This document shows positions 1-64,000 of a stretch of DNA of 64,000 nucleotides, piece after piece. The stretch's first letter is position 1, and each line of letters starts with the position of its first letter. The notes under the pieces are model-generated. The model did not search any database, was not told the origin of the DNA, and was given only the letters and a program-made list of their open reading frames with translations. The stretch is from Microbacterium trichothecenolyticum (GTDB lineage Bacteria; Actinomycetota; Actinomycetes; Actinomycetales; Microbacteriaceae). The position numbers and the translations under genes are program-made. Location of the stretch: positions 1 to 64,000 of the forward strand of contig NZ_JYJA01000024.1 in NCBI RefSeq assembly GCF_000956465.1, read 5' to 3'.

Positions 1-1
1 C

Positions 2-247
2 CCACCGACGGCGCCGGTCGCCCCAGCCCCCGCCGCTCACTCCACCGAGCCGCCCAGATACGGCGAGCGGGTCGCGGCGAAGCCGGGTGCCGAGGGCGAA
101 CCCGGCGACGAATCCGCGCCGGATGCGCACGCCGTGGCTCCGGACCCCGGCGCGCACCCCGGGGACGCCGCCGAACCTGAACCGTCGACAGCCGCGGGGC
201 AGGACGAAGCGGACCCGGTACGCGCGGACGACAGCGAGCGCGCATGA
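2..247 (+). CDS. Partial CDS, disordered C-terminal tail of an unidentified protein
   Basis: An open frame enters at the left window edge and runs to a TGA at 245-247. The 81 visible residues are rich in Pro, Ala, Glu and Asp, with a PPRYGERV stretch and no recognisable domain, so this is a disordered tail. Tails of this kind are common on actinobacterial membrane and envelope proteins, but the function cannot be read from this part. The stop overlaps the start of the next gene (ATGA at 244-247), which implies translational coupling to the alpha/beta hydrolase. Confidence 0.7.
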   Translation, partial: PPTAPVAPAPAAHSTEPPRYGERVAAKPGAEGEPGDESAPDAHAVAPDPGAHPGDAAEPEPSTAAGQDEADPVRADDSERA

Positions 248-942
248 ACGCAGACGGGGATTCCTCGCGGATCGCCGTCGCGCTCCCGAGCGGGAACGCC
301 GAGGTATCAGCCGACCTGGTCATGCCGTCGTCGGCATGGGCGTTCGCGGCCGTTGCGCACGGTGCGGGCGCGGGGTATCGGCATCCGTTCCTCACCGGCT
401 TCGCCGACGCCCTGGCACGGGAGGGCGTAGCCACCCTGCGGTTCAACTTCCCGTACGCAGAGGCGGGCAGACGGATGCCGGGACCCGCGGCGCACGCGAT
501 CGCGACGTGGGCGGCGGTCCATGCCGAGCTGGCGGAGCGCGCCGCGGGCGCCCCCGTGTTCGCGATGGGCAAGTCGTACGGCGGGCGCATGGCGTCGATG
601 GCGGCGGCGGAGGGCGCGATCGATCCGGTCGGCTTGGTGTACCTCGGTTACCCGCTGCATCCGCCGGGCAGCCCCGACAAGGCCCGCACCTCGCACCTGC
701 CCGACGTGCCGCAGCCGCAGCTCTTCGTCGAAGGGACGAACGACCCCTTCATCGACCCCCACGAACAGCTCGAAGCCGCCGTCGCGTCGTGCCGGGTCGC
801 CGCGATCGCCTGGATCGACGGCGGCGGCCACTCGTTCGAAGTGAAGGGGCGCAAACGCCCTCCTGCCGAGATCGCGGCCGATCTCGCACCGGTGGTCGCG
901 GACTGGCTGCGCCGGACTCACTCGGGAGCAGGACCGACGTAA
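244..942 (+). CDS. Alpha/beta hydrolase (KANL3/Tex30-like, dienelactone-hydrolase fold)
   Basis: A 232-residue protein with the alpha/beta hydrolase layout: an oxyanion-side AHGAGAG loop near residues 38-44, a nucleophile elbow GKSYGG with Ser111, a probable acid Asp167 in EGTNDPF, and His196 in GGGHSFEV. The family resembles the KANL3/Tex30 alpha/beta hydrolases, whose bacterial members are mostly uncharacterised cytosolic esterase-like proteins. There is no signal peptide. The ATG overlaps the upstream stop, so it is probably co-translated with the preceding gene. Its 3' end overlaps the convergent citrate synthase-like gene by 25 bases. The substrate is unknown. Confidence 0.85.
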   Translation: MNADGDSSRIAVALPSGNAEVSADLVMPSSAWAFAAVAHGAGAGYRHPFLTGFADALAREGVATLRFNFPYAEAGRRMPGPAAHAIATWAAVHAELAERAAGAPVFAMGKSYGGRMASMAAAEGAIDPVGLVYLGYPLHPPGSPDKARTSHLPDVPQPQLFVEGTNDPFIDPHEQLEAAVASCRVAAIAWIDGGGHSFEVKGRKRPPAEIAADLAPVVADWLRRTHSGAGPT

Positions 943-2117
943 CGCCCTCGGGGTCGCAGGCGCATCGGGCGCTCGTCATACTCGTCAACCGCGTGCGAGA
1001 TCCAGCCGACGATGCGTCCGATCGCGAAGATCACCGATCCGGCGTCGTCGGACATGTCCGCCCAGAGGGTCAGCGCGGCCAATGCGAGGTCGAGGTTCGG
1101 CCGCAGGTCGGCGCGGCGAGCCACCTCATCGCAGACGGCGTCGACCGCGGCGAGGATGTCCGCGCTGTCCGTCGCGTCCCTCAGCAGCTCGAGGAGCACG
1201 GTCGCGCGCATGTCGCCCGCGGCATAGAGCGGCTGTCCGAACCCCGGGATCCCGCGGCCGCCGTCCCGCACGGCGCGCGCGATGGCGAGCGACGGGCTTC
1301 GGCCGTCGCGGACGGCGCGCACGAGCTGCGCGGCCGCGCGGCTCGCCGTGCCGTGCAAGGGTGCATCGAACGCGCCGAGCGCCGCGGTGACGACGGCATA
1401 TCCGGAGGCGCGGGCCGATGCCGCGACACGCGCGGCGAGTGTCGACACGGCGAGATCGTGGTCGATGACGAGCACCAGTGCCGCATCGAGCAGTCGTGGT
1501 CCGCCGGGGAGATCGCGCGGAGCGAGCGCGCGCCACAGCGTCCGCGCGACGCCCGCGGGCTGGTCGGCGGGGGCGAGCGCGGCGGGCAGGCCGGTGACGA
1601 GCCGCGCTCCCACGCGCACCAGCTGCGACGGATCGGGGTCGTCGCGCAGGGGATCGCCGGCAGCGAGAGCCGCCACCGCGACGACCAGCCTGTCCACAGG
1701 CGGCGCCTCCGGGCCCAGGGCGTCGATCGTGCGTCGCGCGACGGCGAGATCGGCGGGCGACGGGGCGCGCAGTGCCGGTACGTCCCACAGCCACCTCACG
1801 ACCTCCTCGAACGTCGACTCGCGGGCGAGTCGTGCGGTGGATCGCTCGCGATAGTGCAGCTCGTCGTCCTCGATGTGGGCGAGTCTCGTGTCGAGCACCA
1901 TGAGCGGGGTGCCCGGAGCCGGCGAGCCGGGGACAGCACTCGGAGAGCGTCGGCGCCGGCGCGAGAACGCCTCGACCTCCAGCGGATCGAACGACGAGCC
2001 CGCGGCATCGCGCTCCCGCGACAGCAGTCCCCGTGAGACGTATGCGTACAGGGATTCCGGCTTGACGCCGAGACGGGCCGCGGCCTCAGCCGCGGTGAGC
2101 CGGGGAAGGTCGCTCAC
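918..2117 (-). CDS. Citrate synthase-fold protein with N-terminal helix-turn-helix
   Basis: 399 residues from the GTG at 2117. This start is chosen because it opens directly on the HTH; the longer frame would run back through the divergent gene. Residues 3-55 form a MerR/excisionase-type helix-turn-helix (LTAAEAAARLGVKPESLYAY), and the rest is a short-type citrate synthase domain. The first active-site His survives in DHDLAVST and the Asp in NLDL (Asp343), but the motif normally reading GFGHxVY is GFGQPLY, with Gln295 in place of the second catalytic His, and the following DPRA is DMRA. It may be a weak enzyme or, by inference, a ligand-sensing DNA-binding protein acting on the palindrome just upstream. 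It faces a second citrate synthase gene. Confidence 0.85.
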   Translation of the reverse strand: MSDLPRLTAAEAAARLGVKPESLYAYVSRGLLSRERDAAGSSFDPLEVEAFSRRRRRSPSAVPGSPAPGTPLMVLDTRLAHIEDDELHYRERSTARLARESTFEEVVRWLWDVPALRAPSPADLAVARRTIDALGPEAPPVDRLVVAVAALAAGDPLRDDPDPSQLVRVGARLVTGLPAALAPADQPAGVARTLWRALAPRDLPGGPRLLDAALVLVIDHDLAVSTLAARVAASARASGYAVVTAALGAFDAPLHGTASRAAAQLVRAVRDGRSPSLAIARAVRDGGRGIPGFGQPLYAAGDMRATVLLELLRDATDSADILAAVDAVCDEVARRADLRPNLDLALAALTLWADMSDDAGSVIFAIGRIVGWISHAVDEYDERPMRLRPRGRYVGPAPE

Positions 2118-2121
2118 GATG

Positions 2122-2134
2122 TTGATCCGATCAA
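2122..2134. promoter_or_regulatory. Perfect inverted repeat between the two citrate synthase genes
   Basis: TTGATC-C-GATCAA is a perfect 13-base palindrome in the 115-base divergent gap, 4 bases from the GTG of the HTH-citrate synthase. GATCAAG occurs again at 2150-2156, exactly 21 bases (two helical turns) from the copy at 2129-2135. The placement fits an operator, most simply for the HTH-bearing protein itself. This is inferred from sequence only. Confidence 0.55.
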
Positions 2135-2232
2135 GATTGACGAAAGCAGGATCAAGTTCCGACACTGAGTGTAGCGGGACCGACCGCCCACGGCGCGGTC
2201 GACTTCCCGGAACCCTCGAGCAAGGAGCCGAC

Positions 2233-3381
2233 ATGACGACGACACGCCTCACCCCGACAGACGCGCCGCGCGGCCTCGCCGGCGTGATCGTCGCCGAGAC
2301 CACCGTGAGCGACGTCCGCGGGGCGGAGGGCTTCTACCAGTACCGGGATCGGTCGGCGATCGAGCTGGCGGAGACGGGGAGCTTCGAAGACGCCTGGCAG
2401 CTCCTCGTCACCGGACAGGACGCGACGGATGCCTCGCGCCCGGGGTTCGCCGCCCGCGTCGCCGATGCCACCATCCGGCGGCGCGGCGACCTCGACCCCG
2501 TCGTCGACGCGGTGTCGACGGCGACGCCGGAGGTGCTCGCCGGGCTCGCGGCCGCCTGGCCGCTGCTCGGCGCGAGGCGCGGCATCCGTCCTCTCTACGA
2601 TCTCGACGAGGACGAACGCCTCGACGATGCGATCGCCCTCGCCGCCGCCACGCCGATGCTCGTCGGTGCCCTCTGGCGGCGCGGTCGCGGAGAGCGCGAG
2701 CTGCCCGTGCTGGAGGGCCGCGGCGTCGTCGCGAACTACCTCCGGCAGGTCACCGGACTCGTTCCGGACGAGGCGACCGAGAGCGCTCTGACCGCCTACC
2801 TGATCGCGGTCATGGATCACGGCTTCAACGCCTCCACCTTCACCGCCCGGGTCATCGCCTCGACCGGGGCCGACGTCGCCGCCTGCCTCGTCGGCGCCCT
2901 CGGAGCGCTCACCGGACCTCTCCACGGGGGCGCGCCGTCCCGTGCCCTCGACGGGCTCGATGCCGTCGGCGCCGACGACCGCATCGACTCGTGGATCCGC
3001 GGCGAGCTCGCGGCGGGGCGGCGTCTGATGGGGTTCGGTCATGCGGTGTACCGCACCGCGGACCCGCGCGCCGAGCTGATGAAGCGCGTCGCCCTGCGCA
3101 CGGGCGGGCCGCGTGTCGAGCTCGCGCTGCGGTTCCAGCAGAGCGCCGAGCGGCTGCTGGCCGATGCGAAGCCCGGCCGTGAGCTGCATGCGAACGTCGA
3201 GTTCTGGGCGGCGCTGGTGATGGAGCAGTGCGGGATCCCGCGCTCGATGTTCACGCCGACGTTCGCGGTCGCGCGCACGATCGGGTGGACGGCTCACATC
3301 CTCGAACAGGCGCACGACCCGAAGATCATCCGGCCGTCGTCGCGTTACGTGGGACCCGCGGTCCGAGTGGCGGCGGCCTGA
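2233..3381 (+). CDS. Citrate synthase / 2-methylcitrate synthase family protein
   Basis: 382 residues; the ATG at 2233 follows an AAGGAG Shine-Dalgarno at 2222-2227. Short-type citrate synthase, condensing oxaloacetate with acetyl-CoA or propionyl-CoA. Visible signatures are DHGFNAST (first catalytic His), GPLHGGAP, GFGHAVY with His270 followed by DPRAE, and a C-terminal FTPTFAVARTIGW...RYVGPA segment. The usual active-site Asp of the N-x-D-F motif is Glu323 (ANVEFW), a conservative but atypical change. Which acyl-CoA is used cannot be decided from sequence. It is transcribed divergently from the HTH-citrate synthase, and pairing of two citrate synthase-like genes suggests shared regulation or a mixed oligomer. 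Confidence 0.88.
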   Translation: MTTTRLTPTDAPRGLAGVIVAETTVSDVRGAEGFYQYRDRSAIELAETGSFEDAWQLLVTGQDATDASRPGFAARVADATIRRRGDLDPVVDAVSTATPEVLAGLAAAWPLLGARRGIRPLYDLDEDERLDDAIALAAATPMLVGALWRRGRGERELPVLEGRGVVANYLRQVTGLVPDEATESALTAYLIAVMDHGFNASTFTARVIASTGADVAACLVGALGALTGPLHGGAPSRALDGLDAVGADDRIDSWIRGELAAGRRLMGFGHAVYRTADPRAELMKRVALRTGGPRVELALRFQQSAERLLADAKPGRELHANVEFWAALVMEQCGIPRSMFTPTFAVARTIGWTAHILEQAHDPKIIRPSSRYVGPAVRVAAA

Positions 3382-3387
3382 TCGGGA

Positions 3388-5190
3388 CTATCGTCCGGCG
3401 GCGTACCCCTGCATCCCGCGCGGGTTCGCCGCACCCCACAGGACGCCGGTGGCGGCATCCCGTCCGACGGCCGACACGCGGCCGAGCGCCCAGTCGCCCG
3501 CTCGTGTGACGCGGTGGCCGCGGCGCTCGAGCCCCTCGATCAGCGAGTCGCCCAGCCGGTTCTCGACGACGGCGCCGGCGGGCGTCCAGGTGCGGGGCCA
3601 GAAGGACTCGGGCATCGAAGTGGTGTGCAGCGCGGGCGCATCGATCGCCTGCTGCGGCGTATAGCCGCCGACGATGATGCGCAGCAGGGCAAGCACCTGC
3701 CACTGGTCCTGCTGATCGCCGCCGGGGGAGCCGATCGCGAACTCCGGCGTGCCGTCCCGAAGCACCAGCGTGGGTGTGAGGGTCGTCCGCGGGCGCCTCC
3801 CTGCGACGAGCGAAGACGGGTGCCCCGGCTCGAGCCATGTCATCTGCAGACGCGTTCCGAGGCAGAACCCCAGCGCCGGGACGGTGGGCGAGGATTGCAG
3901 CCACCCGCCCGAGGGAGTCGCCGAGACGATGTTCCCCCATCGGTCGATGACGTCGAGATGGCACGTGTCGCCGCGCGTCTCGCCGGTTCTGGCGACGGTC
4001 GGCTCGCCCGTGCCCACCGTGGGAGCGTCGTAGGTCGTGCGCAGCGGGGGACGGAACGGCGTACGCCCCGCCAGCGGACCCGGGCGGAACTCGGCCGAGG
4101 CCTGCGACGTGATCTGCGACCTTCTCGCGTCGAGGTAGTCGGCCGACAGCAGCGCGTCGAGGTCGACGTCGTCGTCCCCGAACCAGGCGTCGCGGTCGGC
4201 GTAGGCCAGCTTCTGCGCCTCGAGGATCGTGTGCGCGCCCTCCTCCTGCGACGGGTCGAGCAGGTCGTCGGCGAGGGGCTCGAGCAGGCCCAGCGTCTGC
4301 AGCAGCGCGGGGCCCTGCGTCCACGCGCCGGCCTTCGCGATCGTGCGGCCGCGGAACTCCCGCGTGATCGCGGGCTCGTAGCCGGCGTCGAAGCTCGCGA
4401 AGTCGTCCGCGGTGATGACCGCCGCGTGCAGGCCGCCGCCGGAGTGCCGGTGCGGCTGCGACAGGAACGCGGACGCCTCGTGCGCGACGATCCCGGTCTT
4501 CCAATCGCGCCGCGCGGCGTCGATGCGGGCGGCCCGTCCGACGGGCCCGTCGTCGCGCACGGTGCACGACGCGTGGACCAGCGAGTCGAGCACCTCGGCG
4601 TAGGCCGGGTTCCGCATGATCTGACCGGCGACCGGAATCTCGCCCCCGGGCATCCACAGGTCGGCGGATGTCGTCCAGCCTTCGCGGAAGAGCTCGGCGA
4701 CGCGCGCGATCGTGGCGGCCGCGCCCGCCACGAGCGGGTGCCCGTCGCGCGCATAGCCGATGGCGTACGCGAGGACGTCGGTGAGCTCCCATGTCCCGTG
4801 GTCGCGCAGCAGCAGCAGCCATGCGTCCACGGCGCCGGGCACCGCGGACGCGAGGCCTCCGGCGCCGGGCGTGAGCTCGAGACCCTCGCTGCGGTAGTGC
4901 TCGATCGTGGCGCCGGCGGGCGCCGGGCCCTGGCCCATCAGCACGGTCGGGGCGGCGGCATCCACCGGCTGGAAGATCGCCACGAGATCGCCGCCGGGCC
5001 CGTTGAGGTGGGGCTCGACGACGTGCAGGACGAAGGCCGCGGCGACCGACGCGTCGAAGGCGTTGCCGCCCCGTTCGAGCACGGCCTGCGCGGTCGCGGT
5101 CGCGATCCAGTGCGTGGACGCGGCCATACCGAACGTGCCCGTCAGGGTCGGACGCGTCGTGAAGGACGACGGGGCGGTGTACTTCGACAC
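3388..5190 (-). CDS. ggt: Gamma-glutamyltransferase family protein
   Basis: A 600-residue N-terminal nucleophile hydrolase of the GGT family, which hydrolyses or transfers the gamma-glutamyl group of glutathione-like peptides after self-cleavage. The start of the family fold is clear (ERGGNAFDASVAAAFVL), the predicted self-processing and catalytic Thr is Thr409 in GDTCHLDVID, and SPGGDQQDQW is the small-subunit glycine loop. No signal peptide is visible, unlike secreted GGTs, so a cytosolic role is possible. The GTG start lies 22 bases downstream of the aminopeptidase P stop, so the two probably form a peptide-degradation operon. Its 3' end lies 6 bases from the convergent citrate synthase gene. 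Confidence 0.88.
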   Translation of the reverse strand: MSKYTAPSSFTTRPTLTGTFGMAASTHWIATATAQAVLERGGNAFDASVAAAFVLHVVEPHLNGPGGDLVAIFQPVDAAAPTVLMGQGPAPAGATIEHYRSEGLELTPGAGGLASAVPGAVDAWLLLLRDHGTWELTDVLAYAIGYARDGHPLVAGAAATIARVAELFREGWTTSADLWMPGGEIPVAGQIMRNPAYAEVLDSLVHASCTVRDDGPVGRAARIDAARRDWKTGIVAHEASAFLSQPHRHSGGGLHAAVITADDFASFDAGYEPAITREFRGRTIAKAGAWTQGPALLQTLGLLEPLADDLLDPSQEEGAHTILEAQKLAYADRDAWFGDDDVDLDALLSADYLDARRSQITSQASAEFRPGPLAGRTPFRPPLRTTYDAPTVGTGEPTVARTGETRGDTCHLDVIDRWGNIVSATPSGGWLQSSPTVPALGFCLGTRLQMTWLEPGHPSSLVAGRRPRTTLTPTLVLRDGTPEFAIGSPGGDQQDQWQVLALLRIIVGGYTPQQAIDAPALHTTSMPESFWPRTWTPAGAVVENRLGDSLIEGLERRGHRVTRAGDWALGRVSAVGRDAATGVLWGAANPRGMQGYAAGR

Positions 5191-5212
5191 GCTCGATGAC
5201 CGATGAGGGCGT

Positions 5213-6646
5213 TCAGCGGCCGCCGCGGGCGATCCAGGCCTCGACCTCGTCGGCGGTGCGCGGGATCGCGGCAGACAGGTTGACCGGTCCGTCGGCGGTC
5301 ATGAGGATGTCGTCCTCGATGCGCACGCCGATGCCGCGGTACTCCTCGGGAACGGTGATGTCGTCGATCTGGAAGTACAGGCCGGGCTCGATCGTGAAGA
5401 CCATGCCCGCCTCGAGGATGCCGTCGTAGTACATGTCGCGGCGCGCCTGCGCGCAGTCGTGCACGTCGATGCCGAGGTGGTGGCTCGTGCCGTGCACCAT
5501 GTAGCGCCGGTGGTGGCCGCCGTTCTCGGCGTCGAGCGCCTCCTCGGCGGTGACGGGAAGGAGACCCCATTCGGCCACACGCGTCGCGATGACCTGCATC
5601 GCCGCCTCGTGGATCGAGCGGAACTTCACGCCAGGCTTCGCCACGGCGAACGCGGCGTCGGCCGCCTCGCGCACGGTCTCATACACCTTGCGCTGCACGT
5701 CCGTGAAGCGGCCGCTCACCGGCAGCGTGCGTGTGATGTCGGCGGTGTAGAGGCTGTCGACCTCGACGCCGGCGTCGATGAGGATGAGGTCCCCGGGGAC
5801 GACGGCGCCGTCGTTGCGCGTCCAATGCAGGTAGCACGCGTGGGGGCCGGACGCTGCGATCGTGTCGTAGCCGACGGTGTTGCCGTCGCTGCGCGCACGC
5901 TGGTGGAAGACACCTTCCACGACGCGCTCGCCGCGGGGATGCTCGACGATCGCGGGGAGGTTCGCGACGATGTCGTCGAAACCGGACGCGGTGACCTGGA
6001 CGGCGAGTTCCATCTGACCGATCTCGTAGGCGTCCTTCACGAGCCGCAGCTCCGAGACGAACCGGGTGAGGTCGTCGTCCTCGTCGAGCACGACATCCCC
6101 GTCGCCGGCCTCGAAGTCGTCGATGTGCGCCGTCGCGAGGCCGAGGTCGGATGCGACGCCGGCAAGGGCGGGCCGGGGGCCGATCCAGAACTCGCCGATC
6201 GAGGCATCCGAGTAGAACTCGCTCGTCGTGCGGTCGGCGCGCTCGCGGAAGTACAGCGTGACGTCGTGGCCGCCTGACGAGCGGGGCTCGAATACCAGCA
6301 CGGCGCCGGGCTCGGCGTCGGACGCCCAGCCCGTCAGGTGGGAGAAGGCGGAGTGCGCGCGGAACGGGTAGTCGGTGTCATTGCTGCGCTGCTTGAGCTC
6401 GCCCGCGGGGATCACGAGGCGCTTGCCCGGGAAGGCGGCAGAAACCGCGTCACGCCGCGCAGCCGTGAAGGCTGCCTGCGGGCGTGCCGGCGGAGCGGAC
6501 TCCGGGCGTTCGGCCCATCCGGTCGAGATGGTGTCGAGGAAGCCCTGCCCGTACGGCTGACGGCGGTTCGTGCTGGTCGACGTCGGGGTCGAGGTCTCGG
6601 TGGTGCTCGTGGCGCCGGGGGACTGCTCGCTGGCTGCGCTGCTCAT
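5213..6646 (-). CDS. Aminopeptidase P family protein (Xaa-Pro aminopeptidase)
   Basis: 477 residues from the ATG at 6646; the much longer open frame upstream is antisense noise. Residues 1-45 are Ser/Thr/Gly-rich and disordered, then comes an aminopeptidase P N-terminal domain followed by a pita-bread metallopeptidase (M24). Metal ligands are visible in order: Asp in IDAGVEVDS and DITRT, His in HGTSHHLGIDVHD, Glu in TIEPGLYF and Glu in RIEDD. It removes N-terminal residues preceding proline in the cytosol and binds two Mn or similar ions. GGGAGG lies just before the start codon. It is the first gene of a probable operon with the GGT gene. Confidence 0.92.
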   Translation of the reverse strand: MSSAASEQSPGATSTTETSTPTSTSTNRRQPYGQGFLDTISTGWAERPESAPPARPQAAFTAARRDAVSAAFPGKRLVIPAGELKQRSNDTDYPFRAHSAFSHLTGWASDAEPGAVLVFEPRSSGGHDVTLYFRERADRTTSEFYSDASIGEFWIGPRPALAGVASDLGLATAHIDDFEAGDGDVVLDEDDDLTRFVSELRLVKDAYEIGQMELAVQVTASGFDDIVANLPAIVEHPRGERVVEGVFHQRARSDGNTVGYDTIAASGPHACYLHWTRNDGAVVPGDLILIDAGVEVDSLYTADITRTLPVSGRFTDVQRKVYETVREAADAAFAVAKPGVKFRSIHEAAMQVIATRVAEWGLLPVTAEEALDAENGGHHRRYMVHGTSHHLGIDVHDCAQARRDMYYDGILEAGMVFTIEPGLYFQIDDITVPEEYRGIGVRIEDDILMTADGPVNLSAAIPRTADEVEAWIARGGR

Positions 6647-6684
6647 GCCTCCCAGTCTCGCACGCGCGTGGGAGCGCGGACAGT

Positions 6685-7707
6685 TCAGCCGGCGGGGTCG
6701 TACTGGACGATGAGCGGGCGGTGGTCGGACCCGGAATCGTCGAGCGAGCGCAGGACGAGCGAGCCCGTGGCCCGCCACTGCGGCGTCGCCATCACGTGGT
6801 CGATCGGGGCGCCGAGGATGGCAGGCATGTCGGCCGACCAGGTTCCCAGCGCGCCGTTGCCCGTCTCGGCTGCGGCATCGGTGCAGTGGCCCAGCGTGGC
6901 ACCGTCGAGCCCGAGACCCGACATGTGATCGACCGTGGCGTTGAAGTCGCCGGCCATGATCACGTTGCCGTCGCCGCACTGGTCGGCCAGCCATTGGAGA
7001 TCGTCGCGCCAGTTCTGCATGTAGCTGGGGCGCGGGGCGACCGCATGCACCGCCACGACGGTGGGTCCGTCGCCCGACACCGGCATCGCCACCGCGCTGG
7101 GCACGGTCGAGGTGTTGCTGCTGCCGTCGAGCGAGGACTCGATCACGGCGTAGTCGCCGAGCTCGGGTGAGATCAGGAGCGTCGTCGAGCCGGCGTCCCA
7201 TTCCGTCGACGGGTCGGAGGCGTGGTGCGCCCACATGCGGTGGCCGAGGTCGCGCATCGCGATGGCGACGCTCTCTCCGGTCTCGATGGTCGTCTCGGGG
7301 AGCGCGACGATGTCGGCGTCCATCGCGACGGCGATCTTCGCGATCGTCTCGGGCGGCGTGGCGGCGCCGGCGGTGTTCCACGTCATGATGCGGATGGACG
7401 ACTCGGTCTTCGCCGGGAGCGGGTCGCTGCCCAGCCCGCCGCGCGACGACAGCACGGCGACATTCGCGACGGTGGCGAGCCCCGCGACCACCGCGATCGA
7501 GAACGCGAACGCGCGGATCGGGCGGGCGATCGAGAGGAGGAGCGCCAACAGCGCCGCGCCGGCGAACGCCAGGGCGAGGAGGCCTCGGAACGACACGATC
7601 TGGGCGATGGGATAGATGCGCTCGACACGGAAGAAACCCGGGAAGGTCAGCACCGCGGCGGCGATGGCGCACAGCACGGCGAAGAGGATCCCGAGCAGGC
7701 GAAGCAC
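6685..7707 (-). CDS. Membrane-anchored endonuclease/exonuclease/phosphatase family protein
   Basis: 340 residues from the GTG at 7707, chosen because a TAGAGT box sits 7 bases upstream and the first membrane helix begins at once. Three N-terminal membrane helices occupy roughly residues 1-100 and are followed by an extracytoplasmic EEP (DNase I-like) domain. EEP signatures are MTWNTAG, VALPETT, AGDFNAT, the GAPIDHV Asp-His pair and the C-terminal SDHRPLIV. The family cleaves phosphodiester bonds in nucleic acids or phospholipid headgroups. Related actinobacterial proteins lack an assigned substrate. Divergent from the PHP phosphoesterase. Confidence 0.85.
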   Translation of the reverse strand: MLRLLGILFAVLCAIAAAVLTFPGFFRVERIYPIAQIVSFRGLLALAFAGAALLALLLSIARPIRAFAFSIAVVAGLATVANVAVLSSRGGLGSDPLPAKTESSIRIMTWNTAGAATPPETIAKIAVAMDADIVALPETTIETGESVAIAMRDLGHRMWAHHASDPSTEWDAGSTTLLISPELGDYAVIESSLDGSSNTSTVPSAVAMPVSGDGPTVVAVHAVAPRPSYMQNWRDDLQWLADQCGDGNVIMAGDFNATVDHMSGLGLDGATLGHCTDAAAETGNGALGTWSADMPAILGAPIDHVMATPQWRATGSLVLRSLDDSGSDHRPLIVQYDPAG

Positions 7708-7714
7708 GCCCGCG

Positions 7715-7720
7715 ACTCTA
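7715..7720 (-). promoter_or_regulatory. -10 box (TAGAGT), probable leaderless start
   Basis: TAGAGT on the minus strand is separated by 7 bases from the GTG at 7707, so transcription should begin at or next to the start codon. No Shine-Dalgarno fits in the gap. Confidence 0.55.
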
Positions 7721-7778
7721 TGCGAGCAGGCTGTGAGATCCGTCAGCGCGCGCGGGCGTCGCGCGTTTCGCGCCGCGC

Positions 7779-7784
7779 TACGCT
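7779..7784 (+). promoter_or_regulatory. -10 box (TACGCT), probable leaderless start
   Basis: TACGCT ends 6 bases before the ATG at 7791. The intervening CGGAGG touches the start codon and is too close to act as a Shine-Dalgarno, which favours a leaderless transcript. With 7715-7720 it makes a compact divergent promoter. Confidence 0.55.
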
Positions 7785-7790
7785 CGGAGG

Positions 7791-8654
7791 ATGCCCAGAC
7801 TGCAGCGGTTCGAAGGACCGAGCGACCTGCATCTGCACTCGGCGAACTCCGACGGCACGCAGCCACCCGCCGAGGTGATGGCGTCCGCCCACCGGCACGG
7901 GGTTCGCACGGCCGCCCTCACGGACCACGACACCACGTCGGGCTGGGCCGAGGCCGCGGAGGCCGCGACATCCCTCGGCATGACGTTCCTTCCCGGAATG
8001 GAGCTGTCGGCGCGGCACGAGTGGCGCAGCGTCCACGTGCTGGCGTACCTGCCCGACCCCGACGAGCCGGCGCTGCGAGCCGAGACCGCGCGCATCCGGT
8101 CCTCGCGGCTGGATCGGGCCCGCCTGATGGCCGACCGCATCGCGCGCGACTACGACCTGGTGTGGGACGACATCCTCGAGCAGACCACCGATGCCGCGAC
8201 CGTGGGCCGGCCGCATATCGCCGACGCTCTGGTGGCACGGGGACTCGTCCGCGATCGCGCTGAGGCGTTCGCGGGCATCCTGAGCCCGCGGGGCGACTAC
8301 TACGTCGCCCTTTACGCGCCCGACCCGGTGACCGCGGTGGGACTCGTCGCGGGCGCCGGGGGAGTGGCGGTCATCGCGCATCCGGCCGGGCGCGCAGGCC
8401 TGCTTCCCATGCGCGTGATGGAACGGATGCTGGACGCCGGCCTCGCGGGCTTCGAACTGGGTCACCGCGAGAACCGCGACCCCGCGCTCGCGACCCTGCG
8501 CGACCTGTGCCGCGAGCGCGACCTCGTCGTGACGGGCTCCAGCGACTACCACGGGCTGGGAAAGCCCAACCAGCCGGGCGAGAACACCACCACCGACGAG
8601 ATGGTGGGGCGCATCATCGCCCGCGCGACGGGAAGCGCCCCCGTCTACCCGTGA
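7791..8654 (+). CDS. PHP domain phosphoesterase
   Basis: 287 residues. The polymerase-and-histidinol-phosphatase metal site is complete: DLHLHS at residues 12-17, TDHDTT, PGMELSA, HPAG and the C-terminal GSSDYHG. Single-domain PHP proteins of this size include the 3',5'-nucleoside bisphosphate phosphatases and RNase AM, which degrade pAp or short RNA 5' ends in the cytosol using three divalent metals. That is the likeliest activity here, by family resemblance only. It stands alone, divergent from the EEP protein and convergent with the PLDc_N protein. Confidence 0.9.
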   Translation: MPRLQRFEGPSDLHLHSANSDGTQPPAEVMASAHRHGVRTAALTDHDTTSGWAEAAEAATSLGMTFLPGMELSARHEWRSVHVLAYLPDPDEPALRAETARIRSSRLDRARLMADRIARDYDLVWDDILEQTTDAATVGRPHIADALVARGLVRDRAEAFAGILSPRGDYYVALYAPDPVTAVGLVAGAGGVAVIAHPAGRAGLLPMRVMERMLDAGLAGFELGHRENRDPALATLRDLCRERDLVVTGSSDYHGLGKPNQPGENTTTDEMVGRIIARATGSAPVYP

Positions 8655-8722
8655 GGGCGGACGAGGGCGCTCCGTGACCGCGGATGCCGCGGATCAGATC
8701 GTGACGATCGGCACGGTGCCGG

Positions 8723-9154
8723 TCAGCCGAGGGCCTTGGCCTTCAGCGCGTCGTACTCGGCCTGCGTGATCGTGCCGGCGTCGAGGAGACCCTTCGCCTT
8801 GGCGATCTCGTCGGCCGGGCTGGGGCCTGCGCCCGCGACGGACTTGATGTAGGCGTCCTGTGCGCTCTGCAGCTCCGAGGCCTCCTTCGCGCTGCGCTTG
8901 GCCATGCCGTTCCCGCGCGCGATGAGGTAGACCAGCAGCGTCAGGAAGGGCACGAAGATCAGGAAGATGATCCAGACGGCCTTCCACCAGCCGCTCAGCT
9001 TGTGGTCGCGGAACAGGTCGGCGATCACAGCGAACAGCGCGAACAGGTACGCCATGAAGAAGAAGATCCAGAGGAACCACCAGATGATGTCCCAGAAGGA
9101 GCCCCAGAAGCCCTGGTACTCATAACCGGTGGTCACGGCCTCGATGATGCGCAT
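8723..9154 (-). CDS. PLDc_N / SHOCT domain membrane protein
   Basis: 143 residues. Two membrane helices (about residues 17-45 and 58-85) flank the short loop typical of the phospholipase D-nuclease N-terminal domain (PLDc_N); here it stands without any nuclease domain. The last 30 residues form a SHOCT motif (IAKAKGLLDAGTITQAEYDALKAKAL), a short C-terminal helical module often found on membrane-associated proteins and thought to mediate oligomerisation. AAAGG precedes the ATG at 9154. Function unknown. A second small PLDc_N protein lies at 62780-62986. Confidence 0.85.
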   Translation of the reverse strand: MRIIEAVTTGYEYQGFWGSFWDIIWWFLWIFFFMAYLFALFAVIADLFRDHKLSGWWKAVWIIFLIFVPFLTLLVYLIARGNGMAKRSAKEASELQSAQDAYIKSVAGAGPSPADEIAKAKGLLDAGTITQAEYDALKAKALG

Positions 9155-9216
9155 CGTGTGCCTTTCGTGAATGCGAGGTACCGGCGCCCTGTGCGCCGTC
9201 AGCGCTCACCATAGCG

Positions 9217-9249
9217 CTGTCGCGGCGCCGGATGACGGCGCCGCGACAG
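9217..9249 (-). terminator. Strong GC hairpin downstream of the DEAD-box gene
   Basis: CTGTCGCGGCGCCG and its exact complement enclose a 5-base loop, giving a 14-base-pair stem 13 bases past the stop of the minus-strand DEAD-box gene. No U-tract follows. It would be a very stable RNA end or an atypical intrinsic terminator insulating the PLDc_N gene. Confidence 0.6.
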
Positions 9250-9261
9250 GAGAAGACGGAT

Positions 9262-10797
9262 TCAGGCGCCGACGGCGGCGCCACCCGCGGGGGTCGACCC
9301 GCCACCGCTGCCGCCGCGACGGCGGCGACGGCGCCGCGGAGCGGGCTTGCCGTCGTGGTGCTCCTTGCCCCCGCCGTCGTGGGTTCCGCCCCCGTCGGTG
9401 GAGCGGTCGCCGTCCGCGCTCCCGGGCGCGCCGTGCTCCTGCGACCCGGCAGCACCCGCCTCGCCGGTCTGGAACGTGGAGCCGACCCGCTCGGTCGAGC
9501 CCGACCGGCGACGCCGGCGCCGGCTCCGCGGAGCCTGGCCGTTCGTCTCGACCTCGGCGGCGGCATCCGCCGCGCTCTCGGGCTGGACGCGGACGGCCTG
9601 GGTCTTCGGGGCCGTCACGATGCGGCCCTTCGTGCCCGCGGGGATGTCGAGGTCCGAGAACAGGTGCGGGCTCGACGAGTAGGTCTCGACCGGCTCGGGC
9701 TGGCCGAACTCGAGGGCGCGGTTGATGAGGGCCCACTTGTGCAGGTCCTCCCAGTCCACGAACGTGACTGCGATGCCGGTCTTGCCGGCGCGGCCGGTGC
9801 GGCCGGCGCGGTGCAGGTACGTCTTCTCGTCGTCGGGGATCGTGTGGTTGATGACGTGCGTGACGTCGTCGACGTCGATGCCGCGCGCGGCGACGTCGGT
9901 CGCGATCAGCACGTCCTTCTTGCCGGCCTTGAAGCCCGCCATCGAGCGCTCCCGCGACTCCTGGCTCATGTCGCCGTGGACCGCGCCCGCGTTGAAGCCA
10001 CGGTCGTTCAGCTCGTCCACGAGCTTCTGGGCGGCGCGCTTGGTGCGTGTGAAGATCACGGACTTGCCGCGGCCCTCCGCCTGCAGGATGCGGGCGATGA
10101 TCTCGTCCTTATCGAGCGAGTGCGCCCGGTAGACGAGGTGCTTGATGTTGGCCTGCGTGAGGCCCTCGTCGGGATCCGTCGCGCGGATGTGGATCGGGTT
10201 CGACATGAACCGGCGCGCCAGCGCGACGATCGGCCCGGGCATCGTCGCCGAGAAGAGCTGAGTGTGACGGATGGCGGGCACCTTCGAGAAGATCTTCTCG
10301 ATGTCGGGGAGGAACCCGAGGTCGAGCATCTTGTCCGCCTCGTCGAGCACGACCTCGGTCGCGTTCGAGAGGTCCAGAAGTCGCTGGTTGTTGAGGTCGA
10401 TGAGGCGGCCCGGGGTTCCCACGACGATCTGCGCGCCCGCCTTGAGCTGGTCGATCTGGCCCTCGTAGGCCTTGCCGCCGTAGATGGCGACGACGCTCGT
10501 GGAGCGGTTCGAGGTGAGCATGTCCATGTCTTCGTAGACCTGGACGCACAGCTCCCGGGTCGGGACCACGATGAGCGCCTTGACCCCGGGGGCCGGGTCG
10601 GCGCCGAGACGCTGGACGACGGGGATGCCGAAGCCGAAGGTCTTGCCGGTGCCGGTCTTGGCCTGGCCGATGATGTCCTGGCCGGGAAGGCCGAGGGGGA
10701 TGGTCTGCTCCTGGATGGGGAACGCGTCCACGATGCCCTTTGCGGAGAGCGCGTCGACGATGTCCTGATCAACGCCGAGTTCGGCGAAGGTCGTCAC
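9262..10797 (-). CDS. DEAD/DEAH-box ATP-dependent RNA helicase
   Basis: 511 residues from the GTG at 10797; the longer frame upstream has no helicase sequence. All motifs are present: Q motif FPIQEQ, Walker A AKTGTGKT (46-53), PTREL, TPGRL, DEAD (152-155), SAT, VIFTRTK, TDVAARGID and HRAGRTGRAG. The last 130 residues are a disordered, Arg/Gly/Ser-rich tail with two RRRRRR-type runs, typical of bacterial RNA-binding DEAD-box proteins used in ribosome assembly or mRNA decay, often at low temperature. It has a long upstream region and a hairpin just before its start, and a strong terminator-like stem after its stop. Confidence 0.95.
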   Translation of the reverse strand: MTTFAELGVDQDIVDALSAKGIVDAFPIQEQTIPLGLPGQDIIGQAKTGTGKTFGFGIPVVQRLGADPAPGVKALIVVPTRELCVQVYEDMDMLTSNRSTSVVAIYGGKAYEGQIDQLKAGAQIVVGTPGRLIDLNNQRLLDLSNATEVVLDEADKMLDLGFLPDIEKIFSKVPAIRHTQLFSATMPGPIVALARRFMSNPIHIRATDPDEGLTQANIKHLVYRAHSLDKDEIIARILQAEGRGKSVIFTRTKRAAQKLVDELNDRGFNAGAVHGDMSQESRERSMAGFKAGKKDVLIATDVAARGIDVDDVTHVINHTIPDDEKTYLHRAGRTGRAGKTGIAVTFVDWEDLHKWALINRALEFGQPEPVETYSSSPHLFSDLDIPAGTKGRIVTAPKTQAVRVQPESAADAAAEVETNGQAPRSRRRRRRSGSTERVGSTFQTGEAGAAGSQEHGAPGSADGDRSTDGGGTHDGGGKEHHDGKPAPRRRRRRRGGSGGGSTPAGGAAVGA

Positions 10798-11008
10798 GAT
10801 GTGTGCCTGTCCGGCAGTGGGATGCTGCCTGGGTTCATGCCCTGGCGCGTCCGACGACTCAGAGCGGTCGCCGCGCGGGCGGAAGTGCGATCCACGCCCT
10901 TCTTTCCCACAGGCGCGGGCGCCCCGATCCGACGCCGGGGACGACACCCACGATACCGGAGGACCCCGGCGCGAGCGTGGAGGCTTGTCCCCTCGTAGGC
11001 TTTCGTCC
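10798..11008. promoter_or_regulatory. Divergent intergenic region with a probable DEAD-box gene leader
   Basis: 211 bases between the helicase (leftward) and the ferritin-like gene (rightward). The rightward gene has its own -10 at 10996-11001, leaving most of the gap as potential 5' leader of the helicase. An inverted repeat GGCAG-7 bases-CTGCC at 10813-10829 lies 16-32 bases before the helicase start, where a stem could hide the ribosome site. Long regulated leaders are known for cold-responsive RNA helicases; here this is inference. Confidence 0.35.
10996..11001 (+). promoter_or_regulatory. -10 box (TAGGCT), probable leaderless start
   Basis: TAGGCT lies 7 bases before the ATG at 11009, with no Shine-Dalgarno in TTCGTCC. 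Confidence 0.55.
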
Positions 11009-11722
11009 ATGGTGAAGTGGTTCTGGCAGCGTCGCGAAACGGGGCGCAGGCTGCAGCTGCGCTCGCGCGACGAGCTGAGCGGTGGCAATCGCGTCGACTT
11101 CGAGGAGCTCGCCCCGGACATCGACACCTTCCTCGGCCAGGCGGCTTATCTGCAGCTCAGCTTCTTCGAGACGCTCACCGAGCTGATCCAGTCGACCCCC
11201 GAGCTGGGCGAGAAGGAGGCGGTGTCCCGCGCCGCCGGCGCGGCTCTCACCAAGCACGAGGCGCTGGTCGCGCTGATCCGCGAACGCGGCGACGACCCCA
11301 CCGAGATCATGCGGCCGTTCCGCGAGCCCCTGGACGCCTTCCGGGCGGCCACGCACGGCGTGCGACCGCAGGAGACGATGCTGTCGGTGCACATCACCGC
11401 AGGCATGCTCGACGACTTCTACCTGGCGCTGTCGGCGAGCTACGGGGAGACGGGCGACCGCGTGGCGCACATCCTGCAGGCCGATGACGACCGCCAGGCC
11501 ATCGTCGAGCTGATCTCCCAGGCCATCGCGAGCGACCCGGAATGGAAATCGCTGCTGGCGCTGTGGGGGCGCCGCCTCGTCGGCGACACCCTGCTCATCG
11601 CGCGCGCCGCGCTGCGGCCGACCGACCTCGGCCCGGTGGCCGAGGAGAAGGTGGAGCCCGTCTTCACCGAGCTCATGGCCGCGCACTCGCGGCGCATGGA
11701 CGCCATGGGCCTGGCGGCCTGA
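11009..11722 (+). CDS. Ferritin-like fold protein (MiaE_2 family)
   Basis: 237 residues, almost wholly helical. It matches the actinobacterial ferritin-like family grouped as MiaE-like (PF13794), named for distant resemblance to the tRNA 2-methylthio-N6-isopentenyl-adenosine hydroxylase. Segments such as AAYLQLSFFETLTELI, ALTKHEALVALI and HITAGMLDDFYLALS form the four-helix bundle with scattered Glu, Asp and His that could bind a di-iron centre, but the metal ligands cannot be assigned with certainty. True tRNA hydroxylase activity is not established for this branch. Divergent from the DEAD-box helicase. Confidence 0.8.
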   Translation: MVKWFWQRRETGRRLQLRSRDELSGGNRVDFEELAPDIDTFLGQAAYLQLSFFETLTELIQSTPELGEKEAVSRAAGAALTKHEALVALIRERGDDPTEIMRPFREPLDAFRAATHGVRPQETMLSVHITAGMLDDFYLALSASYGETGDRVAHILQADDDRQAIVELISQAIASDPEWKSLLALWGRRLVGDTLLIARAALRPTDLGPVAEEKVEPVFTELMAAHSRRMDAMGLAA

Positions 11723-11787
11723 CACGCCGAACGGATGCTTCGTGCCCCCGATCGCGGCGGGGTTCGGGCGCGCCCGGCCGAGCGCGA

Positions 11788-12078
11788 TCAGCCGATGCCG
11801 AGGCGCGCCTTCTCGCGCGCGTCGTGGGCCACGCGCGCGCGAGAGGTGAGGGTGATCGCCGGGTAGGTGACCACCATCGGGACGATGAGCGCCGCGAGCC
11901 ACGGCCACGGCGTGTCGATCCCCACACCGAGCCACGTCAGGATCGACCACGCCGCACCGGCCGACACGGCGCCGATCATCGGCGCCAGGACGACCCCGCG
12001 CGTCAGGCGCTGGTGCAGCTGGAAGTGGATGCCGATGCCGACGACCGCGCCGACGATGAACGCGATGAGGATCTGCAT
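11788..12078 (-). CDS. Small integral membrane protein
   Basis: 96 residues with three hydrophobic segments: residues 1-18 (MQILIAFIVGAVVGIGIH), about 30-50 and about 58-78, then a basic cytosolic end. I do not recognise a family. It begins 13 bases after the DUF3107 gene stop on the same strand, so the two are likely co-transcribed. Confidence 0.7.
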   Translation of the reverse strand: MQILIAFIVGAVVGIGIHFQLHQRLTRGVVLAPMIGAVSAGAAWSILTWLGVGIDTPWPWLAALIVPMVVTYPAITLTSRARVAHDAREKARLGIG

Positions 12079-12091
12079 GCCCCGGGTCCGC

Positions 12092-12316
12092 TCAGGCGAC
12101 GAAGCCGACGCGGCGGGACTCTTCCGAGCCGAGCTCGATGTACGCGAGGCCCGCGGTGGGGACGATGTACGAGTTCCCCTTCGCGTCGGCGAAGGTGACG
12201 TGCGTGGCGCCGGCGTCGAGCGCTGCGGCGACGGACTTCTTCACGTCTGCCGCCGGCTCGTTCGTCTCGAAGTTGAGCTCGCGGCCGGTGTTCGCGATGC
12301 CGATGCGGATCTCCAC
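12092..12316 (-). CDS. DUF3107 domain protein
   Basis: 74 residues from the GTG at 12316, chosen because a strong AGGAGG lies 7-12 bases upstream and because the family is about 75 residues long. The sequence starts MEIRIGIANTGRELNFE and contains KSVAAALDAGATHVTFADAKG, typical of this actinobacteria-specific small cytosolic family. Molecular function is unknown. It is divergent from adnA across a 181-base gap, a neighbourhood that recurs in actinobacteria. Confidence 0.85.
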   Translation of the reverse strand: MEIRIGIANTGRELNFETNEPAADVKKSVAAALDAGATHVTFADAKGNSYIVPTAGLAYIELGSEESRRVGFVA

Positions 12317-12485
12317 GTGACTGACCTCCTGCGCGGGGCGATAGTTGTGTGCCAGATGGCTGAGGGCTCCTCCTGGCGGAAAGGCTGAGGGTCCCCGGAC
12401 GCATGGCAACTCTACGACACCGCGCAGGGGCATCCGCCCGCCGCCGGAACGCTCTGGGCGAACGGCCGATGTCGCGCCCTCGCGC

Positions 12486-12491
12486 TAGCGT
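12486..12491 (+). promoter_or_regulatory. -10 box (TAGCGT), probable leaderless start of adnA
   Basis: TAGCGT ends 6 bases before the GTG at 12498. The CGGAGG between them abuts the start codon and is too close for normal Shine-Dalgarno pairing. Confidence 0.5.
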
Positions 12492-12497
12492 CGGAGG

Positions 12498-15400
12498 GTG
12501 ACTTCGGGCAGGGCAGATCGTGCGGCGTGGACCCCGGACGCCGCGCAGCGGCACGTGCTGGCGCTGCCTCCGCAGGCTTCGGGCGTCGTGGTGGGCGCAC
12601 CCGGCACCGGCAAGACCGAGACGCTGATCGCGCGCGTGGCAGCCGTGATCCAGGCCGGCGTCGATCCCGATGCCGTGCTCGTGCTCACCCCGTCGCGGCA
12701 GACCGCGACGGCTCTGCGCGACCGCCTCGGTCTCGCGGTCGGGGTGGCGACGACCGGGCCGCTCGCGCGGTCGGTCGCCTCGTACGCGTTCCAGGTCGTT
12801 CGAGCGCACGCCGTCGCGGCGGACGCGGATCCGCCGCAGCTTCTCACCGGCGGCGACGAGGACCAGATCATCCGCGATCTGCTCGAGGGCGACGACGAGG
12901 ATGAGGCGGCCGGCGCCGTCCGCTGGCCGGACTGGCTGGGCCCGGCGATCCGGGGCACGGCCGGGTTCCGGACCGAGGTGCGGACGTTCCTCGCCGAGTG
13001 CACCACCCTCGGCATCGAGCCGCGGCGCCTCCGCGAGCTCGGCGAGCGTCACGAGCTGCCGGCCTGGGTGTCGCTGGCGTCGTTCTTCGGCGAATACCTT
13101 CAGGTGCGCGCCGCCATGCGGGGGGCACACCGGGACGCGGCGGGTCTGGTCCGCGAAGCCGTCGGGCTGCTTCGCACGGCGCCGGCCGGAAGCCCTGCCG
13201 TCGACCGGGTGCGCGTGGTCATGGTCGACGATGCACAGGAGCTCACCCTCGGCGGAATCGAACTGCTCGAGGCCGTCGGCGCCCGGGGCGCCGCGGTGCT
13301 CGCGTTCGGCGATCCCGACGTCGGGTCGGGAACGTTCCGCGGTGCGACGCCCGAGAACTTCGCGCGGCTCGCGGCGTCACTGGGTGCCGTCCACGTGCTC
13401 ACCGAAGGCCATCGCGGGAGTGCGTGGCAGCGCGAGCTGGTAGGTCGGGTCACGCAGCGCATCGGCGCGGTCGGCGTCGTGGCCCACCGCGGTGCGGCAT
13501 CGGGTGCCGCAGCCGACGAGTCCGTGCGGGTGCTGACTCTGCGCTCCGCGGCCGAGGAGTATGACGCCGTGGCGCGGGTGCTCCGCGAGCGCCACGTGCA
13601 CGACGGCGTGCCGTGGAGCGGCTGTGCCGTCATCGCCCACGACACCCGGCAGGTCGCGGCGCTCGAGGCGGAGCTGTCGGCGCGAGAGGTGCCGGCGCGC
13701 TCGAGCGGCCCGGGGCGCGCCCTCGGCGGGGTGCGGCCGGTCGCCGACCTGCTGAGGCTCATCGAGCTCGCGTCGCGCGACGAGTGGACGTTCGAGGAGG
13801 TGTCTGCGGCGCTCGTCGGCACCTACGGACGCCTCGACGTGATCGAGCTCCGCCGGCTGCGCTCGGCACTGCGGCACGCCGAGCTGCGGCGGGTCTTCGA
13901 GGGCGAGGCGGAGGCCACGGGCAGCCGGGTCGCCGTGGAGAGCGACGATGGCGCGGGCGTCGCCGAGCGCTCGGGTCGCGACCTCGTGCTCTCGGCGATG
14001 CGCCGGCCGCTCGAGTTCGACCTGCTCGACACGCGCGAGGCCCGGCGCGCGGCATCGCTGGCGCGGACGCTCGAGGTGCTGCGCGAGGACCTCGAGCGCG
14101 GTGCCACGGCGCACGAGCTGCTCTGGACCGCGTGGGACCGCAGCGGACTCGAGCGCTCGTGGGGCGAGCTCGCGCGCGGCAACGGCCCGCTGGCCGAGCA
14201 GGCGCACCGCGACCTCGACGCCCTGGTCGCGCTGTTCCAGGCCGCGAAACGATTCGTCGAGCGCTCGCTCGACGCCGATCCGCGTGTGTTCGCCCGGTCC
14301 ATCCTCGACAGCGGCGTCGCCGAGGACCGTCTCGAAGCGCCGACGCGCGACGACAGCGTGCGCGTCATGACTCCGGCCGGAGCCCTCGGCCTCGAGTTCG
14401 ACACGGTGGTCGTGGCCGGCGTGCAGGACGGTGTCTGGCCGAACACGAGACTGCGCGGCAGCCTTCTCGACACGTGGCGGCTCGCGGACGCCGCCACCCG
14501 CGCCGACGGCGAGACGCTGGGTGCGTTCGACCGCCGCCGCGGGGCGATGCACGACGAGCTGCGCCTGCTCGCGCGAGCGTTGTCGCGGGCAACGGCCCGC
14601 GTGATCGTGACGGCCGTCGATGACGACGACACGGGCCCGAGCGTATTCTTCGAGCTGCTGCCGGATCCGGAGCCCTTCGAGCTCGACCACCCCGTGTCGC
14701 TTCGCGGACTCGTGGCTCGGCACCGGCGCACCCTGACTGCCGCAGGCCCGCGCACAGCCGCCGCCCCGGGGCCGCTCGCCGCGCCTGCGGCCCGCGCCGC
14801 GGAGCAGCTCGCCCTGCTGGCGGATGCGGGGGTGCCGGGCGCGTCGCCGCGCGAGTGGTACGGCGTCGCCGGGCCGACGTCGACCGGCCCGCTGCGCGAT
14901 CTCTCGCGAGAGGACATCCGCGTCTCACCCTCCCGGCTGCACGCCCTGGAGGAGTGCGAGCTCAACTGGGTCATCGCCGATCTCGGCGGCGACCCGGGGG
15001 GCACCACCGCCGGCCTCGGCACGATCATCCACGCGGCGCTCGAGCACGCGGCCGATCACGATGAAGCGGGACTGTGGGCCGAGGTCGAGTCGCGCTGGGG
15101 CGAGCTGACGTTCGAGGCCGCGTGGCGCGACCGCGCCGAGCAGACCCGTGCACGCGACCTGGTGCGGCGCCTGCACCTCTACCTGCGACGCTTCGACGAC
15201 GCCGGCGGCAGGCTCATCGGCGCCGAGCCGCACTTCGAGGTCGTGATCCCGATGGAGGACCAGCCGCAGGCGGCCGCCCCCGAGGCAACTGAGCACCGCG
15301 TCATCCTCTCGGGCTACATCGATCGCGTCGAGCTCACGCCGGAGGGAACCGTCGTCATCATGGATCTCAAGACCGGCAAGCGCGAGCCGCAGACCGACGC

Positions 15401-15719
15401 CAAGGTGCTCGACAACCCCCAGCTGGGCGCATACCAGCTGGCCTTCGAATCGGGCGCGATCCCGGAGGCGAACGGCCATGCGCCCGGTGGCGCGAAGCTC
15501 CTCGTGCTGCGGCCGACCGCGACCAGGTCGGACTACGTCACACCGTGGCAGCCGCCGTTCGACGACGAGCGTCGTGACGCGTTCGTCGGCCGCATCCGCA
15601 CGGCCGTCGCGGTCATGCGCGGCGAGACCTTCACGGCACCGTACGAGGAGCACTGCCGCGACGAGCACTCGTACGGACTGTGCCGGATCCACACCGTGGG
15701 TGCGGTGAGCGCCTCGTGA
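12498..15719 (+). CDS. adnA: AdnA-like UvrD-family helicase-nuclease subunit
   Basis: 1073 residues. A superfamily 1A helicase with Walker A GAPGTGKTET at 33-42, followed by a C-terminal RecB-type nuclease domain whose core reads IMDLKTGK near residue 955 with a downstream Gln/Tyr pair (NPQLGAYQLA). The Walker B segment near residue 241 is MVDDAQEL rather than the active DExxD form, matching knowledge that in mycobacterial AdnAB the AdnA ATPase is vestigial. Cysteines near the C-terminus (EEHCRDEHSYGLCRIH) with one before the nuclease (EECELNW) could hold an iron-sulfur cluster; this is not certain. With AdnB it resects double-strand breaks. The stop overlaps the adnB start (GTGA). Confidence 0.9.
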   Translation: MTSGRADRAAWTPDAAQRHVLALPPQASGVVVGAPGTGKTETLIARVAAVIQAGVDPDAVLVLTPSRQTATALRDRLGLAVGVATTGPLARSVASYAFQVVRAHAVAADADPPQLLTGGDEDQIIRDLLEGDDEDEAAGAVRWPDWLGPAIRGTAGFRTEVRTFLAECTTLGIEPRRLRELGERHELPAWVSLASFFGEYLQVRAAMRGAHRDAAGLVREAVGLLRTAPAGSPAVDRVRVVMVDDAQELTLGGIELLEAVGARGAAVLAFGDPDVGSGTFRGATPENFARLAASLGAVHVLTEGHRGSAWQRELVGRVTQRIGAVGVVAHRGAASGAAADESVRVLTLRSAAEEYDAVARVLRERHVHDGVPWSGCAVIAHDTRQVAALEAELSAREVPARSSGPGRALGGVRPVADLLRLIELASRDEWTFEEVSAALVGTYGRLDVIELRRLRSALRHAELRRVFEGEAEATGSRVAVESDDGAGVAERSGRDLVLSAMRRPLEFDLLDTREARRAASLARTLEVLREDLERGATAHELLWTAWDRSGLERSWGELARGNGPLAEQAHRDLDALVALFQAAKRFVERSLDADPRVFARSILDSGVAEDRLEAPTRDDSVRVMTPAGALGLEFDTVVVAGVQDGVWPNTRLRGSLLDTWRLADAATRADGETLGAFDRRRGAMHDELRLLARALSRATARVIVTAVDDDDTGPSVFFELLPDPEPFELDHPVSLRGLVARHRRTLTAAGPRTAAAPGPLAAPAARAAEQLALLADAGVPGASPREWYGVAGPTSTGPLRDLSREDIRVSPSRLHALEECELNWVIADLGGDPGGTTAGLGTIIHAALEHAADHDEAGLWAEVESRWGELTFEAAWRDRAEQTRARDLVRRLHLYLRRFDDAGGRLIGAEPHFEVVIPMEDQPQAAAPEATEHRVILSGYIDRVELTPEGTVVIMDLKTGKREPQTDAKVLDNPQLGAYQLAFESGAIPEANGHAPGGAKLLVLRPTATRSDYVTPWQPPFDDERRDAFVGRIRTAVAVMRGETFTAPYEEHCRDEHSYGLCRIHTVGAVSAS

Positions 15720-18700
15720 CCATCGCGCAGCCCGTTGACACGCAGGCCGTGTCCCCGCCCCCCATCTTGTCGGCACGCGTGATCGCGTCCGCACTGGGGC
15801 AGTTCCCGCCGACCGACGAGCAGATCGCGGTCATCGAGGCGCCCATGGCGCCCGCGCTCGTCGTCGCCGGCGCCGGCAGCGGCAAGACCGAGACGATGGC
15901 CGCCCGCGTCGTCTGGCTCGTCGCCAACGGCATCGTCCGCCGCGACGAGGTGCTCGGCCTCACGTTCACCCGCAAGGCCGCCGGCGAGCTCGCGGAGCGC
16001 ATCCAGAAGCGGCTCGCGCGCCTGGGCGAGTTCGAGCGCCGCGGCCTGCTGCCGTCGCTGCCCGCACTCGCGGACGAGGGACGGCTCGAAGTGTTCGGCG
16101 AGCTCGAGCGCTCCGGCGTCGATGGGGCGCGCTCGACGGCGGAGCGACACCGTCTGCTCGACGCGCTCGCGCACGCCGTCGACGCCATCCCGCAGGATTC
16201 CGTCGACGACGCGCTGCTGCACCGGCCGAGCGTCGCGACCTACAACAGCTTCGCCGACCAGATCGTGCGCGAGCACGCGCTCCGGATCGGCCGGGATGCC
16301 GAGGCCGCCGTCCTCTCGGAGTCCGCGGCCTGGCTGCTCATGCGTCGCGTCGTGTTCGCCTCCGACGACCCGCGCCTCGAGGAGCGGGGCGAGGCGGTGC
16401 GCACGATCGTCGACGCAGCGCTGCGGATCGCCCGTGACGGCGTCGACAACCTCGTCGACTTCGACGCTCTCGCCGCATTCCCCGAGCGCTTCGGTGCCGT
16501 GCGCGAGCTGCCGTCGACCAATCGGCGCACCACGGTCTACGCCGACGTGGCCGACGCCGCCGACCGCGTCGATGCGCTCGCGCTGCTCGCCGACCTCGCT
16601 CGCGAGTACGCCGCCGAGAAGCTCCGTCTCGGGGTCATCGACTTCTCCGATCAGGTGGCGGGCGCGCTCGAGGTGGTCGCCGGCCACCGCGCGGTCGCCG
16701 ACGAACTGCGCGACCGCTACCGCGTCGTCCTGCTCGACGAGTACCAGGACACCTCCGTCGTGCAGACGGATCTGCTGGCCACGCTCTTCGCCGGCACCGG
16801 GGTGATGGCGGTCGGCGATCCGCACCAGGCGATCTACGGCTGGCGTGGCGCCAGCGCGGGCAACCTCGGCGGCTTCGCTGCGGCGTTCGCGCCGGGCGCG
16901 GCATGCGCGCAGTTTTCGCTGCTCACGAGCTGGCGCAACAGCGCCGCGGTGCTGACGGCGGCGAACGCGGTGCTCGCGCCGCTCGCGGCGTCGGCTTCCG
17001 TCACGGTCGGAGAGCTGCAGCCGCGACCGGGAGCCCCTGTCGGCGTGGTCGAGCTGGGCTTCGACGCCGACCTCGACACCGAGGCCGACCGGGTGGCGGA
17101 GTGGTTCGCGCGGGTGCGCGCCGGGCGTGCCGACGGCGGCCGATCGACCACCGGAGCCATCCTCTTCCGCAGCAAGAAGCACATGGTGCGCTTCGGCGAT
17201 GCGCTCGGGCGCCGCGGCATCCCGCACCGCATCCTCGGACTCGGCGGCCTGCTCTCGACTCCCGAGGTGGTCGACGTCGTCTGCGCGCTGCGTGTCATCA
17301 GCGACCCGTCCGCGGGCTCGGCGCTCATCCGGCTGCTGTCGGGCCCACGGTGGGCGATCGGCCTCCCCGACCTGCGCGAGCTCGTGGCGCTGTCCCGCCG
17401 CCTCGCACGTCACGACACCGCGCTGCAACCTCTCGCACCCGAGGTGGTCGAGCGCATCCGGGCCAGCGCGGGCGACGATGACGGGTCGCTCGTCGACGCG
17501 CTCGACTTCGTGCTGCGCCAGAAGCCGGATCACGGCTGGCTCGAGGGCTTCACACCCGAGGCGCGGGAGCGGCTGCGCGACGCGGCATCCGTCTTCGCGG
17601 GACTCCGGCAGGCCGGCGGCATGCCGATCCCCGAGCTGGTGCGACTGATCGAGCTGGAGCTGCGCCTCGACATCGAGCTCGCCGCGAACGAGTCACGCGG
17701 GCCCGCGCGCGTCGCATCGGCACAGCTGCGGGCCTTCGTCGACGAGGTGCACGCCTTCCTCGCCGCTGACGAGACCGGGTCGCTGTCGAGCCTGCTCGCG
17801 TGGCTCGACCACGCCGAGCAACTGGACGAGTTCGCGCCGCGCACCGAGCCGCCCGAGGACGACGTCGTGCAGCTGCTCACGATCCACGGGTCGAAGGGCC
17901 TCGAGTGGGACGCCGTCGCGGTCGTGCGTCTCGTCAAGGACGAGCTGCCGAGCGCTCCGCGCGACACCAAGGCGTGGCTCGGGTTCGGCGTCCTGCCGTA
18001 CGCATTCCGCGGTGATTCCGCCTGGCTGCCGGCGCTCGGCTGGCAGTCGGCCGACACGCAGCAGGCGCTCAAGGAGGCGATCGAGACGTTCGTCGAGGCG
18101 AACCGTGCCCGGCAGCTCGAAGAGGACCGCCGCCTCGCATACGTCGCGGTCACCCGCGCCCGTGATCACCTGCTGCTCACCGGTGCGACCTGGTCGGGCA
18201 CCAAGCGCCCGCGCACCCGTAGCACGTTCTTCGCCGAGATCGCCGAGGCGCTCGAGGTGCCGTTGCCGGAAGACGAGCCCGGCGACGACCCGTATCAGGG
18301 GGAGCGGCGCGTGCTCCAGTGGCCGATCGATCCGCTGGGTGCCCGCCGCACGGCGGTGGCCGTCGCGGCGGGCACCGTCGAGGCAGCGCTCGACGCACCG
18401 CGTGCGGGGATCGATCCCCAGGCCGCGCTGCTGCTCGCTGAGCGCGAGGCGCGCCGTGCCCGCCCGGTGCACACGGCGCCGACGCGCATCGCGGCTTCGC
18501 GCTACAAGGAATACGTGGCCGACCTTGAGGGCACCCTCGCCGGCATCGCGCGGCCGATGCCGGAGCGACCCTTCCGTCAGACCCGCCTCGGCACGCTGTT
18601 CCACGCCTGGGTCGAGCAGCGCTCAGGACACGCGGGGCTCGGCGGCTCGCTCGATGACGCGCTGTGGGAGACGGACGAGGACCTTCCGGGGACGGAGGCC

Positions 18701-19063
18701 TCGGTCGAGGACGCCGCCGCGCTGGCTGCCCTGCGCGAACGCTTCCTCGCGTCGGAGTGGGCCGCGCTGCAGCCGATCGAGGTCGAGACCGAGATCGACT
18801 TCACCACCATCGGCCCTGACGGCCTGCCGCACATCGTGATCTGCAAGCTCGACGCCGTGTACCGGCGCGACGACCGCGGCGGGCGCATCGAGATCGTCGA
18901 CTGGAAGACAGGCGTCGCGCCGCGCACCTCGGCCGAGAAGGACGAACGGATGCTGCAGCTCGAGCTCTACCGCCAGGCCTATCACTCGAAGCACGGCGTG
19001 CCGCTCGACGAGATCGACGTCGCGCTCTACTACGTCGCCGAGGACGTCATCCTGCGGAGCTGA
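15716..19063 (+). CDS. adnB: AdnB-like UvrD-family helicase-nuclease subunit
   Basis: 1115 residues from the GTG at 15716, which overlaps the adnA stop by 4 bases. Full set of active UvrD motifs: GAGSGKTET (near 54), LTFTRKAAGEL, LLDEYQDTS (near 338), GDPHQAIYGWRGA, LLTSWRNS, LLTIHGSKGLEWD and AYVAVTRARDHLLLTG. The C-terminal RecB-like nuclease has IVDWKTG near residue 1061 and a QLELYRQAY helix. This is the motor subunit of the AdnAB end-resection machine, the actinobacterial counterpart of RecBCD/AddAB. Its intact ATPase, compared with the degenerate one in AdnA, supports the assignment of order. Confidence 0.92.
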   Translation: MTIAQPVDTQAVSPPPILSARVIASALGQFPPTDEQIAVIEAPMAPALVVAGAGSGKTETMAARVVWLVANGIVRRDEVLGLTFTRKAAGELAERIQKRLARLGEFERRGLLPSLPALADEGRLEVFGELERSGVDGARSTAERHRLLDALAHAVDAIPQDSVDDALLHRPSVATYNSFADQIVREHALRIGRDAEAAVLSESAAWLLMRRVVFASDDPRLEERGEAVRTIVDAALRIARDGVDNLVDFDALAAFPERFGAVRELPSTNRRTTVYADVADAADRVDALALLADLAREYAAEKLRLGVIDFSDQVAGALEVVAGHRAVADELRDRYRVVLLDEYQDTSVVQTDLLATLFAGTGVMAVGDPHQAIYGWRGASAGNLGGFAAAFAPGAACAQFSLLTSWRNSAAVLTAANAVLAPLAASASVTVGELQPRPGAPVGVVELGFDADLDTEADRVAEWFARVRAGRADGGRSTTGAILFRSKKHMVRFGDALGRRGIPHRILGLGGLLSTPEVVDVVCALRVISDPSAGSALIRLLSGPRWAIGLPDLRELVALSRRLARHDTALQPLAPEVVERIRASAGDDDGSLVDALDFVLRQKPDHGWLEGFTPEARERLRDAASVFAGLRQAGGMPIPELVRLIELELRLDIELAANESRGPARVASAQLRAFVDEVHAFLAADETGSLSSLLAWLDHAEQLDEFAPRTEPPEDDVVQLLTIHGSKGLEWDAVAVVRLVKDELPSAPRDTKAWLGFGVLPYAFRGDSAWLPALGWQSADTQQALKEAIETFVEANRARQLEEDRRLAYVAVTRARDHLLLTGATWSGTKRPRTRSTFFAEIAEALEVPLPEDEPGDDPYQGERRVLQWPIDPLGARRTAVAVAAGTVEAALDAPRAGIDPQAALLLAEREARRARPVHTAPTRIAASRYKEYVADLEGTLAGIARPMPERPFRQTRLGTLFHAWVEQRSGHAGLGGSLDDALWETDEDLPGTEASVEDAAALAALRERFLASEWAALQPIEVETEIDFTTIGPDGLPHIVICKLDAVYRRDDRGGRIEIVDWKTGVAPRTSAEKDERMLQLELYRQAYHSKHGVPLDEIDVALYYVAEDVILRS

Positions 19064-19109
19064 GTCCGCGAGGCGTCGCCCACGCCGCGAACCCTGGCGC
19101 GGCGCCGCC

Positions 19110-20471
19110 TCAGTCGGCCAGCCAGCGGCGCAGCGCCGCCTCGGACGCGCGCTCCGCCTCGGCGGCGGCATCCAGTCCGCCGTCGCGGTCGTCGTCACGC
19201 GCACCCGGTGCGTTCGCCGCGGTGCCGGCCGGCAGCGTGATGGGCGCGGTGGAGAGGTCGTCGTCCGGGTGGATCGCGGGCAGCTCCACCGGGGCCGCGT
19301 CGAGATCGACGGGCCGGAAGGCGGCGAGCTCATCTGCGGTGATCTCCTGCGTGTCGAAGGACTCCGGCGCACGAGGCACCGGCCCCGTCTCCCGTCGCGC
19401 GTCGTCCTCGTCGGCGACCCACTGCGCCAGCTCCTCGGGGTCGTATGCGTCGGTCTGCATCGACGTGTCGATGGTCGGCGCACCGGCGCCGGGCGTGCGC
19501 TCGAGCAGGGCGATCGCGTCGTCGACGTCGAGTGAGTCCGCCGAGAGGATGTCGTCGCCGGCGACCCCGCCGGCGAGGGATTCGAGCAGTTCGACGGCGT
19601 CGGCGACGATGTCGTCGCGGTCGACGTCGTGGCCGTGCACCAGCCACTTCGCGAATTCGAGCTCGGCGTACAGGCGCGCGCGCTCGCGCGCCCGGGCGTC
19701 GGGAGCGCGGCCGCTGTCGGCGACGTAGGCGGCGTAGACGTCGTCAGCGGCGTCGGGGGCCGACGCGAGCCACTGCAGGTCGGTCGCAGGGTCGCCGATC
19801 GACAGCCCGTGCCACTCGAGCAGTCCGGTCACGGTCGGCACGCCGTCGAGATCCTCGAAGAGGAACGACGCTGCCCCCGCGCCTCCGAGCACGACGGCGG
19901 ACTCGAAGCGCCAGAGCTCGTCGGCGTCGGCGGCCCGGTGCCAGCGCTCGGCCAGAGTCACGGGCAGGCGGCGGGTCGCGACAGCGCGTTCGATCAAGCG
20001 GGTGACGTCGGCGCGCACCTGCTGCGGGGTGCGCGCAGGCAGACCCTCGCTCTTGACGATCGAGTGGGGCAGTGCGTGCAGTGCTGCGAGCGAGGCTCCC
20101 AGCGAGGTCGCCGCGCCGCGTCCGGGCGGAAGGTGGGCCGCATCGACGCGGTAGCCGGGAAGGAAGTCGACGACGACGACACGCGTGTCTCCGAGGCCCG
20201 CCTCGCCCAGCAGCTCAGGCGCGCGGAAAGGGAGCAGGCCCCGCACGCCGGGAGTGAGTGCGCGCAGCGCGCGCACCTCCGCGGCGAGTTCGGGAGCGGA
20301 CGACGCGTCGGCAGGGACACGCACGACCACCCTGCGCCCATCGTCGAGATCCGCGACCGCCGCGTCGAATCGGCCGGCCGCTCTCTCGGTGAGGGCGCCG
20401 ACTCCGACGACGCCGACCCGCGGGAGAGCCGACGTGACCGACGCGGCTAGAGTGAGGGGTGAGCGTGCCAT
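19110..20471 (-). CDS. APH-fold phosphotransferase-like protein, catalytic residues missing
   Basis: 453 residues from the ATG at 20471. Residues 1-290 follow the aminoglycoside/macrolide phosphotransferase layout, ending in LLEWHGLSIGDPATDLQWL, which aligns with the usual metal-binding segment. The catalytic loop that should read HGDxxxxN is replaced by LGGAGAASFLF, and the metal-binding Asp of the following V-x-D-W is Glu. Both changes predict loss of kinase activity. Residues 300-453 form a disordered, strongly acidic tail with several DTQE and DDDL-type patches. It lies convergent to adnB and divergent from nudC, within a repair block, so a scaffolding or regulatory role is possible, by inference only. 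Confidence 0.75.
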   Translation of the reverse strand: MARSPLTLAASVTSALPRVGVVGVGALTERAAGRFDAAVADLDDGRRVVVRVPADASSAPELAAEVRALRALTPGVRGLLPFRAPELLGEAGLGDTRVVVVDFLPGYRVDAAHLPPGRGAATSLGASLAALHALPHSIVKSEGLPARTPQQVRADVTRLIERAVATRRLPVTLAERWHRAADADELWRFESAVVLGGAGAASFLFEDLDGVPTVTGLLEWHGLSIGDPATDLQWLASAPDAADDVYAAYVADSGRAPDARARERARLYAELEFAKWLVHGHDVDRDDIVADAVELLESLAGGVAGDDILSADSLDVDDAIALLERTPGAGAPTIDTSMQTDAYDPEELAQWVADEDDARRETGPVPRAPESFDTQEITADELAAFRPVDLDAAPVELPAIHPDDDLSTAPITLPAGTAANAPGARDDDRDGGLDAAAEAERASEAALRRWLAD

Positions 20472-20477
20472 GTGCCC

Positions 20478-20483
20478 AGGGTA
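20478..20483 (-). promoter_or_regulatory. -10 box (TACCCT), probable leaderless start
   Basis: TACCCT on the minus strand ends 6 bases before the ATG at 20471; the GGGCAC between offers no Shine-Dalgarno. Confidence 0.5.
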
Positions 20484-20548
20484 GGTCGGTCGCGCTCGTC
20501 CGTCCCCGCGCCACGCCCGGCCCTGAACGACGAAGGGGAGCATGTTCG

Positions 20549-21463
20549 ATGACGGCGCCCGACAGCACCAGCCTGAATCCGCTGGCGCAGCCCGGACTTG
20601 ATCGCGCGGCCGATGAGAGGCTGATTCGCGGCCTCCTCGAGACGGCGAAGACGGATGCCGACTCCCGCGTCCTGGTCGTCGTCGGCGACTCCGCGCCGCT
20701 CGCCGCACCCGACGCCCTCCAATGGCGCACCCCGGCGAGCGTTCCACACGGAGCCGAGTGGGCCTTCCTCGGGCGTGATGAGGACGGCGCAGCCCTGCTC
20801 GCCGCGGTGTTCGCGACGCAGGACGACGAGCTGTTCGCCGCCCCGTCAGGATGGGCGGGCCTGCGCACGGTGGGGGCGTTGCTGACGCCTCTCGACGCCG
20901 GCGCGTTCGTCGAGGCGCTGAGCCTTGGACGATGGCTCATCGACGCCCCGTTCTGCCCGGCGTGCGGCACCCGCACGATCCTCGGAGACGCGGGCTGGTC
21001 GCGCCGATGCCCGAACTGCGGGCGGCAGCACTTCCCCCGCACCGATCCAGCGGTGATCGTCGCGATCACGAGCATCGCGGACCCCGATCTGCTGCTCCTC
21101 GGCTCGAACGCCCTGTGGGGTGCGGACCGGTTCTCCTGCTTCGCCGGGTTCGTCGAAGCCGGCGAGTCGCTCGAGGCGGCCGTGCGCCGCGAGGTGGCCG
21201 AGGAGTCCGGCATCGACGTCGGCACGGTGACCTACCGCGGATCCCAGGCTTGGCCGTACCCGCGCTCGCTCATGGTCGGCTTCCTCGCCGAATCCCGCGA
21301 CGACGCGATGGCGCGCGCGGACGGCGAGGAGATCGCTGCGGTCCGCTGGTTCACGCGCGACGAGATCGGCCGGGCGCTCGCCGGCGACGGCGACGTCGTG
21401 CTGCCCGGGCGAGCGTCCATCGCGCACCGGCTCATCGCCGACTGGCACGCGGAGCGAGTGTGA
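20549..21463 (+). CDS. nudC: NAD(+) diphosphatase, NUDIX family
   Basis: 304 residues; the ATG at 20549 follows GAAGGGGAG. A NudC-type zinc ribbon is present (FCPACGT and RRCPNCG), then the Nudix box GFVEAGESLEAAVRREVAEESGI-type helix, then SQAWPYPRSLM, which corresponds to the SQPWPFPxS signature of NADH pyrophosphatases. These hydrolyse NAD(H) to NMN(H) and AMP, and NudC enzymes also remove NAD caps from RNA 5' ends. The stop overlaps the helicase gene (GTGA). NudC beside UvrD2 and AdnAB is a recurrent actinobacterial arrangement. Confidence 0.93.
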   Translation: MTAPDSTSLNPLAQPGLDRAADERLIRGLLETAKTDADSRVLVVVGDSAPLAAPDALQWRTPASVPHGAEWAFLGRDEDGAALLAAVFATQDDELFAAPSGWAGLRTVGALLTPLDAGAFVEALSLGRWLIDAPFCPACGTRTILGDAGWSRRCPNCGRQHFPRTDPAVIVAITSIADPDLLLLGSNALWGADRFSCFAGFVEAGESLEAAVRREVAEESGIDVGTVTYRGSQAWPYPRSLMVGFLAESRDDAMARADGEEIAAVRWFTRDEIGRALAGDGDVVLPGRASIAHRLIADWHAERV

Positions 21464-23238
21464 GCGCCGGCGCCCTCGCAGGGCTCGACGAGCATCAGCT
21501 CGAAGCGGCGACCGCGTTGCGCGGACCCGTCGCGGTGCTGGCCGGCGCCGGCACGGGTAAGACCCGCGTCATCACCCACCGCATCGCCCACGGCGTCGAC
21601 ACCGGCGCATACTCGCCGGGGCGCGTCATGGCGGTGACCTTCACGACGAAGGCCGCCGGTGAGATGCGAGGGCGTCTGAGGGCGATGGGTGTCGGCGGGG
21701 TGTCGGCCCGCACCTTCCACGCGGCCGCTCTGGCACAGCTCAACTTTTTCTGGCCGACGCTCGCGGGTGACAGCGCTCCGGGCATCATCGACAACAAGGT
21801 GCGGATGCTCGCCCACGCGGCGGACGGCATCGGGCTCGCGCCCGACGTCGCCACCCTGCGCGACGTCGCGTCCGAGATCGAGTGGCGCAAGGTCTCGATG
21901 CTGAGCGTCGACGCGTACGCGGCGGCCCGCCCGAACGGCGTCGGTCGCCTCGGCGTCGAGCGCGTCGTGGCGCTGCAACACGCCTACGAGAAGCTGAAGG
22001 ACGAACGCCGTCAGCTCGATTTCGAGGACGTGCTGCTCGCCTGCGCCGGCATGCTCGAGGCCGAGCCGCAGGTCGCCAAGGCCGTTCGCGAGCAGTACCG
22101 CCACTTCACCGTCGACGAGTTCCAGGACGTCTCGCCGCTCCAGAATCGCCTGCTCGAGTTGTGGCTGGGGGATCGCCGCGACCTCTGCGTCGTCGGCGAC
22201 GCCAGCCAGACCATCTACTCGTTCGCCGGCGCCGACGCCGCGTACCTGCTCGACTTCCCGTCGCGCTACGAGGGTGCCCGCGTCGTGCGCCTCGAGACGA
22301 ACTATCGATCGGATGCCCCGATCCTGGCGGTCGCGAACGAGCTGATGCGCGGGCGTCCCGGCGCGCTGCACCTCTCAGCGGCCGCCGATCGCGACGCCGG
22401 AGCCGGCTCTGCCCCCGTTCCGACGGTGACCGCGTTCGAGGACGACCGGGACGAAGCGCGCGCGGTGGCGGCGCGGATCGCGGCGCAGATCGCAGACGGC
22501 GCGGACCCGCGCCACATCGCCGTGCTGTACCGCGCGCATGCGCAGTCCGCGGAGCTCGTCGCCGCCCTCTCCGACGCGGGGATCGCGACGACGGTCCTCG
22601 GCGGCCGCCGCTTCTTCGACATGCCCGAGGTGCGGCAGGCGGTCATGGAACTGCGTGCGGCCTCGGTCGCACCCATCGAGAGCGCGTTCGTCGACACGGT
22701 GCGCGACATCCTTCGTTCGCGGGGTCTCACGGACGAGCCGCCCGAAGCGGGCGGCGCCCTCCGTGACGCCTGGGAGGCACGAGCTGCGCTGCTGCGTCTC
22801 GCCCAGGAGGCGCCCGAGGGGACCACCCTCCGAGCGTTCGCCGACGAGCTCACCGCCCGGGCCAAGGCGCACGACGAGCCCGCGATGCGGACGGTGACCC
22901 TTGCGACGCTGCACGCGGCCAAAGGCCTGGAGTGGGAGCACGTTCACCTCATCGGCGTCGCGGAGGGCCTCCTTCCGATTTCGTACGCCACCACGTTCGA
23001 GCACGTCGACGAGGAGCGGCGCCTCGCGTACGTCGGCATCACGCGGGCTGGGCGAACGCTGTCGCTGTCATGGGCTCGAGGCGTACGGGAGCGGCAGCCG
23101 TCGCGGTTCCTGCGAGAGATCGGCAACGGCACTCTGCGTGCGGGCGGTGCGACCTCACGTGCCGGTGCAGCGACCCGGCGCGCAGGATCACCGACCGGGT
23201 CCGGTCGGCCGAGGGGTTCCGCGCGCGCTCCGCGATGA
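21460..23238 (+). CDS. UvrD2-like superfamily 1 DNA helicase, short form
   Basis: 592 residues from the GTG at 21460 overlapping the nudC stop. Motifs: AGAGTGKT, VTFTTKAAGEM, VDEFQDVSPLQ, VGDASQTIYSFAGAD, LETNYRSD, LATLHAAKGLEWEHV and LAYVGITRAGRTLSLSW. It unwinds DNA 3' to 5' in repair. Mycobacterial UvrD2 is about 700 residues with a C-terminal HRDC domain; here the chain stops soon after motif VI in a 50-residue Gly/Ala/Arg tail, so HRDC is absent. The last 200 bases are overlapped head-on by the next gene on the other strand. Confidence 0.9.
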   Translation: MSAGALAGLDEHQLEAATALRGPVAVLAGAGTGKTRVITHRIAHGVDTGAYSPGRVMAVTFTTKAAGEMRGRLRAMGVGGVSARTFHAAALAQLNFFWPTLAGDSAPGIIDNKVRMLAHAADGIGLAPDVATLRDVASEIEWRKVSMLSVDAYAAARPNGVGRLGVERVVALQHAYEKLKDERRQLDFEDVLLACAGMLEAEPQVAKAVREQYRHFTVDEFQDVSPLQNRLLELWLGDRRDLCVVGDASQTIYSFAGADAAYLLDFPSRYEGARVVRLETNYRSDAPILAVANELMRGRPGALHLSAAADRDAGAGSAPVPTVTAFEDDRDEARAVAARIAAQIADGADPRHIAVLYRAHAQSAELVAALSDAGIATTVLGGRRFFDMPEVRQAVMELRAASVAPIESAFVDTVRDILRSRGLTDEPPEAGGALRDAWEARAALLRLAQEAPEGTTLRAFADELTARAKAHDEPAMRTVTLATLHAAKGLEWEHVHLIGVAEGLLPISYATTFEHVDEERRLAYVGITRAGRTLSLSWARGVRERQPSRFLREIGNGTLRAGGATSRAGAATRRAGSPTGSGRPRGSARAPR

Positions 23239-23905
23239 GGCGTCCGGCCACGATCCCCGCCTCCCAGAGCACCGAAGGCTCGCTCTCGACGGGACGACCG
23301 AGCAGCTGCGCCGCGACCACCGGCCACGAGGGGTCACTGTCGCGACGGTGAGCCGCGACGCAGGCGAGACAGGCGCTGCGGCCGGGCTCCACGAACGGTC
23401 CGACCTCCGCACCCGAGCCGGTGAGCGCGATCGGCACGTGATCGACGTCGGCGCCCATGAGCGCGGCGGCCGCACCGGGCGCCACGACGCGATGGACGAT
23501 GAAGACGACGGCTTCGGCATCCGTGCCGGCGCTGCCGATGCCATCGAAGCGGTGGGCCGTGTGGATGTCGACTCCCTCCGCGGCGAGGCCCGCGGCGATC
23601 GCGTCGCGATGGCGGTCGGGCACGCCCTCGGCGCACTGGATCGCGACGCGGGGTCTGGTCGCCCGATCCGTCAGGAGTGCGCGGCGGATGCGTGAGAGGA
23701 ACCGCGACGCGGCGAGGGCGTCCGGAGCTCCGAGCGCCTGTGCGAAGGGGACTGCGGCCCCGTCGGGGATGCCGCGCTCCAGTTCGCGGAGCAGACGCTG
23801 CTGCCACGGGAGCGGATCATCGAGGACCGCGACCGGCTCGGCGCCGAACTGGATCGTCGAGTCGGTCCGCCACACCGGGGGATACGCGGGGTCGAGTCGC
23901 AGCAT
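23039..23905 (-). CDS. ThiF/TOMM cyclodehydratase-like protein
   Basis: 288 residues from the ATG at 23905. The pattern is that of ThiF-like ocin cyclodehydratase C proteins: an N-terminal segment (LDPAYPPVWRTDSTIQFG) resembling the leader-binding half, then an E1-like fold, and two zinc-ligand pairs, SACLACVAAH and the C-terminal HAECRCRSL. In azole-forming peptide pathways such proteins present the precursor to a YcaO enzyme, but neither YcaO nor a precursor gene is in this window, so here it is an orphan of unknown substrate. The CRC pair lies inside the 200-base overlap with the helicase gene, so the overlap encodes needed residues. Confidence 0.7.
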   Translation of the reverse strand: MLRLDPAYPPVWRTDSTIQFGAEPVAVLDDPLPWQQRLLRELERGIPDGAAVPFAQALGAPDALAASRFLSRIRRALLTDRATRPRVAIQCAEGVPDRHRDAIAAGLAAEGVDIHTAHRFDGIGSAGTDAEAVVFIVHRVVAPGAAAALMGADVDHVPIALTGSGAEVGPFVEPGRSACLACVAAHRRDSDPSWPVVAAQLLGRPVESEPSVLWEAGIVAGRLIAERARNPSADRTRSVILRAGSLHRHVRSHRPHAECRCRSLAGTATAAAPVRLEPMTATAFAQPA

Positions 23906-24021
23906 GCGCCCGATCCTGTCGCGCCGACGGGGTCCGCAGCGGATATCCACAGGCCGCGAGGTGTCTTCGGGGTGCTCCGGCCGTCTGGGGAGGAACCGGC
24001 GATCCGGCCCGGACCCGCCGC

Positions 24022-25467
24022 CTACACGGGCCGGTGGTCGTCGGGCGCGCCGCTCTCGCCCTCCTCGCCCGATCCGTCGGACTCGGAGGGGGAATCGGAT
24101 GCCTCGTCCGCGGCCGATCCTCCGGGCTCCTCGCCCGCGAGGAGGCGCGCCAGGGCGTCGTCCATCTCGTCGCGCGCCGGCTCCTCGCCGCGGGCGCGGG
24201 CTTCCAGGCGGGCGACGAGTGCTGCGGGGTCGTCGATGTCGGAAGCGCTCGGCATGAGATCGGGGTAGTCCCACAGCGCGTCGCGCGCGGCCGGGCCCAC
24301 CGCAGCCGTCACGGCGCGCCACATCGCGGCGGCCTCGCGCATGCGGCGCGGCCGGATCTCGAGGCCGACGAGCGAGCCCAGAGCACGCTCGGCGGGACCG
24401 CCGACCGCGCGGCGGCGGCGAACGGCCTCCGAGATGCGCTGTGCCGAGGGGAGTCGCGAGGTGGCGTCCTCGGTGACGACTTCGACCCAGCCTTCGACCG
24501 TCGCGAGGAGGTTCTCCAGGCGGGCGAGAGCCGCCTCCTGGGCCTCAGAGCGGGCGGGCAGCAGTGCACCGCTCTCGATCGCGCGGCGGAGCTCCTCGGG
24601 CTCGGACGGGTCGAAGCGCGTGGCGAGATCCTCGAGGGCGTCGGTGTCGACGTGCACGCCCCGCGCGAAGTCGGTGACCTGCGAGATCACGTGCAGGCGC
24701 AGCCAGCGCGCGTGACGGAAGAGGCGGGCATGCGCGAGTTCGCGCGTCGCGACGTACAGCGCGAGCTGGTCTTCGGGCACCTCGAGGTCGCGCCCGAAGT
24801 CGGCGAAGTTCTGGGGAAGGATCGCGGCCTGGCCGTCGGGCATCAGCGGGATGCCGACGTCGCCGCCGCTCACCACCTCCTTGGACAGGTTGCCGACCAC
24901 CTGACCGAGCTGCGACGCGAAGAGCGAGCCGCCCACCGTGCGCATGAGGCGCCCGGCGCCCTGCACGAGTCCCTGCATGTCTTCGGGCGCCTGCTCGCTC
25001 AGCGCGGACGTGAGTGCGTCTGCGATGCTCGTGGCCACCGGAGCGGCGAGCTCCTGCCATACGGGCAGCGTCGCCTCGACCCAGGCACCACGCGTGAGCG
25101 TCGCGGGGGGAGCCGACAGCTCCGAGATCGTGGTCGCCTCGCTCAGCCACAGCGTCGCCAGCGAGAACGCCTGGTCGAGGTCCGTGCGCTGACCCGCGGT
25201 CACACCCAGGCCCTCCTGGTTGGCGATGTGCAGCGCCTGCCGCTTCGCCATGTCCCACGAGATGCCGGTCTCATCGGCGCCCTCGAACGCCCCCTGCAGC
25301 TGACGCATGACCGCCTGCATCATCGCGGGGTCGATGTTCATCCCCGACAGCCGCGACAGCTGCTCGGGGTCGAAGTCGCCCGCGGCGCCGCCGAACAGCT
25401 GGCGGATGAGTTCCTGGAAGTCGTCCTCGGGGCTGGGGTCGCCCCCGCCAGTGACGTCGTCTGCCAC
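24022..25467 (-). CDS. Zincin_2 family (DUF2342) metalloprotease-like protein
   Basis: 481 residues from the GTG at 25467, with AAAGG upstream. It belongs to the actinobacterial Zincin_2 family, recognised by ATRELAHARLFRHARWL, HVISQVTDFARGVHVDT and ENLLATVEGWVEVVTEDA. The N-terminus carries DDFQELIRQLFGG, a short motif typical of these proteins. They are listed as zinc-dependent metalloproteases; the Glu-His pair in RELAH is the best candidate for metal binding, and activity has rarely been tested. The C-terminal 45 residues are acidic and disordered. Its divergent neighbour is a Lon-like protease, a pairing that recurs in actinobacteria. Confidence 0.82.
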   Translation of the reverse strand: MADDVTGGGDPSPEDDFQELIRQLFGGAAGDFDPEQLSRLSGMNIDPAMMQAVMRQLQGAFEGADETGISWDMAKRQALHIANQEGLGVTAGQRTDLDQAFSLATLWLSEATTISELSAPPATLTRGAWVEATLPVWQELAAPVATSIADALTSALSEQAPEDMQGLVQGAGRLMRTVGGSLFASQLGQVVGNLSKEVVSGGDVGIPLMPDGQAAILPQNFADFGRDLEVPEDQLALYVATRELAHARLFRHARWLRLHVISQVTDFARGVHVDTDALEDLATRFDPSEPEELRRAIESGALLPARSEAQEAALARLENLLATVEGWVEVVTEDATSRLPSAQRISEAVRRRRAVGGPAERALGSLVGLEIRPRRMREAAAMWRAVTAAVGPAARDALWDYPDLMPSASDIDDPAALVARLEARARGEEPARDEMDDALARLLAGEEPGGSAADEASDSPSESDGSGEEGESGAPDDHRPV

Positions 25468-25613
25468 TTCAGCCGCCTTTCAGCCGGTCGATGAGGTTGC
25501 GTTCTACGCTAGTCGCAGCATCCGTCGCACTCCCCGGCAAGGACGCCGAACGCCTTACGCCGGTCGCGAACGACCAGGCGCAACACCGACAAGGCACGGA
25601 AGAGAGGTCCCGC

Positions 25614-26741
25614 GTGGCCCTGTTCGACGAGAACACGACGATCGAGCCCGCCCCACGGCCGCGGATGTCCCGCCGCACGCTGGCGGGCGTATGGTCGCTC
25701 GCCGTCGCGATGGTGGTGCTCCTCGTCATCACGTTCCTGCCGACCTCCTACGTCATCCAGCGGCCGGGTCCGGTATACAACACGCTCGGCACGGCCCAGA
25801 ACGCCGACGGCGACGAGGTGCCCCTGATCTCGGTCGAGGGAGCCGAGACCTACCCGACGGACGGATCGCTCGACCTCCTCACCGTGCAGGTGCAGGGCAA
25901 CCGCGAGCACACGCCGTCGTGGTTCGAGCTCGCCATGGCGTGGTTCGACCCGAGCCGGGCCGTCATGCCGATCGACGCGATCTTCCCCGAGAACCAGACG
26001 ACCGAGCAGCGCAACGAGGAGAGCGCGCAGATGATGGTCGACTCCCAGCACGAGGCGACGGCGGCCGCGCTGACCGAGCTCGGCTACGACGTCGGCGGGA
26101 CCCTGTCGGTCTACTCGGTCATCGACGGCGCCGCGGCCGAGGGGATCCTCGAGCAGGGCGACCTGATCCTCGAGGCGAACGGCGAGGAGCTCGCGGATGT
26201 CTCGAACCTCCGCTCGGTCATCAACCAGGGGGAGGGCGCTCCGGTCGAGCTCCTCATCGAGCGCGACGGCGAGCAGCAGACGGTGGAGGTCGCGCCGAAG
26301 GAGATCACCGACGACGATGGGAAGACGACCTGGATCCTCGGGGTCAACCTCACGACGGACTACGACTTCCCGATCGACGTCACCATCCAGCTGAACAACG
26401 TCGGCGGACCCAGCGCCGGCATGATGTTCGCGCTCGGTATCATCGACACGCTCACCCCGGGCGAGCTCAACGGCGGGGAGCAGGTCGCGGGCACGGGCAC
26501 GATCACCGCCGATGGCGAGGTCGGGCCGATCGGAGGCATCCGTCAGAAGATGTGGGGCGCGCTGGATGCGGGCGCCGAGTGGTTCCTCGCTCCCGAGGCC
26601 AACTGCGACGAGGTGGTGGGTCACATCCCGGGCGACCTGCGAGTGTTCTCGGTCGAGGATCTGGACGATGCGCTGGCCGTGCTCGACGCGGTGAGCTCGG
26701 GCGGCGATCTCGACGCGCTCCCGACCTGCACTCTCAAGTGA
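25614..26741 (+). CDS. PDZ and Lon-like serine protease, membrane-anchored (YlbL type)
   Basis: 375 residues from the GTG at 25614, preceded by GGAAGAGAGG. One N-terminal membrane helix (about 28-47), an extracytoplasmic region, a PDZ domain (about 150-240) and a C-terminal S16 Lon protease domain without an ATPase. The Ser-Lys dyad is Ser267 in GGPSAGMM and Lys312 in IRQKMWGA. By analogy with Bacillus YlbL it should trim or degrade membrane or secreted proteins on the outer face. The convergence of PDZ substrate binding with a Lon dyad is typical of the family. Followed by the UPF0182 gene on the same strand. Confidence 0.9.
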   Translation: MALFDENTTIEPAPRPRMSRRTLAGVWSLAVAMVVLLVITFLPTSYVIQRPGPVYNTLGTAQNADGDEVPLISVEGAETYPTDGSLDLLTVQVQGNREHTPSWFELAMAWFDPSRAVMPIDAIFPENQTTEQRNEESAQMMVDSQHEATAAALTELGYDVGGTLSVYSVIDGAAAEGILEQGDLILEANGEELADVSNLRSVINQGEGAPVELLIERDGEQQTVEVAPKEITDDDGKTTWILGVNLTTDYDFPIDVTIQLNNVGGPSAGMMFALGIIDTLTPGELNGGEQVAGTGTITADGEVGPIGGIRQKMWGALDAGAEWFLAPEANCDEVVGHIPGDLRVFSVEDLDDALAVLDAVSSGGDLDALPTCTLK

Positions 26742-26823
26742 GCGTGCGGATCGTGCCCGAAACGTTGCGAGTTTCTTAGAGTTCGCCCAGGGAGGACAAG
26801 GCGGGCGCCGAGAATCGCGCGCC

Positions 26824-26829
26824 TAGGAT
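26824..26829 (+). promoter_or_regulatory. -10 box (TAGGAT), probable leaderless start
   Basis: TAGGAT ends 6 bases before the GTG at 26836. GGGAAC between them is too close to serve as a normal ribosome site. Confidence 0.5.
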
Positions 26830-26835
26830 GGGAAC

Positions 26836-29745
26836 GTGACCACGACCTCCGCGCCGACTCCGGCCACACCCTCTCGCACCCGACGCGTCATCGCCATCAG
26901 CCTGGCGATCATCGCCGCGCTCGTGGTGGCCTTCTTCATCTTCGCCAGCCTCTACGCGGACTGGCTCTGGTACGACCAGCTCGGTTTCTCGGAGGTGCTG
27001 CTCACCCAGTGGGTCGCGCGCGTCGTGATGTTCGCGGTCGGCTTCCTGGGGATGGCGGTGCCGGTGTGGCTCTCCATCCAGCTCGCGTACCGGCTGCGCC
27101 CCGTCTACGCACGGCTGAGCTCGCAGCTCGACCGCTATCAGGAGGTCGTCGAGCCGCTGCGCCGGCTGGCGATGTGGGGCATCCCGATCTTCTTCGGCTT
27201 CTTCGCCGGCTTCGCCGCCTCGGCGCAGTGGGAGACCACGTGGCTGTGGTTCAACGGCGTCGCCACCAAGACGACCGACCCCGAGTTCGGGCTCGACACC
27301 GGCTTCTACATGTTCGCGATGCCGTTCTGGAGCTCGCTCATCGGCTTCGCCTCGGCGGTGCTGCTCATCTGCCTGCTCGTCACGGCGCTCGTCTCGTACC
27401 TCTACGGCTCGGTGCGGATCGGTCAGCGGGAGCTGCGGATCTCGAAGTCTGCCCGCATCCAGCTCGCGGTGACCGCGGGCCTGTACCTGCTGGTGCAGGG
27501 CGCGAGCCTGTGGCTCGACCGGTACAAGACGCTCGTCGAGCCCGGCGACCGCATCACCGGTCCCGGCTACACGGGCGTCAACGCGATCATCCCCGGCCAG
27601 ACGATCCTCGCCTTCGCCGCCGTCATCGTCGCCATCCTGTTCTTCGTGACCGCGATCATCGGCCGCTGGCGCTACCCGCTCATCGCGACCGCCCTGCTCG
27701 TCGTGTCGGCGATCGTCGTCGGCGTCGGCTACCCATGGGTCGTCAACACCTTCCAGGTGCAGCCGAACCGCTTCGCCCTGGAAGAGGATTACTACCAGCG
27801 CAACGTCGACATGACCCACGAGGCGTACGGCGTCGCCAGCCTCGACCAGCAGGACTTCACGGCCGTGACCGATGTCGAGGCCGGCCAGCTGCGCGACGAC
27901 GCGGCGACCACGGCCCAGGTGCGCATCATGGACCCCGCGATCATCTCGCCGAACGTGCGCCAGCTCGAGCAGTACCGGTCCTACTACCAGTTCGCCGACC
28001 CGCTCGACGTCGACCGGTACGACATCGACGGAGTCTCGCAGGACACGGTGGTCTCGGTGCGTGAGCTGAACCTCGCGCAGCTCGGCAACGCCGCCGACTG
28101 GCAGAACTCCGCCGTCGTCTACACGCACGGCTACGGCCTCGTCGCCGCGAAGGGCAACGACCGCACGAATGAGGGCGACCCCGTGTTCCTCGAGCGCGGC
28201 ATCCCCGCCGCAGGGTTCCTCTCCGACCAGGAGGACTTCCAGCCGCGGGTGTACTTCGGTGAGTACTCGCCGACGTATTCCATCGTCGGGGCACCCGCCG
28301 GGGCGGAGCCGGTCGAGCTCGACTACCCCTCGGGTGAGGACGGCTCCGGCGAGACGAAGACCACGTTCGACGGCGAGGGCGGGCCGAGCCTCGGCAACGT
28401 CTTCAACAGGCTCATCTACGCGCTCAAATTCCAGGCCGAGCAGATCCTGTTCTCCGACTACGTCAACGAGGACTCGCAGATCCTCTACGACCGCAATCCG
28501 CGCGATCGCGTCCAGAAGGTCGCCCCTTACCTGACGCTCGACAACGACGCCTACCCGAGTGTCGTCGACGGGCGGATCGTGTGGATCATCGACGGCTACA
28601 CGCTGAGCGCCAACTACCCGTACTCGTCGACCGTGAGCCTGACGTCGGCGATCTCGGATTCGAGCAACCCGGCTCCGCGCTTCGCTCTCGACGACATCAA
28701 CTACATCCGCAACTCGGTCAAGGCCACCGTCGACGCGTACGACGGCTCGGTCACGCTGTACGCGTGGGACGAGAGCGACCCGGTGCTGGAGTCGTGGCAG
28801 AAGGTCTACCCGTCGACGATCAAGCCGATCAGCGACATGTCGGCCGACCTGATCAGCCACGTGCGATACCCGACCGACCTGTTCAAGGTGCAGCGCACGA
28901 TCCTCGGGGTGTATCACGTCGACGACGCGCGCTCGTTCTACCAGAGCGACAACCGCTGGCAGACGCCGAACGACCCGCAGGAAGAGACGGCGCTGCAGCC
29001 GCCGTACTACCTGACGATGCAGATGCCCGACCAGGATGAGCCGACGTACTCGATGTTCACGTCATTCATCCCGGCGGCGACGGCAGGCAACACCAGAAAC
29101 GTCCTGATGGGCTACCTCGCGGTGGACTCGAACGCCGGAAGTGAAGCGGGCGTCAAGAGCGAGGACTACGGAAAACTCCGGATGCTGGTGATCGACGCCG
29201 AGACGACGGTGCCCGGTCCTGGCCAGGTGCAGAACACGTTCAACTCGGATCCGCAGATCTCGGCGCAGATCAACCTGCTGAAACAGGGGCAGTCCGAGGT
29301 GCTCAACGGCAACCTGCTCACCCTGCCGGTCGGCGGCGGCCTGCTGTACGTCCAGCCGGTGTTCGTGCAGTCGTCGACGGGCACGAAGCTGCCGAAGCTC
29401 CAGAAGGTGCTGGTCTCGTTCGGCGACAAGATCGCCTTCGAAGACACACTGAATGAGGCCCTCGACACTCTGTTCGGCGGCGACTCGGGTGCCGACGCGG
29501 GCGACACCGACGTGCAGCCGACCCCGGGTGCCACGCCGGCGCCGACTCCTGAGCCGACTCCGACCGAGCCGACGACCCCGACCGCGCCCACCGACGAGTA
29601 CCAGGCTGCGCTGCAGGACGCGCAGCAGGCGATGCTCGATCGCCAGGCGGCGCTCGAGAAGGGCGACTGGGCGGCGTACGGCGCGGCCGACGAGCGTCTC
29701 ACCGCGGCGGTCGAGAAGCTCATCCAGCTCGGCGAGCAGCCGTAA
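26836..29745 (+). CDS. UPF0182 family large membrane protein
   Basis: 969 residues. About seven membrane helices occupy residues 15-320 (for example VIAISLAIIAALVVAFFIFA near the start), followed by a large extracytoplasmic domain of some 550 residues and a C-terminal proline/threonine-rich linker (PTPGATPAPTPEPTPTEP) leading into a short helical end. The family is widespread in actinobacteria and some cyanobacteria, with no assigned biochemical role. The large outer domain and linker suggest an envelope function. It ends just before a bidirectional terminator. Confidence 0.93.
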   Translation: MTTTSAPTPATPSRTRRVIAISLAIIAALVVAFFIFASLYADWLWYDQLGFSEVLLTQWVARVVMFAVGFLGMAVPVWLSIQLAYRLRPVYARLSSQLDRYQEVVEPLRRLAMWGIPIFFGFFAGFAASAQWETTWLWFNGVATKTTDPEFGLDTGFYMFAMPFWSSLIGFASAVLLICLLVTALVSYLYGSVRIGQRELRISKSARIQLAVTAGLYLLVQGASLWLDRYKTLVEPGDRITGPGYTGVNAIIPGQTILAFAAVIVAILFFVTAIIGRWRYPLIATALLVVSAIVVGVGYPWVVNTFQVQPNRFALEEDYYQRNVDMTHEAYGVASLDQQDFTAVTDVEAGQLRDDAATTAQVRIMDPAIISPNVRQLEQYRSYYQFADPLDVDRYDIDGVSQDTVVSVRELNLAQLGNAADWQNSAVVYTHGYGLVAAKGNDRTNEGDPVFLERGIPAAGFLSDQEDFQPRVYFGEYSPTYSIVGAPAGAEPVELDYPSGEDGSGETKTTFDGEGGPSLGNVFNRLIYALKFQAEQILFSDYVNEDSQILYDRNPRDRVQKVAPYLTLDNDAYPSVVDGRIVWIIDGYTLSANYPYSSTVSLTSAISDSSNPAPRFALDDINYIRNSVKATVDAYDGSVTLYAWDESDPVLESWQKVYPSTIKPISDMSADLISHVRYPTDLFKVQRTILGVYHVDDARSFYQSDNRWQTPNDPQEETALQPPYYLTMQMPDQDEPTYSMFTSFIPAATAGNTRNVLMGYLAVDSNAGSEAGVKSEDYGKLRMLVIDAETTVPGPGQVQNTFNSDPQISAQINLLKQGQSEVLNGNLLTLPVGGGLLYVQPVFVQSSTGTKLPKLQKVLVSFGDKIAFEDTLNEALDTLFGGDSGADAGDTDVQPTPGATPAPTPEPTPTEPTTPTAPTDEYQAALQDAQQAMLDRQAALEKGDWAAYGAADERLTAAVEKLIQLGEQP

Positions 29746-29759
29746 CCCGCGCACGCGCG

Positions 29760-29787
29760 AAGGCCGGTCCCCGAGGGGGCCGGCCTT
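29760..29787. terminator. Bidirectional terminator between UPF0182 and crtEb
   Basis: AAGGCCGG-T-CCCC followed by GGGG-G-CCGGCCTT makes a near-perfect stem of about 12 pairs with a small GA-centred loop, in the 57-base gap between two convergent genes. The stem's A and T ends give a modest T-tract in either direction. Confidence 0.8.
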
Positions 29788-29802
29788 CGGCGTTTCCGAG
29801 AG

Positions 29803-30696
29803 CTATGCCGTGAGGATCGCGTACCAGATGAGCAGCAGCGTGACGGCGAAGCCCGAGAACTGGTTGAGCCACAGGAACCGGCGCCATCCGGTGGTCGCGG
29901 CCGCGGCGTCGGCGTCGGCGATCGAGCGGTAGGGCCAGACCGTCACGAGGTAGGGCACGACGAGCACTGCCGCGAGCGGCCCCGGCCAGGTCGTCGCGAG
30001 CATCGCGACCCCCGCCGCGGCGTAGCAGGCGAGGGAGAAGCGCACCGTCCAGCGCGCGCCGCGTGCCGTGGCGATCGATGCGATGCCCGCTTCGCGGTCG
30101 GCGACGACGTCCTGCACCGCTCCGTACGCGTGGGAGGCGATGCCCCACAGCGCGAACGCGACGATGAGGGCGACGAGGGCGGGCGTCCACGTCGCTCCGG
30201 CCAGGACGATTCCGTACACGGCGGGGGAGAAGAAGTGGATGCTGCTGGTCACGGAGTCGAGGAACGGCCGCTCCTTCAACCGCAGCGGTGGCGCGCTGTA
30301 GAACACGACGAAGAACAGGCTCGCGGCGAGGACGACCCACGAGACCGCGGAGCCGACCACCGCAAGATAGGCGACGAACGGCAGGCACAGCAGTGCGGAG
30401 GCCCACAGGGTCACGCGGTGCATCCGCCGATCGAGCACGGCGCCGTGGGCGCCGCCCTTGCGAGGGTTGCGGAGGTCCGACTCGTAGTCGAACACGTCGT
30501 TGATGCCGTACATCGCGAGGTTGTACGGCACGAGGAAGAACAGTGTGCCGACCACGAGGGTGAGGTCCACCTCGCGCGTGGTCAGGACGTAGGCGGCGGC
30601 GAACGGATACGCGGTGTTGATCCAGCTCACCGGCCGCGAGGCGATGAGCAGCTGCCGGGCGACGGTGTTGGCGCGCAGGGGCGCGTCGGTGGTCAC
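29803..30696 (-). CDS. crtEb: Lycopene elongase/hydratase, UbiA family prenyltransferase
   Basis: 297 residues with about eight membrane helices. The two Asp-rich motifs of UbiA enzymes are present: NDVFDYESD and DVVADREAG. In C50-carotenoid producers this enzyme adds dimethylallyl units to both ends of lycopene, giving flavuxanthin-type products in the membrane. Last gene of the carotenoid operon; its GTG overlaps the crtYf stop (GTGA at 30693-30696). The position and partners fix the assignment much better than sequence alone would. Confidence 0.9.
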   Translation of the reverse strand: MTTDAPLRANTVARQLLIASRPVSWINTAYPFAAAYVLTTREVDLTLVVGTLFFLVPYNLAMYGINDVFDYESDLRNPRKGGAHGAVLDRRMHRVTLWASALLCLPFVAYLAVVGSAVSWVVLAASLFFVVFYSAPPLRLKERPFLDSVTSSIHFFSPAVYGIVLAGATWTPALVALIVAFALWGIASHAYGAVQDVVADREAGIASIATARGARWTVRFSLACYAAAGVAMLATTWPGPLAAVLVVPYLVTVWPYRSIADADAAAATTGWRRFLWLNQFSGFAVTLLLIWYAILTA

Positions 30697-31016
30697 GAGG
30701 CCGTCTCCTCACGATGCGAGCGCGTCGGCTCCAGCAGCGTGAAGACCGCAGGTACGAGGAATGCCGCGCACACGGGGTAGGCGAAGTCCTCGATGGGGGC
30801 GAGACCGATGCGCAGTCCGGAGATCAGCGTCTCGGGGTACGTGAAGAGTCCCGCGGCGATCATGACGTTGTCGAACACGGCGGTGAGCACCACCAGCACG
30901 CCGGCGGCGATGGCGGATGCTGTCATCCTGCGCCCGAACGCCGGGCGGCGGGCCGTCAGCAGCGCCACGATCACGGTGATGACGACGAACGGGACGACGA
31001 TGAGGGAGTAGGTCAT
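30693..31016 (-). CDS. crtYf: C50 carotenoid cyclase subunit
   Basis: 107 residues with three membrane helices, in the lycopene cyclase domain family. Signature segments are FDNVMIAAGLFTY and GLAPIEDFAYP, where the conserved acidic residues that protonate the polyene lie. It works as a heterodimer with the adjacent subunit to cyclise the ends of the C50 chain to epsilon rings (decaprenoxanthin type) or gamma rings (sarcinaxanthin type); sequence alone does not separate these. The ATG overlaps the stop of the other subunit. Confidence 0.85.
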   Translation of the reverse strand: MTYSLIVVPFVVITVIVALLTARRPAFGRRMTASAIAAGVLVVLTAVFDNVMIAAGLFTYPETLISGLRIGLAPIEDFAYPVCAAFLVPAVFTLLEPTRSHREETAS

Positions 31017-31372
31017 CGGCTCGCCTCCGAGCGCGGGGACGCAGCATCCGCTCGTCGTCGTTCCGTCAGGCGCACGGCGCCGGACCACGCGACGAGCGCC
31101 AGGTAGCTCAGGAATGCGAGGAACACGGGTTCTTCGAGGGGGAGGTGGGGGGCGAGGTCGACGCCCAGCAACAGGGCGCTGTCGCCCTTGACGAAGACAC
31201 CCGTGGCGATGCCCACGGCGTCCCACGCGAGGAAGAACGCCGTGCCGATGCCCACCGCGAGGGCTGTGCGTGCGGGCGCCTGCCATGCCGCGAGGCGCCA
31301 GCGCCGGTCGATCAGCAGCACGCCTGCGGCGGAGGCGAGGATCGCGATGAGGTAGATCCCCGGCACCGTCAC
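31013..31372 (-). CDS. crtYe: C50 carotenoid cyclase subunit
   Basis: 119 residues with three membrane helices. It carries FLAWDAVGIATGVFVKGDS and LPLEEPVFLAFLSYLAL, the lycopene cyclase domain counterparts of the motifs seen in the neighbouring subunit. Together the two form the split C50 cyclase typical of Gram-positive actinobacteria. Starts with GTG overlapping the crtI stop (GTGA at 31369-31372) and ends overlapping crtYf. Confidence 0.85.
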   Translation of the reverse strand: MTVPGIYLIAILASAAGVLLIDRRWRLAAWQAPARTALAVGIGTAFFLAWDAVGIATGVFVKGDSALLLGVDLAPHLPLEEPVFLAFLSYLALVAWSGAVRLTERRRADAASPRSEASR

Positions 31373-32934
31373 ACCCTCGCCGGCTCAGCGACGGGACCGG
31401 GGGAGCGATCCCCTCGCAGACGCTTGACGACGAGCTCGGCCGAGATGAGGCACATCGGCAGGCCGATGCCGGGCAGGGTGGAGGCGCCGACGTACGACAG
31501 GCCCTCGATCCTGCGCGAGGCGTTGCGTGGGCGGAACACCGCGCTCTGCCCGAGCGTGTGGGCGAGACCGAGCGCGTTGCCGCGCCAGGCGCCGAAGTCG
31601 TCGGCGAAGTCGCCGGGCGCGACCGTGCGGCGCACCACGATGCGTCCCGCCAGGTCGGGGATGCCGCACCACTCGGCGATCTGCGCGATCACCTCGTCGG
31701 CAGCGGCCTCGATCGAAGCGTCTCCGCCGCCGTCGATGCCCCCGTGCCCCAGCTGGGGGTCTGCGGGCACGGGGACGAGCACGAAGAGATTCTCGTGCTC
31801 CGGCGGCGCCACGCTGGGGTCCGTGGCGCTGGGACGGCAGATGTAGAGCGACGCGGGGGCAGGGATGCGCGGGCGGGCGCCGAAGATGTCGGTGAAGTTC
31901 GCGCGCCACTCGCGGGCGAACAGCAGCGTGTGATGGGCGAGCTGAGGCAGTCGCCCCTCGACGCCGAGCATCACCAGCAGCGCGCCGGGGCTCGGCGTGC
32001 GCGAACGCCACCACTCCTCGGGATACGTCTGTTCGGCGCGAGGGAGCAGACGGGTCTCGGTGTGGTGCAGATCGGCGCCCGACACGACGAGGTCGGCGGG
32101 CACTCGGTGTCCGCCGACGAGCTCGACGCCGGTCGCGACGCCTGCCTCGGTGGTGATCGCGGTGACTCGCGCACCGGTCTCGATCGCGACTCCGGATGCC
32201 TCGGCCAGGCGCGCGATCGCGCTCACGAGCTCGGTGAATCCACCGCGCGGGTAGAGCACGCGATCGCCGAGATCGAGGTGGCTCATGAGGTGATAGAGGC
32301 TCGGCACGCCGTAGGGGGATCCCCCCAGGAAGACCGCGGGGTACTCGAGGATCTGACGCAGCCGTGGATCGGTGAACCGACGCTCGACATGGCTGGCGAG
32401 GCTGCGCGTCAACAGGGGCGCGAGCCGCGGCACCCGTCTCAGCACTGCCGGGTCTCGAAGGCCCGCGGTCGTCTCGTACGTGTCGTAGAGGAAGCGCGAG
32501 ACCGCGAGGTCGTACGCGTCGGCGGCGGAGTCGAGGTAGGCGTCGAGGCGAGCGCCCGCGCCGGCCTCCACGCTCTCGAAGAGGGCGGTGGCCTCGGCGC
32601 GGCCGGAGCGCACGTCGAGCGGGGCGAGACCGGTCGAGGGGTCCGAGTACACGCGATACGCCGGGTCGAGCGGGACGAGATCGAGCTCGCGCTCCGCCGT
32701 CGTCCCGAGCAGCCGGAAGAAGTGCTCGAACACTTCGGGCATGAGATACCAGCTCGGGCCCGTGTCGAAGCGGAACCCGTCGCGCTCCCAGGAACCTGCG
32801 CGGCCCCCGATCTCATCGCGCGCCTCGAACAGCGTCGTGTCCCACCCTTCGCTGCCCAGCAGTGCGGCCGCGGCGAGCCCGCCGACCCCGCCGCCGATGA
32901 CGACCGCGCGCCGCGGTCCGTCGATGAGAGTCAT
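31369..32934 (-). CDS. crtI: Phytoene desaturase
   Basis: 521 residues from the ATG at 32934. An FAD-binding Rossmann fold opens the protein (VVIGGGVGGLAAAALL), followed by the family marker GGRAGSWERDGFRFDTGPSW-type segment and, near the C-terminus, YVGASTLPGIGLPMCLISA. It introduces four double bonds into phytoene to give lycopene at the membrane surface. Co-translated with crtB and crtYe through 4-base overlaps on both sides. Confidence 0.95.
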   Translation of the reverse strand: MTLIDGPRRAVVIGGGVGGLAAAALLGSEGWDTTLFEARDEIGGRAGSWERDGFRFDTGPSWYLMPEVFEHFFRLLGTTAERELDLVPLDPAYRVYSDPSTGLAPLDVRSGRAEATALFESVEAGAGARLDAYLDSAADAYDLAVSRFLYDTYETTAGLRDPAVLRRVPRLAPLLTRSLASHVERRFTDPRLRQILEYPAVFLGGSPYGVPSLYHLMSHLDLGDRVLYPRGGFTELVSAIARLAEASGVAIETGARVTAITTEAGVATGVELVGGHRVPADLVVSGADLHHTETRLLPRAEQTYPEEWWRSRTPSPGALLVMLGVEGRLPQLAHHTLLFAREWRANFTDIFGARPRIPAPASLYICRPSATDPSVAPPEHENLFVLVPVPADPQLGHGGIDGGGDASIEAAADEVIAQIAEWCGIPDLAGRIVVRRTVAPGDFADDFGAWRGNALGLAHTLGQSAVFRPRNASRRIEGLSYVGASTLPGIGLPMCLISAELVVKRLRGDRSPGPVAEPARV

Positions 32935-33812
32935 GCGCGCACCTCCCGTGGTGCGAAGCCCAGCAGCGCGCGGGCCGCGAGACGCGCCTTCACGGCGTCG
33001 GGCACGCGCACCCGCTCCTCGGATCCGTCGCACGCGCGCAGGCGCACGGCGAGCTCGGCGAAGAGGTCGTGCGCGGCGGTCACCGCGCGGCGGCAGTCGG
33101 CGGGAAGCGCCGGGATGGCGCTCGCCGCGACGGCCAGGTCGCGGTCGATGCGGTCGAGCACTGCAGCACGCTCCCCGTCGGCAGAGGACAGACCGAGGTA
33201 GTCGCGGCCGAGCACGGCTTCGTCGTGGTGGAGGTCGCGGAGGAAGTTCACGTCCTGGAAGGCCGCACCGAGGCGCCGGGCTCCGTCGACGAGCTGAGGA
33301 GAGGGGGCGACCGGATGCTGCGCCCCGGCGTTGACGAAGACCTGCAGGCACATCAGTCCCACGACTTCCGCCGAGCCGTACACGTAGGCGTCGTGCGAGG
33401 CGGCATCGTGGCTGCGCGTGCCGAGGTCGGTGCGCATGGACGCGAAGAAGGGGCGCACGAGATCCTCCCCGATGCCGCACTCGCGCGCCGTGCGGGCGAA
33501 CGCGTGGACCACGAGGTTCGAACTGAAGCCGCGCTCGATCGCCGACAGTGCCTCCTGCTCGAGCTCGTCGAGGATCTCGCCCGCGACCTCCGGAGGCAGC
33601 CCGGCCTCTTCGGCGGGGCCGTCGACGATCTCGTCGGCGACGCGCACCAGCGCGTAGACGTTGCGCACGTGCGGTCGCGGTCGCGGACCGAGCAGCCTGC
33701 ACGCGAGCCCGAACGACGTCGAGTACCGCGCGATCACGGTTGCCGCGGCATCCGCCGCCGCCTGGTTGTAGAGGGCGAGACCCGTGGGGGTCGCGGTGCG
33801 CACGGTGCTCAT
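32931..33812 (-). CDS. crtB: Phytoene synthase
   Basis: 293 residues of the squalene/phytoene synthase family. The two Asp-rich motifs are RVADEIVD and the AAFQDVNFLRDLHHD segment, which bind the diphosphates of two geranylgeranyl diphosphate molecules through Mg. It catalyses the first committed carotenoid step. Ends overlap crtI and begins overlapping the crtE stop. Confidence 0.95.
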   Translation of the reverse strand: MSTVRTATPTGLALYNQAAADAAATVIARYSTSFGLACRLLGPRPRPHVRNVYALVRVADEIVDGPAEEAGLPPEVAGEILDELEQEALSAIERGFSSNLVVHAFARTARECGIGEDLVRPFFASMRTDLGTRSHDAASHDAYVYGSAEVVGLMCLQVFVNAGAQHPVAPSPQLVDGARRLGAAFQDVNFLRDLHHDEAVLGRDYLGLSSADGERAAVLDRIDRDLAVAASAIPALPADCRRAVTAAHDLFAELAVRLRACDGSEERVRVPDAVKARLAARALLGFAPREVRA

Positions 33813-34864
33813 GGGATCCGTCTTTCGATGCCGTCGGCGAGGGTGCGCAGGAGTGCGCCGGCCCGGTCGGGGAGTGCGGGATCGTGCGATGCCGCCCGCA
33901 CCGCGGTCAGCGTCTCCTCGACGAGCTGCACCAGGCGCTGGCGTGCTCCGGTCTCCTCCAGCACCGCCTGCGCCTCGCGCACCGCGACAGGGCCGGTACG
34001 CGCGAGCGCGAGCGCTTCGTCGACGCGCGGCGCGGCGCCGGACTCCCGCGCCAGCGCAACGAGCGGGGTGCGCTTGTTCTCGCGGAGGTCGGGTCCGGTG
34101 TCACGCCCCGTCTGCGCCGTGGTCCCGAACGCGCCGATCAGATCGTCGACGAGCTGGAAGGCGAGCCCGAGGCGTCCGCCTGCCTCACCGAGCACGCGCA
34201 GCGCGTCGCCGTCGGCGCCCCCGAGCAGCGCGCCCGCCTGCAGCGGCGCGCGGAATGTGTACACCGCGGTCTTGTTGAACGCCGTATCGAGGGTCGAGAG
34301 GCGCGACGGATGCCGCGCCGCGACGCTGTTCTCGACGTCGGCGAGTTCGCCCGCCGCCGAGATCAGGACGGCGTCGTCGAGCAGGGTCAGGAGCCGATCC
34401 CTCGTCGCGTCGTCGGTGTGGGCCATCGCGATCAGGCGGAAGGCCTCGTGCAGGAGGATGTCGCCGGCCAGGATGGCGGCGGCGTCGCCCACCAGGGCCG
34501 CCCCGTCGGGGTCGGCGCCGTCGTCCTGTGCCCGCCGCCGGAACTCGCCGCCGATGTTGGGCACCCCGCGCCGCATCGTGTCGTGGTCGATCACGTCGTC
34601 GTGCACGACGAACGCCGTGTGCAGCAGTTCGAAGGCCGCGGCGACGGAGAGGACGGCGGACGTGTCGGCGTCGTCGGCGCGGAACGCGTCGAAGGATGCC
34701 GTGACCAGGGCGGGACGCAGTCGTTTTCCGCCCTGGGCCGCGCGGGTGATCGCGTCGCCCAGGACGCCGAACGCGGGGCCCAGCTCCGACGCGCGCTCGC
34801 GGATGCGCGCGAGCGCGCCGTCGATCGCGATCCGAAGGTCGGGGTCGGACGCCGCGGGGATCAT
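33809..34864 (-). CDS. crtE: Polyprenyl (geranylgeranyl) diphosphate synthase
   Basis: 351 residues from the ATG at 34864, which overlaps the idi stop (ATGA). Trans-isoprenyl diphosphate synthase motifs: GGKRLRP, first Asp-rich motif VVHDDVIDHD and second QLVDDLIGAFG, the DDxxG form common in actinobacteria. It builds the C20 precursor from IPP and allylic diphosphates. The longer upstream open frame runs through idi and is not used. Confidence 0.93.
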   Translation of the reverse strand: MIPAASDPDLRIAIDGALARIRERASELGPAFGVLGDAITRAAQGGKRLRPALVTASFDAFRADDADTSAVLSVAAAFELLHTAFVVHDDVIDHDTMRRGVPNIGGEFRRRAQDDGADPDGAALVGDAAAILAGDILLHEAFRLIAMAHTDDATRDRLLTLLDDAVLISAAGELADVENSVAARHPSRLSTLDTAFNKTAVYTFRAPLQAGALLGGADGDALRVLGEAGGRLGLAFQLVDDLIGAFGTTAQTGRDTGPDLRENKRTPLVALARESGAAPRVDEALALARTGPVAVREAQAVLEETGARQRLVQLVEETLTAVRAASHDPALPDRAGALLRTLADGIERRIP

Positions 34865-35412
34865 GACGCGCGTCTCTCGCGCGATGACGTCTCGAACAGG
34901 TGGAGCTGCTGGGCCTGGAGCACGAGCCACGGGCTGAACGCCCACGGTGTCGCCTCGAGCGAGACGGCGAGCGCTTCGGGCTCGACCCACCGCGCGTCGA
35001 CGACCTCGAGCGGGTTGAGCACGGGCTCGTCGTCGGTATAGGCGGTGTACACCGGGCACACCTCGTGCTCGACGATGCCGTTGGCGTCGGTGGCGCGGTA
35101 CCGGAAAAGCGGGAGCGCGACGCGGAGGTCGGTGAGGGTGAGCCCCAGTTCGAAGTCCGCGTGGCGACGCACCGCCGAGAGCACCGGTTCGGCAGGACGG
35201 GGATGCCCGCAGAACGAGTTGGTCCAGACCCCGGGCCAGGTGCGCTTCGTGAGGGCCCGCCGGGTGATGAGAACCTGGCCGTCGCTGTTGACGACGTGGC
35301 AGGAGAACGCGAGGTGCAGGGCGGTATCGGGGCCGTGCACGCTGGATTTCGGGGCCGTGCCGATGGCTCGGCCGTCATCGTCGAGCAGGACGACGTGGTC
35401 GGTGTCGGGCAT
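34861..35412 (-). CDS. idi: Isopentenyl-diphosphate delta-isomerase, type 1
   Basis: 183 residues. The catalytic Cys lies in TNSFCGHP and the catalytic Glu in VEHEVCPVY, within a Nudix-like fold that needs a divalent metal. It interconverts IPP and DMAPP, and DMAPP is used both to start GGPP and as the donor for lycopene elongation, which explains its place as first gene of the operon. AGAGGA precedes the ATG. Confidence 0.94.
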   Translation of the reverse strand: MPDTDHVVLLDDDGRAIGTAPKSSVHGPDTALHLAFSCHVVNSDGQVLITRRALTKRTWPGVWTNSFCGHPRPAEPVLSAVRRHADFELGLTLTDLRVALPLFRYRATDANGIVEHEVCPVYTAYTDDEPVLNPLEVVDARWVEPEALAVSLEATPWAFSPWLVLQAQQLHLFETSSRERRAS

Positions 35413-35430
35413 CCCATCATTCCTCTCAGA

Positions 35431-35449
35431 TTGCTAGCTAAGCTAGCAA
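35431..35449. promoter_or_regulatory. Perfect 19-base inverted repeat, operator of the carotenoid operon
   Basis: TTGCTAGCT-A-AGCTAGCAA is a perfect palindrome in the 81-base gap between idi and the divergent MarR gene, 19 bases upstream of the idi ATG. On the minus strand it includes TAGCTT, a possible -10 box of the operon, so a bound repressor would block RNA polymerase. Size and symmetry suit a MarR dimer. In Corynebacterium the MarR-type CrtR controls the crt operon from an equivalent divergent position. Confidence 0.85.
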
Positions 35450-35493
35450 TACCTCTTGTGCGATGCTACAACGGGTCGGAGGGAACGTCCACG

Positions 35494-35967
35494 ATGTCGG
35501 AACGCTGGCTGCCACAGACCGAGCATGAGCATGCGGTGATGCGTGTGCTCACGTCCATCCGTGCCGTCAGTGACGCCATGGAGCGCATGCACAGCGGCAT
35601 GAAGGGCGACATGGACATGAACGCGTCCGATGTCGCCGCTCTTCGGCTGCTCATCATCCGCGAGCGGCAAGGCCGCTCGGTCAGCCCGCGCGACATCGCC
35701 CGACACCTTCGCATCTCGACCGCATCGACCACCAAGCTGCTCGATCGACTCGTCGATTCCGGCCACGTCCAGCGGCGACCGCATCCCAGCGACGGGCGCG
35801 GGCGCGTGGTGGTGCTCACCGAGGATGCGCGCAATGCGTTCTTCCGGGTCTTCGGCGACAGGCTGCGGGCGATGCGGGCCGTCGCGTTGGACTACGACGA
35901 GGTGGAACTCGCCGTGATCGCGCGGTTCTTGGACGACCTGTGCGGCGCGATGGACCCGGAGGAGTGA
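35494..35967 (+). CDS. MarR family transcriptional regulator, probable CrtR
   Basis: 157 residues with a winged helix-turn-helix centred on SPRDIARHLRISTASTTKLLDRLVDSG and a wing at RRPHPSDGRGRVVVLT. It is transcribed divergently from the carotenoid operon across a perfect palindrome, the same arrangement as the GGPP-responsive repressor CrtR of Corynebacterium; its ligand here is inferred. CGGAGGGA lies upstream of the ATG. The palindrome is also close to its own promoter (possible -10 TACAAC at 35466-35471), so autoregulation is likely. Confidence 0.88.
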   Translation: MSERWLPQTEHEHAVMRVLTSIRAVSDAMERMHSGMKGDMDMNASDVAALRLLIIRERQGRSVSPRDIARHLRISTASTTKLLDRLVDSGHVQRRPHPSDGRGRVVVLTEDARNAFFRVFGDRLRAMRAVALDYDEVELAVIARFLDDLCGAMDPEE

Positions 35968-35988
35968 ACGCGACGGCTCGCGGAACAA

Positions 35989-36030
35989 CAGAAGAGGGCG
36001 ACCCTGTCGGGACGCCCTCTTCTGTGTTTT
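35989..36030. terminator. Intrinsic terminator after the MarR gene, shared with tRNA-fMet
   Basis: CAGAAGAGGGCG and CGCCCTCTTCTG pair perfectly over 12 bases around a 12-base loop, followed by TGTTTT. It lies between the MarR stop and the 3' end of the convergent tRNA, so it can end transcripts from both sides. Confidence 0.88.
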
Positions 36031-36033
36031 CTG

Positions 36034-36107
36034 TTGCGGGGACAGGATTTGAACCTGCGACCTCTGGGTTATGAGCCCAGCGAGCTACCGAGCTGCTCCA
36101 CCCCGCG
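36034..36107 (-). tRNA. Initiator tRNA-fMet (CAT)
   Basis: A full cloverleaf on the minus strand beginning CGCGGGGTGGAGCAG and with anticodon CAT in GGGCTCATAACCC. Initiator hallmarks are visible: a C1-A72 mismatch at the top of the acceptor stem and three consecutive G-C pairs at the bottom of the anticodon stem. CCA is not encoded. Confidence 0.95.
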
Positions 36108-36118
36108 GCACAAGGAAT

Positions 36119-36124
36119 AGCCTA
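36119..36124 (-). promoter_or_regulatory. -10 box (TAGGCT) of the tRNA-fMet gene
   Basis: TAGGCT on the minus strand lies 11 bases upstream of the mature tRNA 5' end, the right distance for a short 5' leader. No convincing -35 is visible. Confidence 0.5.
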
Positions 36125-36200
36125 GCACGGGGTTTGGGGTGGTCGTGACACAGGGGTGGTCGGCTTGCCCCGACCGCGGGCGGCGGGCAAGGATGAACCC

Positions 36201-36719
36201 ATGTCCACCGAGCGCGACACCGACGCTGCAGGCGGCCGCGTCGAAGGCCGCGACGAGACGCCGGAGGAGCGTGCGGACCGCAACTGGAGCGAGGTGCTGC
36301 AGGAGGTGCGCGTCCTGCAGACGGGCACGCAGATCCTGACCGGCTTCCTGCTCGCGCTGGCCTTCCAGCCGGCCTTCGGCGACCTCACCGATTCCCAGAG
36401 GTCGTTCTATCTGGGGCTCGTCGTGCTGTCAGCGCTCAGCTCGATCGTCGCCCTCGCACCGGTGGCCCTCCACCGGGCCCTGTTCCAGCAGCGTGCCAAG
36501 GCCGAAGTCGTGCGGTACGGACACCTCGCCCTCGTCACGGCGCTCGGGACCGTCGCCGTGCTCCTCGTCGGTGTCGTGGCCTTCGTGTTCGATGTCGTGC
36601 TGGGTGGGTCGGCGTTCTGGTGGGCCCTCATCCCGCTCGGGCTGCTGGTCTTCGCGATGTGGCTGGTCGTGCCCGCGATCCTCCGCGCGCGCCGCCGGAC
36701 GAACGGAGTACGACGATGA
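36201..36719 (+). CDS. DUF6328 family membrane protein
   Basis: 172 residues, with an acidic N-terminus and four membrane helices (about 50-65, 72-92, 113-135 and 140-162). The segment EVRVLQTGTQILTGFLLALAF is characteristic of this family of unknown function. AAGGA stands 7 bases before the ATG. The stop overlaps the start of the amidohydrolase gene (ATGA), so the two are co-translated. Confidence 0.82.
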   Translation: MSTERDTDAAGGRVEGRDETPEERADRNWSEVLQEVRVLQTGTQILTGFLLALAFQPAFGDLTDSQRSFYLGLVVLSALSSIVALAPVALHRALFQQRAKAEVVRYGHLALVTALGTVAVLLVGVVAFVFDVVLGGSAFWWALIPLGLLVFAMWLVVPAILRARRRTNGVRR

Positions 36720-37519
36720 CCGAGACACTCCCCATCGGGGTGGCGCAGTTCGCACCGACGGCCGATGCCGCGGTGAACCTCGAATCCATCGCGCAGCTCG
36801 TGGCGACGGCATCCGCCCGCGGAGCGCGCGTCGTGGTCTTCCCCGAGTACTCGAGCTACTTCGTCGACCCGTTCGACGAGTCCCTCGCCGCGAACGCCCA
36901 GGCGCTGGACGGCCTGTTCGTGCAGGCGCTCACGCGACTTGCGGCGCAGCACGACCTGACGATCGTCGCGGGACTGCTGGAGCGCGGCAGCGACGGCGAG
37001 CGCGTGCGCAACACCGCGGTCGCCGTCGATGCGACGGGCCTGATCGCGCACTACCGGAAGCTGCACCTCTACGACGCGTTCGGCCAGCGGGAGTCGGACT
37101 GGGTCGAGCCGGGGGAGCCGGAGGCACCGCAGACGTTCGAGCTCGGCGGACTCCGGTTCGGCCTCATGACCTGCTACGACCTCCGGTTCCCCGAGGTCGG
37201 ACGGCTGCTCGTCGACGCCGGGGCCGACGTGTTCGTCGTGCCGGCGGAATGGGTGCGCGGTCCGCTCAAGGAGCACCACTGGCGCACCCTGCTGCACGCC
37301 CGCGCGATCGAGAACACCGTGTTCGTCGCCGCCGCGGACCACCCGCCGCCCCTCGGAGTAGGCAACTCGCTCGTCGTCGACCCGCAGGGCGTCGAACTGG
37401 CCGCGGTCGGCACGTCGACCGACGTGGCGGTCGCCCACCTCGACGTCGGCGCGATCGAGCGTGTGCGCCGGGTCAACCCCGCCCTGACGCTCCGGCGCTT
37501 CGGCGTCGGGCCGCGCTGA
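36716..37519 (+). CDS. Carbon-nitrogen hydrolase (nitrilase superfamily amidase)
   Basis: 267 residues from the ATG at 36716, overlapping the upstream stop. The catalytic triad is complete: Glu44 in VFPEYSS, Lys115 in YRKLHLYD and Cys153 in MTCYDLRFPE. Members hydrolyse amides, including deaminated glutathione or omega-amides such as alpha-ketoglutaramate. The convergent aminotransferase could supply such keto-acid amides, making an omega-amidase role attractive, but this is inference. Confidence 0.92.
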   Translation: MTETLPIGVAQFAPTADAAVNLESIAQLVATASARGARVVVFPEYSSYFVDPFDESLAANAQALDGLFVQALTRLAAQHDLTIVAGLLERGSDGERVRNTAVAVDATGLIAHYRKLHLYDAFGQRESDWVEPGEPEAPQTFELGGLRFGLMTCYDLRFPEVGRLLVDAGADVFVVPAEWVRGPLKEHHWRTLLHARAIENTVFVAAADHPPPLGVGNSLVVDPQGVELAAVGTSTDVAVAHLDVGAIERVRRVNPALTLRRFGVGPR

Positions 37520-37528
37520 CCCCGAGGC

Positions 37529-38728
37529 TCACCCGAGGGCGGCGAGGCGGGAGGCCGCTTCCTCGAGCACCTCGACGCGTTTGCACGCCGCGAAGCGCAC
37601 GAGCGTGGCGTACTTCTCGAGCCGGTCCGGCGTCGCGAACGCGGTGAGCGGGATGGCCACGACCCCGGCGCGCTCGGGGAGAGCGCGGCAGAAGGCCGCG
37701 GCATCCGTCGCTCCGAGCGGCGCGGCGTCGACGACGGTGAAATAGGAGCCGGCGGGCATCGACACGTCGAATCCGGCGGCGCGCAGCCCCGCGCCGAGCA
37801 GGTCGCGCTTCGCACGCAGCGTGCCGGCGATGCCTTGGAAGAAGTCGTCGCCCAGGCGGAGTCCGGTGGCCATCGCAGGCTGGAACGGGCTGCCGTTGAC
37901 GTACGTGAGGAACTGCTTGACCGCGAGCACCGCATCGACGAGCGGGGCGGGGCCGGAGATCCAGCCGATCTTCCAGCCGGTCGTCGAGAACGTCTTGCCG
38001 CCCGACGAGATCGTCAGCGTGCGCTCCCCGGCGCCGGGGAGCGTGGCGATCGGCACGTGCGGCTCGTCGAAGACGAGGTGCTCGTACACCTCGTCGGTCA
38101 CGATGACGGCGTCGTGGTGCTCGGCGAGGCGCACGACCTCGTCGCGCACCGCGGCGCCGAAGACAGCCCCGGTGGGATTGTGCGGATCGTTCACGAGGAT
38201 GACGCGGGTGCGATCGCTCACGGCGGCGCGCAGTTCGTCGAGGTCGGGCTGGAAGTCGGGCCACCGCAGCGGCACCGTCACGAGCCGAGCGCCGGCGAGA
38301 GCGACGACCGCGGCGTACGAGTCGTAGTAGGGCTCGAACACCACGACCTCGTCGTCGGGACCGTCGATGAGGGCGAGGAGCGCGGCGGCGAGCGCCTCGG
38401 TCGCCCCGGCCGTCACGAGCACCTCACGGGCGGGATCCAGCCGCAGTCCGTAGAACCGCTCCTGGTGCTCGGCGACGGCCGAGAGGAGATCAGGGATGCC
38501 GCGACCCGGCGGGTACTGATTGACGCCGTTCGCGATCGCCGAACGTGCCGCCTCGAGCACCTCGGCCGGGCCGTCCTCGTCGGGGAAGCCCTGCCCGAGG
38601 TTGATCGCGCCGGTACGCGCCGCAAGGGCCGACATCTCGGCGAAGATGGTGGGGTGGATCGACCCGTCGGAACCGACGAGTCCGGCGCCCGCGGCCGTGC
38701 GGCGCCATGCTCCGGAGATCTGTCGCAT
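37529..38728 (-). CDS. PLP-dependent aminotransferase, class I/II (DapC/KAT-like)
   Basis: 399 residues from the ATG at 38728. Fold-type I signatures: NPHNPTGAVF, TDEVYEHLVF and the PLP lysine Lys245 in SSGGKTFSTTGWKIGW, with a C-terminal VRFAACK. This subgroup includes kynurenine/glutamine aminotransferases and the mycobacterial DapC assigned to N-succinyl-diaminopimelate transamination; sequence alone does not settle the substrate. It ends 9 bases from the convergent nitrilase-family gene. Confidence 0.9.
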   Translation of the reverse strand: MRQISGAWRRTAAGAGLVGSDGSIHPTIFAEMSALAARTGAINLGQGFPDEDGPAEVLEAARSAIANGVNQYPPGRGIPDLLSAVAEHQERFYGLRLDPAREVLVTAGATEALAAALLALIDGPDDEVVVFEPYYDSYAAVVALAGARLVTVPLRWPDFQPDLDELRAAVSDRTRVILVNDPHNPTGAVFGAAVRDEVVRLAEHHDAVIVTDEVYEHLVFDEPHVPIATLPGAGERTLTISSGGKTFSTTGWKIGWISGPAPLVDAVLAVKQFLTYVNGSPFQPAMATGLRLGDDFFQGIAGTLRAKRDLLGAGLRAAGFDVSMPAGSYFTVVDAAPLGATDAAAFCRALPERAGVVAIPLTAFATPDRLEKYATLVRFAACKRVEVLEEAASRLAALG

Positions 38729-38734
38729 CGCTTC

Positions 38735-38740
38735 ACCGTA
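38735..38740 (-). promoter_or_regulatory. -10 box (TACGGT), probable leaderless start
   Basis: TACGGT on the minus strand ends 6 bases before the ATG at 38728, with only GAAGCG between. Confidence 0.5.
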
Positions 38741-38846
38741 ATACCGGGCGGGCTCATCTCTGTTGCATAGGCGAGTCCCATTCGCGACATAAGAAACGCA
38801 CAGCATCGGTGGGCACAGTGGTGAGTGCTTGGCAGAAGGAGCAACC

Positions 38847-40538
38847 ATGAGCGACATCCAGGGCGATCGCCCGGAAGACCAGACCCCCGCCGTCCCCTCG
38901 CAGTCGGCCGCGGAGGCCGCCGCGCAGACGCCCGCCCAGCCCGAGACCCCGGCCCCCGCCGCGGCCGCGCCGGAAGCCGTCGAGCCCGCGCAGTCATCCG
39001 CGCCCGCCCAGCCTGCGCCGCCCGTGGCCTCGGCCGCGCCCGCCGCCGCGCTGCCCCCGGTCCCGCCGAGCGCACCCGCCGCGCAGCCCGCGACCCACGT
39101 GCAGCCCACCGCGCCGACCCAGCCCGTGCCGCCCGCCGGTTATCCGGCAGGGGCGCACGCGTACGCCCGTCCGCAGGGTTACGCCGGCCAGCCCGCACCC
39201 TACCCCCACTCCTACGCGGGCCAGCCGACGCCCGGCGCCCCCGGTGCCGCGTTCGGCGTGCCCGCTGCGGACGCCCAGCAGACGCTGCCGATCGCCGGCT
39301 CGACCGGCGCGGTGCCGACGGCGACCAAGGCCCCCAAGAAGTCGTCCGGAGCGGGCAAGGTCGTCGGCCTCATCGTCGCGGCCGCCATCGTCGGCGGCGC
39401 TGCGGGCCTCGGTGGCGCGTACGCCGGCGTCACCTGGTTCGCCCCGGTGAGCGCATCGCCCGCCGCGGGACCGTCGACGGTCACCGTCAACGACACCGAC
39501 TCGGTCAACCAGACCACCGCGATCGCCGCGAAGGTCGTGCCGAGCGTCGTCACGATCGAGGCGACCGGCTCGTCGGCAGCCGGCACCGGTTCGGGCGTCG
39601 TGCTCACGAAGGACGGCTACGTCGTCACCAACACGCACGTCGTGACCCTCGACGGCGCGACCGGTGACGCGACCATCCGCGTGACCACGTCCGATGGCCG
39701 CGTCTACGACGCAGAGGTCGTCGGCACCGACCCGACCTACGACCTGGCCGTCATCAAGCTGAAGGACGCCGAGGACCTCACCCCGATCGAGATCGCCGAC
39801 TCGAGCAAGCTCAACGTCGGCGACACGACCGTCGCGGTCGGGGCGCCGCTGGGGCTCGCGAACTCGGTGACGGAAGGCATCGTGAGCGCGCTCAACCGCT
39901 CGATCTCGATCGCGTCCTCGGCGGCGCCCGACTCGGGCGGCGACAGCCAGGACCAGCAGGACCAGAACAGCCAGGAAGGCCCGTTCCGCTTCGACTTCGG
40001 TCAGGGCGACCAGCAGTCGACGGCGACCGAGAGCATCTCGATCTCCGTCATCCAGACCGACGCCGCCATCAACCCCGGCAACTCGGGCGGCGCGCTGGTC
40101 GACTCCGACGGCAAGCTGATCGGGATCAACGTGGCGATCGCGACCGCTGGCGGCTCGTCGTCCGACGGCTCGGGCTCGATCGGCGTCGGCTTCTCGATCC
40201 CGTCCGACATCGTCAAGCGCATCACCGGCGAGATCATCGACAGCGGCGAGGCGACCCACGGTCTGCTCGGCGCGAACGTGAAGGCCGCGGCATCCGTCGA
40301 GGGCTCCACCATCACCGGCGCCTACATCGATGCCGTCACCGACGGCGGCGCGGCTGCCGCCGCCGGCCTGCAGAAGGGCGACATCGTCACTGCTTTCAAC
40401 GGCGTCCCCGTCACCGACGCGACCGACCTCACGGCGCAGGTGCGCGCGGCCGCGGCCGGCAGCGACGCCGAAGTGACGTACGTCCGCGACGGCAAGACGC
40501 AGACCCTCCAGGTCACGCTGGGATCGCTCCAGCAGTAG
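38847..40538 (+). CDS. HtrA/DegP-type trypsin-like serine protease with PDZ domain
   Basis: 563 residues from the ATG at 38847, with AGAAGGA upstream. Residues 1-165 are a Pro/Ala-rich cytosolic segment, followed by one membrane helix (about 170-195), an extracytoplasmic trypsin-like domain and a single PDZ domain (about 470-550). The triad is His264 in TNTHVV, Asp299 in TYDLAV and Ser413 in NPGNSGGAL. It degrades or refolds damaged envelope proteins. A Gln/Asp-rich insertion (about 365-390) interrupts the protease domain. Divergent from the aminotransferase. Confidence 0.94.
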   Translation: MSDIQGDRPEDQTPAVPSQSAAEAAAQTPAQPETPAPAAAAPEAVEPAQSSAPAQPAPPVASAAPAAALPPVPPSAPAAQPATHVQPTAPTQPVPPAGYPAGAHAYARPQGYAGQPAPYPHSYAGQPTPGAPGAAFGVPAADAQQTLPIAGSTGAVPTATKAPKKSSGAGKVVGLIVAAAIVGGAAGLGGAYAGVTWFAPVSASPAAGPSTVTVNDTDSVNQTTAIAAKVVPSVVTIEATGSSAAGTGSGVVLTKDGYVVTNTHVVTLDGATGDATIRVTTSDGRVYDAEVVGTDPTYDLAVIKLKDAEDLTPIEIADSSKLNVGDTTVAVGAPLGLANSVTEGIVSALNRSISIASSAAPDSGGDSQDQQDQNSQEGPFRFDFGQGDQQSTATESISISVIQTDAAINPGNSGGALVDSDGKLIGINVAIATAGGSSSDGSGSIGVGFSIPSDIVKRITGEIIDSGEATHGLLGANVKAAASVEGSTITGAYIDAVTDGGAAAAAGLQKGDIVTAFNGVPVTDATDLTAQVRAAAAGSDAEVTYVRDGKTQTLQVTLGSLQQ

Positions 40539-40584
40539 TCCGCACGCCCGTCCACACCCCCAGGGACGCCATTGCGCGAGCAGG

Positions 40585-40590
40585 TAGGCT
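40585..40590 (+). promoter_or_regulatory. -10 box (TAGGCT), probable leaderless start
   Basis: TAGGCT ends 6 bases before the ATG at 40597; CGCGGG between is not a Shine-Dalgarno. Confidence 0.5.
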
Positions 40591-40596
40591 CGCGGG

Positions 40597-41871
40597 ATGG
40601 CGTCCTTCTCGTTCGGCGCGGGGAACGCCCGAAAGCTCGCGACCATCCCGCTCTATGCCGCCGGACGCCTCCTCACCCTCCTGGTGCCCCGCTCGCGCGA
40701 CGAGTGGGTGATCGGCTGTGCGGTCGGCATCGGTGACGGCGCGCTGGCGCTCTGGGAGGTGGCGGCCGCCGACGGACGCAGCCCTGTCTGGCTGGTCGGC
40801 TCGGCGAAGGAGGCGGCGGATGCTGCGGCCCGCGGCATCCGCACCGTTCCGAAGCATTCCCTGCGCGGGCTGTGGCGCACCGCGCGCGCCCGAGTGGTCG
40901 TCGTCACGCACGGATTCGGGGACGTCAACCGCTACGCGGTGTCGGGTGCGTTCGTCGTGCAGCTGTGGCACGGCATCCCGCTCAAGCGGATCGGGGTCGA
41001 TTCGCCCGAGACGCTGAGGGTGCCCGGCGTCGTCGCTGCGACGCCGGCTGCCGGAGCCGTGCGCGGGCTGCTGAGATCGATGTACCGCGGCGCCGCGCGC
41101 CGCATCCGTGTGATTCCAGCCGCCTCGCATCTCGTCCGCGGCCGTCTCGAATCCGCCTTCGCATTGCCCGATGCGAGCGTGCCGGTGACCGGCGAGCCTC
41201 GCGTCGACGTGCTCTCCCGTGGCAGCGCCGAGGATCGCCGCGTGCAGGCCCGCGCCGCCATCGGGCGCGCCGTGCCCCGCGGGGGCCTCTCGACCCGCTT
41301 CGTGCTCTACGCGCCGACGTGGCGCGACGGCGCGGTCGACCCGGCGGTGCCGACCACGCAGGAATGGTCGCACATCGTCGATGTGCTGAGGCATCACGAC
41401 GCGACGCTCCTCGTCCGGTCGCACCCGCTCGGCGCCGGCGACTACACCCCGCCGTTCCCGACCGACCGCGTGCACCTGCTCGGCAGTGACCTGGTCGCGG
41501 ACGTGACCCCGCTGCTGCCCGGCCTCGACGCCCTCGTCACCGACTACTCGTCGCTCGCGTTCGACGCGTCGCTCGTGCCGCTGCCGACGCTGTTCCTCGC
41601 CCCCGACGTCGAGGAGTACGCACGAAGGCGCGGCTTCTACGGCACATACGCCGACGTGGCGGGCGCGGACTGGGCGATCGACTGGACGCAGGCGGCGACC
41701 CAGCTGGACGCGGTGCTCGGAGACGATGCCGAGCGTGCACGCCGCGTCGATCGGGCGATCGCGCTGGATGCGCGGGTGCACGCGTTCCGCGACGGGCGCA
41801 ATGCCGAGAGGGTGTACCGTGCGATTCTGGCCGGAACGGTGCACGACGACCCGAGGGAAGGAACCGGATGA
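40597..41871 (+). CDS. CDP-glycerol glycerophosphotransferase family protein (1)
   Basis: 424 residues of the TagF/TagB-type family that transfers glycerol phosphate from CDP-glycerol to build teichoic acid-like polymers on the inner membrane face. Diagnostic segments are QLWHGIPLKRIG (acceptor-side His), LYAPTWRDG, VRSHPLG and VTDYSSLAFD. There is no membrane helix; an amphipathic N-terminus would suit peripheral attachment. The stop overlaps the next gene (ATGA), so the two related transferases are made together and may add primer and chain units in turn. Confidence 0.88.
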   Translation: MASFSFGAGNARKLATIPLYAAGRLLTLLVPRSRDEWVIGCAVGIGDGALALWEVAAADGRSPVWLVGSAKEAADAAARGIRTVPKHSLRGLWRTARARVVVVTHGFGDVNRYAVSGAFVVQLWHGIPLKRIGVDSPETLRVPGVVAATPAAGAVRGLLRSMYRGAARRIRVIPAASHLVRGRLESAFALPDASVPVTGEPRVDVLSRGSAEDRRVQARAAIGRAVPRGGLSTRFVLYAPTWRDGAVDPAVPTTQEWSHIVDVLRHHDATLLVRSHPLGAGDYTPPFPTDRVHLLGSDLVADVTPLLPGLDALVTDYSSLAFDASLVPLPTLFLAPDVEEYARRRGFYGTYADVAGADWAIDWTQAATQLDAVLGDDAERARRVDRAIALDARVHAFRDGRNAERVYRAILAGTVHDDPREGTG

Positions 41872-43319
41872 CCGACGCGCGCTTCACGACGGAGGGGAGC
41901 CCGGCTCTCGTGCTCTCGGGCGAGGGGGAGCGGCCGGAATCCGTCGAGATCGTCGGTGCCCGTGCCCGCGTCACCGCGCGCCTCACCGGACGCGGCAAGA
42001 CGTGGACGGCGACGCTGCCGCTGCGCGCCGCGCGCTGGGGCGGGCCCGAGCTGCCACTGCCCGCGGGCTCGTACGAGGTGCGGATCGAGGATGCCGCGGA
42101 TCGCGGCATCCGTCCCCCCGAAGCGCTCCCGCTCACGCAGCTCGGAACCCTCCGAGCGAGCCTGGAGGGATGGACCTTGCGCGTCGGGCCCCCGATCGAC
42201 CCCGCGTACGACTCCGGCGAAGGGCAGGACGCCCTCGAACGCCGCTATGCGACCCGACCCGCCACAGGTTTCGAGAACGCCGTGTTCTTCGAGAGCTTCT
42301 ACGGCCGCAACGCCAGCTGCAACCCGCTGGCGATCGACCGGGAGGTCGCGCGCCGCGCGCCGGGCGTGACCCGCTACTGGAGCGTCGTCGACCTGTCGGT
42401 CGCCGTGCCGGACGGCGCGATCCCGGTGGTCGAGGGGAGCCCGGAGTGGTGGCGCGCCCGTGGCGCCGCCCGACTGCTCGTGGTCAACGACTGGCTGCGC
42501 CGCCGGTTCTCGCGGCGCAAGGGGCAGATCGTGCTGCAGACCTGGCACGGCACTCCGCTCAAGCGCCTCGCGCTGCACCGGCCCGGGTTCGACCCGCGCC
42601 GTACGGCGGCGGTCGTGCGCGAGTCGCGGCGATGGAACATCCTGTTGGCGCAGAATCCCTATGCCGCGCGCATCCTCGGCAAGGCGTACGCGTTCCTCAC
42701 GCGTCCGGTCTGGGTCGAGGGGTATCCGCGCAACGATGTCCTGACCACGGGCGACGGCACCGCGACGCGCGAGGCCCTCGGCATCCGCCCCGGCGAGCGC
42801 GTTCTGCTGTACGCGCCGACGTGGCGTGACGACCGCGACCAGATCGTGGACTTCATCGACCCGGTCTCGCTCGCCGCGGCCACCGACGCGGTGGTGCTCG
42901 TGCGCGGGCACTCGCGCACGCTGCTGCCGGGACGTGACGCGGAAGGCCCACGGGTGATCGACGTCACAGGCTTCCCCGACACCTCGCTGCTGCTGCTCGT
43001 CGCCGATGCGCTCATCACCGACTACTCGTCCGTGATGTTCGACTACTCGGTGACCGGGAAGCCGATGTACTTCCTCGTCCCCGACATGGAGCACTACCGC
43101 GGCGAGCTGCGCGGGTTCTACTTCGACCTCGCCGCGCACGCGCCGGGCCCGATGGTGCGCACGCAGGAGGAGCTCGTGGCCGCGCTCGCCGCGGGCGACA
43201 CCGCGAAGTATGCGTCCCGCTACACGCAGTGGCGCGACAAGTTCAACGCCCGCGATGACGGCCACGCCGCCGAGCGGGTCGTGGCACGCATCCTGGACCA
43301 GGGCTTCATCGACGCCTGA
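41868..43319 (+). CDS. CDP-glycerol glycerophosphotransferase family protein (2)
   Basis: 483 residues. The C-terminal two-thirds carry the family motifs QTWHGTPLKRLALH, LYAPTWRDD, VRGHSR and ITDYSSVMFDYSV with MYFLVPDMEHY. The first 120 residues form a separate beta-rich segment with no family I recognise, absent from the preceding paralogue and possibly an acceptor-recognition module. Its ATG overlaps the upstream stop. It converges with a family 2 glycosyltransferase gene 21 bases away. Confidence 0.88.
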   Translation: MTDARFTTEGSPALVLSGEGERPESVEIVGARARVTARLTGRGKTWTATLPLRAARWGGPELPLPAGSYEVRIEDAADRGIRPPEALPLTQLGTLRASLEGWTLRVGPPIDPAYDSGEGQDALERRYATRPATGFENAVFFESFYGRNASCNPLAIDREVARRAPGVTRYWSVVDLSVAVPDGAIPVVEGSPEWWRARGAARLLVVNDWLRRRFSRRKGQIVLQTWHGTPLKRLALHRPGFDPRRTAAVVRESRRWNILLAQNPYAARILGKAYAFLTRPVWVEGYPRNDVLTTGDGTATREALGIRPGERVLLYAPTWRDDRDQIVDFIDPVSLAAATDAVVLVRGHSRTLLPGRDAEGPRVIDVTGFPDTSLLLLVADALITDYSSVMFDYSVTGKPMYFLVPDMEHYRGELRGFYFDLAAHAPGPMVRTQEELVAALAAGDTAKYASRYTQWRDKFNARDDGHAAERVVARILDQGFIDA

Positions 43320-43340
43320 CGGCGGGTTGCGCGGTGCACG

Positions 43341-44435
43341 TCACGGCAGCGGCGTGTTGCGGCTTCCGAGGCGGGAGGTGTCGACGGTGTCGTGTGCGCC
43401 GCCGATCACTCCGAGCAGGAAACCCCAGCCCCACGCGAGGTGCATGGACGGCAGCACCGCTGCGGTCCACAGCTTGTCGCGCCACCCGTGCCCGCCACCT
43501 CGGCCGAGAGCGACGGCGGCGATGAGGACGGCGTACGCGAGCACGGGGAGGTAGACGACGGATGCCGCCACCGACCACCATCCCTGCAGCAGACCGGTGA
43601 GCTGGAGCACGCCGACGATGATCCCCAGCAGGATCGTCAGCACGAGCGCCGGCGGCGCGAAGAACCTCAGCGAGTTGCCGCGCCCGAATCGCCGGACGAG
43701 CTCTCCCCGCCACCGGCCCGTCGCCGAGAACTGACGGACCAGGCGCGCCCAGCTCTCACGCGGCCAGTACGTCACGGCGAGTGAGGGATCGAACCAGACG
43801 CGGTAGCCGGCGCGGCGGATGCGCAGATTCAGCTCCCAGTCCTCGCCGCGCCGGATGCTCTCGTCGAACAGCCCGACCTCTCCGAGCACCTCGCGGCGCA
43901 TGACGCCGAGGTAGGCGGACTCGGCCTCGCCCTCCTGCGTGCCGCCGTGGTACGCGCCGCCGCCGAGGCCGATGGGGGAGTTGTAGGCGCGCGCGACGGC
44001 CCGCTGGAACGGTGTGCGGCCGTCGGCGCGCATCACGCCGCCCACGTTCGCCGCGCGCACACGGTCGAGGGTCGCCAGCGCGCGTCGCGCGTAGGTCGGA
44101 TCGAGTTCGGAGTGCGCGTCCACACGCACGACCGTGGGGTGCCGCGCGGCGCGGATCGCCAGGTTGAGGCCGATGGGGATGTCGGCGCCCGGGTTCTCGA
44201 CCAGCACGATGCGGTCGTCACCGGCGGCGAGTTCGGCCGCCAGCGCGTTCGTGCCGTCCGTCGAGGGGCCGAGGGCGAGGATCAGCTCGGTCGGGCCGGG
44301 GACGTCCTGCGCGAGCACCGTCTCGACCGCACGGCCGAGGTAATCGCGCTCGTTGAGCACCGGCATCACGAAGCTCACGCCGGAACCCGGCGGAGGGACT
44401 GGAGCGTCCCTGCGCCCGTGTTGCTCGACATGCAC
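43341..44435 (-). CDS. Glycosyltransferase family 2 with C-terminal membrane helices
   Basis: 364 residues from the GTG at 44435. A GT-A domain opens with SFVMPVLNERDYLGRAVETVLAQ and has the metal-binding RVDAHSELD and the later RRGEDWELNLRIRRAGY. Three or four membrane helices follow from about residue 255. It should add a sugar to a lipid- or polymer-bound acceptor at the membrane. Position between glycerophosphotransferases suggests a part in the same wall glycopolymer. Only 40 bases separate its start from the divergent transferase gene. Confidence 0.88.
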   Translation of the reverse strand: MHVEQHGRRDAPVPPPGSGVSFVMPVLNERDYLGRAVETVLAQDVPGPTELILALGPSTDGTNALAAELAAGDDRIVLVENPGADIPIGLNLAIRAARHPTVVRVDAHSELDPTYARRALATLDRVRAANVGGVMRADGRTPFQRAVARAYNSPIGLGGGAYHGGTQEGEAESAYLGVMRREVLGEVGLFDESIRRGEDWELNLRIRRAGYRVWFDPSLAVTYWPRESWARLVRQFSATGRWRGELVRRFGRGNSLRFFAPPALVLTILLGIIVGVLQLTGLLQGWWSVAASVVYLPVLAYAVLIAAVALGRGGGHGWRDKLWTAAVLPSMHLAWGWGFLLGVIGGAHDTVDTSRLGSRNTPLP

Positions 44436-44463
44436 GCGTCGATCATGTCACGAGAGCCCTGGG

Positions 44464-44469
44464 TAGGCT
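44464..44469 (+). promoter_or_regulatory. -10 box (TAGGCT), probable leaderless start
   Basis: TAGGCT ends 6 bases before the GTG at 44476, inside a 40-base divergent gap. Confidence 0.5.
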
Positions 44470-44475
44470 GGAAGC

Positions 44476-45756
44476 GTGGGTCTGGTCTCGGATGGAAAGA
44501 AGGCGGTCGCTCTCGTCCGCAAGGCGGTGCGGAATCGTTCGGCCGTGATCGACGTGCGGCGCACCCTCGCTGCGCGGCCGCCGCACCCGCCGTTCCAGTA
44601 CCGGGTGGCCGTCTACTTCGCCGACGGCGCGGTCAACATGTACCAGATGCGGCAGTGGTACAAGCCGCTCGCCGACCTCGCCAAGACCTGGCCCGTGGTG
44701 GTGCTGAGCAGGGCCGCCACCGGCGCCGAGGCGCTGCTGGCAGACGGCGCGCTCCCGGTGGCGTTCGTCCCGACGGTGCGCGATCTCGAGCGCTTCATCG
44801 CCAAGCAGGACATCCGCGTCGTCCTGTACGTGAACCAGAACACGCGCAACTTCCAGATGTTCCGCTACGGCCGGCGCTGGCACGTGTTCATCAACCACGG
44901 CGAGTCCGACAAGATGTACATGACCACGAATCAGTACAAGGCGTACGACTACGCGATGATCGCGGGCGACGCCGCGCGCGAGCGGCTCTCGCGGGTGCTG
45001 TGGGACTACGACATCGAGCGCCGAACGATCCAGATCGGGCGCCCGCAGGCCGACCACTACTCGGGCACCCTGCCTTACACGCCTGACGAGCGCACGGTGG
45101 TGCTCTACGCGCCCACGTGGGAGGGGGACCGGCCGTCCGCCCACTACGGCTCGATCGCCACGCATGGCGAAGCGCTCGTGACCGCGCTCGTGGCCACGGG
45201 GCGCCATCGCGTCATCTACCGGCCCCACCCGCGTTCGGGAGTCGTGAACCACGAGTACGGGGCGGCGAACAAGCGCATCATCGCGGCCCTCAACGCGGCG
45301 AACGCCTCGGATCCCTCTGCCCGGCACGTCTTCGACGACGGGCCCGAGCTCGGCTGGCAGCTGGCCGCGGCGGACGTCGCGATCGTCGACATCTCGGCGA
45401 TGGTCTACGACCGGCTCGCGGCCGACAAGCCGCTCATGGTCACGCGACCGGCTGACCCCGCCGCCGCGATCGACACGCACGGCTACCTGTCGGCCTGCGA
45501 GTGGCTCGACGCCGCCGCCGCGCCCGACATCGTCGCCCAGACCGAACGCGTGCTCGGCGACCCCGATGCCGTCGCGCGCCTGGAGGAATGGGTGACCCGC
45601 TACTTCGGCGACACCGCTCCGGGGGCGGCGACGGCACGGTTCCACGGCGCCGTGCAGCGCCTCATGGACGACTGGGACTCCTGGTACGCGCGGTCGGTCG
45701 CCGACGCCGAGGACGACGAGCCCGAAGACGAAGCGGAACTCGACGACGAGGGCTGA
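44476..45756 (+). CDS. CDP-glycerol glycerophosphotransferase family protein (3), divergent
   Basis: 426 residues from a GTG. It retains LYAPTWEGDRPS, YRPHPRSG and VDISAMVYDRLAADKPL of the family, but the usual HGxPLK acceptor motif reads INHGESDKMYMT, so it belongs to a separate subgroup with a changed acceptor site. The last 20 residues are a highly acidic tail. It may act on a different polyol phosphate or acceptor than the two tandem paralogues at 40.6-43.3 kb. Convergent with the maltokinase gene. Confidence 0.8.
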   Translation: MGLVSDGKKAVALVRKAVRNRSAVIDVRRTLAARPPHPPFQYRVAVYFADGAVNMYQMRQWYKPLADLAKTWPVVVLSRAATGAEALLADGALPVAFVPTVRDLERFIAKQDIRVVLYVNQNTRNFQMFRYGRRWHVFINHGESDKMYMTTNQYKAYDYAMIAGDAARERLSRVLWDYDIERRTIQIGRPQADHYSGTLPYTPDERTVVLYAPTWEGDRPSAHYGSIATHGEALVTALVATGRHRVIYRPHPRSGVVNHEYGAANKRIIAALNAANASDPSARHVFDDGPELGWQLAAADVAIVDISAMVYDRLAADKPLMVTRPADPAAAIDTHGYLSACEWLDAAAAPDIVAQTERVLGDPDAVARLEEWVTRYFGDTAPGAATARFHGAVQRLMDDWDSWYARSVADAEDDEPEDEAELDDEG

Positions 45757-45779
45757 GCCCGGGCGATCCTCCGGCGGCG

Positions 45780-47168
45780 TCAGGCCACCGGGGTAGGACG
45801 CTCGACCAGGCGCGCGATCGCGCGCAGCGGGATCGCAACCCACGTCGGCCGGTTGCGGGCCTCGTAGATCGCCTCGTACACCGCTTTGTCGAGTTCGAGC
45901 GCGGCGAGGAGCGGATGCCGGGGGTCGAGCCCGCCCGCCGACGCGGCGTACCCGTCGACGAACGCCCCGCGGGCATCGCGCGCCCACGCGCGCACCGCGT
46001 CGGCGGAGCGATCCGGGTCGTCCAGGCGCAGCGAACCCGCGACGTAGTCGAACGAGCGGAGCATTCCCGCCACATCCCGCAGTGCGAGATCGGGCTGCGT
46101 GCGCTCGGCCATCGGGCGCAGCGGCTCGCCCTCGAAGTCGACCATGATCCAGCCGCGGTCGGGGGAGTGCAGCACCTGCCCGAGGTGGAAGTCGCCGTGG
46201 ATGCGCTGCAGCGGCGGCCAGGGCACCTCGAGCGCGCGACGGTACACCGCCGCCGCGGCACCCCGCTGACCGGCGATCTCGGGAACCTCGGCCATGGCGA
46301 TCGCGAACCTTCGCTCCCACGTGGCCGCCGTCGCCTCACGGTCGGCGTCCGTCGCGGTGCGGGTCGGGAAGCACTCCGCGAGGGCGACATGCACCTCCGC
46401 CGTCGCGGTGCCGAGGGCGCGCGCCGCGTCCTGGAAGTCGTCCGCTTTGGCGGCTGCCTGCAGCGCGGCGCGCCACGCGTCCTCGACCCCCGGCAGGAAC
46501 TCCTGGGCGGAGGCGAGGGACCCGTGCACGGTGCCGTGCGCGGTGGCGAGGTCGGGCCACGTCCCCTCGATCGAGCCGACGGGGCGCGGCACATGCGGCG
46601 ATCCGGCCCCGGCCAGCGCTTCCTGCAGCTCGATGTCGGGATTGAGTCCCGCGTGCAGCTGCCGGTAGACCTTGCAGATCACCGGAGCGCCGTCGCCCTC
46701 GAAGATGAGCGAGGTGTTCGACTGCTCGCCGGTGATCACGCGCGACGTCGCACCGGACGGAGCTCCGCCTGAGCCCGCGGCCCGCCCGATCGCCGTGGTC
46801 TGCGGCCCGTGAGCGGTGCCCCCGGCCGAGATGAGCCGCAGCAGAGCCCGGGCATAGGTGGGGTCGAAGGGGCCGTCGATGAAGGTCGTTCCCGGCACCG
46901 GGCTGCCGATGACGTGGTCGGGGTCCGCGCCCACGGTCTCCGTCGCACGCTCCACGACGGGGATCTGGTACAGGACGGCCGGGAGAGCCCCCTCATCCGC
47001 GACGAGGAATGTGCGGATGCGCGCGCCGACGTCCTCGTCGTCGGCGTCGCCGGATACCGTGCTCAGATCCCACCACGAGAGCAGGCGCAGGCTGGGCGGT
47101 CTCCCCTTCGCCGCGTACCACCGCTGCCGCGGCATCCACGCTGCAAGGCACGCCAACGTGCTGTCCAT
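45780..47168 (-). CDS. Maltokinase-like phosphotransferase
   Basis: 462 residues from the ATG at 47168. Mak-type layout: an N-terminal cap (LACLAAWMPRQRWYAAKGRPP) and a kinase lobe with VICKVYRQLHAG, HGDFHLGQVL (catalytic loop) and VDFEGEPLRP (metal-binding Asp). Maltokinase phosphorylates maltose with ATP to maltose 1-phosphate for GlgE-driven alpha-glucan synthesis. The usual partners treS and glgE are not in this window, so it is a stand-alone gene here. A LacI-type palindrome 45 bases upstream of the start fits sugar-dependent control. Confidence 0.88.
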   Translation of the reverse strand: MDSTLACLAAWMPRQRWYAAKGRPPSLRLLSWWDLSTVSGDADDEDVGARIRTFLVADEGALPAVLYQIPVVERATETVGADPDHVIGSPVPGTTFIDGPFDPTYARALLRLISAGGTAHGPQTTAIGRAAGSGGAPSGATSRVITGEQSNTSLIFEGDGAPVICKVYRQLHAGLNPDIELQEALAGAGSPHVPRPVGSIEGTWPDLATAHGTVHGSLASAQEFLPGVEDAWRAALQAAAKADDFQDAARALGTATAEVHVALAECFPTRTATDADREATAATWERRFAIAMAEVPEIAGQRGAAAAVYRRALEVPWPPLQRIHGDFHLGQVLHSPDRGWIMVDFEGEPLRPMAERTQPDLALRDVAGMLRSFDYVAGSLRLDDPDRSADAVRAWARDARGAFVDGYAASAGGLDPRHPLLAALELDKAVYEAIYEARNRPTWVAIPLRAIARLVERPTPVA

Positions 47169-47175
47169 ACCTGTG

Positions 47176-47181
47176 AGCGTA
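47176..47181 (-). promoter_or_regulatory. -10 box (TACGCT), probable leaderless start of the maltokinase gene
   Basis: TACGCT on the minus strand ends 7 bases before the ATG at 47168. Confidence 0.5.
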
Positions 47182-47212
47182 TGCCCGTGGTCGGGGGCGT
47201 GTCGAGGACCCG

Positions 47213-47228
47213 CTGCAAGCGCTTGCAG
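47213..47228. promoter_or_regulatory. LacI-type operator upstream of the maltokinase gene
   Basis: CTGCAAGCGCTTGCAG is a perfect 16-base palindrome built on the CG-centred half-sites typical of LacI/GalR-family repressors, including maltose regulators of actinomycetes. It lies about 31 bases upstream of the -10 box, near where a -35 region would be. No LacI-family gene is in the window, so the regulator would act from elsewhere. Confidence 0.75.
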
Positions 47229-47251
47229 AAAGCGCAGTGGAATTCCGCCTG

Positions 47252-47488
47252 CTACCCGTCCTCGCCGGATTCCTGGGCCTCGGCGATCTCGATGACCGGC
47301 GCCACCGGGATGACGATCGATTCGACGGCTCCTCCTCCGCCGACGGCGAGGTCGCCGAGGCCGAGGCCGCCGGGATCGACGGCTGCGCCATCCGTCAAGC
47401 GCTCCGCCCGCGTCTCGGCGCGCGCCGGCTCCGACGGGAGACCCGCCCACTCGACGGGCTCTTCGGGGAGCTTGCTGAACAGTCCCAT
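47252..47488 (-). CDS. Small hypothetical protein
   Basis: 78 residues from an ATG, starting MGLFSKLPEEPVEWAGLPSE, with a Gly-rich middle and an acidic end. I recognise no domain. It begins 10 bases after the stop of the EcsC-family gene on the same strand, so it is probably the second gene of that unit. Its coding pattern (Glu/Pro/Ala-rich) is like real proteins and not like the Arg-rich shadows on the other strand. Confidence 0.65.
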   Translation of the reverse strand: MGLFSKLPEEPVEWAGLPSEPARAETRAERLTDGAAVDPGGLGLGDLAVGGGGAVESIVIPVAPVIEIAEAQESGEDG

Positions 47489-47498
47489 GACGCCATTG

Positions 47499-48449
47499 TC
47501 ACCCTGCGGGCGGGGAGGAGGCTCCGTCCTCGGTCGGAACGGGCGCTTCGATCGCCTGCGGCGGCCGACGGATCACGCGGGCCGTGATGCGGCGGGCACC
47601 GGACGCGCCGCGCGCGACACCGCCGACGACCGCCTCTCCGGCACGACGGATGCTGCGTCCGGCGAGGCGTTCGATCCGGTCGGCGCCCGGGCGCGGCTCG
47701 AGTTCGGGCGGGAGCACCTGCGGAGGCATCCCGAAGGCCCGCCGGGAGCCGGTGAGCACCCGTCGCCCGAGGATGTTGTTGCCGGCGCCGCCGATGGCCG
47801 CGCCGATGCCGAACGGCAGAGCCTTGCCGATCCACGACGCGCCGCCCCGCGCGGCGAACTGGCGGATGAACGTCGTCTTGAGCCGGTCGACGAGCGGCCC
47901 GACCGCGGCGCGGGGGAGCGATTTGGTGATCAGTTCGCCCCAGTAGCCCGAACGGGAGGGACCGCGACCGGCGGCCTGCCCGGCGAGCTGCGCGACGAGG
48001 TCGACGCCCTCCTTGCCGAGCATGAGCGTCAGCACCAGGGCTCGCGCCCTGTCAGGATCCGACACAGGGATGCCGTGCACCTCGGCGACCGACTGCGCGA
48101 ACAGTGTGGTCGCCTCGAGGAACGCCACCGTCTCGACGCCGCTGAGCGCCAGCGTCACCCCCGTCCCGATCCCCGGAACGACCGCGGTCGCGCCGACCGC
48201 GGCGCCGCCGGAGGTCACCGCAGCGAGATAGCGCCGTTCGAGGATGCGGACGATGTCGGCGGGGGAGGAGTCCGGATGCCGTAGACGGATGCTGCGCAGG
48301 TGCGCGAGGACGACCGGCCGCTGGATCGCGAGCACCCGGTCGAGCGCACGGATCGTGAACGGATGCTCATCGGACCCAGCGGGCGGCAGCCCTCCCTGCC
48401 ACGGCGCGTCGCCGGGGAGGGAGTGGATCTGGTGCACCTTGTCGGTCAT
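47499..48449 (-). CDS. EcsC family protein
   Basis: 316 residues. The central region has the EcsC-type hydrophobic pattern: AAVGATAVVPGIGTGVTLALSGVETVAFLEATTLFAQS, LTLMLGKEGVDLV and GKALPFGIGAAIGGAGNNILGR. The family is named after a Bacillus gene linked to the Ecs ABC transporter; molecular function is unknown, and membrane association is likely. The C-terminal 60 residues are Arg/Pro-rich and disordered. Confidence 0.82.
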   Translation of the reverse strand: MTDKVHQIHSLPGDAPWQGGLPPAGSDEHPFTIRALDRVLAIQRPVVLAHLRSIRLRHPDSSPADIVRILERRYLAAVTSGGAAVGATAVVPGIGTGVTLALSGVETVAFLEATTLFAQSVAEVHGIPVSDPDRARALVLTLMLGKEGVDLVAQLAGQAAGRGPSRSGYWGELITKSLPRAAVGPLVDRLKTTFIRQFAARGGASWIGKALPFGIGAAIGGAGNNILGRRVLTGSRRAFGMPPQVLPPELEPRPGADRIERLAGRSIRRAGEAVVGGVARGASGARRITARVIRRPPQAIEAPVPTEDGASSPPAG

Positions 48450-48456
48450 CGCGCCG

Positions 48457-48462
48457 AGTCTA
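48457..48462 (-). promoter_or_regulatory. -10 box (TAGACT), probable leaderless start
   Basis: TAGACT on the minus strand ends 7 bases before the ATG at 48449. Confidence 0.5.
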
Positions 48463-48513
48463 TGCGGCCGAGTCTGAGCGCAGGACCGGGGTTGACAGCC
48501 TCGCGGCGTTGAG

Positions 48514-49206
48514 TCAGACGAAGAGGTTGGCGCGCTCGAGGTCCTCGGCGAAGTCCACCTCGACGGCGTACAGGTCCGAGATGTCGAGCGGCTCGAGCAG
48601 CACGCCGTCCTCGGCGATCGCGAGCTCGAGGCCGCGCTCGAAGTAGTCCTGGTCGTCGACGCGCGTCAGGTGGCGCATGAACGCCTTCTTGTCGCGGCTG
48701 GAGATGTAGTTGATGCCGACGGCCTCGCCGATGCCGCCCTTGACGGTCTTCGACAGCTCGTCGATGAAGCCCTCCGGCGTCACCGTGTACTTGACCTCTT
48801 CGTCGCTGACCTTGGAGGTGTTGACCGTGACGAACGACCGGTCGCGCTCGATGAGCTCGATGGCGCGTCCGAGCACGCGCGGGTCGAAGACGACGTCGCC
48901 GTTCATCCAGAGCACGCCGCCCTTGCCCGTCTTGGCGAGGGCGCGCAAGAGGCTCTTGGAGGTGTTGGTCTGGTCGTAGCGGTCGTTGTAGACGTAGTCG
49001 ACGTCCGGGAACGCCTCGACGATGGTCTCGGCGCGGTAGCCCACGACGGTCGTGATCCTGGCTTCGCGGCCGAACGCGGCACGGATGTTGTCGTGCTGCT
49101 GCTGCATGATGCTGCGGCCGTCGCCGAGCTCCGTGAGGGGCTTGGGCAGGCTGCGGCCGAGCCGCGAGCCCATTCCGGCTGCGAGGATGACGGTCTGAAG
49201 GGTCAA
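48514..49206 (-). CDS. LicC-like nucleotidyltransferase (sugar/choline phosphate cytidylyltransferase family)
   Basis: 230 residues from a TTG at 49206, chosen because AGGAG stands 6 bases upstream and the protein then opens on the nucleotide-binding loop VILAAGMGSRLG. Other markers are KPLTELG and WMNGDVVFDP (metal-binding Asp). Relatives make CDP-choline or NDP-sugars. With three CDP-glycerol-type transferases nearby, it may supply an activated headgroup for the same polymer, but the substrate is unproven. A GTG at 49233 is an alternative start. Divergent from the ABC transporter. Confidence 0.82.
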   Translation of the reverse strand: MTLQTVILAAGMGSRLGRSLPKPLTELGDGRSIMQQQHDNIRAAFGREARITTVVGYRAETIVEAFPDVDYVYNDRYDQTNTSKSLLRALAKTGKGGVLWMNGDVVFDPRVLGRAIELIERDRSFVTVNTSKVSDEEVKYTVTPEGFIDELSKTVKGGIGEAVGINYISSRDKKAFMRHLTRVDDQDYFERGLELAIAEDGVLLEPLDISDLYAVEVDFAEDLERANLFV

Positions 49207-49389
49207 AATCTGCTCCTGAAGTGCGTGATTCACTGCCGGTTCACCGGCGCGACACCCCTTCGTGCCTCGACCATGGTAGCGATGAGGCCTGGGAAGGCGC
49301 ATAATGGGCGGCTCCCGTTGCCGATTTGTGACATAACGCGAATGCCGCGACGCGGCGAGACCAACTCCGCCGCGATCGGGCCCGCTTGA
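49207..49389. other. Divergent intergenic region
   Basis: About 180 bases between the nucleotidyltransferase and the ABC transporter. On the minus strand CCCATTATGC near 49300-49306 resembles a -10 box for the leftward gene. The inverted repeat GCCGGT-TC-ACCGGC near 49235-49248 would fall in its leader. No ORF is convincing here. Confidence 0.3.
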
Positions 49390-49395
49390 TACGTT
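49390..49395 (+). promoter_or_regulatory. -10 box (TACGTT), probable leaderless start
   Basis: TACGTT ends 6 bases before the GTG at 49402; GGTTCA between has no Shine-Dalgarno. Confidence 0.55.
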
Positions 49396-49401
49396 GGTTC
49401 A

Positions 49402-51072
49402 GTGACAGCCTCCCTCCCGGTGCCGAATGACATCGATCCGGAAGAGCCGGACCGTCACTCCAGCGCGCGCGTCGTACGCCTCGCAGATACGGTCTCACCG
49501 GTTCCCGACAAGCCCCGCCGCCCGCCGCGCAAGCCGCGCACCGACGAGAGTCGCGAACCCGCGCCCGCTCCGCGCAAGAAGCGCACGCCGGCTGCATCCA
49601 AGCCGAAGCCCAAGCCGAAGCCGGCGCCCGCTCCGGACCCGGGGCCGCCGCCGCCCCTTCCGAGCGATCTCGAGCTCGCGGCCAGCGCCGCCGCCGGCAT
49701 CGTCGTTCCGCCGCGCCCGCCGCTTCCCGGTGCGGGCGATGGTTCGCCGGCGGATGCTGCCGAGGCGGCGTCCGTCGACCACGCGACGCCCGTCGACGAC
49801 AGCGCGGCAACGGAGGACGCCGCGTACGAGACGGAGGCACAGGCCCAGCCGGAGGCCGAGTCCGCGCCCGTGGCCGAGCCCGCGGCTGAGCCGGAGGCCG
49901 TGATCGAGCCCGCGGCTGAGTCGGAGGCCGTGATCGAGCCTGAGCCCGAGCCGGAGCCCGCGATCGAGCCCCTGATCGTGCCCGAAGCCTCGATCGGGCC
50001 CGAACAGGCGGCCGAGCCCGAGGCCCCCGTCGAGAGCACGACCCTTGCCGAAACCGCGGCGGTGGTCGATGCTGAGCCCGTGGTCGAGTCCGCGCCCGTG
50101 GCCGAGCCCGCGGGGGTCGTCGAGCCCACGCCAGCGGTCGAGCCTTCTGATGCGCCCGCCGAGCCGGCCGGCGCCGCGGTGGAGCAGAGCGCCTCGCCTG
50201 CTCCGCTCGAGCCGACGCTCGCGCCGGCCCCGGAGGCGGCGACGACCCTCGACCCCGAGGCCCTGGCCGCGGCCGTCTCGCTGGACGCGGTCGCGTCGGC
50301 GGCTGCGGCATCCGCCGACGCCCTCGTGCTGCGCGGCGTCACCAAGCGGTTCGGCAGCACCCACGCCGTCGACGGCATCGACCTCACGATCCCGGCGGGC
50401 ACGTTCTACGGTCTCGTCGGACCCAACGGCGCGGGCAAGACGACCACGCTCTCGATGATCGCGGGCCTGCTCGAGCCCGATCGGGGCACGATCCATGTCG
50501 GAGGAGTGGACGCGGCGGCCAAACCGCTCGCGGCCAAGCGGATGATGGGGGTCCTTCCCGATCGACTGCGCACCTTCGACCGACTCACCGGCCGCCAGCT
50601 CCTCTACTACTACGGGGTGCTGCGAAAGCTCCCGCCGGCCGTCGTCGAGAGCCGCACCGCCGATCTCGCACGCGCCTTCGACCTCGAGGACGCGCTGGGC
50701 CGGAGCGTCTCGGACTACTCGGCGGGCATGCTCAAGAAAGTCATGCTCGCGGGCGCGCTGATCCACTCGCCACGTCTGCTCGTGCTCGATGAGCCGTTCG
50801 AAGCGGTCGATCCGGTCTCGAGCGCGATCATCCTCGACATCCTCTCCACCTACGTCGCCCACGGCGGCACGGTGATCCTCTCGAGCCACGGCATGGACCT
50901 CGTCGAGCGCGTCTGCACGCGCGTCGCGGTCATCGTGGCCGGCCAGGTGCTCGCGGAGGGCACCGTCGACGAGGTGCGCGGCGAGCTGACGCTCGAGCAG
51001 CGCTTCGTCGAGCTGGCCGGAGGACTCAGCGACGTGGAGGGCCTCGAGTGGCTGCACACATTCTCCGACTGA
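49402..51072 (+). CDS. ABC transporter ATP-binding protein with long disordered N-terminus
   Basis: 556 residues. The ABC domain starts only near residue 308: VTKRFGSTHAVDGIDL, Walker A GPNGAGKTT (near 341), Walker B LLVLDEPFE and SSHGMDLVE switch His. The signature motif is YSAGMLKKV rather than LSGGQ, as in some exporter subfamilies. Residues 1-300 are low-complexity: a basic Pro/Lys-rich stretch (about 30-85), then Ala/Glu/Pro/Val-rich sequence with near-exact repeats. It energises the permease encoded next, whose start lies 25 bases inside this gene. Substrate unknown. Confidence 0.88.
   Translation: MTASLPVPNDIDPEEPDRHSSARVVRLADTVSPVPDKPRRPPRKPRTDESREPAPAPRKKRTPAASKPKPKPKPAPAPDPGPPPPLPSDLELAASAAAGIVVPPRPPLPGAGDGSPADAAEAASVDHATPVDDSAATEDAAYETEAQAQPEAESAPVAEPAAEPEAVIEPAAESEAVIEPEPEPEPAIEPLIVPEASIGPEQAAEPEAPVESTTLAETAAVVDAEPVVESAPVAEPAGVVEPTPAVEPSDAPAEPAGAAVEQSASPAPLEPTLAPAPEAATTLDPEALAAAVSLDAVASAAAASADALVLRGVTKRFGSTHAVDGIDLTIPAGTFYGLVGPNGAGKTTTLSMIAGLLEPDRGTIHVGGVDAAAKPLAAKRMMGVLPDRLRTFDRLTGRQLLYYYGVLRKLPPAVVESRTADLARAFDLEDALGRSVSDYSAGMLKKVMLAGALIHSPRLLVLDEPFEAVDPVSSAIILDILSTYVAHGGTVILSSHGMDLVERVCTRVAVIVAGQVLAEGTVDEVRGELTLEQRFVELAGGLSDVEGLEWLHTFSD
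49879..49938 (+). repeat. Tandem 30-base repeat in the ABC ATPase gene
   Basis: Two adjacent 30-base units (49879-49908 and 49909-49938) differ at a single base and encode PAAEPEAVIE and PAAESEAVIE. Further degenerate copies of the Glu-Pro-Ala theme continue on both sides. Confidence 0.85.
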
Positions 51073-52613
51073 GGCTCGCGCTGCTGGTCGGCACGTTCCG
51101 CGGTCACGCCGGCCATGTCGTGCGCGTGGTCAGTGCGCTGCTGATCCTCGCCGCCGCGACGGTGGCGGCCTGCTGGGCGCTGCTGACGCTGAAGGATGCC
51201 TCCACCGAGGAGGTGCTCGCCGTCACCGTCCTCGGGGGCTCGGCGGTGACCCTCGGCTTCGCGCTCGCCCCGTTGTTCGGCTCCGTGGAAGACCCGCTGG
51301 ATCCGCGGCGATTCGCCCTGTTCGGCCTTCCGCGGGGCAGCCTCGCCCTCGTCCTCGCGGTCGCCGGATTCCTCAGCGTGCCGATCCTGGTGCTGCTCGC
51401 CGTCGCGGTGTGCTCCGCCATCGTGTGGGCCGACCACGGCGTGCCGGTGATCGTCGGAATCCTGAGCGTGCTGCTCGGGGTGCTCACGTGCGTCCTGCTG
51501 GCGCGCGTGTGCATGGCGCTGGCCTCGCTGTTCCTCCGCGACCGTCGATCGCGCGAGCTCTCGGGCGTCTTCGTGCTCGTGGTGCTCGTCGTCGTGGTTC
51601 CGGTGGGCGTCTTCCTCGCCTCGCTCGAATGGCAGGGGAGCGTCCCGCCGCAGCTGCTCGAGGCCGTGGACTGGCTGGCCCTCACTCCGCTCGGCGCCGC
51701 CTGGGCTCTTCCCGGCATGCTGATCACGGGTGGCGACGCGTGGCTGTCTGCGCTCATCGCGGTCGGAACCATCGTTCTGCTGGCGATGCTCTGGGTGTGG
51801 GCGGTCAATCGGCTGCTGACCACGACCGAGCGTCCGGGCACCGGTCGTGAGCGAGGCGGACTCGGCTGGTTCGGCGTCGCCCCGGGCACGCCCGGTGGTG
51901 CGATCGCGGCGCGCAGCCTCGTCTACTGGTTCGGCGACAGACGCTACGTCGTGAACGGCCTCGTGATCCCGTTCGCGGCCGCGATCACGGTGGTGCCGCT
52001 GCTCATCGCCGGCGTTCCGCCCGAGCTGGTCGCCCTCGTGCCGGTGCCGTTCGCGGCGCTCTTCCTCGGCTGGCTGCCGCACGACGACGTCGCCTACGAC
52101 TCCACCGCTGTCTGGATGCACATCGCCAGCGGTGTGCGCGGCGTCTCGGACCGCATCGGCCGGCTGGTGCCCGTGCTGCTCGTCGGCGTCCCGCTGCTCG
52201 CCGTCGCGATCCCCGTGGCGACGCTGCTGCACGGGCGATGGGCGGTGCTCCCGGCCCTCACCGGTGTGTGCGCTGCGCTGTTCCTCTCGGGCCTGGGGCT
52301 CTCCAGCATCTCGTCGGTGGTCGCGCCTTACGCGGTGTCGCGGCCCGGTGAGAGCCCGTTCCAGCAGCCGCAGCGCACCGGCGCGAACGGCGCGATCGCG
52401 CAGGGGAGCGTCATGGCCGGCGCGCTCGTGGTGTCGGCACCGGTCCTGTGGTGCGGCTGGCTCGCTCTGCAGGGGGACACGGATGCCGCGGACACGGCGC
52501 TGTGGGCAGGCCTGGCAATCGGACTCGGCGTGCTCGTGGTCGGCATCGGCGTCGGCGCCATCGTCTTCGAGCGTCGCGGCGGGCGGCTCATGGAGTTCGC
52601 GGAGTCCACCTGA
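51048..52613 (+). CDS. ABC transporter permease
   Basis: 521 residues from the GTG at 51048, overlapping the ATPase gene by 25 bases. About twelve hydrophobic segments run through the chain, with cytosolic loops around RRFALFGLPRG and GGLGWFGVAPGTPGG. The protein matches large polytopic exporter permeases paired with a single ATPase; no substrate-binding protein is present, so export is more likely than uptake. Confidence 0.85.
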   Translation: MAAHILRLRLALLVGTFRGHAGHVVRVVSALLILAAATVAACWALLTLKDASTEEVLAVTVLGGSAVTLGFALAPLFGSVEDPLDPRRFALFGLPRGSLALVLAVAGFLSVPILVLLAVAVCSAIVWADHGVPVIVGILSVLLGVLTCVLLARVCMALASLFLRDRRSRELSGVFVLVVLVVVVPVGVFLASLEWQGSVPPQLLEAVDWLALTPLGAAWALPGMLITGGDAWLSALIAVGTIVLLAMLWVWAVNRLLTTTERPGTGRERGGLGWFGVAPGTPGGAIAARSLVYWFGDRRYVVNGLVIPFAAAITVVPLLIAGVPPELVALVPVPFAALFLGWLPHDDVAYDSTAVWMHIASGVRGVSDRIGRLVPVLLVGVPLLAVAIPVATLLHGRWAVLPALTGVCAALFLSGLGLSSISSVVAPYAVSRPGESPFQQPQRTGANGAIAQGSVMAGALVVSAPVLWCGWLALQGDTDAADTALWAGLAIGLGVLVVGIGVGAIVFERRGGRLMEFAEST

Positions 52614-52649
52614 CTCCCGCGGACGGGCCCCAGCCGTGCCCGCCCCGAC

Positions 52650-52655
52650 TACACT
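52650..52655 (+). promoter_or_regulatory. -10 box (TACACT), probable leaderless start
   Basis: TACACT ends 8 bases before the ATG at 52664, so the transcript would begin within a base or two of the start codon. Confidence 0.5.
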
Positions 52656-52663
52656 GGCAGACC

Positions 52664-52930
52664 ATGAGCACCCCGCTGGACAGCCCTGACCAGGGCGGCA
52701 TCGCGACCCTCGATCGCGAGCTCGAAGAGCTCCTCAAAGAAGAGAACATCGAGCCGGGTGACCACGAGCGCTTCTCTCATTACGTGAAGAAGGACAAGAT
52801 CCTGGAGTCCGCCATCACGGGCAAGCCGGTGCGCGCACTGTGCGGCAAGAAGTGGACACCGGGCCGCGACCCCGAGAAGTTCCCCGTGTGCCCCACCTGC
52901 AAAGAGATCTACGAGTCGCTCCAGGGCTGA
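52664..52930 (+). CDS. DUF3039 domain protein
   Basis: 88 residues. Conserved actinobacterial family with a central HYVKKDKILES segment and a C-terminal cysteine set (ALCGKKWTPGRDPEKFPVC then CPTC) that looks like a zinc-binding knuckle. Function unknown; small size and zinc-ribbon character suggest nucleic-acid or protein contact. Its stop is directly followed by the stop of the convergent pncB gene (no bases between). Confidence 0.9.
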   Translation: MSTPLDSPDQGGIATLDRELEELLKEENIEPGDHERFSHYVKKDKILESAITGKPVRALCGKKWTPGRDPEKFPVCPTCKEIYESLQG

Positions 52931-54256
52931 TCACTCCGCGTCGGCGTAGACCGTCGGGATCGCCGGGTCCGATCGGCTGAGGGCGAGCCCGCGCACGGGC
53001 AGCTCTTCGCGCACGCGCGAGTGATGCGCGCGCGCCGCTTCGACGCCGTCGGGTCCCTCATATGCGGCATCCGGTTCGCCGTCGACCACGAGCTGCACCT
53101 GCAGGGCACGGGAGTCGGGGTGGGCCGACGCGGTGTCGAGGGCTTCGAAGCCGTCCGACACGACGATGAGCTCGCTCGTCGCGGTACCCGCGTCGAGCGT
53201 GCGGAATGCGGCCTTGCGGCCCCCCTTCGACGCCTTGTCGGTCGAAGCCTTCGCCACACCGACCCATCCGCCGTCCGAGTCCTGCCGCGCGACGAGCTTG
53301 TAGACCATGCCGGCGGTCGGCGTTCCGGATCCGGTGACCACCGATGTGCCGACACCGTAGGAGTCGACGGGGGATGCCGCGAGCGCGGCGATCGCGTACT
53401 CGTCCAGGTCGCTCGTCACGGTGATGCGCGTGCCGGTCGCGCCGAGCTCGTCGAGTTGCGCGCGCACCTCGGCCGCAACGGTGGGCAGGTCGCCGGAGTC
53501 GATCCGGACCCCGCCGAGCCCGGTCCCGGCGACGCGGATGGCCGTCTGGACGCCCTGGTGGATGTCGTAGGTGTCGACGAGGAGAGTGGTGCCGGCACCG
53601 AGGGCCTCGATCTGCGCGCGGAACGCGTCCTCTTCGGTGTCGTGCAGCAGCGTCCATGCGTGGGCGGCCGTGCCCATCGTCGGGATGCCCCATCGCCGAC
53701 CCGCCTCGAGGTTCGAGGTGGCGCTGAACCCGGTGATGTAGGCCGCACGCGCCGCTGCTACGGCGGAAGACTCACCGGCCCGCCGCGAGCCCATCTCGGC
53801 CAGTGGACGGTCTCCGGCGGCGATGCTCATGCGGGCGGCGGCGGTCGCGATCGCGGAGTCGTGGTTGAGGACGCTGAGCGCGAGGGTCTCGAGCACGACG
53901 GCCTCGGCGAAGGTCCCCTCGATCGTCAGGATGGGCGAGCCCGGGAAGTACAGCTCGCCCTCGCGGTAGCCCGTCACAGACCCGGTGAACTGGTAGCCCT
54001 CCAGGAAATCGAGGGTCGAGGCATCCACCACCTTCTCGTCGCGGAGGAAGCGCAGCTCCTCGTCGCCGAAGCGGAAGTCGCGGATCAGCGACAGCAGCCT
54101 GCCCGTGCCCGCGACGACGCCGAACCGTCGGGCGCCGGGGAGGCGCCGCCCGAACAGCTCGAACACGCAGCGGCGGTGGGCGGTTCCGTCGCGGAGTGCC
54201 GCGTCGACCATCGTGAGCTCATAGCGGTCCGTCAGCAGGGCAGTCGAGGCGGCCAT
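52931..54256 (-). CDS. pncB: Nicotinate phosphoribosyltransferase
   Basis: 441 residues. It opens with LLTDRYELTMVDAALRDG, and has EMGSRRAGESSA, GTAAHAW, VDTYDIHQGV, VRIDSGDL and SYGVGTSVV, all characteristic of the family. It converts nicotinate and PRPP to nicotinate mononucleotide in the Preiss-Handler NAD salvage route, linking functionally to the NAD-cleaving NudC at 20.5 kb. Confidence 0.94.
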   Translation of the reverse strand: MAASTALLTDRYELTMVDAALRDGTAHRRCVFELFGRRLPGARRFGVVAGTGRLLSLIRDFRFGDEELRFLRDEKVVDASTLDFLEGYQFTGSVTGYREGELYFPGSPILTIEGTFAEAVVLETLALSVLNHDSAIATAAARMSIAAGDRPLAEMGSRRAGESSAVAAARAAYITGFSATSNLEAGRRWGIPTMGTAAHAWTLLHDTEEDAFRAQIEALGAGTTLLVDTYDIHQGVQTAIRVAGTGLGGVRIDSGDLPTVAAEVRAQLDELGATGTRITVTSDLDEYAIAALAASPVDSYGVGTSVVTGSGTPTAGMVYKLVARQDSDGGWVGVAKASTDKASKGGRKAAFRTLDAGTATSELIVVSDGFEALDTASAHPDSRALQVQLVVDGEPDAAYEGPDGVEAARAHHSRVREELPVRGLALSRSDPAIPTVYADAE

Positions 54257-54263
54257 GCGGGTC

Positions 54264-54269
54264 AGCCTA
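54264..54269 (-). promoter_or_regulatory. -10 box (TAGGCT), probable leaderless start of pncB
   Basis: TAGGCT on the minus strand ends 7 bases before the ATG at 54256. It lies back-to-back with the murI -10 box in a 41-base divergent gap. Confidence 0.55.
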
Positions 54270-54283
54270 GTGACCCGCTGGCG

Positions 54284-54289
54284 TAGGGT
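54284..54289 (+). promoter_or_regulatory. -10 box (TAGGGT), probable leaderless start of murI
   Basis: TAGGGT ends 8 bases before the GTG at 54298. This placement is the reason for preferring GTG 54298 over the in-frame TTG at 54289, which would overlap the -10 itself. Confidence 0.5.
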
Positions 54290-54297
54290 TGATTCTC

Positions 54298-55143
54298 GTG
54301 AACGACGCGCCGATCGGAATCTTCGACTCCGGGGTCGGCGGGCTCACCGTCGCGCGGGCCGTCTCTGCGCTGCTGCCGCAGGAGTCGATCCTGTACATCG
54401 GCGACACCGCACGTTCGCCGTACGGGCCGAAGCCGATCGCCGACGTACGGCGCTACGCGCTCGAGGTGCTCGACGACCTCGTCGCCCAGGGCGTGAAGAT
54501 GCTCGTGATCGCGTGCAACACGGCGTCCGCGGCAATGCTGCGCGACGCGCGCGAGCGATATGACGTCCCGGTGGTCGAGGTCATCAACCCCGCGGTGCGC
54601 ACGGCGATGTCGACCACCCGCAACGGGCGTGTCGGCGTCATCGGCACGGCCGGGACCATCAGCTCCGGTGCGTACCAGGACATGCTCGGGGTCAACGAGC
54701 GTCTCACCGTCTTCGCGCAGGCTTGCCCGCGGTTCGTCGAGTTCGTCGAGGCCGGCGTCACCGGTTCGCCGGAGGTGCTCGCCGTCGCCGAGGAGTACCT
54801 CGCGCCGCTTCGCGCCGCCGACGTCGACACGCTCGTGCTGGGCTGCACGCACTATCCGTTCCTCGAGGGCGCCATCAGCTATGTCATGGGCCCGGATGTG
54901 AGCCTGGTGTCGAGCGACTCCGAGACCGCGAAGGACGTCTACCGTCAGCTGGTCTCCCGCGACCTGCTCGCCGGGCCGGCTGCCGAACCCCGCCACGTCT
55001 ACGAAGCCACCGGTGCATCGGCAGACGAGTTCCTGCGACTCGCGCACCGCCTGATGGGCCGCGAGGTCACCGACGTGCGCCTGGTGCAGACCGGCGCCAT
55101 CGACCTTCCCCGTGCCTCGAACCCTGCCCGCCGCCTCGGCTGA
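54298..55143 (+). CDS. murI: Glutamate racemase
   Basis: 281 residues from the GTG at 54298. Hallmarks are [12 protein letters not shown] (catalytic Asp), [18 protein letters not shown] and GCTHYP with the two catalytic cysteines. It makes D-glutamate for peptidoglycan. First gene of a classical actinobacterial run murI-rph-rdgB. Confidence 0.95.
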
Positions 55144-55171
55144 GGCATCCGTCCCTCCGGAGGAGAACTGC

Positions 55172-55918
55172 ATGACCGACATCACCCGTGCCGACGGCCG
55201 TTCCGTCGACCAGCTGCGTCCCATCACGATCGAGCGCGGCTGGTCGAGCCAGGCCGAGGGGTCCGCCCTGATCTCGTTCGGGAACACCAAGGTGCTGTGC
55301 ACGGCGTCGTTCACGAACGGCGTGCCGCGCTGGCTGACAGGCAAGGGCAAGGGCTGGATCACCGCCGAGTACGCGATGCTGCCACGCGCCACCAACGAGC
55401 GCAACGACCGCGAGAGCGTCAAGGGCAAGATCGGCGGCCGCACGCACGAGATCTCTCGCCTCATCGGACGGGCGCTGCGCGCCGTCGTCGACACCAAGGC
55501 CCTCGGTGAGAACACGATCGTCATCGACTGCGACGTACTGCAGGCCGACGGCGGCACACGGACGGCGGCCATCACCGGTGCCTACGTCGCACTCGCCGAC
55601 GCGATCGAGTGGGGCCGCGGGAAGAGGTTCATCGGCCAGAAGGCACAGGTGCTGTTCGACTCGGTGGCCGCGGTGTCGGTCGGCATCATCGACGGCGAGC
55701 CGATGCTCGACCTCGCGTACGTCGAGGATGTGCGTGCCGAGACCGACATGAACGTCGTCGTCACGGGCCGCGGACTCTTCGTCGAGGTGCAGGGCACGGC
55801 CGAAGGTGCGCCCTTCGACAAGCGCGAGCTCGACGCCCTCCTCGAGCTCGGCGTGAACGGCTGCGCGGACCTGCGGACGCACCAGCTCGCGGCGCTGCAG
55901 CCCGCGGAAGGGGAGTGA
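55172..55918 (+). CDS. rph: Ribonuclease PH
   Basis: 248 residues from the ATG at 55172 behind GGAGGAG. Markers are [31 protein letters not shown]-type [17 protein letters not shown] and [15 protein letters not shown]. It trims tRNA 3' ends phosphorolytically. Lies between murI and rdgB, as in mycobacteria. Confidence 0.95.
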
Positions 55919-55921
55919 CGG

Positions 55922-56533
55922 ATGCCGCGACAGATCGTCCTCGCGACCCACAACCCGCACAAGGTCGAGGAGTTCCAGGCGATCGTCGCGGCGACTCGCC
56001 CTGACCTCGAGGTGGTCGGATACGACGGGCCGGAGCCCGTCGAGGACGGCGTGACCTTCGCCGAGAACGCCCTCATCAAGGCGCGTGCGGCGGCCGAGCA
56101 CACCGGACTTCCGTCGCTGGCGGACGACTCGGGCGTGTGCGTCGACGTGCTCGGCGGGTCCCCCGGGGTGTTCTCGGCCTACTGGGCAGGACATGCGAAG
56201 GATGCCTCCGCCAACCTGGACCTGCTGCTCGACCAGCTCTCCGACATCGGCGACCCGCACCGCACCGCGCAGTTCGTCTCGACGATCGCGCTCGTCGTGC
56301 CGGTGGCCGGGAGAGAGGCTGTCGAGCACGTGGTCGAGGGGATCTGGCCCGGACGCCTCGCGTCGGCGCCTTCGGGTGCCGGCGGGTTCGGGTACGACCC
56401 GATCTTCGTGCCCGACGGGCAGCAGGCAGGGGCCGAGCGGACGGTCGGCGAGTGGACGGCCGACGAGAAGAACGCGCAATCCCACCGCTCGCGTGCGTTC
56501 GTCGCGCTGGCCGGGCTGCTCGCCGAGCTCTGA
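55922..56533 (+). CDS. rdgB: RdgB/HAM1 family non-canonical purine NTP pyrophosphatase
   Basis: 203 residues. THNPHKVEEF, FAENALIKA, LADDSGVCVD, SAPSGAGGFGYDPIF and SHRSRAFVAL are the full family set. It hydrolyses ITP, dITP and XTP to keep them out of nucleic acids. GGGAG overlapping the rph stop supplies the ribosome site; only 3 bases separate the genes. The start codon itself lies inside a copy of the abundant CGGATGCCGC word. Confidence 0.95.
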   Translation: MPRQIVLATHNPHKVEEFQAIVAATRPDLEVVGYDGPEPVEDGVTFAENALIKARAAAEHTGLPSLADDSGVCVDVLGGSPGVFSAYWAGHAKDASANLDLLLDQLSDIGDPHRTAQFVSTIALVVPVAGREAVEHVVEGIWPGRLASAPSGAGGFGYDPIFVPDGQQAGAERTVGEWTADEKNAQSHRSRAFVALAGLLAEL

Positions 56534-56593
56534 TCTCGCCCTCGTCGCCCGCGAGGGGCATGCTGGGATGAGAGCAGCCATCCGGAGCGGCCG

Positions 56594-57208
56594 ATGTTCT
56601 TCGTGCGATGGATCCCCACCTTCCTCGCGTTCCCGCTGGGGGAGCTGATCGCCTCCGCCCTCGTGGGAACGAACCGCGATCCGCTGGGCGCGCTCGTCAC
56701 GGGCGCGGTCATCGGCGGTGTGGTGGGCGCGGCGCAGTGGCTCGCGCTCGGCCGGCTGGTCGACTGGCGGTGGGCGGTGGCGTCGCTCGGCGCCACGGCG
56801 GCGGGTGCCGCCGTCTGCGCGCTCCTTCTCGGCGCGATCGCGGCCACGATCGCGGCGGGCGTCACAGGGCTCGTGACCGGGCTGCCGGTCGGAGCCGCGC
56901 AGGCACCCCTGCTGGGGCGCGGCTGGCGCATCGTGCTCGTGTGGGCGGCGAGCGTGGGAGCCGCGTGGGGCGCGGCCGGACTGGTGAGCGGCCTCGATCG
57001 CGATCCGGCCGTGTTCGGTTCGAACGGCGCTCTCGTCGCGACCGTCGTCAGCGGGATCGTGCTCCGCGTCATCCTCGCTCCGCGTCTGAGACGCCCGCCG
57101 CGGGATCAGCAGGAGTCGGCGCGCACGATCGAGGTCGCCGCGAGCATCATCGAGGTGAGGCGGGAGGCCGGCCGCAAGGACGACAAAGATCGGCCGGGCC
57201 GGGAGTGA
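56594..57208 (+). CDS. Hypothetical integral membrane protein
   Basis: 204 residues with about six hydrophobic, Gly/Ala-rich helices (for example LGALVTGAVIGGVVGAAQWLALG), a pattern like repeat-derived small membrane proteins. The C-terminal 40 residues are charged and end KDDKDRPGRE. I recognise no family. Same strand as rdgB, 60 bases downstream. Confidence 0.75.
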   Translation: MFFVRWIPTFLAFPLGELIASALVGTNRDPLGALVTGAVIGGVVGAAQWLALGRLVDWRWAVASLGATAAGAAVCALLLGAIAATIAAGVTGLVTGLPVGAAQAPLLGRGWRIVLVWAASVGAAWGAAGLVSGLDRDPAVFGSNGALVATVVSGIVLRVILAPRLRRPPRDQQESARTIEVAASIIEVRREAGRKDDKDRPGRE

Positions 57209-57264
57209 GAATCACACTCATTCCCGACTGGGCGCGACGGCCCTCTGCGGGGCAGTCCCGGGCT

Positions 57265-57270
57265 TAGCCT
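57265..57270 (+). promoter_or_regulatory. -10 box (TAGCCT), probable leaderless start
   Basis: TAGCCT ends 6 bases before the ATG at 57277, with GGGCTC between. Confidence 0.5.
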
Positions 57271-57276
57271 GGGCTC

Positions 57277-58188
57277 ATGCACGACCACGCGCCGACCGGG
57301 ATCCGAGGGACGGGCAACCGTCGCCTCCTCGCGATCTCGCTCGCGATCACCTCCACCGTCATGGTGGTGCAGATCGTCGGCGCGGTGCTGTCGGGCTCCC
57401 TCGCGCTTCTCGCCGATGCCGCGCATATGTTCACGGATGCCGCGGCCCTCGTCATCGCCCTCATCGCGAGCACCGTCGCGGCCCGGCCGGCGAACGACCG
57501 CCGCACCTTCGGGTATCAGCGCGCCGAGGTGTTCGGGGCCCTGGTCAACGGCGTCATCCTGATCGTGCTGTCGGGATGGGTGGCGTTCGAAGGCATCTCC
57601 CGCCTGCTCGACCCGGGGCAGACCCAGGTCGCCGGTGGCCTCATGCTCGTCGTCGCGATCGTCGGGCTCGTGGCCAACGGTGTGGCGATGTGGCTGCTGA
57701 GCTCCGCCCAGCGACACAGCATCAACGTGCGCGGCGCGTATCTCGAGGTCCTCGGAGACCTCATCGGCTCGGCGGCCGTGATCGTCGCCGCGATCGTCAT
57801 CGTCACCACCGGCTGGTACCATGCGGACGCCATCGCCTCGCTGTTCATTGCGGCGATGATCATCCCGCGCGCGGTCGGCCTGCTGCGCGAAGTCGTGTCG
57901 GTACTCGCCGAGTCGGCGCCCGAGGGTACGCACGTGCACGAGATCCGCGAGCACATCCTCGCGACACCCGGGGTCGTGGACGCGCACGACGTGCACGTGT
58001 GGCAGCTCACGCGCGGGGCGCCGGTGTTCACCGCGCACGTGGTCGTCGACGGCGCCGCTCTCACCGACGGCCGGGCCGCCGGGATCCTCAGCACCCTCCA
58101 GTCGTGCCTGTCCGACCACTTCGACGTCGAGCATTCCACCTTCCAGCTCGAGCCCGCCGGACACGTCGAGCACGAAGCCCACGCGTAG
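57277..58188 (+). CDS. Cation diffusion facilitator family transporter
   Basis: 303 residues with six membrane helices and a C-terminal cytosolic domain. The transport-site pairs are in DAAHMFTDAAA (helix 2) and HADAIASLF (helix 5), the HxxxD form expected for zinc or cadmium exporters working as proton antiporters. A short His-containing N-terminus and the C-terminal HVHEIREHI and HDVHVWQLT segments could bind metal. Convergent with ligD. Confidence 0.92.
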   Translation: MHDHAPTGIRGTGNRRLLAISLAITSTVMVVQIVGAVLSGSLALLADAAHMFTDAAALVIALIASTVAARPANDRRTFGYQRAEVFGALVNGVILIVLSGWVAFEGISRLLDPGQTQVAGGLMLVVAIVGLVANGVAMWLLSSAQRHSINVRGAYLEVLGDLIGSAAVIVAAIVIVTTGWYHADAIASLFIAAMIIPRAVGLLREVVSVLAESAPEGTHVHEIREHILATPGVVDAHDVHVWQLTRGAPVFTAHVVVDGAALTDGRAAGILSTLQSCLSDHFDVEHSTFQLEPAGHVEHEAHA

Positions 58189-58197
58189 CGCCGGACG

Positions 58198-60825
58198 TCA
58201 GTCTTCGCGGCGCACTTCGGCGGGGGACTTGTCGGGGCGCAGCCCTCGCCACCGTGGGTGGCGCAGGATGCCGCCCGGGGTGAACTCGCCGTACTCGACT
58301 TCGCCGACGAGCTCGGGCCGTACCCAGAGCGCGTCTCGCGCGTCGAGCGGCGGCACGCCGACCAGGGGGTTCCGGTCGGTGCGCAGCGGCGTCAGCTTCT
58401 TCAGCAGCATCGACAGCGTCGAGTCGCTGAACCCGCTGCCCACGCGGCCGGCGTACTGCAGGCCGTCGGCGCCCGGGATGCCGAGCAGCAGCGACCCGAA
58501 GGTGCTGCTGCGCCCGCCCTTGCCGGGACGGATGCCCGCGATCACGACCTCCTGCGTCCGGGTGTTCTTGACCTTCAACCAGGACTCCGAGCGGCCGCCG
58601 CGGAGATATCGCGACGCCGGGTCCTTCACGACGATGCCCTCGAGGCGCAGCTGCTCGCTGGTGTCGAGCGCGGCGTCGACATCGTCGAACACGGGCGGTA
58701 CGGTGATCGCTTCGACGGATGCTGCGGCCACCGCCTCGAGCACATCACGGCGTTCGCGCAGCGTGAGCGCGGCAAGGTCGTCGCCGTCGTGCGAGAGCGC
58801 GTCGAACAGGTAGTACCGCACCGGCGTCCGCCGCGCCACGCGAGCGATGTCGCCGGCGTGCTCCAGGTTCATCCGGGTCTGCAGGAGCGGGAAGCTGGGC
58901 CTGCCGTCGGGTTCGAGGGCGACGAGCTCGCCGTCCACGACGCACGGCTCCGCACCGAGGCCGGCGTCCACCGCCGTCAGCTCGGGGTAGCGGTGCGTGA
59001 CTTCGTTGCCGCTGCGGGCGAACAGGCGCAGGCGCCGCCCGTCCCATGCGCCGACCGCGCGTATGCCGTCCCACTTCATCTCGACCCAGGCGTCGGTGCC
59101 CTCTCCGCGATCGGCCCACGTGCGCGCCGCCAGACGCGCCTGGGCGGGAGTCGCACTCGTCGCGAGCATCGGGCGCAGCTCTGATGCCCTTGCCGGCTGT
59201 GCGTGCTCGCGCGGATCGCCGGTGAGGGTCCGGTTCGCCTGACGGGTCCGGTGAGGCTCGGGATCTTTGTTCGAGCCGGAGCTCGCATCGCCGGCAGAAG
59301 CGGACTCCCGCCCGACAGGTGCGCGCCCGCCAGAGGGGCGAGGCGCATCGGCCTGGGGACTGGGCTCGACGACGGCGCCGCTCGGCTGAGGCCGGCCGGC
59401 AGCATCCGTCTTCATTCGATGCAGGAGCCAGCTGGACTTCTCACCTTGCCCGGCCGTGCGGATCAGCGCCAGCCGCACACGCCCGAGCGGGCCGCCGGGG
59501 CGCCCCTCGAGGGTCGCGATGACCTCGTCGTCACGCCACTTCTCCAGCTCATAGCGGCCGTCGTCCCAGATGGTCACGGTGCCGCCGCCGTATTCGCCCG
59601 CAGGGATCGTGCCCTCGAACGTGGCGTACTCCATGGGGTGGTCCTCGGTCATGATCGCGAGGTTGTTGCGCTGGTACGAGTGCGGGACGCCGCGCGGCAC
59701 GGCCCAGCTCACCAGGACGCCGTCGTGTTCGAGGCGGAAGTCCCAGTGCAGTGCGGTCGCGTGATGCTCCTGGATGACGAATCGCGGCAGTTCGCCGTGA
59801 GGCGACGCGCCGAGGGGGTTCGCCGGCACCGGCTCGGGGGTCCGGTCGGCGCTCCGCTTGGAGATGTACGCCGAAAGCGGACCCGACTCGGCTTCGCGCC
59901 CGCCCGCGTGGAACCCCAGCGCGGCCATGGGGTCGCCGATGGTCTCGGCCCGCTCGAGCACCTCGGTGAACTCGAGGTGGCGCAGCCCGGGATCGTCGAG
60001 CTCGTCCCAGGTGCGCGGCGCGGCGACCGTCGGATGCGGCCGGCCACGCAGCGAGTACGGCGCGATCGTCGTCTTGGATCCGTTGTTCTGGCTCCAGTCG
60101 ATGAGCACCTTGCCGTGTCGCTCGGCCTTCTTCATGCTGCTGACCACGAGGTCCTTGTGGTCGGCCTCGATCGCACGTGCGAGCTCGTTCGCGAGCGCGG
60201 AGGCCTGCTCCGTGGACTGCCCCGGCGGCAGCGCCGTGTACAGGTGGATGCCCTTGCTGCCGCTCGTGACGGGGTAGGGCTCGAGCCCCATGTCGAGCAG
60301 GATCTCGCGTGCCCAACCCGCCACCACGGCGCATTCCGCAAGCCCGGCGCCGGGCCCGGGGTCGAGGTCGAGTACGAGCCGGTCGGCGGGCCCGCGCCCC
60401 CCGACGGCGTCGAGGCGCCCGCCTGCTTGTTCGTGAAGCGCGAAGCGCCACTGGGGCACGTGCAGCTCGAGGCTCGCCACCTGAGCCAGATAGACGAGCG
60501 TCGGCACATCGCCCACCAGCGGATACTCTTTGGTGCCCGTGGAGTGGGGGATCGGCATCCTTCGCACCCACGACGGCGCGCCGCGCTCGAGGTCCTTCGC
60601 GAAGAAGACCATGCCGGGGTCGTCGTCGGTGCCGACGCCGTCCGGCCACCGCTTGCGGGTGACGGGTCGTCCCACGACATGGGGGATGAGCAGCTCGGCG
60701 ATGTGCGAGTAGTAGTCGATGACCTCGCCCTTGGTGGTGCCGGTCGCGGGGTAGAGCACCTTCTCGAGGTTCGTGATGCGCAGGCGGCGGCCGCCGATGC
60801 GCACCAGCTGCTCGTCGCCCGCCAT
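58198..60825 (-). CDS. ligD: Multidomain non-homologous end-joining DNA ligase LigD
   Basis: 875 residues in the mycobacterial order: N-terminal primase-polymerase domain (about 1-300; LDLDPG metal site, SGSKGIHLY), 3'-phosphoesterase domain (about 345-480; IQEHHATALHWDFRLEHDG), a disordered linker and a C-terminal ATP-dependent ligase (about 555-875) with the adenylated Lys584 in EMKWDGIRA and DGELVAL. It fills, trims and seals double-strand breaks held by Ku, whose gene is divergent 71 bases away. Confidence 0.95.
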   Translation of the reverse strand: MAGDEQLVRIGGRRLRITNLEKVLYPATGTTKGEVIDYYSHIAELLIPHVVGRPVTRKRWPDGVGTDDDPGMVFFAKDLERGAPSWVRRMPIPHSTGTKEYPLVGDVPTLVYLAQVASLELHVPQWRFALHEQAGGRLDAVGGRGPADRLVLDLDPGPGAGLAECAVVAGWAREILLDMGLEPYPVTSGSKGIHLYTALPPGQSTEQASALANELARAIEADHKDLVVSSMKKAERHGKVLIDWSQNNGSKTTIAPYSLRGRPHPTVAAPRTWDELDDPGLRHLEFTEVLERAETIGDPMAALGFHAGGREAESGPLSAYISKRSADRTPEPVPANPLGASPHGELPRFVIQEHHATALHWDFRLEHDGVLVSWAVPRGVPHSYQRNNLAIMTEDHPMEYATFEGTIPAGEYGGGTVTIWDDGRYELEKWRDDEVIATLEGRPGGPLGRVRLALIRTAGQGEKSSWLLHRMKTDAAGRPQPSGAVVEPSPQADAPRPSGGRAPVGRESASAGDASSGSNKDPEPHRTRQANRTLTGDPREHAQPARASELRPMLATSATPAQARLAARTWADRGEGTDAWVEMKWDGIRAVGAWDGRRLRLFARSGNEVTHRYPELTAVDAGLGAEPCVVDGELVALEPDGRPSFPLLQTRMNLEHAGDIARVARRTPVRYYLFDALSHDGDDLAALTLRERRDVLEAVAAASVEAITVPPVFDDVDAALDTSEQLRLEGIVVKDPASRYLRGGRSESWLKVKNTRTQEVVIAGIRPGKGGRSSTFGSLLLGIPGADGLQYAGRVGSGFSDSTLSMLLKKLTPLRTDRNPLVGVPPLDARDALWVRPELVGEVEYGEFTPGGILRHPRWRGLRPDKSPAEVRRED

Positions 60826-60831
60826 GCGCTC

Positions 60832-60837
60832 AGAGTA
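60832..60837 (-). promoter_or_regulatory. -10 box (TACTCT), probable leaderless start of ligD
   Basis: TACTCT on the minus strand ends 6 bases before the ATG at 60825. Confidence 0.5.
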
Positions 60838-60896
60838 TCGGCGCGGCGTCGCGCAAGGGGTGGCCGCGTGTCGGCGCCCTGGTGTTCACTGGTGGG

Positions 60897-61799
60897 GTGA
60901 GAGCGATCTGGAAGGGTGCACTGACGTTCGGGCTCGTCAACGTGCCGGTGAAGGTGTACTCGGCGACCGAGGACCACGATGTCTCGCTGCATCAGGTGCA
61001 CAACAAGGACGGCGGGCGCATCCGCTATCAGCGGATCTGCGAGATCGACGGTGAGGTCGTGCCGTACTCCGACATAGACAAGGCCTACGACGACGGTGAG
61101 AAGACCGTGGTCCTGACCAAGGAGGACCTCGAGTCCCTGCCGGCGGAACGCAGTCGCGAGATCGACGTCGTCGAGTTCGTGCCGAGCGAGCAGATCGACC
61201 TCCTGACGCTGGACCGCGCGTACTACCTCGAGCCGGATTCGGCCTCTCCCAAGGCATATGTGCTGCTGCGCAAGACGCTCGAGCAGACCGATCGCACGGC
61301 CATCGTGCGGTTCTCCCTCCGGCAGAAGACCCGGCTGGCGGCGCTCAGGGTGCGCGACGACGTGCTGGTGCTGCAGACACTGCTGTGGGCGGACGAGGTG
61401 CGCGAAGCCGCGTTCCCGTCGCTCGACGAGTCGGTGCGCATCTCGGCGAAGGAGCTCGAGCTGTCGGCATCGCTGGTCGAGAGCTTCTCGAGCGACTTCG
61501 ATCCGGAGGAGTTCAAGGACGAGTACCAGGAGGAGTTGCGCACCCTCATCGAGGCGAAGCTCGAGAAGGGCGACGCACTCGACACCTCCGAGACCTTCGG
61601 CGAGCAGGAGGAAGAGGAGGCCGGTGGCGAGGTGATCGACCTGATGGCCGCGCTCCGCGCCAGCGTCGAGAAGTCCCGTGCAGCCCGTGAGGGCGCGGGC
61701 GCGAAGGCGGCCTCAGGGACGGATGCTGCAGCCCCGGCGAAGGCCGACGCCGAGGCGCCCGCCAAGAAGCCCGCGGCGAAGAAGAAGAAGGCGTCCTGA
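60897..61799 (+). CDS. ku: Ku protein, non-homologous end joining
   Basis: 300 residues from the GTG at 60897, which gives the canonical opening RAIWKGALTFGLVNVPVKVY. The Ku core is followed by a Lys/Ala-rich tail (KKPAAKKKKAS) typical of actinobacterial Ku and used for DNA threading. It forms a homodimer ring on DNA ends and recruits LigD. TTCACT 6 bases before the start is a weak -10 candidate. Convergent with a DedA gene 19 bases away. Confidence 0.95.
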   Translation: MRAIWKGALTFGLVNVPVKVYSATEDHDVSLHQVHNKDGGRIRYQRICEIDGEVVPYSDIDKAYDDGEKTVVLTKEDLESLPAERSREIDVVEFVPSEQIDLLTLDRAYYLEPDSASPKAYVLLRKTLEQTDRTAIVRFSLRQKTRLAALRVRDDVLVLQTLLWADEVREAAFPSLDESVRISAKELELSASLVESFSSDFDPEEFKDEYQEELRTLIEAKLEKGDALDTSETFGEQEEEEAGGEVIDLMAALRASVEKSRAAREGAGAKAASGTDAAAPAKADAEAPAKKPAAKKKKAS

Positions 61800-61818
61800 C
61801 CGGCGGTACGCCGTCGGC

Positions 61819-62583
61819 TCAGGCTTTGGGCGCCTCGCCGTGCTCGGGGCCCCGTTCGAACACCTCGGGATCGAGCACGAGGGCCTCTGCCTCGGCGTGG
61901 TCGGTGACGACGTCCTCACCCGCCGCGGCGGCCTTCTTGGCCTTGCTGCGCTCGCGGAGGTAGTGCCACAGCGTCACGAGCGCGGTGCCGCCGACGGCCA
62001 CGAGGAGAATGAGGTCGATGTAGTTCTCGACGAACGTGGCGACGGGCGGGATATAGCCGAGCAGGTAGCCGAACATCGTGAGCCCGAAGCCCCACAGCAC
62101 GGCTCCGATGAGGTTGTAGAGCGTGTACTTCCACTTGTTCATGTGGCCGATGCCGGCGGCGACGGGCGCGAAGGTGCGGACGATCGGCACGAAGCGCGCC
62201 AGGATGATCGTGAGCCCGCCGAACCGCTCGAAGAAGGCGTTGGTGCGTTCGACGTTCTTGACGCTGAACAGGCCTGATTCCTTCTTCTCGAAGACCGCAG
62301 GGCCACCCTTGTGGCCGATGTAGTACCCGACTTCACCGCCGACGAAGGCCGAGAGGCCGATCAGCAGGGACACCACCCAGATGTTGACGCCGAAGATGTT
62401 GCTCGTGTGCGTCAGCAGGCCGGAGATGACGAGCAGCGTGTCACCCGGGAGCAGGAAGCCGATGAGCAGCCCTGTCTCGGCGAACACGATGAAGCACACG
62501 ACGACCAGCGCCCAGGGCCCTGCCCATTCGATGATGGCGGCCGGATCCAGCCAGGGGATCAGGGCTGTGGGAACTGCGTGCAC
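61819..62583 (-). CDS. DedA family membrane protein
   Basis: 254 residues from a GTG at 62583; the longer frame would run into the tRNA-Leu gene. DedA signatures are FAETGLLIGFLLPGDTLLV, FVGGEVGYYIGHKGG and ARFVPIVRTFAPVAAGIGHM. The family recycles undecaprenyl phosphate or flips other lipids and depends on proton motive force. The C-terminal 45 residues are charged. Confidence 0.9.
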   Translation of the reverse strand: MHAVPTALIPWLDPAAIIEWAGPWALVVVCFIVFAETGLLIGFLLPGDTLLVISGLLTHTSNIFGVNIWVVSLLIGLSAFVGGEVGYYIGHKGGPAVFEKKESGLFSVKNVERTNAFFERFGGLTIILARFVPIVRTFAPVAAGIGHMNKWKYTLYNLIGAVLWGFGLTMFGYLLGYIPPVATFVENYIDLILLVAVGGTALVTLWHYLRERSKAKKAAAAGEDVVTDHAEAEALVLDPEVFERGPEHGEAPKA

Positions 62584-62628
62584 GATGGTTGTCCCGTCGT
62601 CAGTCGGCGGAGGATGCGAGAACTCGCG

Positions 62629-62710
62629 TGCGGAAGGTGGGACTTGAACCCACACGCCCGAAGGCACAGGAACCTAAATCCTGCGTGTCTGCCGATTTCA
62701 CCACTCCCGC
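62629..62710 (-). tRNA. tRNA-Leu (TAG)
   Basis: Class II tRNA on the minus strand, 82 bases, with long variable arm (TGCCTTCGGGCG), T-loop GGTTCAAGTCC and a seven-pair acceptor stem GCGGGAG/CTTCCGC including one G-T pair. The anticodon loop TTTAGGT gives anticodon TAG, reading CUN/CUA leucine codons. CCA is not encoded. Confidence 0.93.
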
Positions 62711-62721
62711 GAGTGGCTCTC

Positions 62722-62727
62722 AGTCTA
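62722..62727 (-). promoter_or_regulatory. -10 box (TAGACT) of the tRNA-Leu gene
   Basis: TAGACT on the minus strand is 11 bases upstream of the tRNA 5' end, the same distance as for tRNA-fMet. It sits in a 14-base palindrome CTCAGT-CT-ACTGAG at 62719-62732. Confidence 0.5.
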
Positions 62728-62779
62728 CTGAGGGGACTGAGGGTCGGCTGTGGGGTGGGCCCCCGGTCGGCCAGGAGGT

Positions 62780-62986
62780 TTAGCGGCGGATCCCGAACAG
62801 GAAGTAGCTGGCAGGACCGATCCAGTTCACGAGGAGCGCGGGGATCCATGCGGCCTTGGGCCCGCGGACCTCGTCGGGGTCGCGATGGGCGAGATCCCAG
62901 AATGCGAGGAACGCGAACGCGACCTGCACGATGCCGAGCACGCCGAGTCCTGCCTTCGCCGCAGGGGCCATCTCCGTCTTGGTCAT
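62780..62986 (-). CDS. Small PLDc_N domain membrane protein
   Basis: 68 residues from the ATG at 62986, with GAAGGGA upstream; longer frames are antisense to the ATPase gene. Two membrane helices (GLGVLGIVQVAFAFLAFWDLAH and PALLVNWIGPASYFLFGI) flank a short loop, the phospholipase D-nuclease N-terminal module without a nuclease. Function unknown. A related module with SHOCT is at 8723-9154. Confidence 0.82.
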   Translation of the reverse strand: MTKTEMAPAAKAGLGVLGIVQVAFAFLAFWDLAHRDPDEVRGPKAAWIPALLVNWIGPASYFLFGIRR

Positions 62987-63088
62987 CTTCGTCCCTTCGT
63001 CTGTTCCTCCATCCTGCCGCGCCGGCGGTCCGCCCGCATCTGTGGATAACTTTCGGCTGGCTCTGCGGCGAATTGGGAGGATGCCTGC

Positions 63089-64000
63089 GTGACTTCCCCC
63101 GCCGCCCCCGTCGCGACCCTCGTGGCGGAGCGTGTGCGGGAACTGCTCCGCGCGGAGCGGTCGGATCCGGCCCGCGACCCCGAGTTCGCCGCGCAGATCG
63201 CCCGTGCGGAGGTGCGCCGCCACAACGACTTCGCTCTCGCGCGCGGCCTCGCGCCCGTCGACGACGAGACGGCATGCGTGCGGGAAGTGCTCGCCGCGGT
63301 ATCAGGGTTCGGCCCGCTGCAGGCTTACCTCGACGACCCGACGGTCGAGGAGGTCTGGATCAACGCACCCGACCGGATCTTCGTGGCCCGCAGCGGAGTC
63401 CCGGAGCGCACGCCGCTCATGCTCACCGATACCGCGGTGCGCGATCTGGTGGAACGGATGCTGCAGTCCAGCGGTCGGCGGGTCGACCTGAGTCAGCCGT
63501 TCGTCGACGCGTCGCTTCCGGACGGCTCCCGGCTTCATGTCGTGATCCCCGACATCACCCGCCGGCACTGGGCCGTCAACATCCGCAAGTTCCTTCCCGC
63601 GTACCGAGATCTCGGGCGACTCGTCGCCGCGGGCTCGATCGCCCCCGAAGCTGCCACGCTGCTGCGCGACGCGATGATCGCGGGGCAGTCGGTGCTGGTC
63701 TCGGGGGCGACGCATGCGGGGAAGACGACGCTGCTCGGCGCGCTCATCGCGGCGTGCCCGCATGAGCAGCGCATCGTCACGGTCGAGGAGACCTTCGAGC
63801 TCGCCGTCGCTGCGCCGGATCTCGTCGCCCTGCAGGGCCGGCAGCCGAGTCTCGAGGGCACCGGCGAGGTGACGCTCCGCCGGCTCGTGAAGGAGGCGCT
63901 GCGCATGCGCCCCGACCGGCTCGTCGTGGGCGAGGTGCGCGATGCCGAGGCGCTCGACCTGCTGCTGGCGCTCAACACCGGCGTTCCCGGAGCCGCCACG
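63089..64000 (+). CDS. CpaF/TadA family secretion ATPase, partial
   Basis: 304 codons are visible from the GTG at 63089 to the window edge, with GGGAGG 8 bases upstream; the nearby ATG at 63081 stops after three codons. An N-terminal helical domain leads to the type II/IV secretion ATPase core: SGFGPLQAYLDDPTVEE-type segment, Walker A GATHAGKTT (near 205), TVEETFEL (Asp-box Glu) and LRMRPDRLVVGEVRDAEA. CpaF proteins power Tad/Flp pilus assembly; further tad genes would be expected to the right. Confidence 0.92.
   Translation, partial: MTSPAAPVATLVAERVRELLRAERSDPARDPEFAAQIARAEVRRHNDFALARGLAPVDDETACVREVLAAVSGFGPLQAYLDDPTVEEVWINAPDRIFVARSGVPERTPLMLTDTAVRDLVERMLQSSGRRVDLSQPFVDASLPDGSRLHVVIPDITRRHWAVNIRKFLPAYRDLGRLVAAGSIAPEAATLLRDAMIAGQSVLVSGATHAGKTTLLGALIAACPHEQRIVTVEETFELAVAAPDLVALQGRQPSLEGTGEVTLRRLVKEALRMRPDRLVVGEVRDAEALDLLLALNTGVPGAAT

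Follow-up and report, generated by a model that had tools for sequence, protein, structure and literature searches.

In Bacillus subtilis, the regulator CitR sits beside citA and is divergent from this CitA-type gene. CcpC, a LysR-type citrate sensor of Bacillus, controls TCA branch genes, as described in the available part of the source (PMC8514465). A DNA-binding head on an enzyme fold is known from MocR/GabR, in which a GntR-type helix-turn-helix (HTH) is fused to an aminotransferase-like sensor (PMC5320631, partial text). The protein described here, an HTH joined to a citrate synthase (CS) domain and called HTH-CS below, would share with MocR/GabR a DNA-binding head attached to an enzyme fold put to a new use, and metabolic target genes (PMC5320631), as well as predicted operators composed of repeated half-sites. 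MocR/GabR differ, as far as the partial text goes, in HTH family, enzyme fold and their PLP effector, and represent an analogue of HTH-CS rather than members of the same family. Our proposal resembles CcpC in the control of TCA citrate-branch genes and CitR in the divergent arrangement with a CitA-type gene, but both are LysR-type proteins with a different sensor domain, and sequence kinship is not expected. Enzyme-fold one-component regulators are thus already known, and the new part would be citrate synthase as the enzyme fold. In the open-access literature searched, which includes few subscription papers, we recognised no description of a CS-fold transcription factor from titles, the openings of abstracts or text passages.

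Two described gene pairs are similar to the locus in their arrangement. In Streptomyces coelicolor, SCO5831 and SCO5832 (citA3/citA4) are putative citrate synthases, and the sco5831-sco5832 intergenic region contains a binding site for MtrA (PMC12323332, partial text). Like many HTH-CS loci, they form a putative CS pair with one common regulatory intergenic region, but the available text describes both as enzymes under MtrA control (PMC12323332). In Caulobacter, CitB complements E. coli gltA and CitC fails to do so, while CitA, another CS, affects the cell cycle independently of its activity (PMC7083601, partial text). The genes citB and citC (CCNA_03757/03758 in the part of the source available) are two CS-like genes with consecutive numbers. 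That citC might be an HTH-CS gene is a guess by analogy, with which its failure to complement gltA would fit. SCO5831/SCO5832 and Caulobacter CitC may belong to the HTH-CS family.

The window analyzed here is a stretch of 64,000 nucleotides from Microbacterium trichothecenolyticum (contig NZ_JYJA01000024.1, positions 1 to 64,000). The HTH-CS gene lies on its minus strand at 918-2117, with a GTG start codon at 2117 and a stop codon at 918-920, and encodes a protein of 399 amino acids, which we propose to be a one-component regulator. By sequence and fold, the predicted product is a member of the citrate synthase superfamily. It consists of a winged HTH domain of the MerR/BldC/Xis type (residues 1-57; 1947-2117, minus strand), as supported by profiles, predicted structure and constraint, a linker (residues 58-72; 1902-1946, minus strand) of low model confidence that is fast-evolving in most comparisons, and a citrate synthase fold (residues 73-399; 921-1901, minus strand), which is recognised by Pfam and structure alignment. 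The initial annotation had described an HTH fused to a CS domain with the motif GFGQPLY and Gln295, and translation, Pfam and the predicted structure all bear this out.

The Pfam profile Citrate_synt (PF00285) matched residues 73-390 with 161 bits against a cut-off of 27, and it also matched 77 of 77 HTH-CS relatives. The N-terminus of the window protein remained under the cut-offs of the MerR profile (22.5 bits, cut-off 28.2) and the HTH_17 profile (20.6 bits, cut-off 27); among the 77 relatives, HTH_17 was found in 69 and MerR in 43 at E <= 0.001. An AlphaFold model, based on an alignment of 19 sequences, reached a mean pLDDT of 84 and a pTM of 0.83. Its HTH domain is formed by helices at residues 9-16 and 20-28, a hairpin at 35-43 and a helix at 45-56, and residues ~70-384 superpose on solved citrate and methylcitrate synthases with Z up to 31. 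Because structure searches with the full model returned CS chains, one domain filling the list, residues 1-60 were modelled separately. The best matches were SoxR, BldC-DNA, RacA-DNA, NmlR and phage Xis, with an rmsd of ~1.4-2.6 Å across ~50 residues; the best Foldseek E was just 0.003, with a probability of 1.0. Searching a viral structure library gave weak matches to the HTH domain and nothing else (best E 0.09). Profiles and predicted structure thus describe an enzyme fold with a DNA-binding domain attached, as in enzyme-sensor one-component regulators.

Divergent from the HTH-CS gene, a CitA-like partner citrate synthase of 382 amino acids is encoded at 2233-3381 on the plus strand, which we propose as the main target. 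The partner keeps GFGH and carries the motif NVEF, with Glu at the position of the catalytic Asp. Its top solved relatives are B. subtilis CitA (2c6x, 234 bits) and Mycobacterium CitA (8glb, 6wgy; 212-213 bits), and NVEF is common to all of them, so that both the closest structures and the motif place it with the CitA type. Against the nearest NCBIfam model, PRK12350.1, it scored 329 bits, just under the cut-off of 332. These CitA proteins are related to the partner and not to the HTH-CS protein. Besides HTH-CS, the M. trichothecenolyticum genome contains four CS-family genes, the divergent neighbour and three elsewhere.

HTH-CS and partner occur together. HTH-CS was present in 17 of 249 family genomes, and a partner scoring above 210 bits was found in exactly those 17, the next matches having at most 200 bits. 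A scan of species genomes added 18 loci from Microbacterium, Leifsonia, Agrococcus, Gryllotalpicola and Nesterenkonia, and in this first set of 35 loci (34 distinct) all had the divergent CS gene, some of them clipped by the locus edge. Across Actinomycetota, 41 of 396 genomes had a match of at least 225 bits, one of which lacks the N-terminal part. Beside the window's locus, 29 Actinomycetota loci were considered; the CS partner lay within the stretch in 24 and was not in the fetched stretch in L056, L059, L063, L064 and L066. Further relatives are plasmid-borne, in Pseudomonadota and Deinococcota, and the resulting set of 77 loci spans these three phyla. Rows L046 (a copy of L007) and L004 and L005 (other views of the window) were dropped.

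The 115-bp gap that separates the two start codons (2118-2232) contains the sequence TTGATCCGATCAAGATTGAC at 2122-2141 (plus strand), an operator-like site of three half-sites, TTGAT, ATCAA and TTGAC, with CCG between the first two and GA before the third. It ends 4 bp from the HTH-CS start codon. Of the 77 loci, 68 have the pattern TTGAY-N2..9-RTCAA-NN-TTGAY no more than 260 bp upstream of HTH-CS, in every case on the strand that runs in the direction of the neighbour; an overlapping second match on the opposite strand accompanies it in 27, and no locus has an opposite-strand match only. The remainder of the loci contained a single hit in 914,170 strand-bases, and none of 200 order-1 Markov controls yielded a match. 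When the RTCAA-to-TTGAY gap was counted without imposing the pattern, it was 2 bp in 69 cases and any other length up to 20 in at most two cases, while the first gap within the matched sites was 3 bp in 41, 6 bp in 17 and 7 bp in 8. In the window's own genome, the only site with zero mismatches is that of the window locus, and with a slightly stricter pattern the best other non-overlapping match carries two mismatches. An additional half-site-like GATCAA downstream of the operator (2150-2155, plus strand) is present at many loci of the same family; a fourth half-site added to the pattern at a fixed distance gave no match in seven genomes. No Rfam match was obtained for window positions 1-6000 at gathering thresholds.

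The exact site was absent upstream in 9 of the 77 loci. Five of these (L064, L065, L067, L074, and L093) have near matches with one to three mismatches. Shuffled controls reached three mismatches in 15 of 231 cases and two mismatches in one, so that the near match of L064, with three mismatches, may be due to chance. L059 and L063 have neither the site nor a CS partner. L098 and L105 form a co-directional subclade from Burkholderiales without the site, in which the gene is located downstream of genes in the same direction.

As the pattern had been derived from these first 77 loci, which are related to each other, loci examined once it was fixed are considered separately: 28 of 41 have the exact site within 260 bp upstream. 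Among 11 later Actinomycetota genomes, nine carry it there (G279, G361, and seven others), and in seven of the nine it is the single exact match of the genome. In G323, the site precedes the CS partner, ~1 kb away from HTH-CS, and in G276 the HTH-CS N-terminus is lost off the contig edge. Ten later Pseudomonadota plasmid loci, several of them close kin of earlier loci, have the exact site in six cases, two of which are near-identical Variovorax, one mismatch in one, and no site in three (L146, L147, and L152). A set of 20 further loci of the same class, i.e., 30 rows (21 with the site) minus ten repeats (L153, L155-L157, L161, L163, L164, and L166-L168), contained the exact site in 13. The seven misses belong to one family in which the CS partner is present and two half-sites are found as TTGAY-N4-ATCAA, with YATATCT standing where the third half-site would be. 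Half-sites one and two thus seem to vary less than the third.

The third half-site overlaps the predicted -35 box of the divergent CS gene, TTGACG, at 2137-2142 (plus strand). A predicted -10-like element, GACACT, follows after 18 bp at 2161-2166 (plus strand) and matches the consensus weakly. Downstream of the third half-site, 36 of 68 loci have NANNNT at 17 bp and 25 have it at 18 bp; for the stricter TANNNT, a spacing of 17 bp accounts for 16 occurrences, and no other spacing between 10 and 25 has more than one. NANNNT was also counted 21 times each at 10 and 11 bp, 12 times at 24 bp and nine times at 20 bp, which probably reflects sequence common to close relatives. A stock sigma-70 consensus scan of 2050-2300 detected no promoter, and the call of TTGAY as -35 is therefore a comparative prediction. 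Classical MerR operators sit in a long spacer of 19-20 bp that separates -35 from -10. The predicted site is unlike this arrangement: it overlaps the -35-like box and extends upstream of it, and the commonest spacers are 17-18 bp.

Site and HTH persist across loci while the neighbouring gene changes. At 14 plasmid loci, the divergent gene encodes a CS in four (L092, L094, L096, and L104), an HMGL-type enzyme in three (L095, L100, and L103), a CoA transferase in two (L093 and L099), an MFS transporter in two (L097 and, by eye, L101) and a DUF2332 protein in one (L102); the remaining two, L098 and L105, are co-directional. An HMGL-type gene is also found beside HTH-CS in L064 and L066. In the 20 further loci, a CS partner lies opposite HTH-CS in 16; L160, L162, and L181 have the site with no CS partner seen within the fetched stretch, and in L178 a gene of the HMGL type was identified by eye. 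For the HMGL-type proteins of L100 and L064, homocitrate/2-isopropylmalate synthases came closest, though below all listed curated cut-offs. Such synthases, like CS, condense an acyl-CoA with a 2-oxo acid, and with neighbours performing this kind of reaction, HTH-CS may watch acyl-CoA plus 2-oxo acid chemistry, whichever enzyme carries it out.

Comparison with other Microbacterium copies (seven comparisons) gave pN/pS values of 0.03-0.13 for the HTH, 0.23-0.41 for the CS domain, and 0.12 to 1.27 for the linker. The low values in both domains indicate that the HTH-CS architecture with Gln is a product of neither chance nor decay. In a tree of 150 CS rows, from which partner and other CS rows of less than 300 residues or 100 bits were left out, 77 HTH-CS rows fell on one side of a branch with an SH-aLRT of 100 and 57 partners on one side of another with 97; this tree was built quickly, contains long branches and drew warnings about composition. 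As each group forms one side of a branch, one single fusion is the simplest reading of the HTH-CS origin, and the pairs do not appear to be local duplicates. A recent duplication of the partner as the source of HTH-CS was rejected because of these separate branches.

In the window protein, the motif IPGFGQPLYAAGDMR (PGFGQPLY) has Gln at residue 295, encoded by codon 1233-1235 (minus strand), where the GFGH motif has His. Catalysis by CS enzymes involves the GFGH His, an HG-type His and the Asp of NxD; of this set, the window protein lacks the first and has H255 and D343. H255, R304, D343, R368, and R388 are unchanged in 77 of 77 loci and remained invariant with 40 added rows, ten of which are repeats, while H220 is conserved in 75 of 77. 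Going by the motifs, we take these invariant positions to be the residues with which CS binds oxaloacetate and carries out catalysis. In 66 of 77 HTH-CS loci, another residue replaces the Asn of DHxxN. From the GFGH motif, the position of Gln295 is presumably that of the catalytic His mutated in Caulobacter CitA. There, replacement of this His by Trp or Ala abolished complementation, as stated in the available text (PMC7083601). Gln295 thus probably cripples the condensation reaction, lowering or abolishing catalysis, while the CS pocket stays. Since the remaining active-site residues vary little or not at all, ligand binding is probably retained.

The initial annotation had taken the lost His as a sign of a regulator and had asked whether Gln is fixed in the HTH-CS family. 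The alignment does not support the premise, and Gln is not fixed. Residue 295 is Gln in 29 and His in 6 of the 35 loci of the first set, and Gln in 28, His in 48 and Met in 1 of the 77 loci; all 28 Gln loci belong to the window's own family. Because at least three changes are needed on the tree, e.g., one gain and two reversions to His, Gln295 was rejected as a mark of regulators and reads as a lineage-specific change that does not define the HTH-CS family. His-bearing relatives, including the six of the first set, keep a conserved HTH and most of them also the operator-like site, which suggests that the His is not what divides regulator from enzyme. The combination named in the initial annotation as contrary evidence, a restored His together with an unconserved HTH, therefore did not occur. 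These relatives, which are the majority, might be working enzymes.

We consider it likely that the HTH-CS protein acts as a one-component transcription factor whose body derives from a citrate synthase, and very probable that it binds DNA at the 2122-2141 site. The initial idea that a transcription factor uses an enzyme fold as its sensor is retained and is now well backed by the constrained HTH, the divergent gene and the operator-like site; the premise that a lost His makes a regulator is not supported. CS enzymes are dimers, and ligand binding closes or opens their domains. A dimer formed by the CS bodies would hold two winged HTH heads of the MerR/BldC type, which would sit on the inverted half-sites TTGAT/ATCAA of the operator. 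As the third half-site lies on the -35-like box and the operator 4 bp from its own start codon, the bound protein should control both the divergent CS gene and its own gene. It would most likely repress both, and we lean slightly toward repression as its mode of action; activation from the upstream side of -35 is the alternative sign. Our preference for the CS pocket as the sensor is somewhat firmer. Binding of oxaloacetate, citrate or acyl-CoA in the CS cleft, which is retained, would make the CS domains close or open, and this movement would shift the seating of the heads on the DNA, so that enzyme supply tracks substrates or product. The best reading of the data is that HTH-CS proteins are one-component regulators of a so far unrecognised family, in which the CS body serves to sense oxaloacetate, citrate or acyl-CoA.

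The most serious alternative is that regulation and catalysis coexist. PutA and BirA are bifunctional regulator-enzymes, and HTH-CS could likewise bind the operator and act, in His-bearing relatives, as a slow citrate or methylcitrate synthase, whose enzyme half the Gln members have lost or slowed. The His present in 48 of 77 loci, the five active-site residues invariant in every row seen and a fold that aligns to active enzymes (Z up to 31) fit such a protein, but the DHxxN Asn is substituted in most loci (66/77), HTH-CS rows are separate from the enzymes in the tree, and in the window itself a Gln replaces the GFGH His, the counterpart of which was needed for complementation by Caulobacter CitA in the available text (PMC7083601). 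We regard this bifunctional protein as possible but distinctly less probable than a regulator.

Two further explanations were weighed. Some CS enzymes have additional N-terminal segments, and the HTH could be such an addition, a decoration that serves assembly or regulation of a CS body; the site could then be owned by another factor or be mainly a strong promoter, and MtrA does bind the S. coelicolor intergenic region (PMC12323332, partial text). A decorative HTH is hard to reconcile with pN/pS values far under those of the body and with one and the same site accompanying HTH-CS genes across phyla and beside unrelated neighbours, and a promoter has no need of half-sites upstream of its -35-like box. 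We therefore regard it as improbable. Slightly less probable still is a regulatory subunit that forms mixed dimers with the partner CS. The strict HTH-CS/partner pairing in the family studied would be explained, as would the complementary substitutions in the window, where the partner has the Glu of NVEF for Asp and HTH-CS has the Asp and no His. The same Glu, however, occurs in B. subtilis CitA and mycobacterial CitA, structures named citrate synthases, HTH-CS is found next to non-CS genes too, and mixed dimers leave the HTH and the site unexplained.

If the regulator reading is true, HTH-CS offers a candidate for sensing oxaloacetate, citrate or acetyl-CoA inside the cell, with an operator ready to test, and the step from enzyme to transcription factor would be traceable residue by residue among living relatives. 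Many "citrate synthase" genes of soil and plant bacteria would turn out to be regulators, and TCA-cycle redundancy, flux models and knock-outs would be read differently, perhaps also for S. coelicolor citA3/citA4. A broader scenario, which we consider unlikely as a whole, has CS-bodied regulators in at least three phyla, filed as enzymes in the records seen, with one ancient DNA code and swapped targets; the His members may turn over substrate, catalysis resetting the switch, and the Gln branch would be a pure ligand-holding sensor, the two being states of one path from enzyme to regulator. In their current records, the plasmid-borne relatives go under the names citrate synthase, citrate/2-methylcitrate synthase or citrate synthase family protein.

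The citrate synthase gene that diverges from the gene for the HTH-citrate synthase fusion (HTH-CS, 918-2117, minus strand) and is its proposed main target (2233-3381, plus strand) encodes a protein with an NVEF motif, in which a Glu occupies the place where the catalytic Asp is expected. This Glu is shared by the partner enzyme of the window, CitA of B. subtilis and CitA of Mycobacterium. At L065, the divergent partner frame begins approximately 35 bp beyond the HTH-CS gene, and reading by eye revealed an apparent pair of CBS-like repeats at its N-terminus. These repeats suggest a further allosteric input to the same reaction.

At six loci, an HMGL-type (homocitrate-synthase-like) enzyme takes the place of the partner. 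We assigned this type by profile in L064, L095, and L100 and by eye in L066 and L178, and the gene is annotated as pyruvate carboxyltransferase in L095 and L103. The operator-like site of three half-sites is exact at five of these six loci and degenerate in L064. The HMGL-type neighbor is possibly a Re-type citrate synthase or a relative.

One family, comprising L171-L176 and L180, carries the variant site TTGAY-N4-ATCAAYATATCTA with more TCAA/TTGA elements shortly past it, even though its HTH is nearly unchanged. In a Burkholderiales group (L098, L105, L146, L147, and L152), we searched upstream of HTH-CS and did not find the site. At the three annotated loci of this group, HTH-CS lies downstream of co-directional MFS and VOC genes. 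Here, the protein may bind elsewhere, or control through DNA may have been lost.

L056 still has the site and its partner gene breaks off shortly after the start, as if recently lost. L059 and L063 have neither site nor partner, and at least in L063 we recognized by eye a CobW-like GTPase frame in that place. Inspection by eye also showed a small cupin-like frame between the site and the citrate synthase gene in L075 and L082; the unit under control may therefore be an operon.

On its other side, HTH-CS of the window is convergent with an alpha/beta hydrolase gene (244-942; Abhydrolase_11 profile match), whose end falls within the HTH-CS gene, so that the two share 918-942. A relative of this hydrolase adjoins HTH-CS in all 11 other Microbacterium loci that came from the scan of species genomes.
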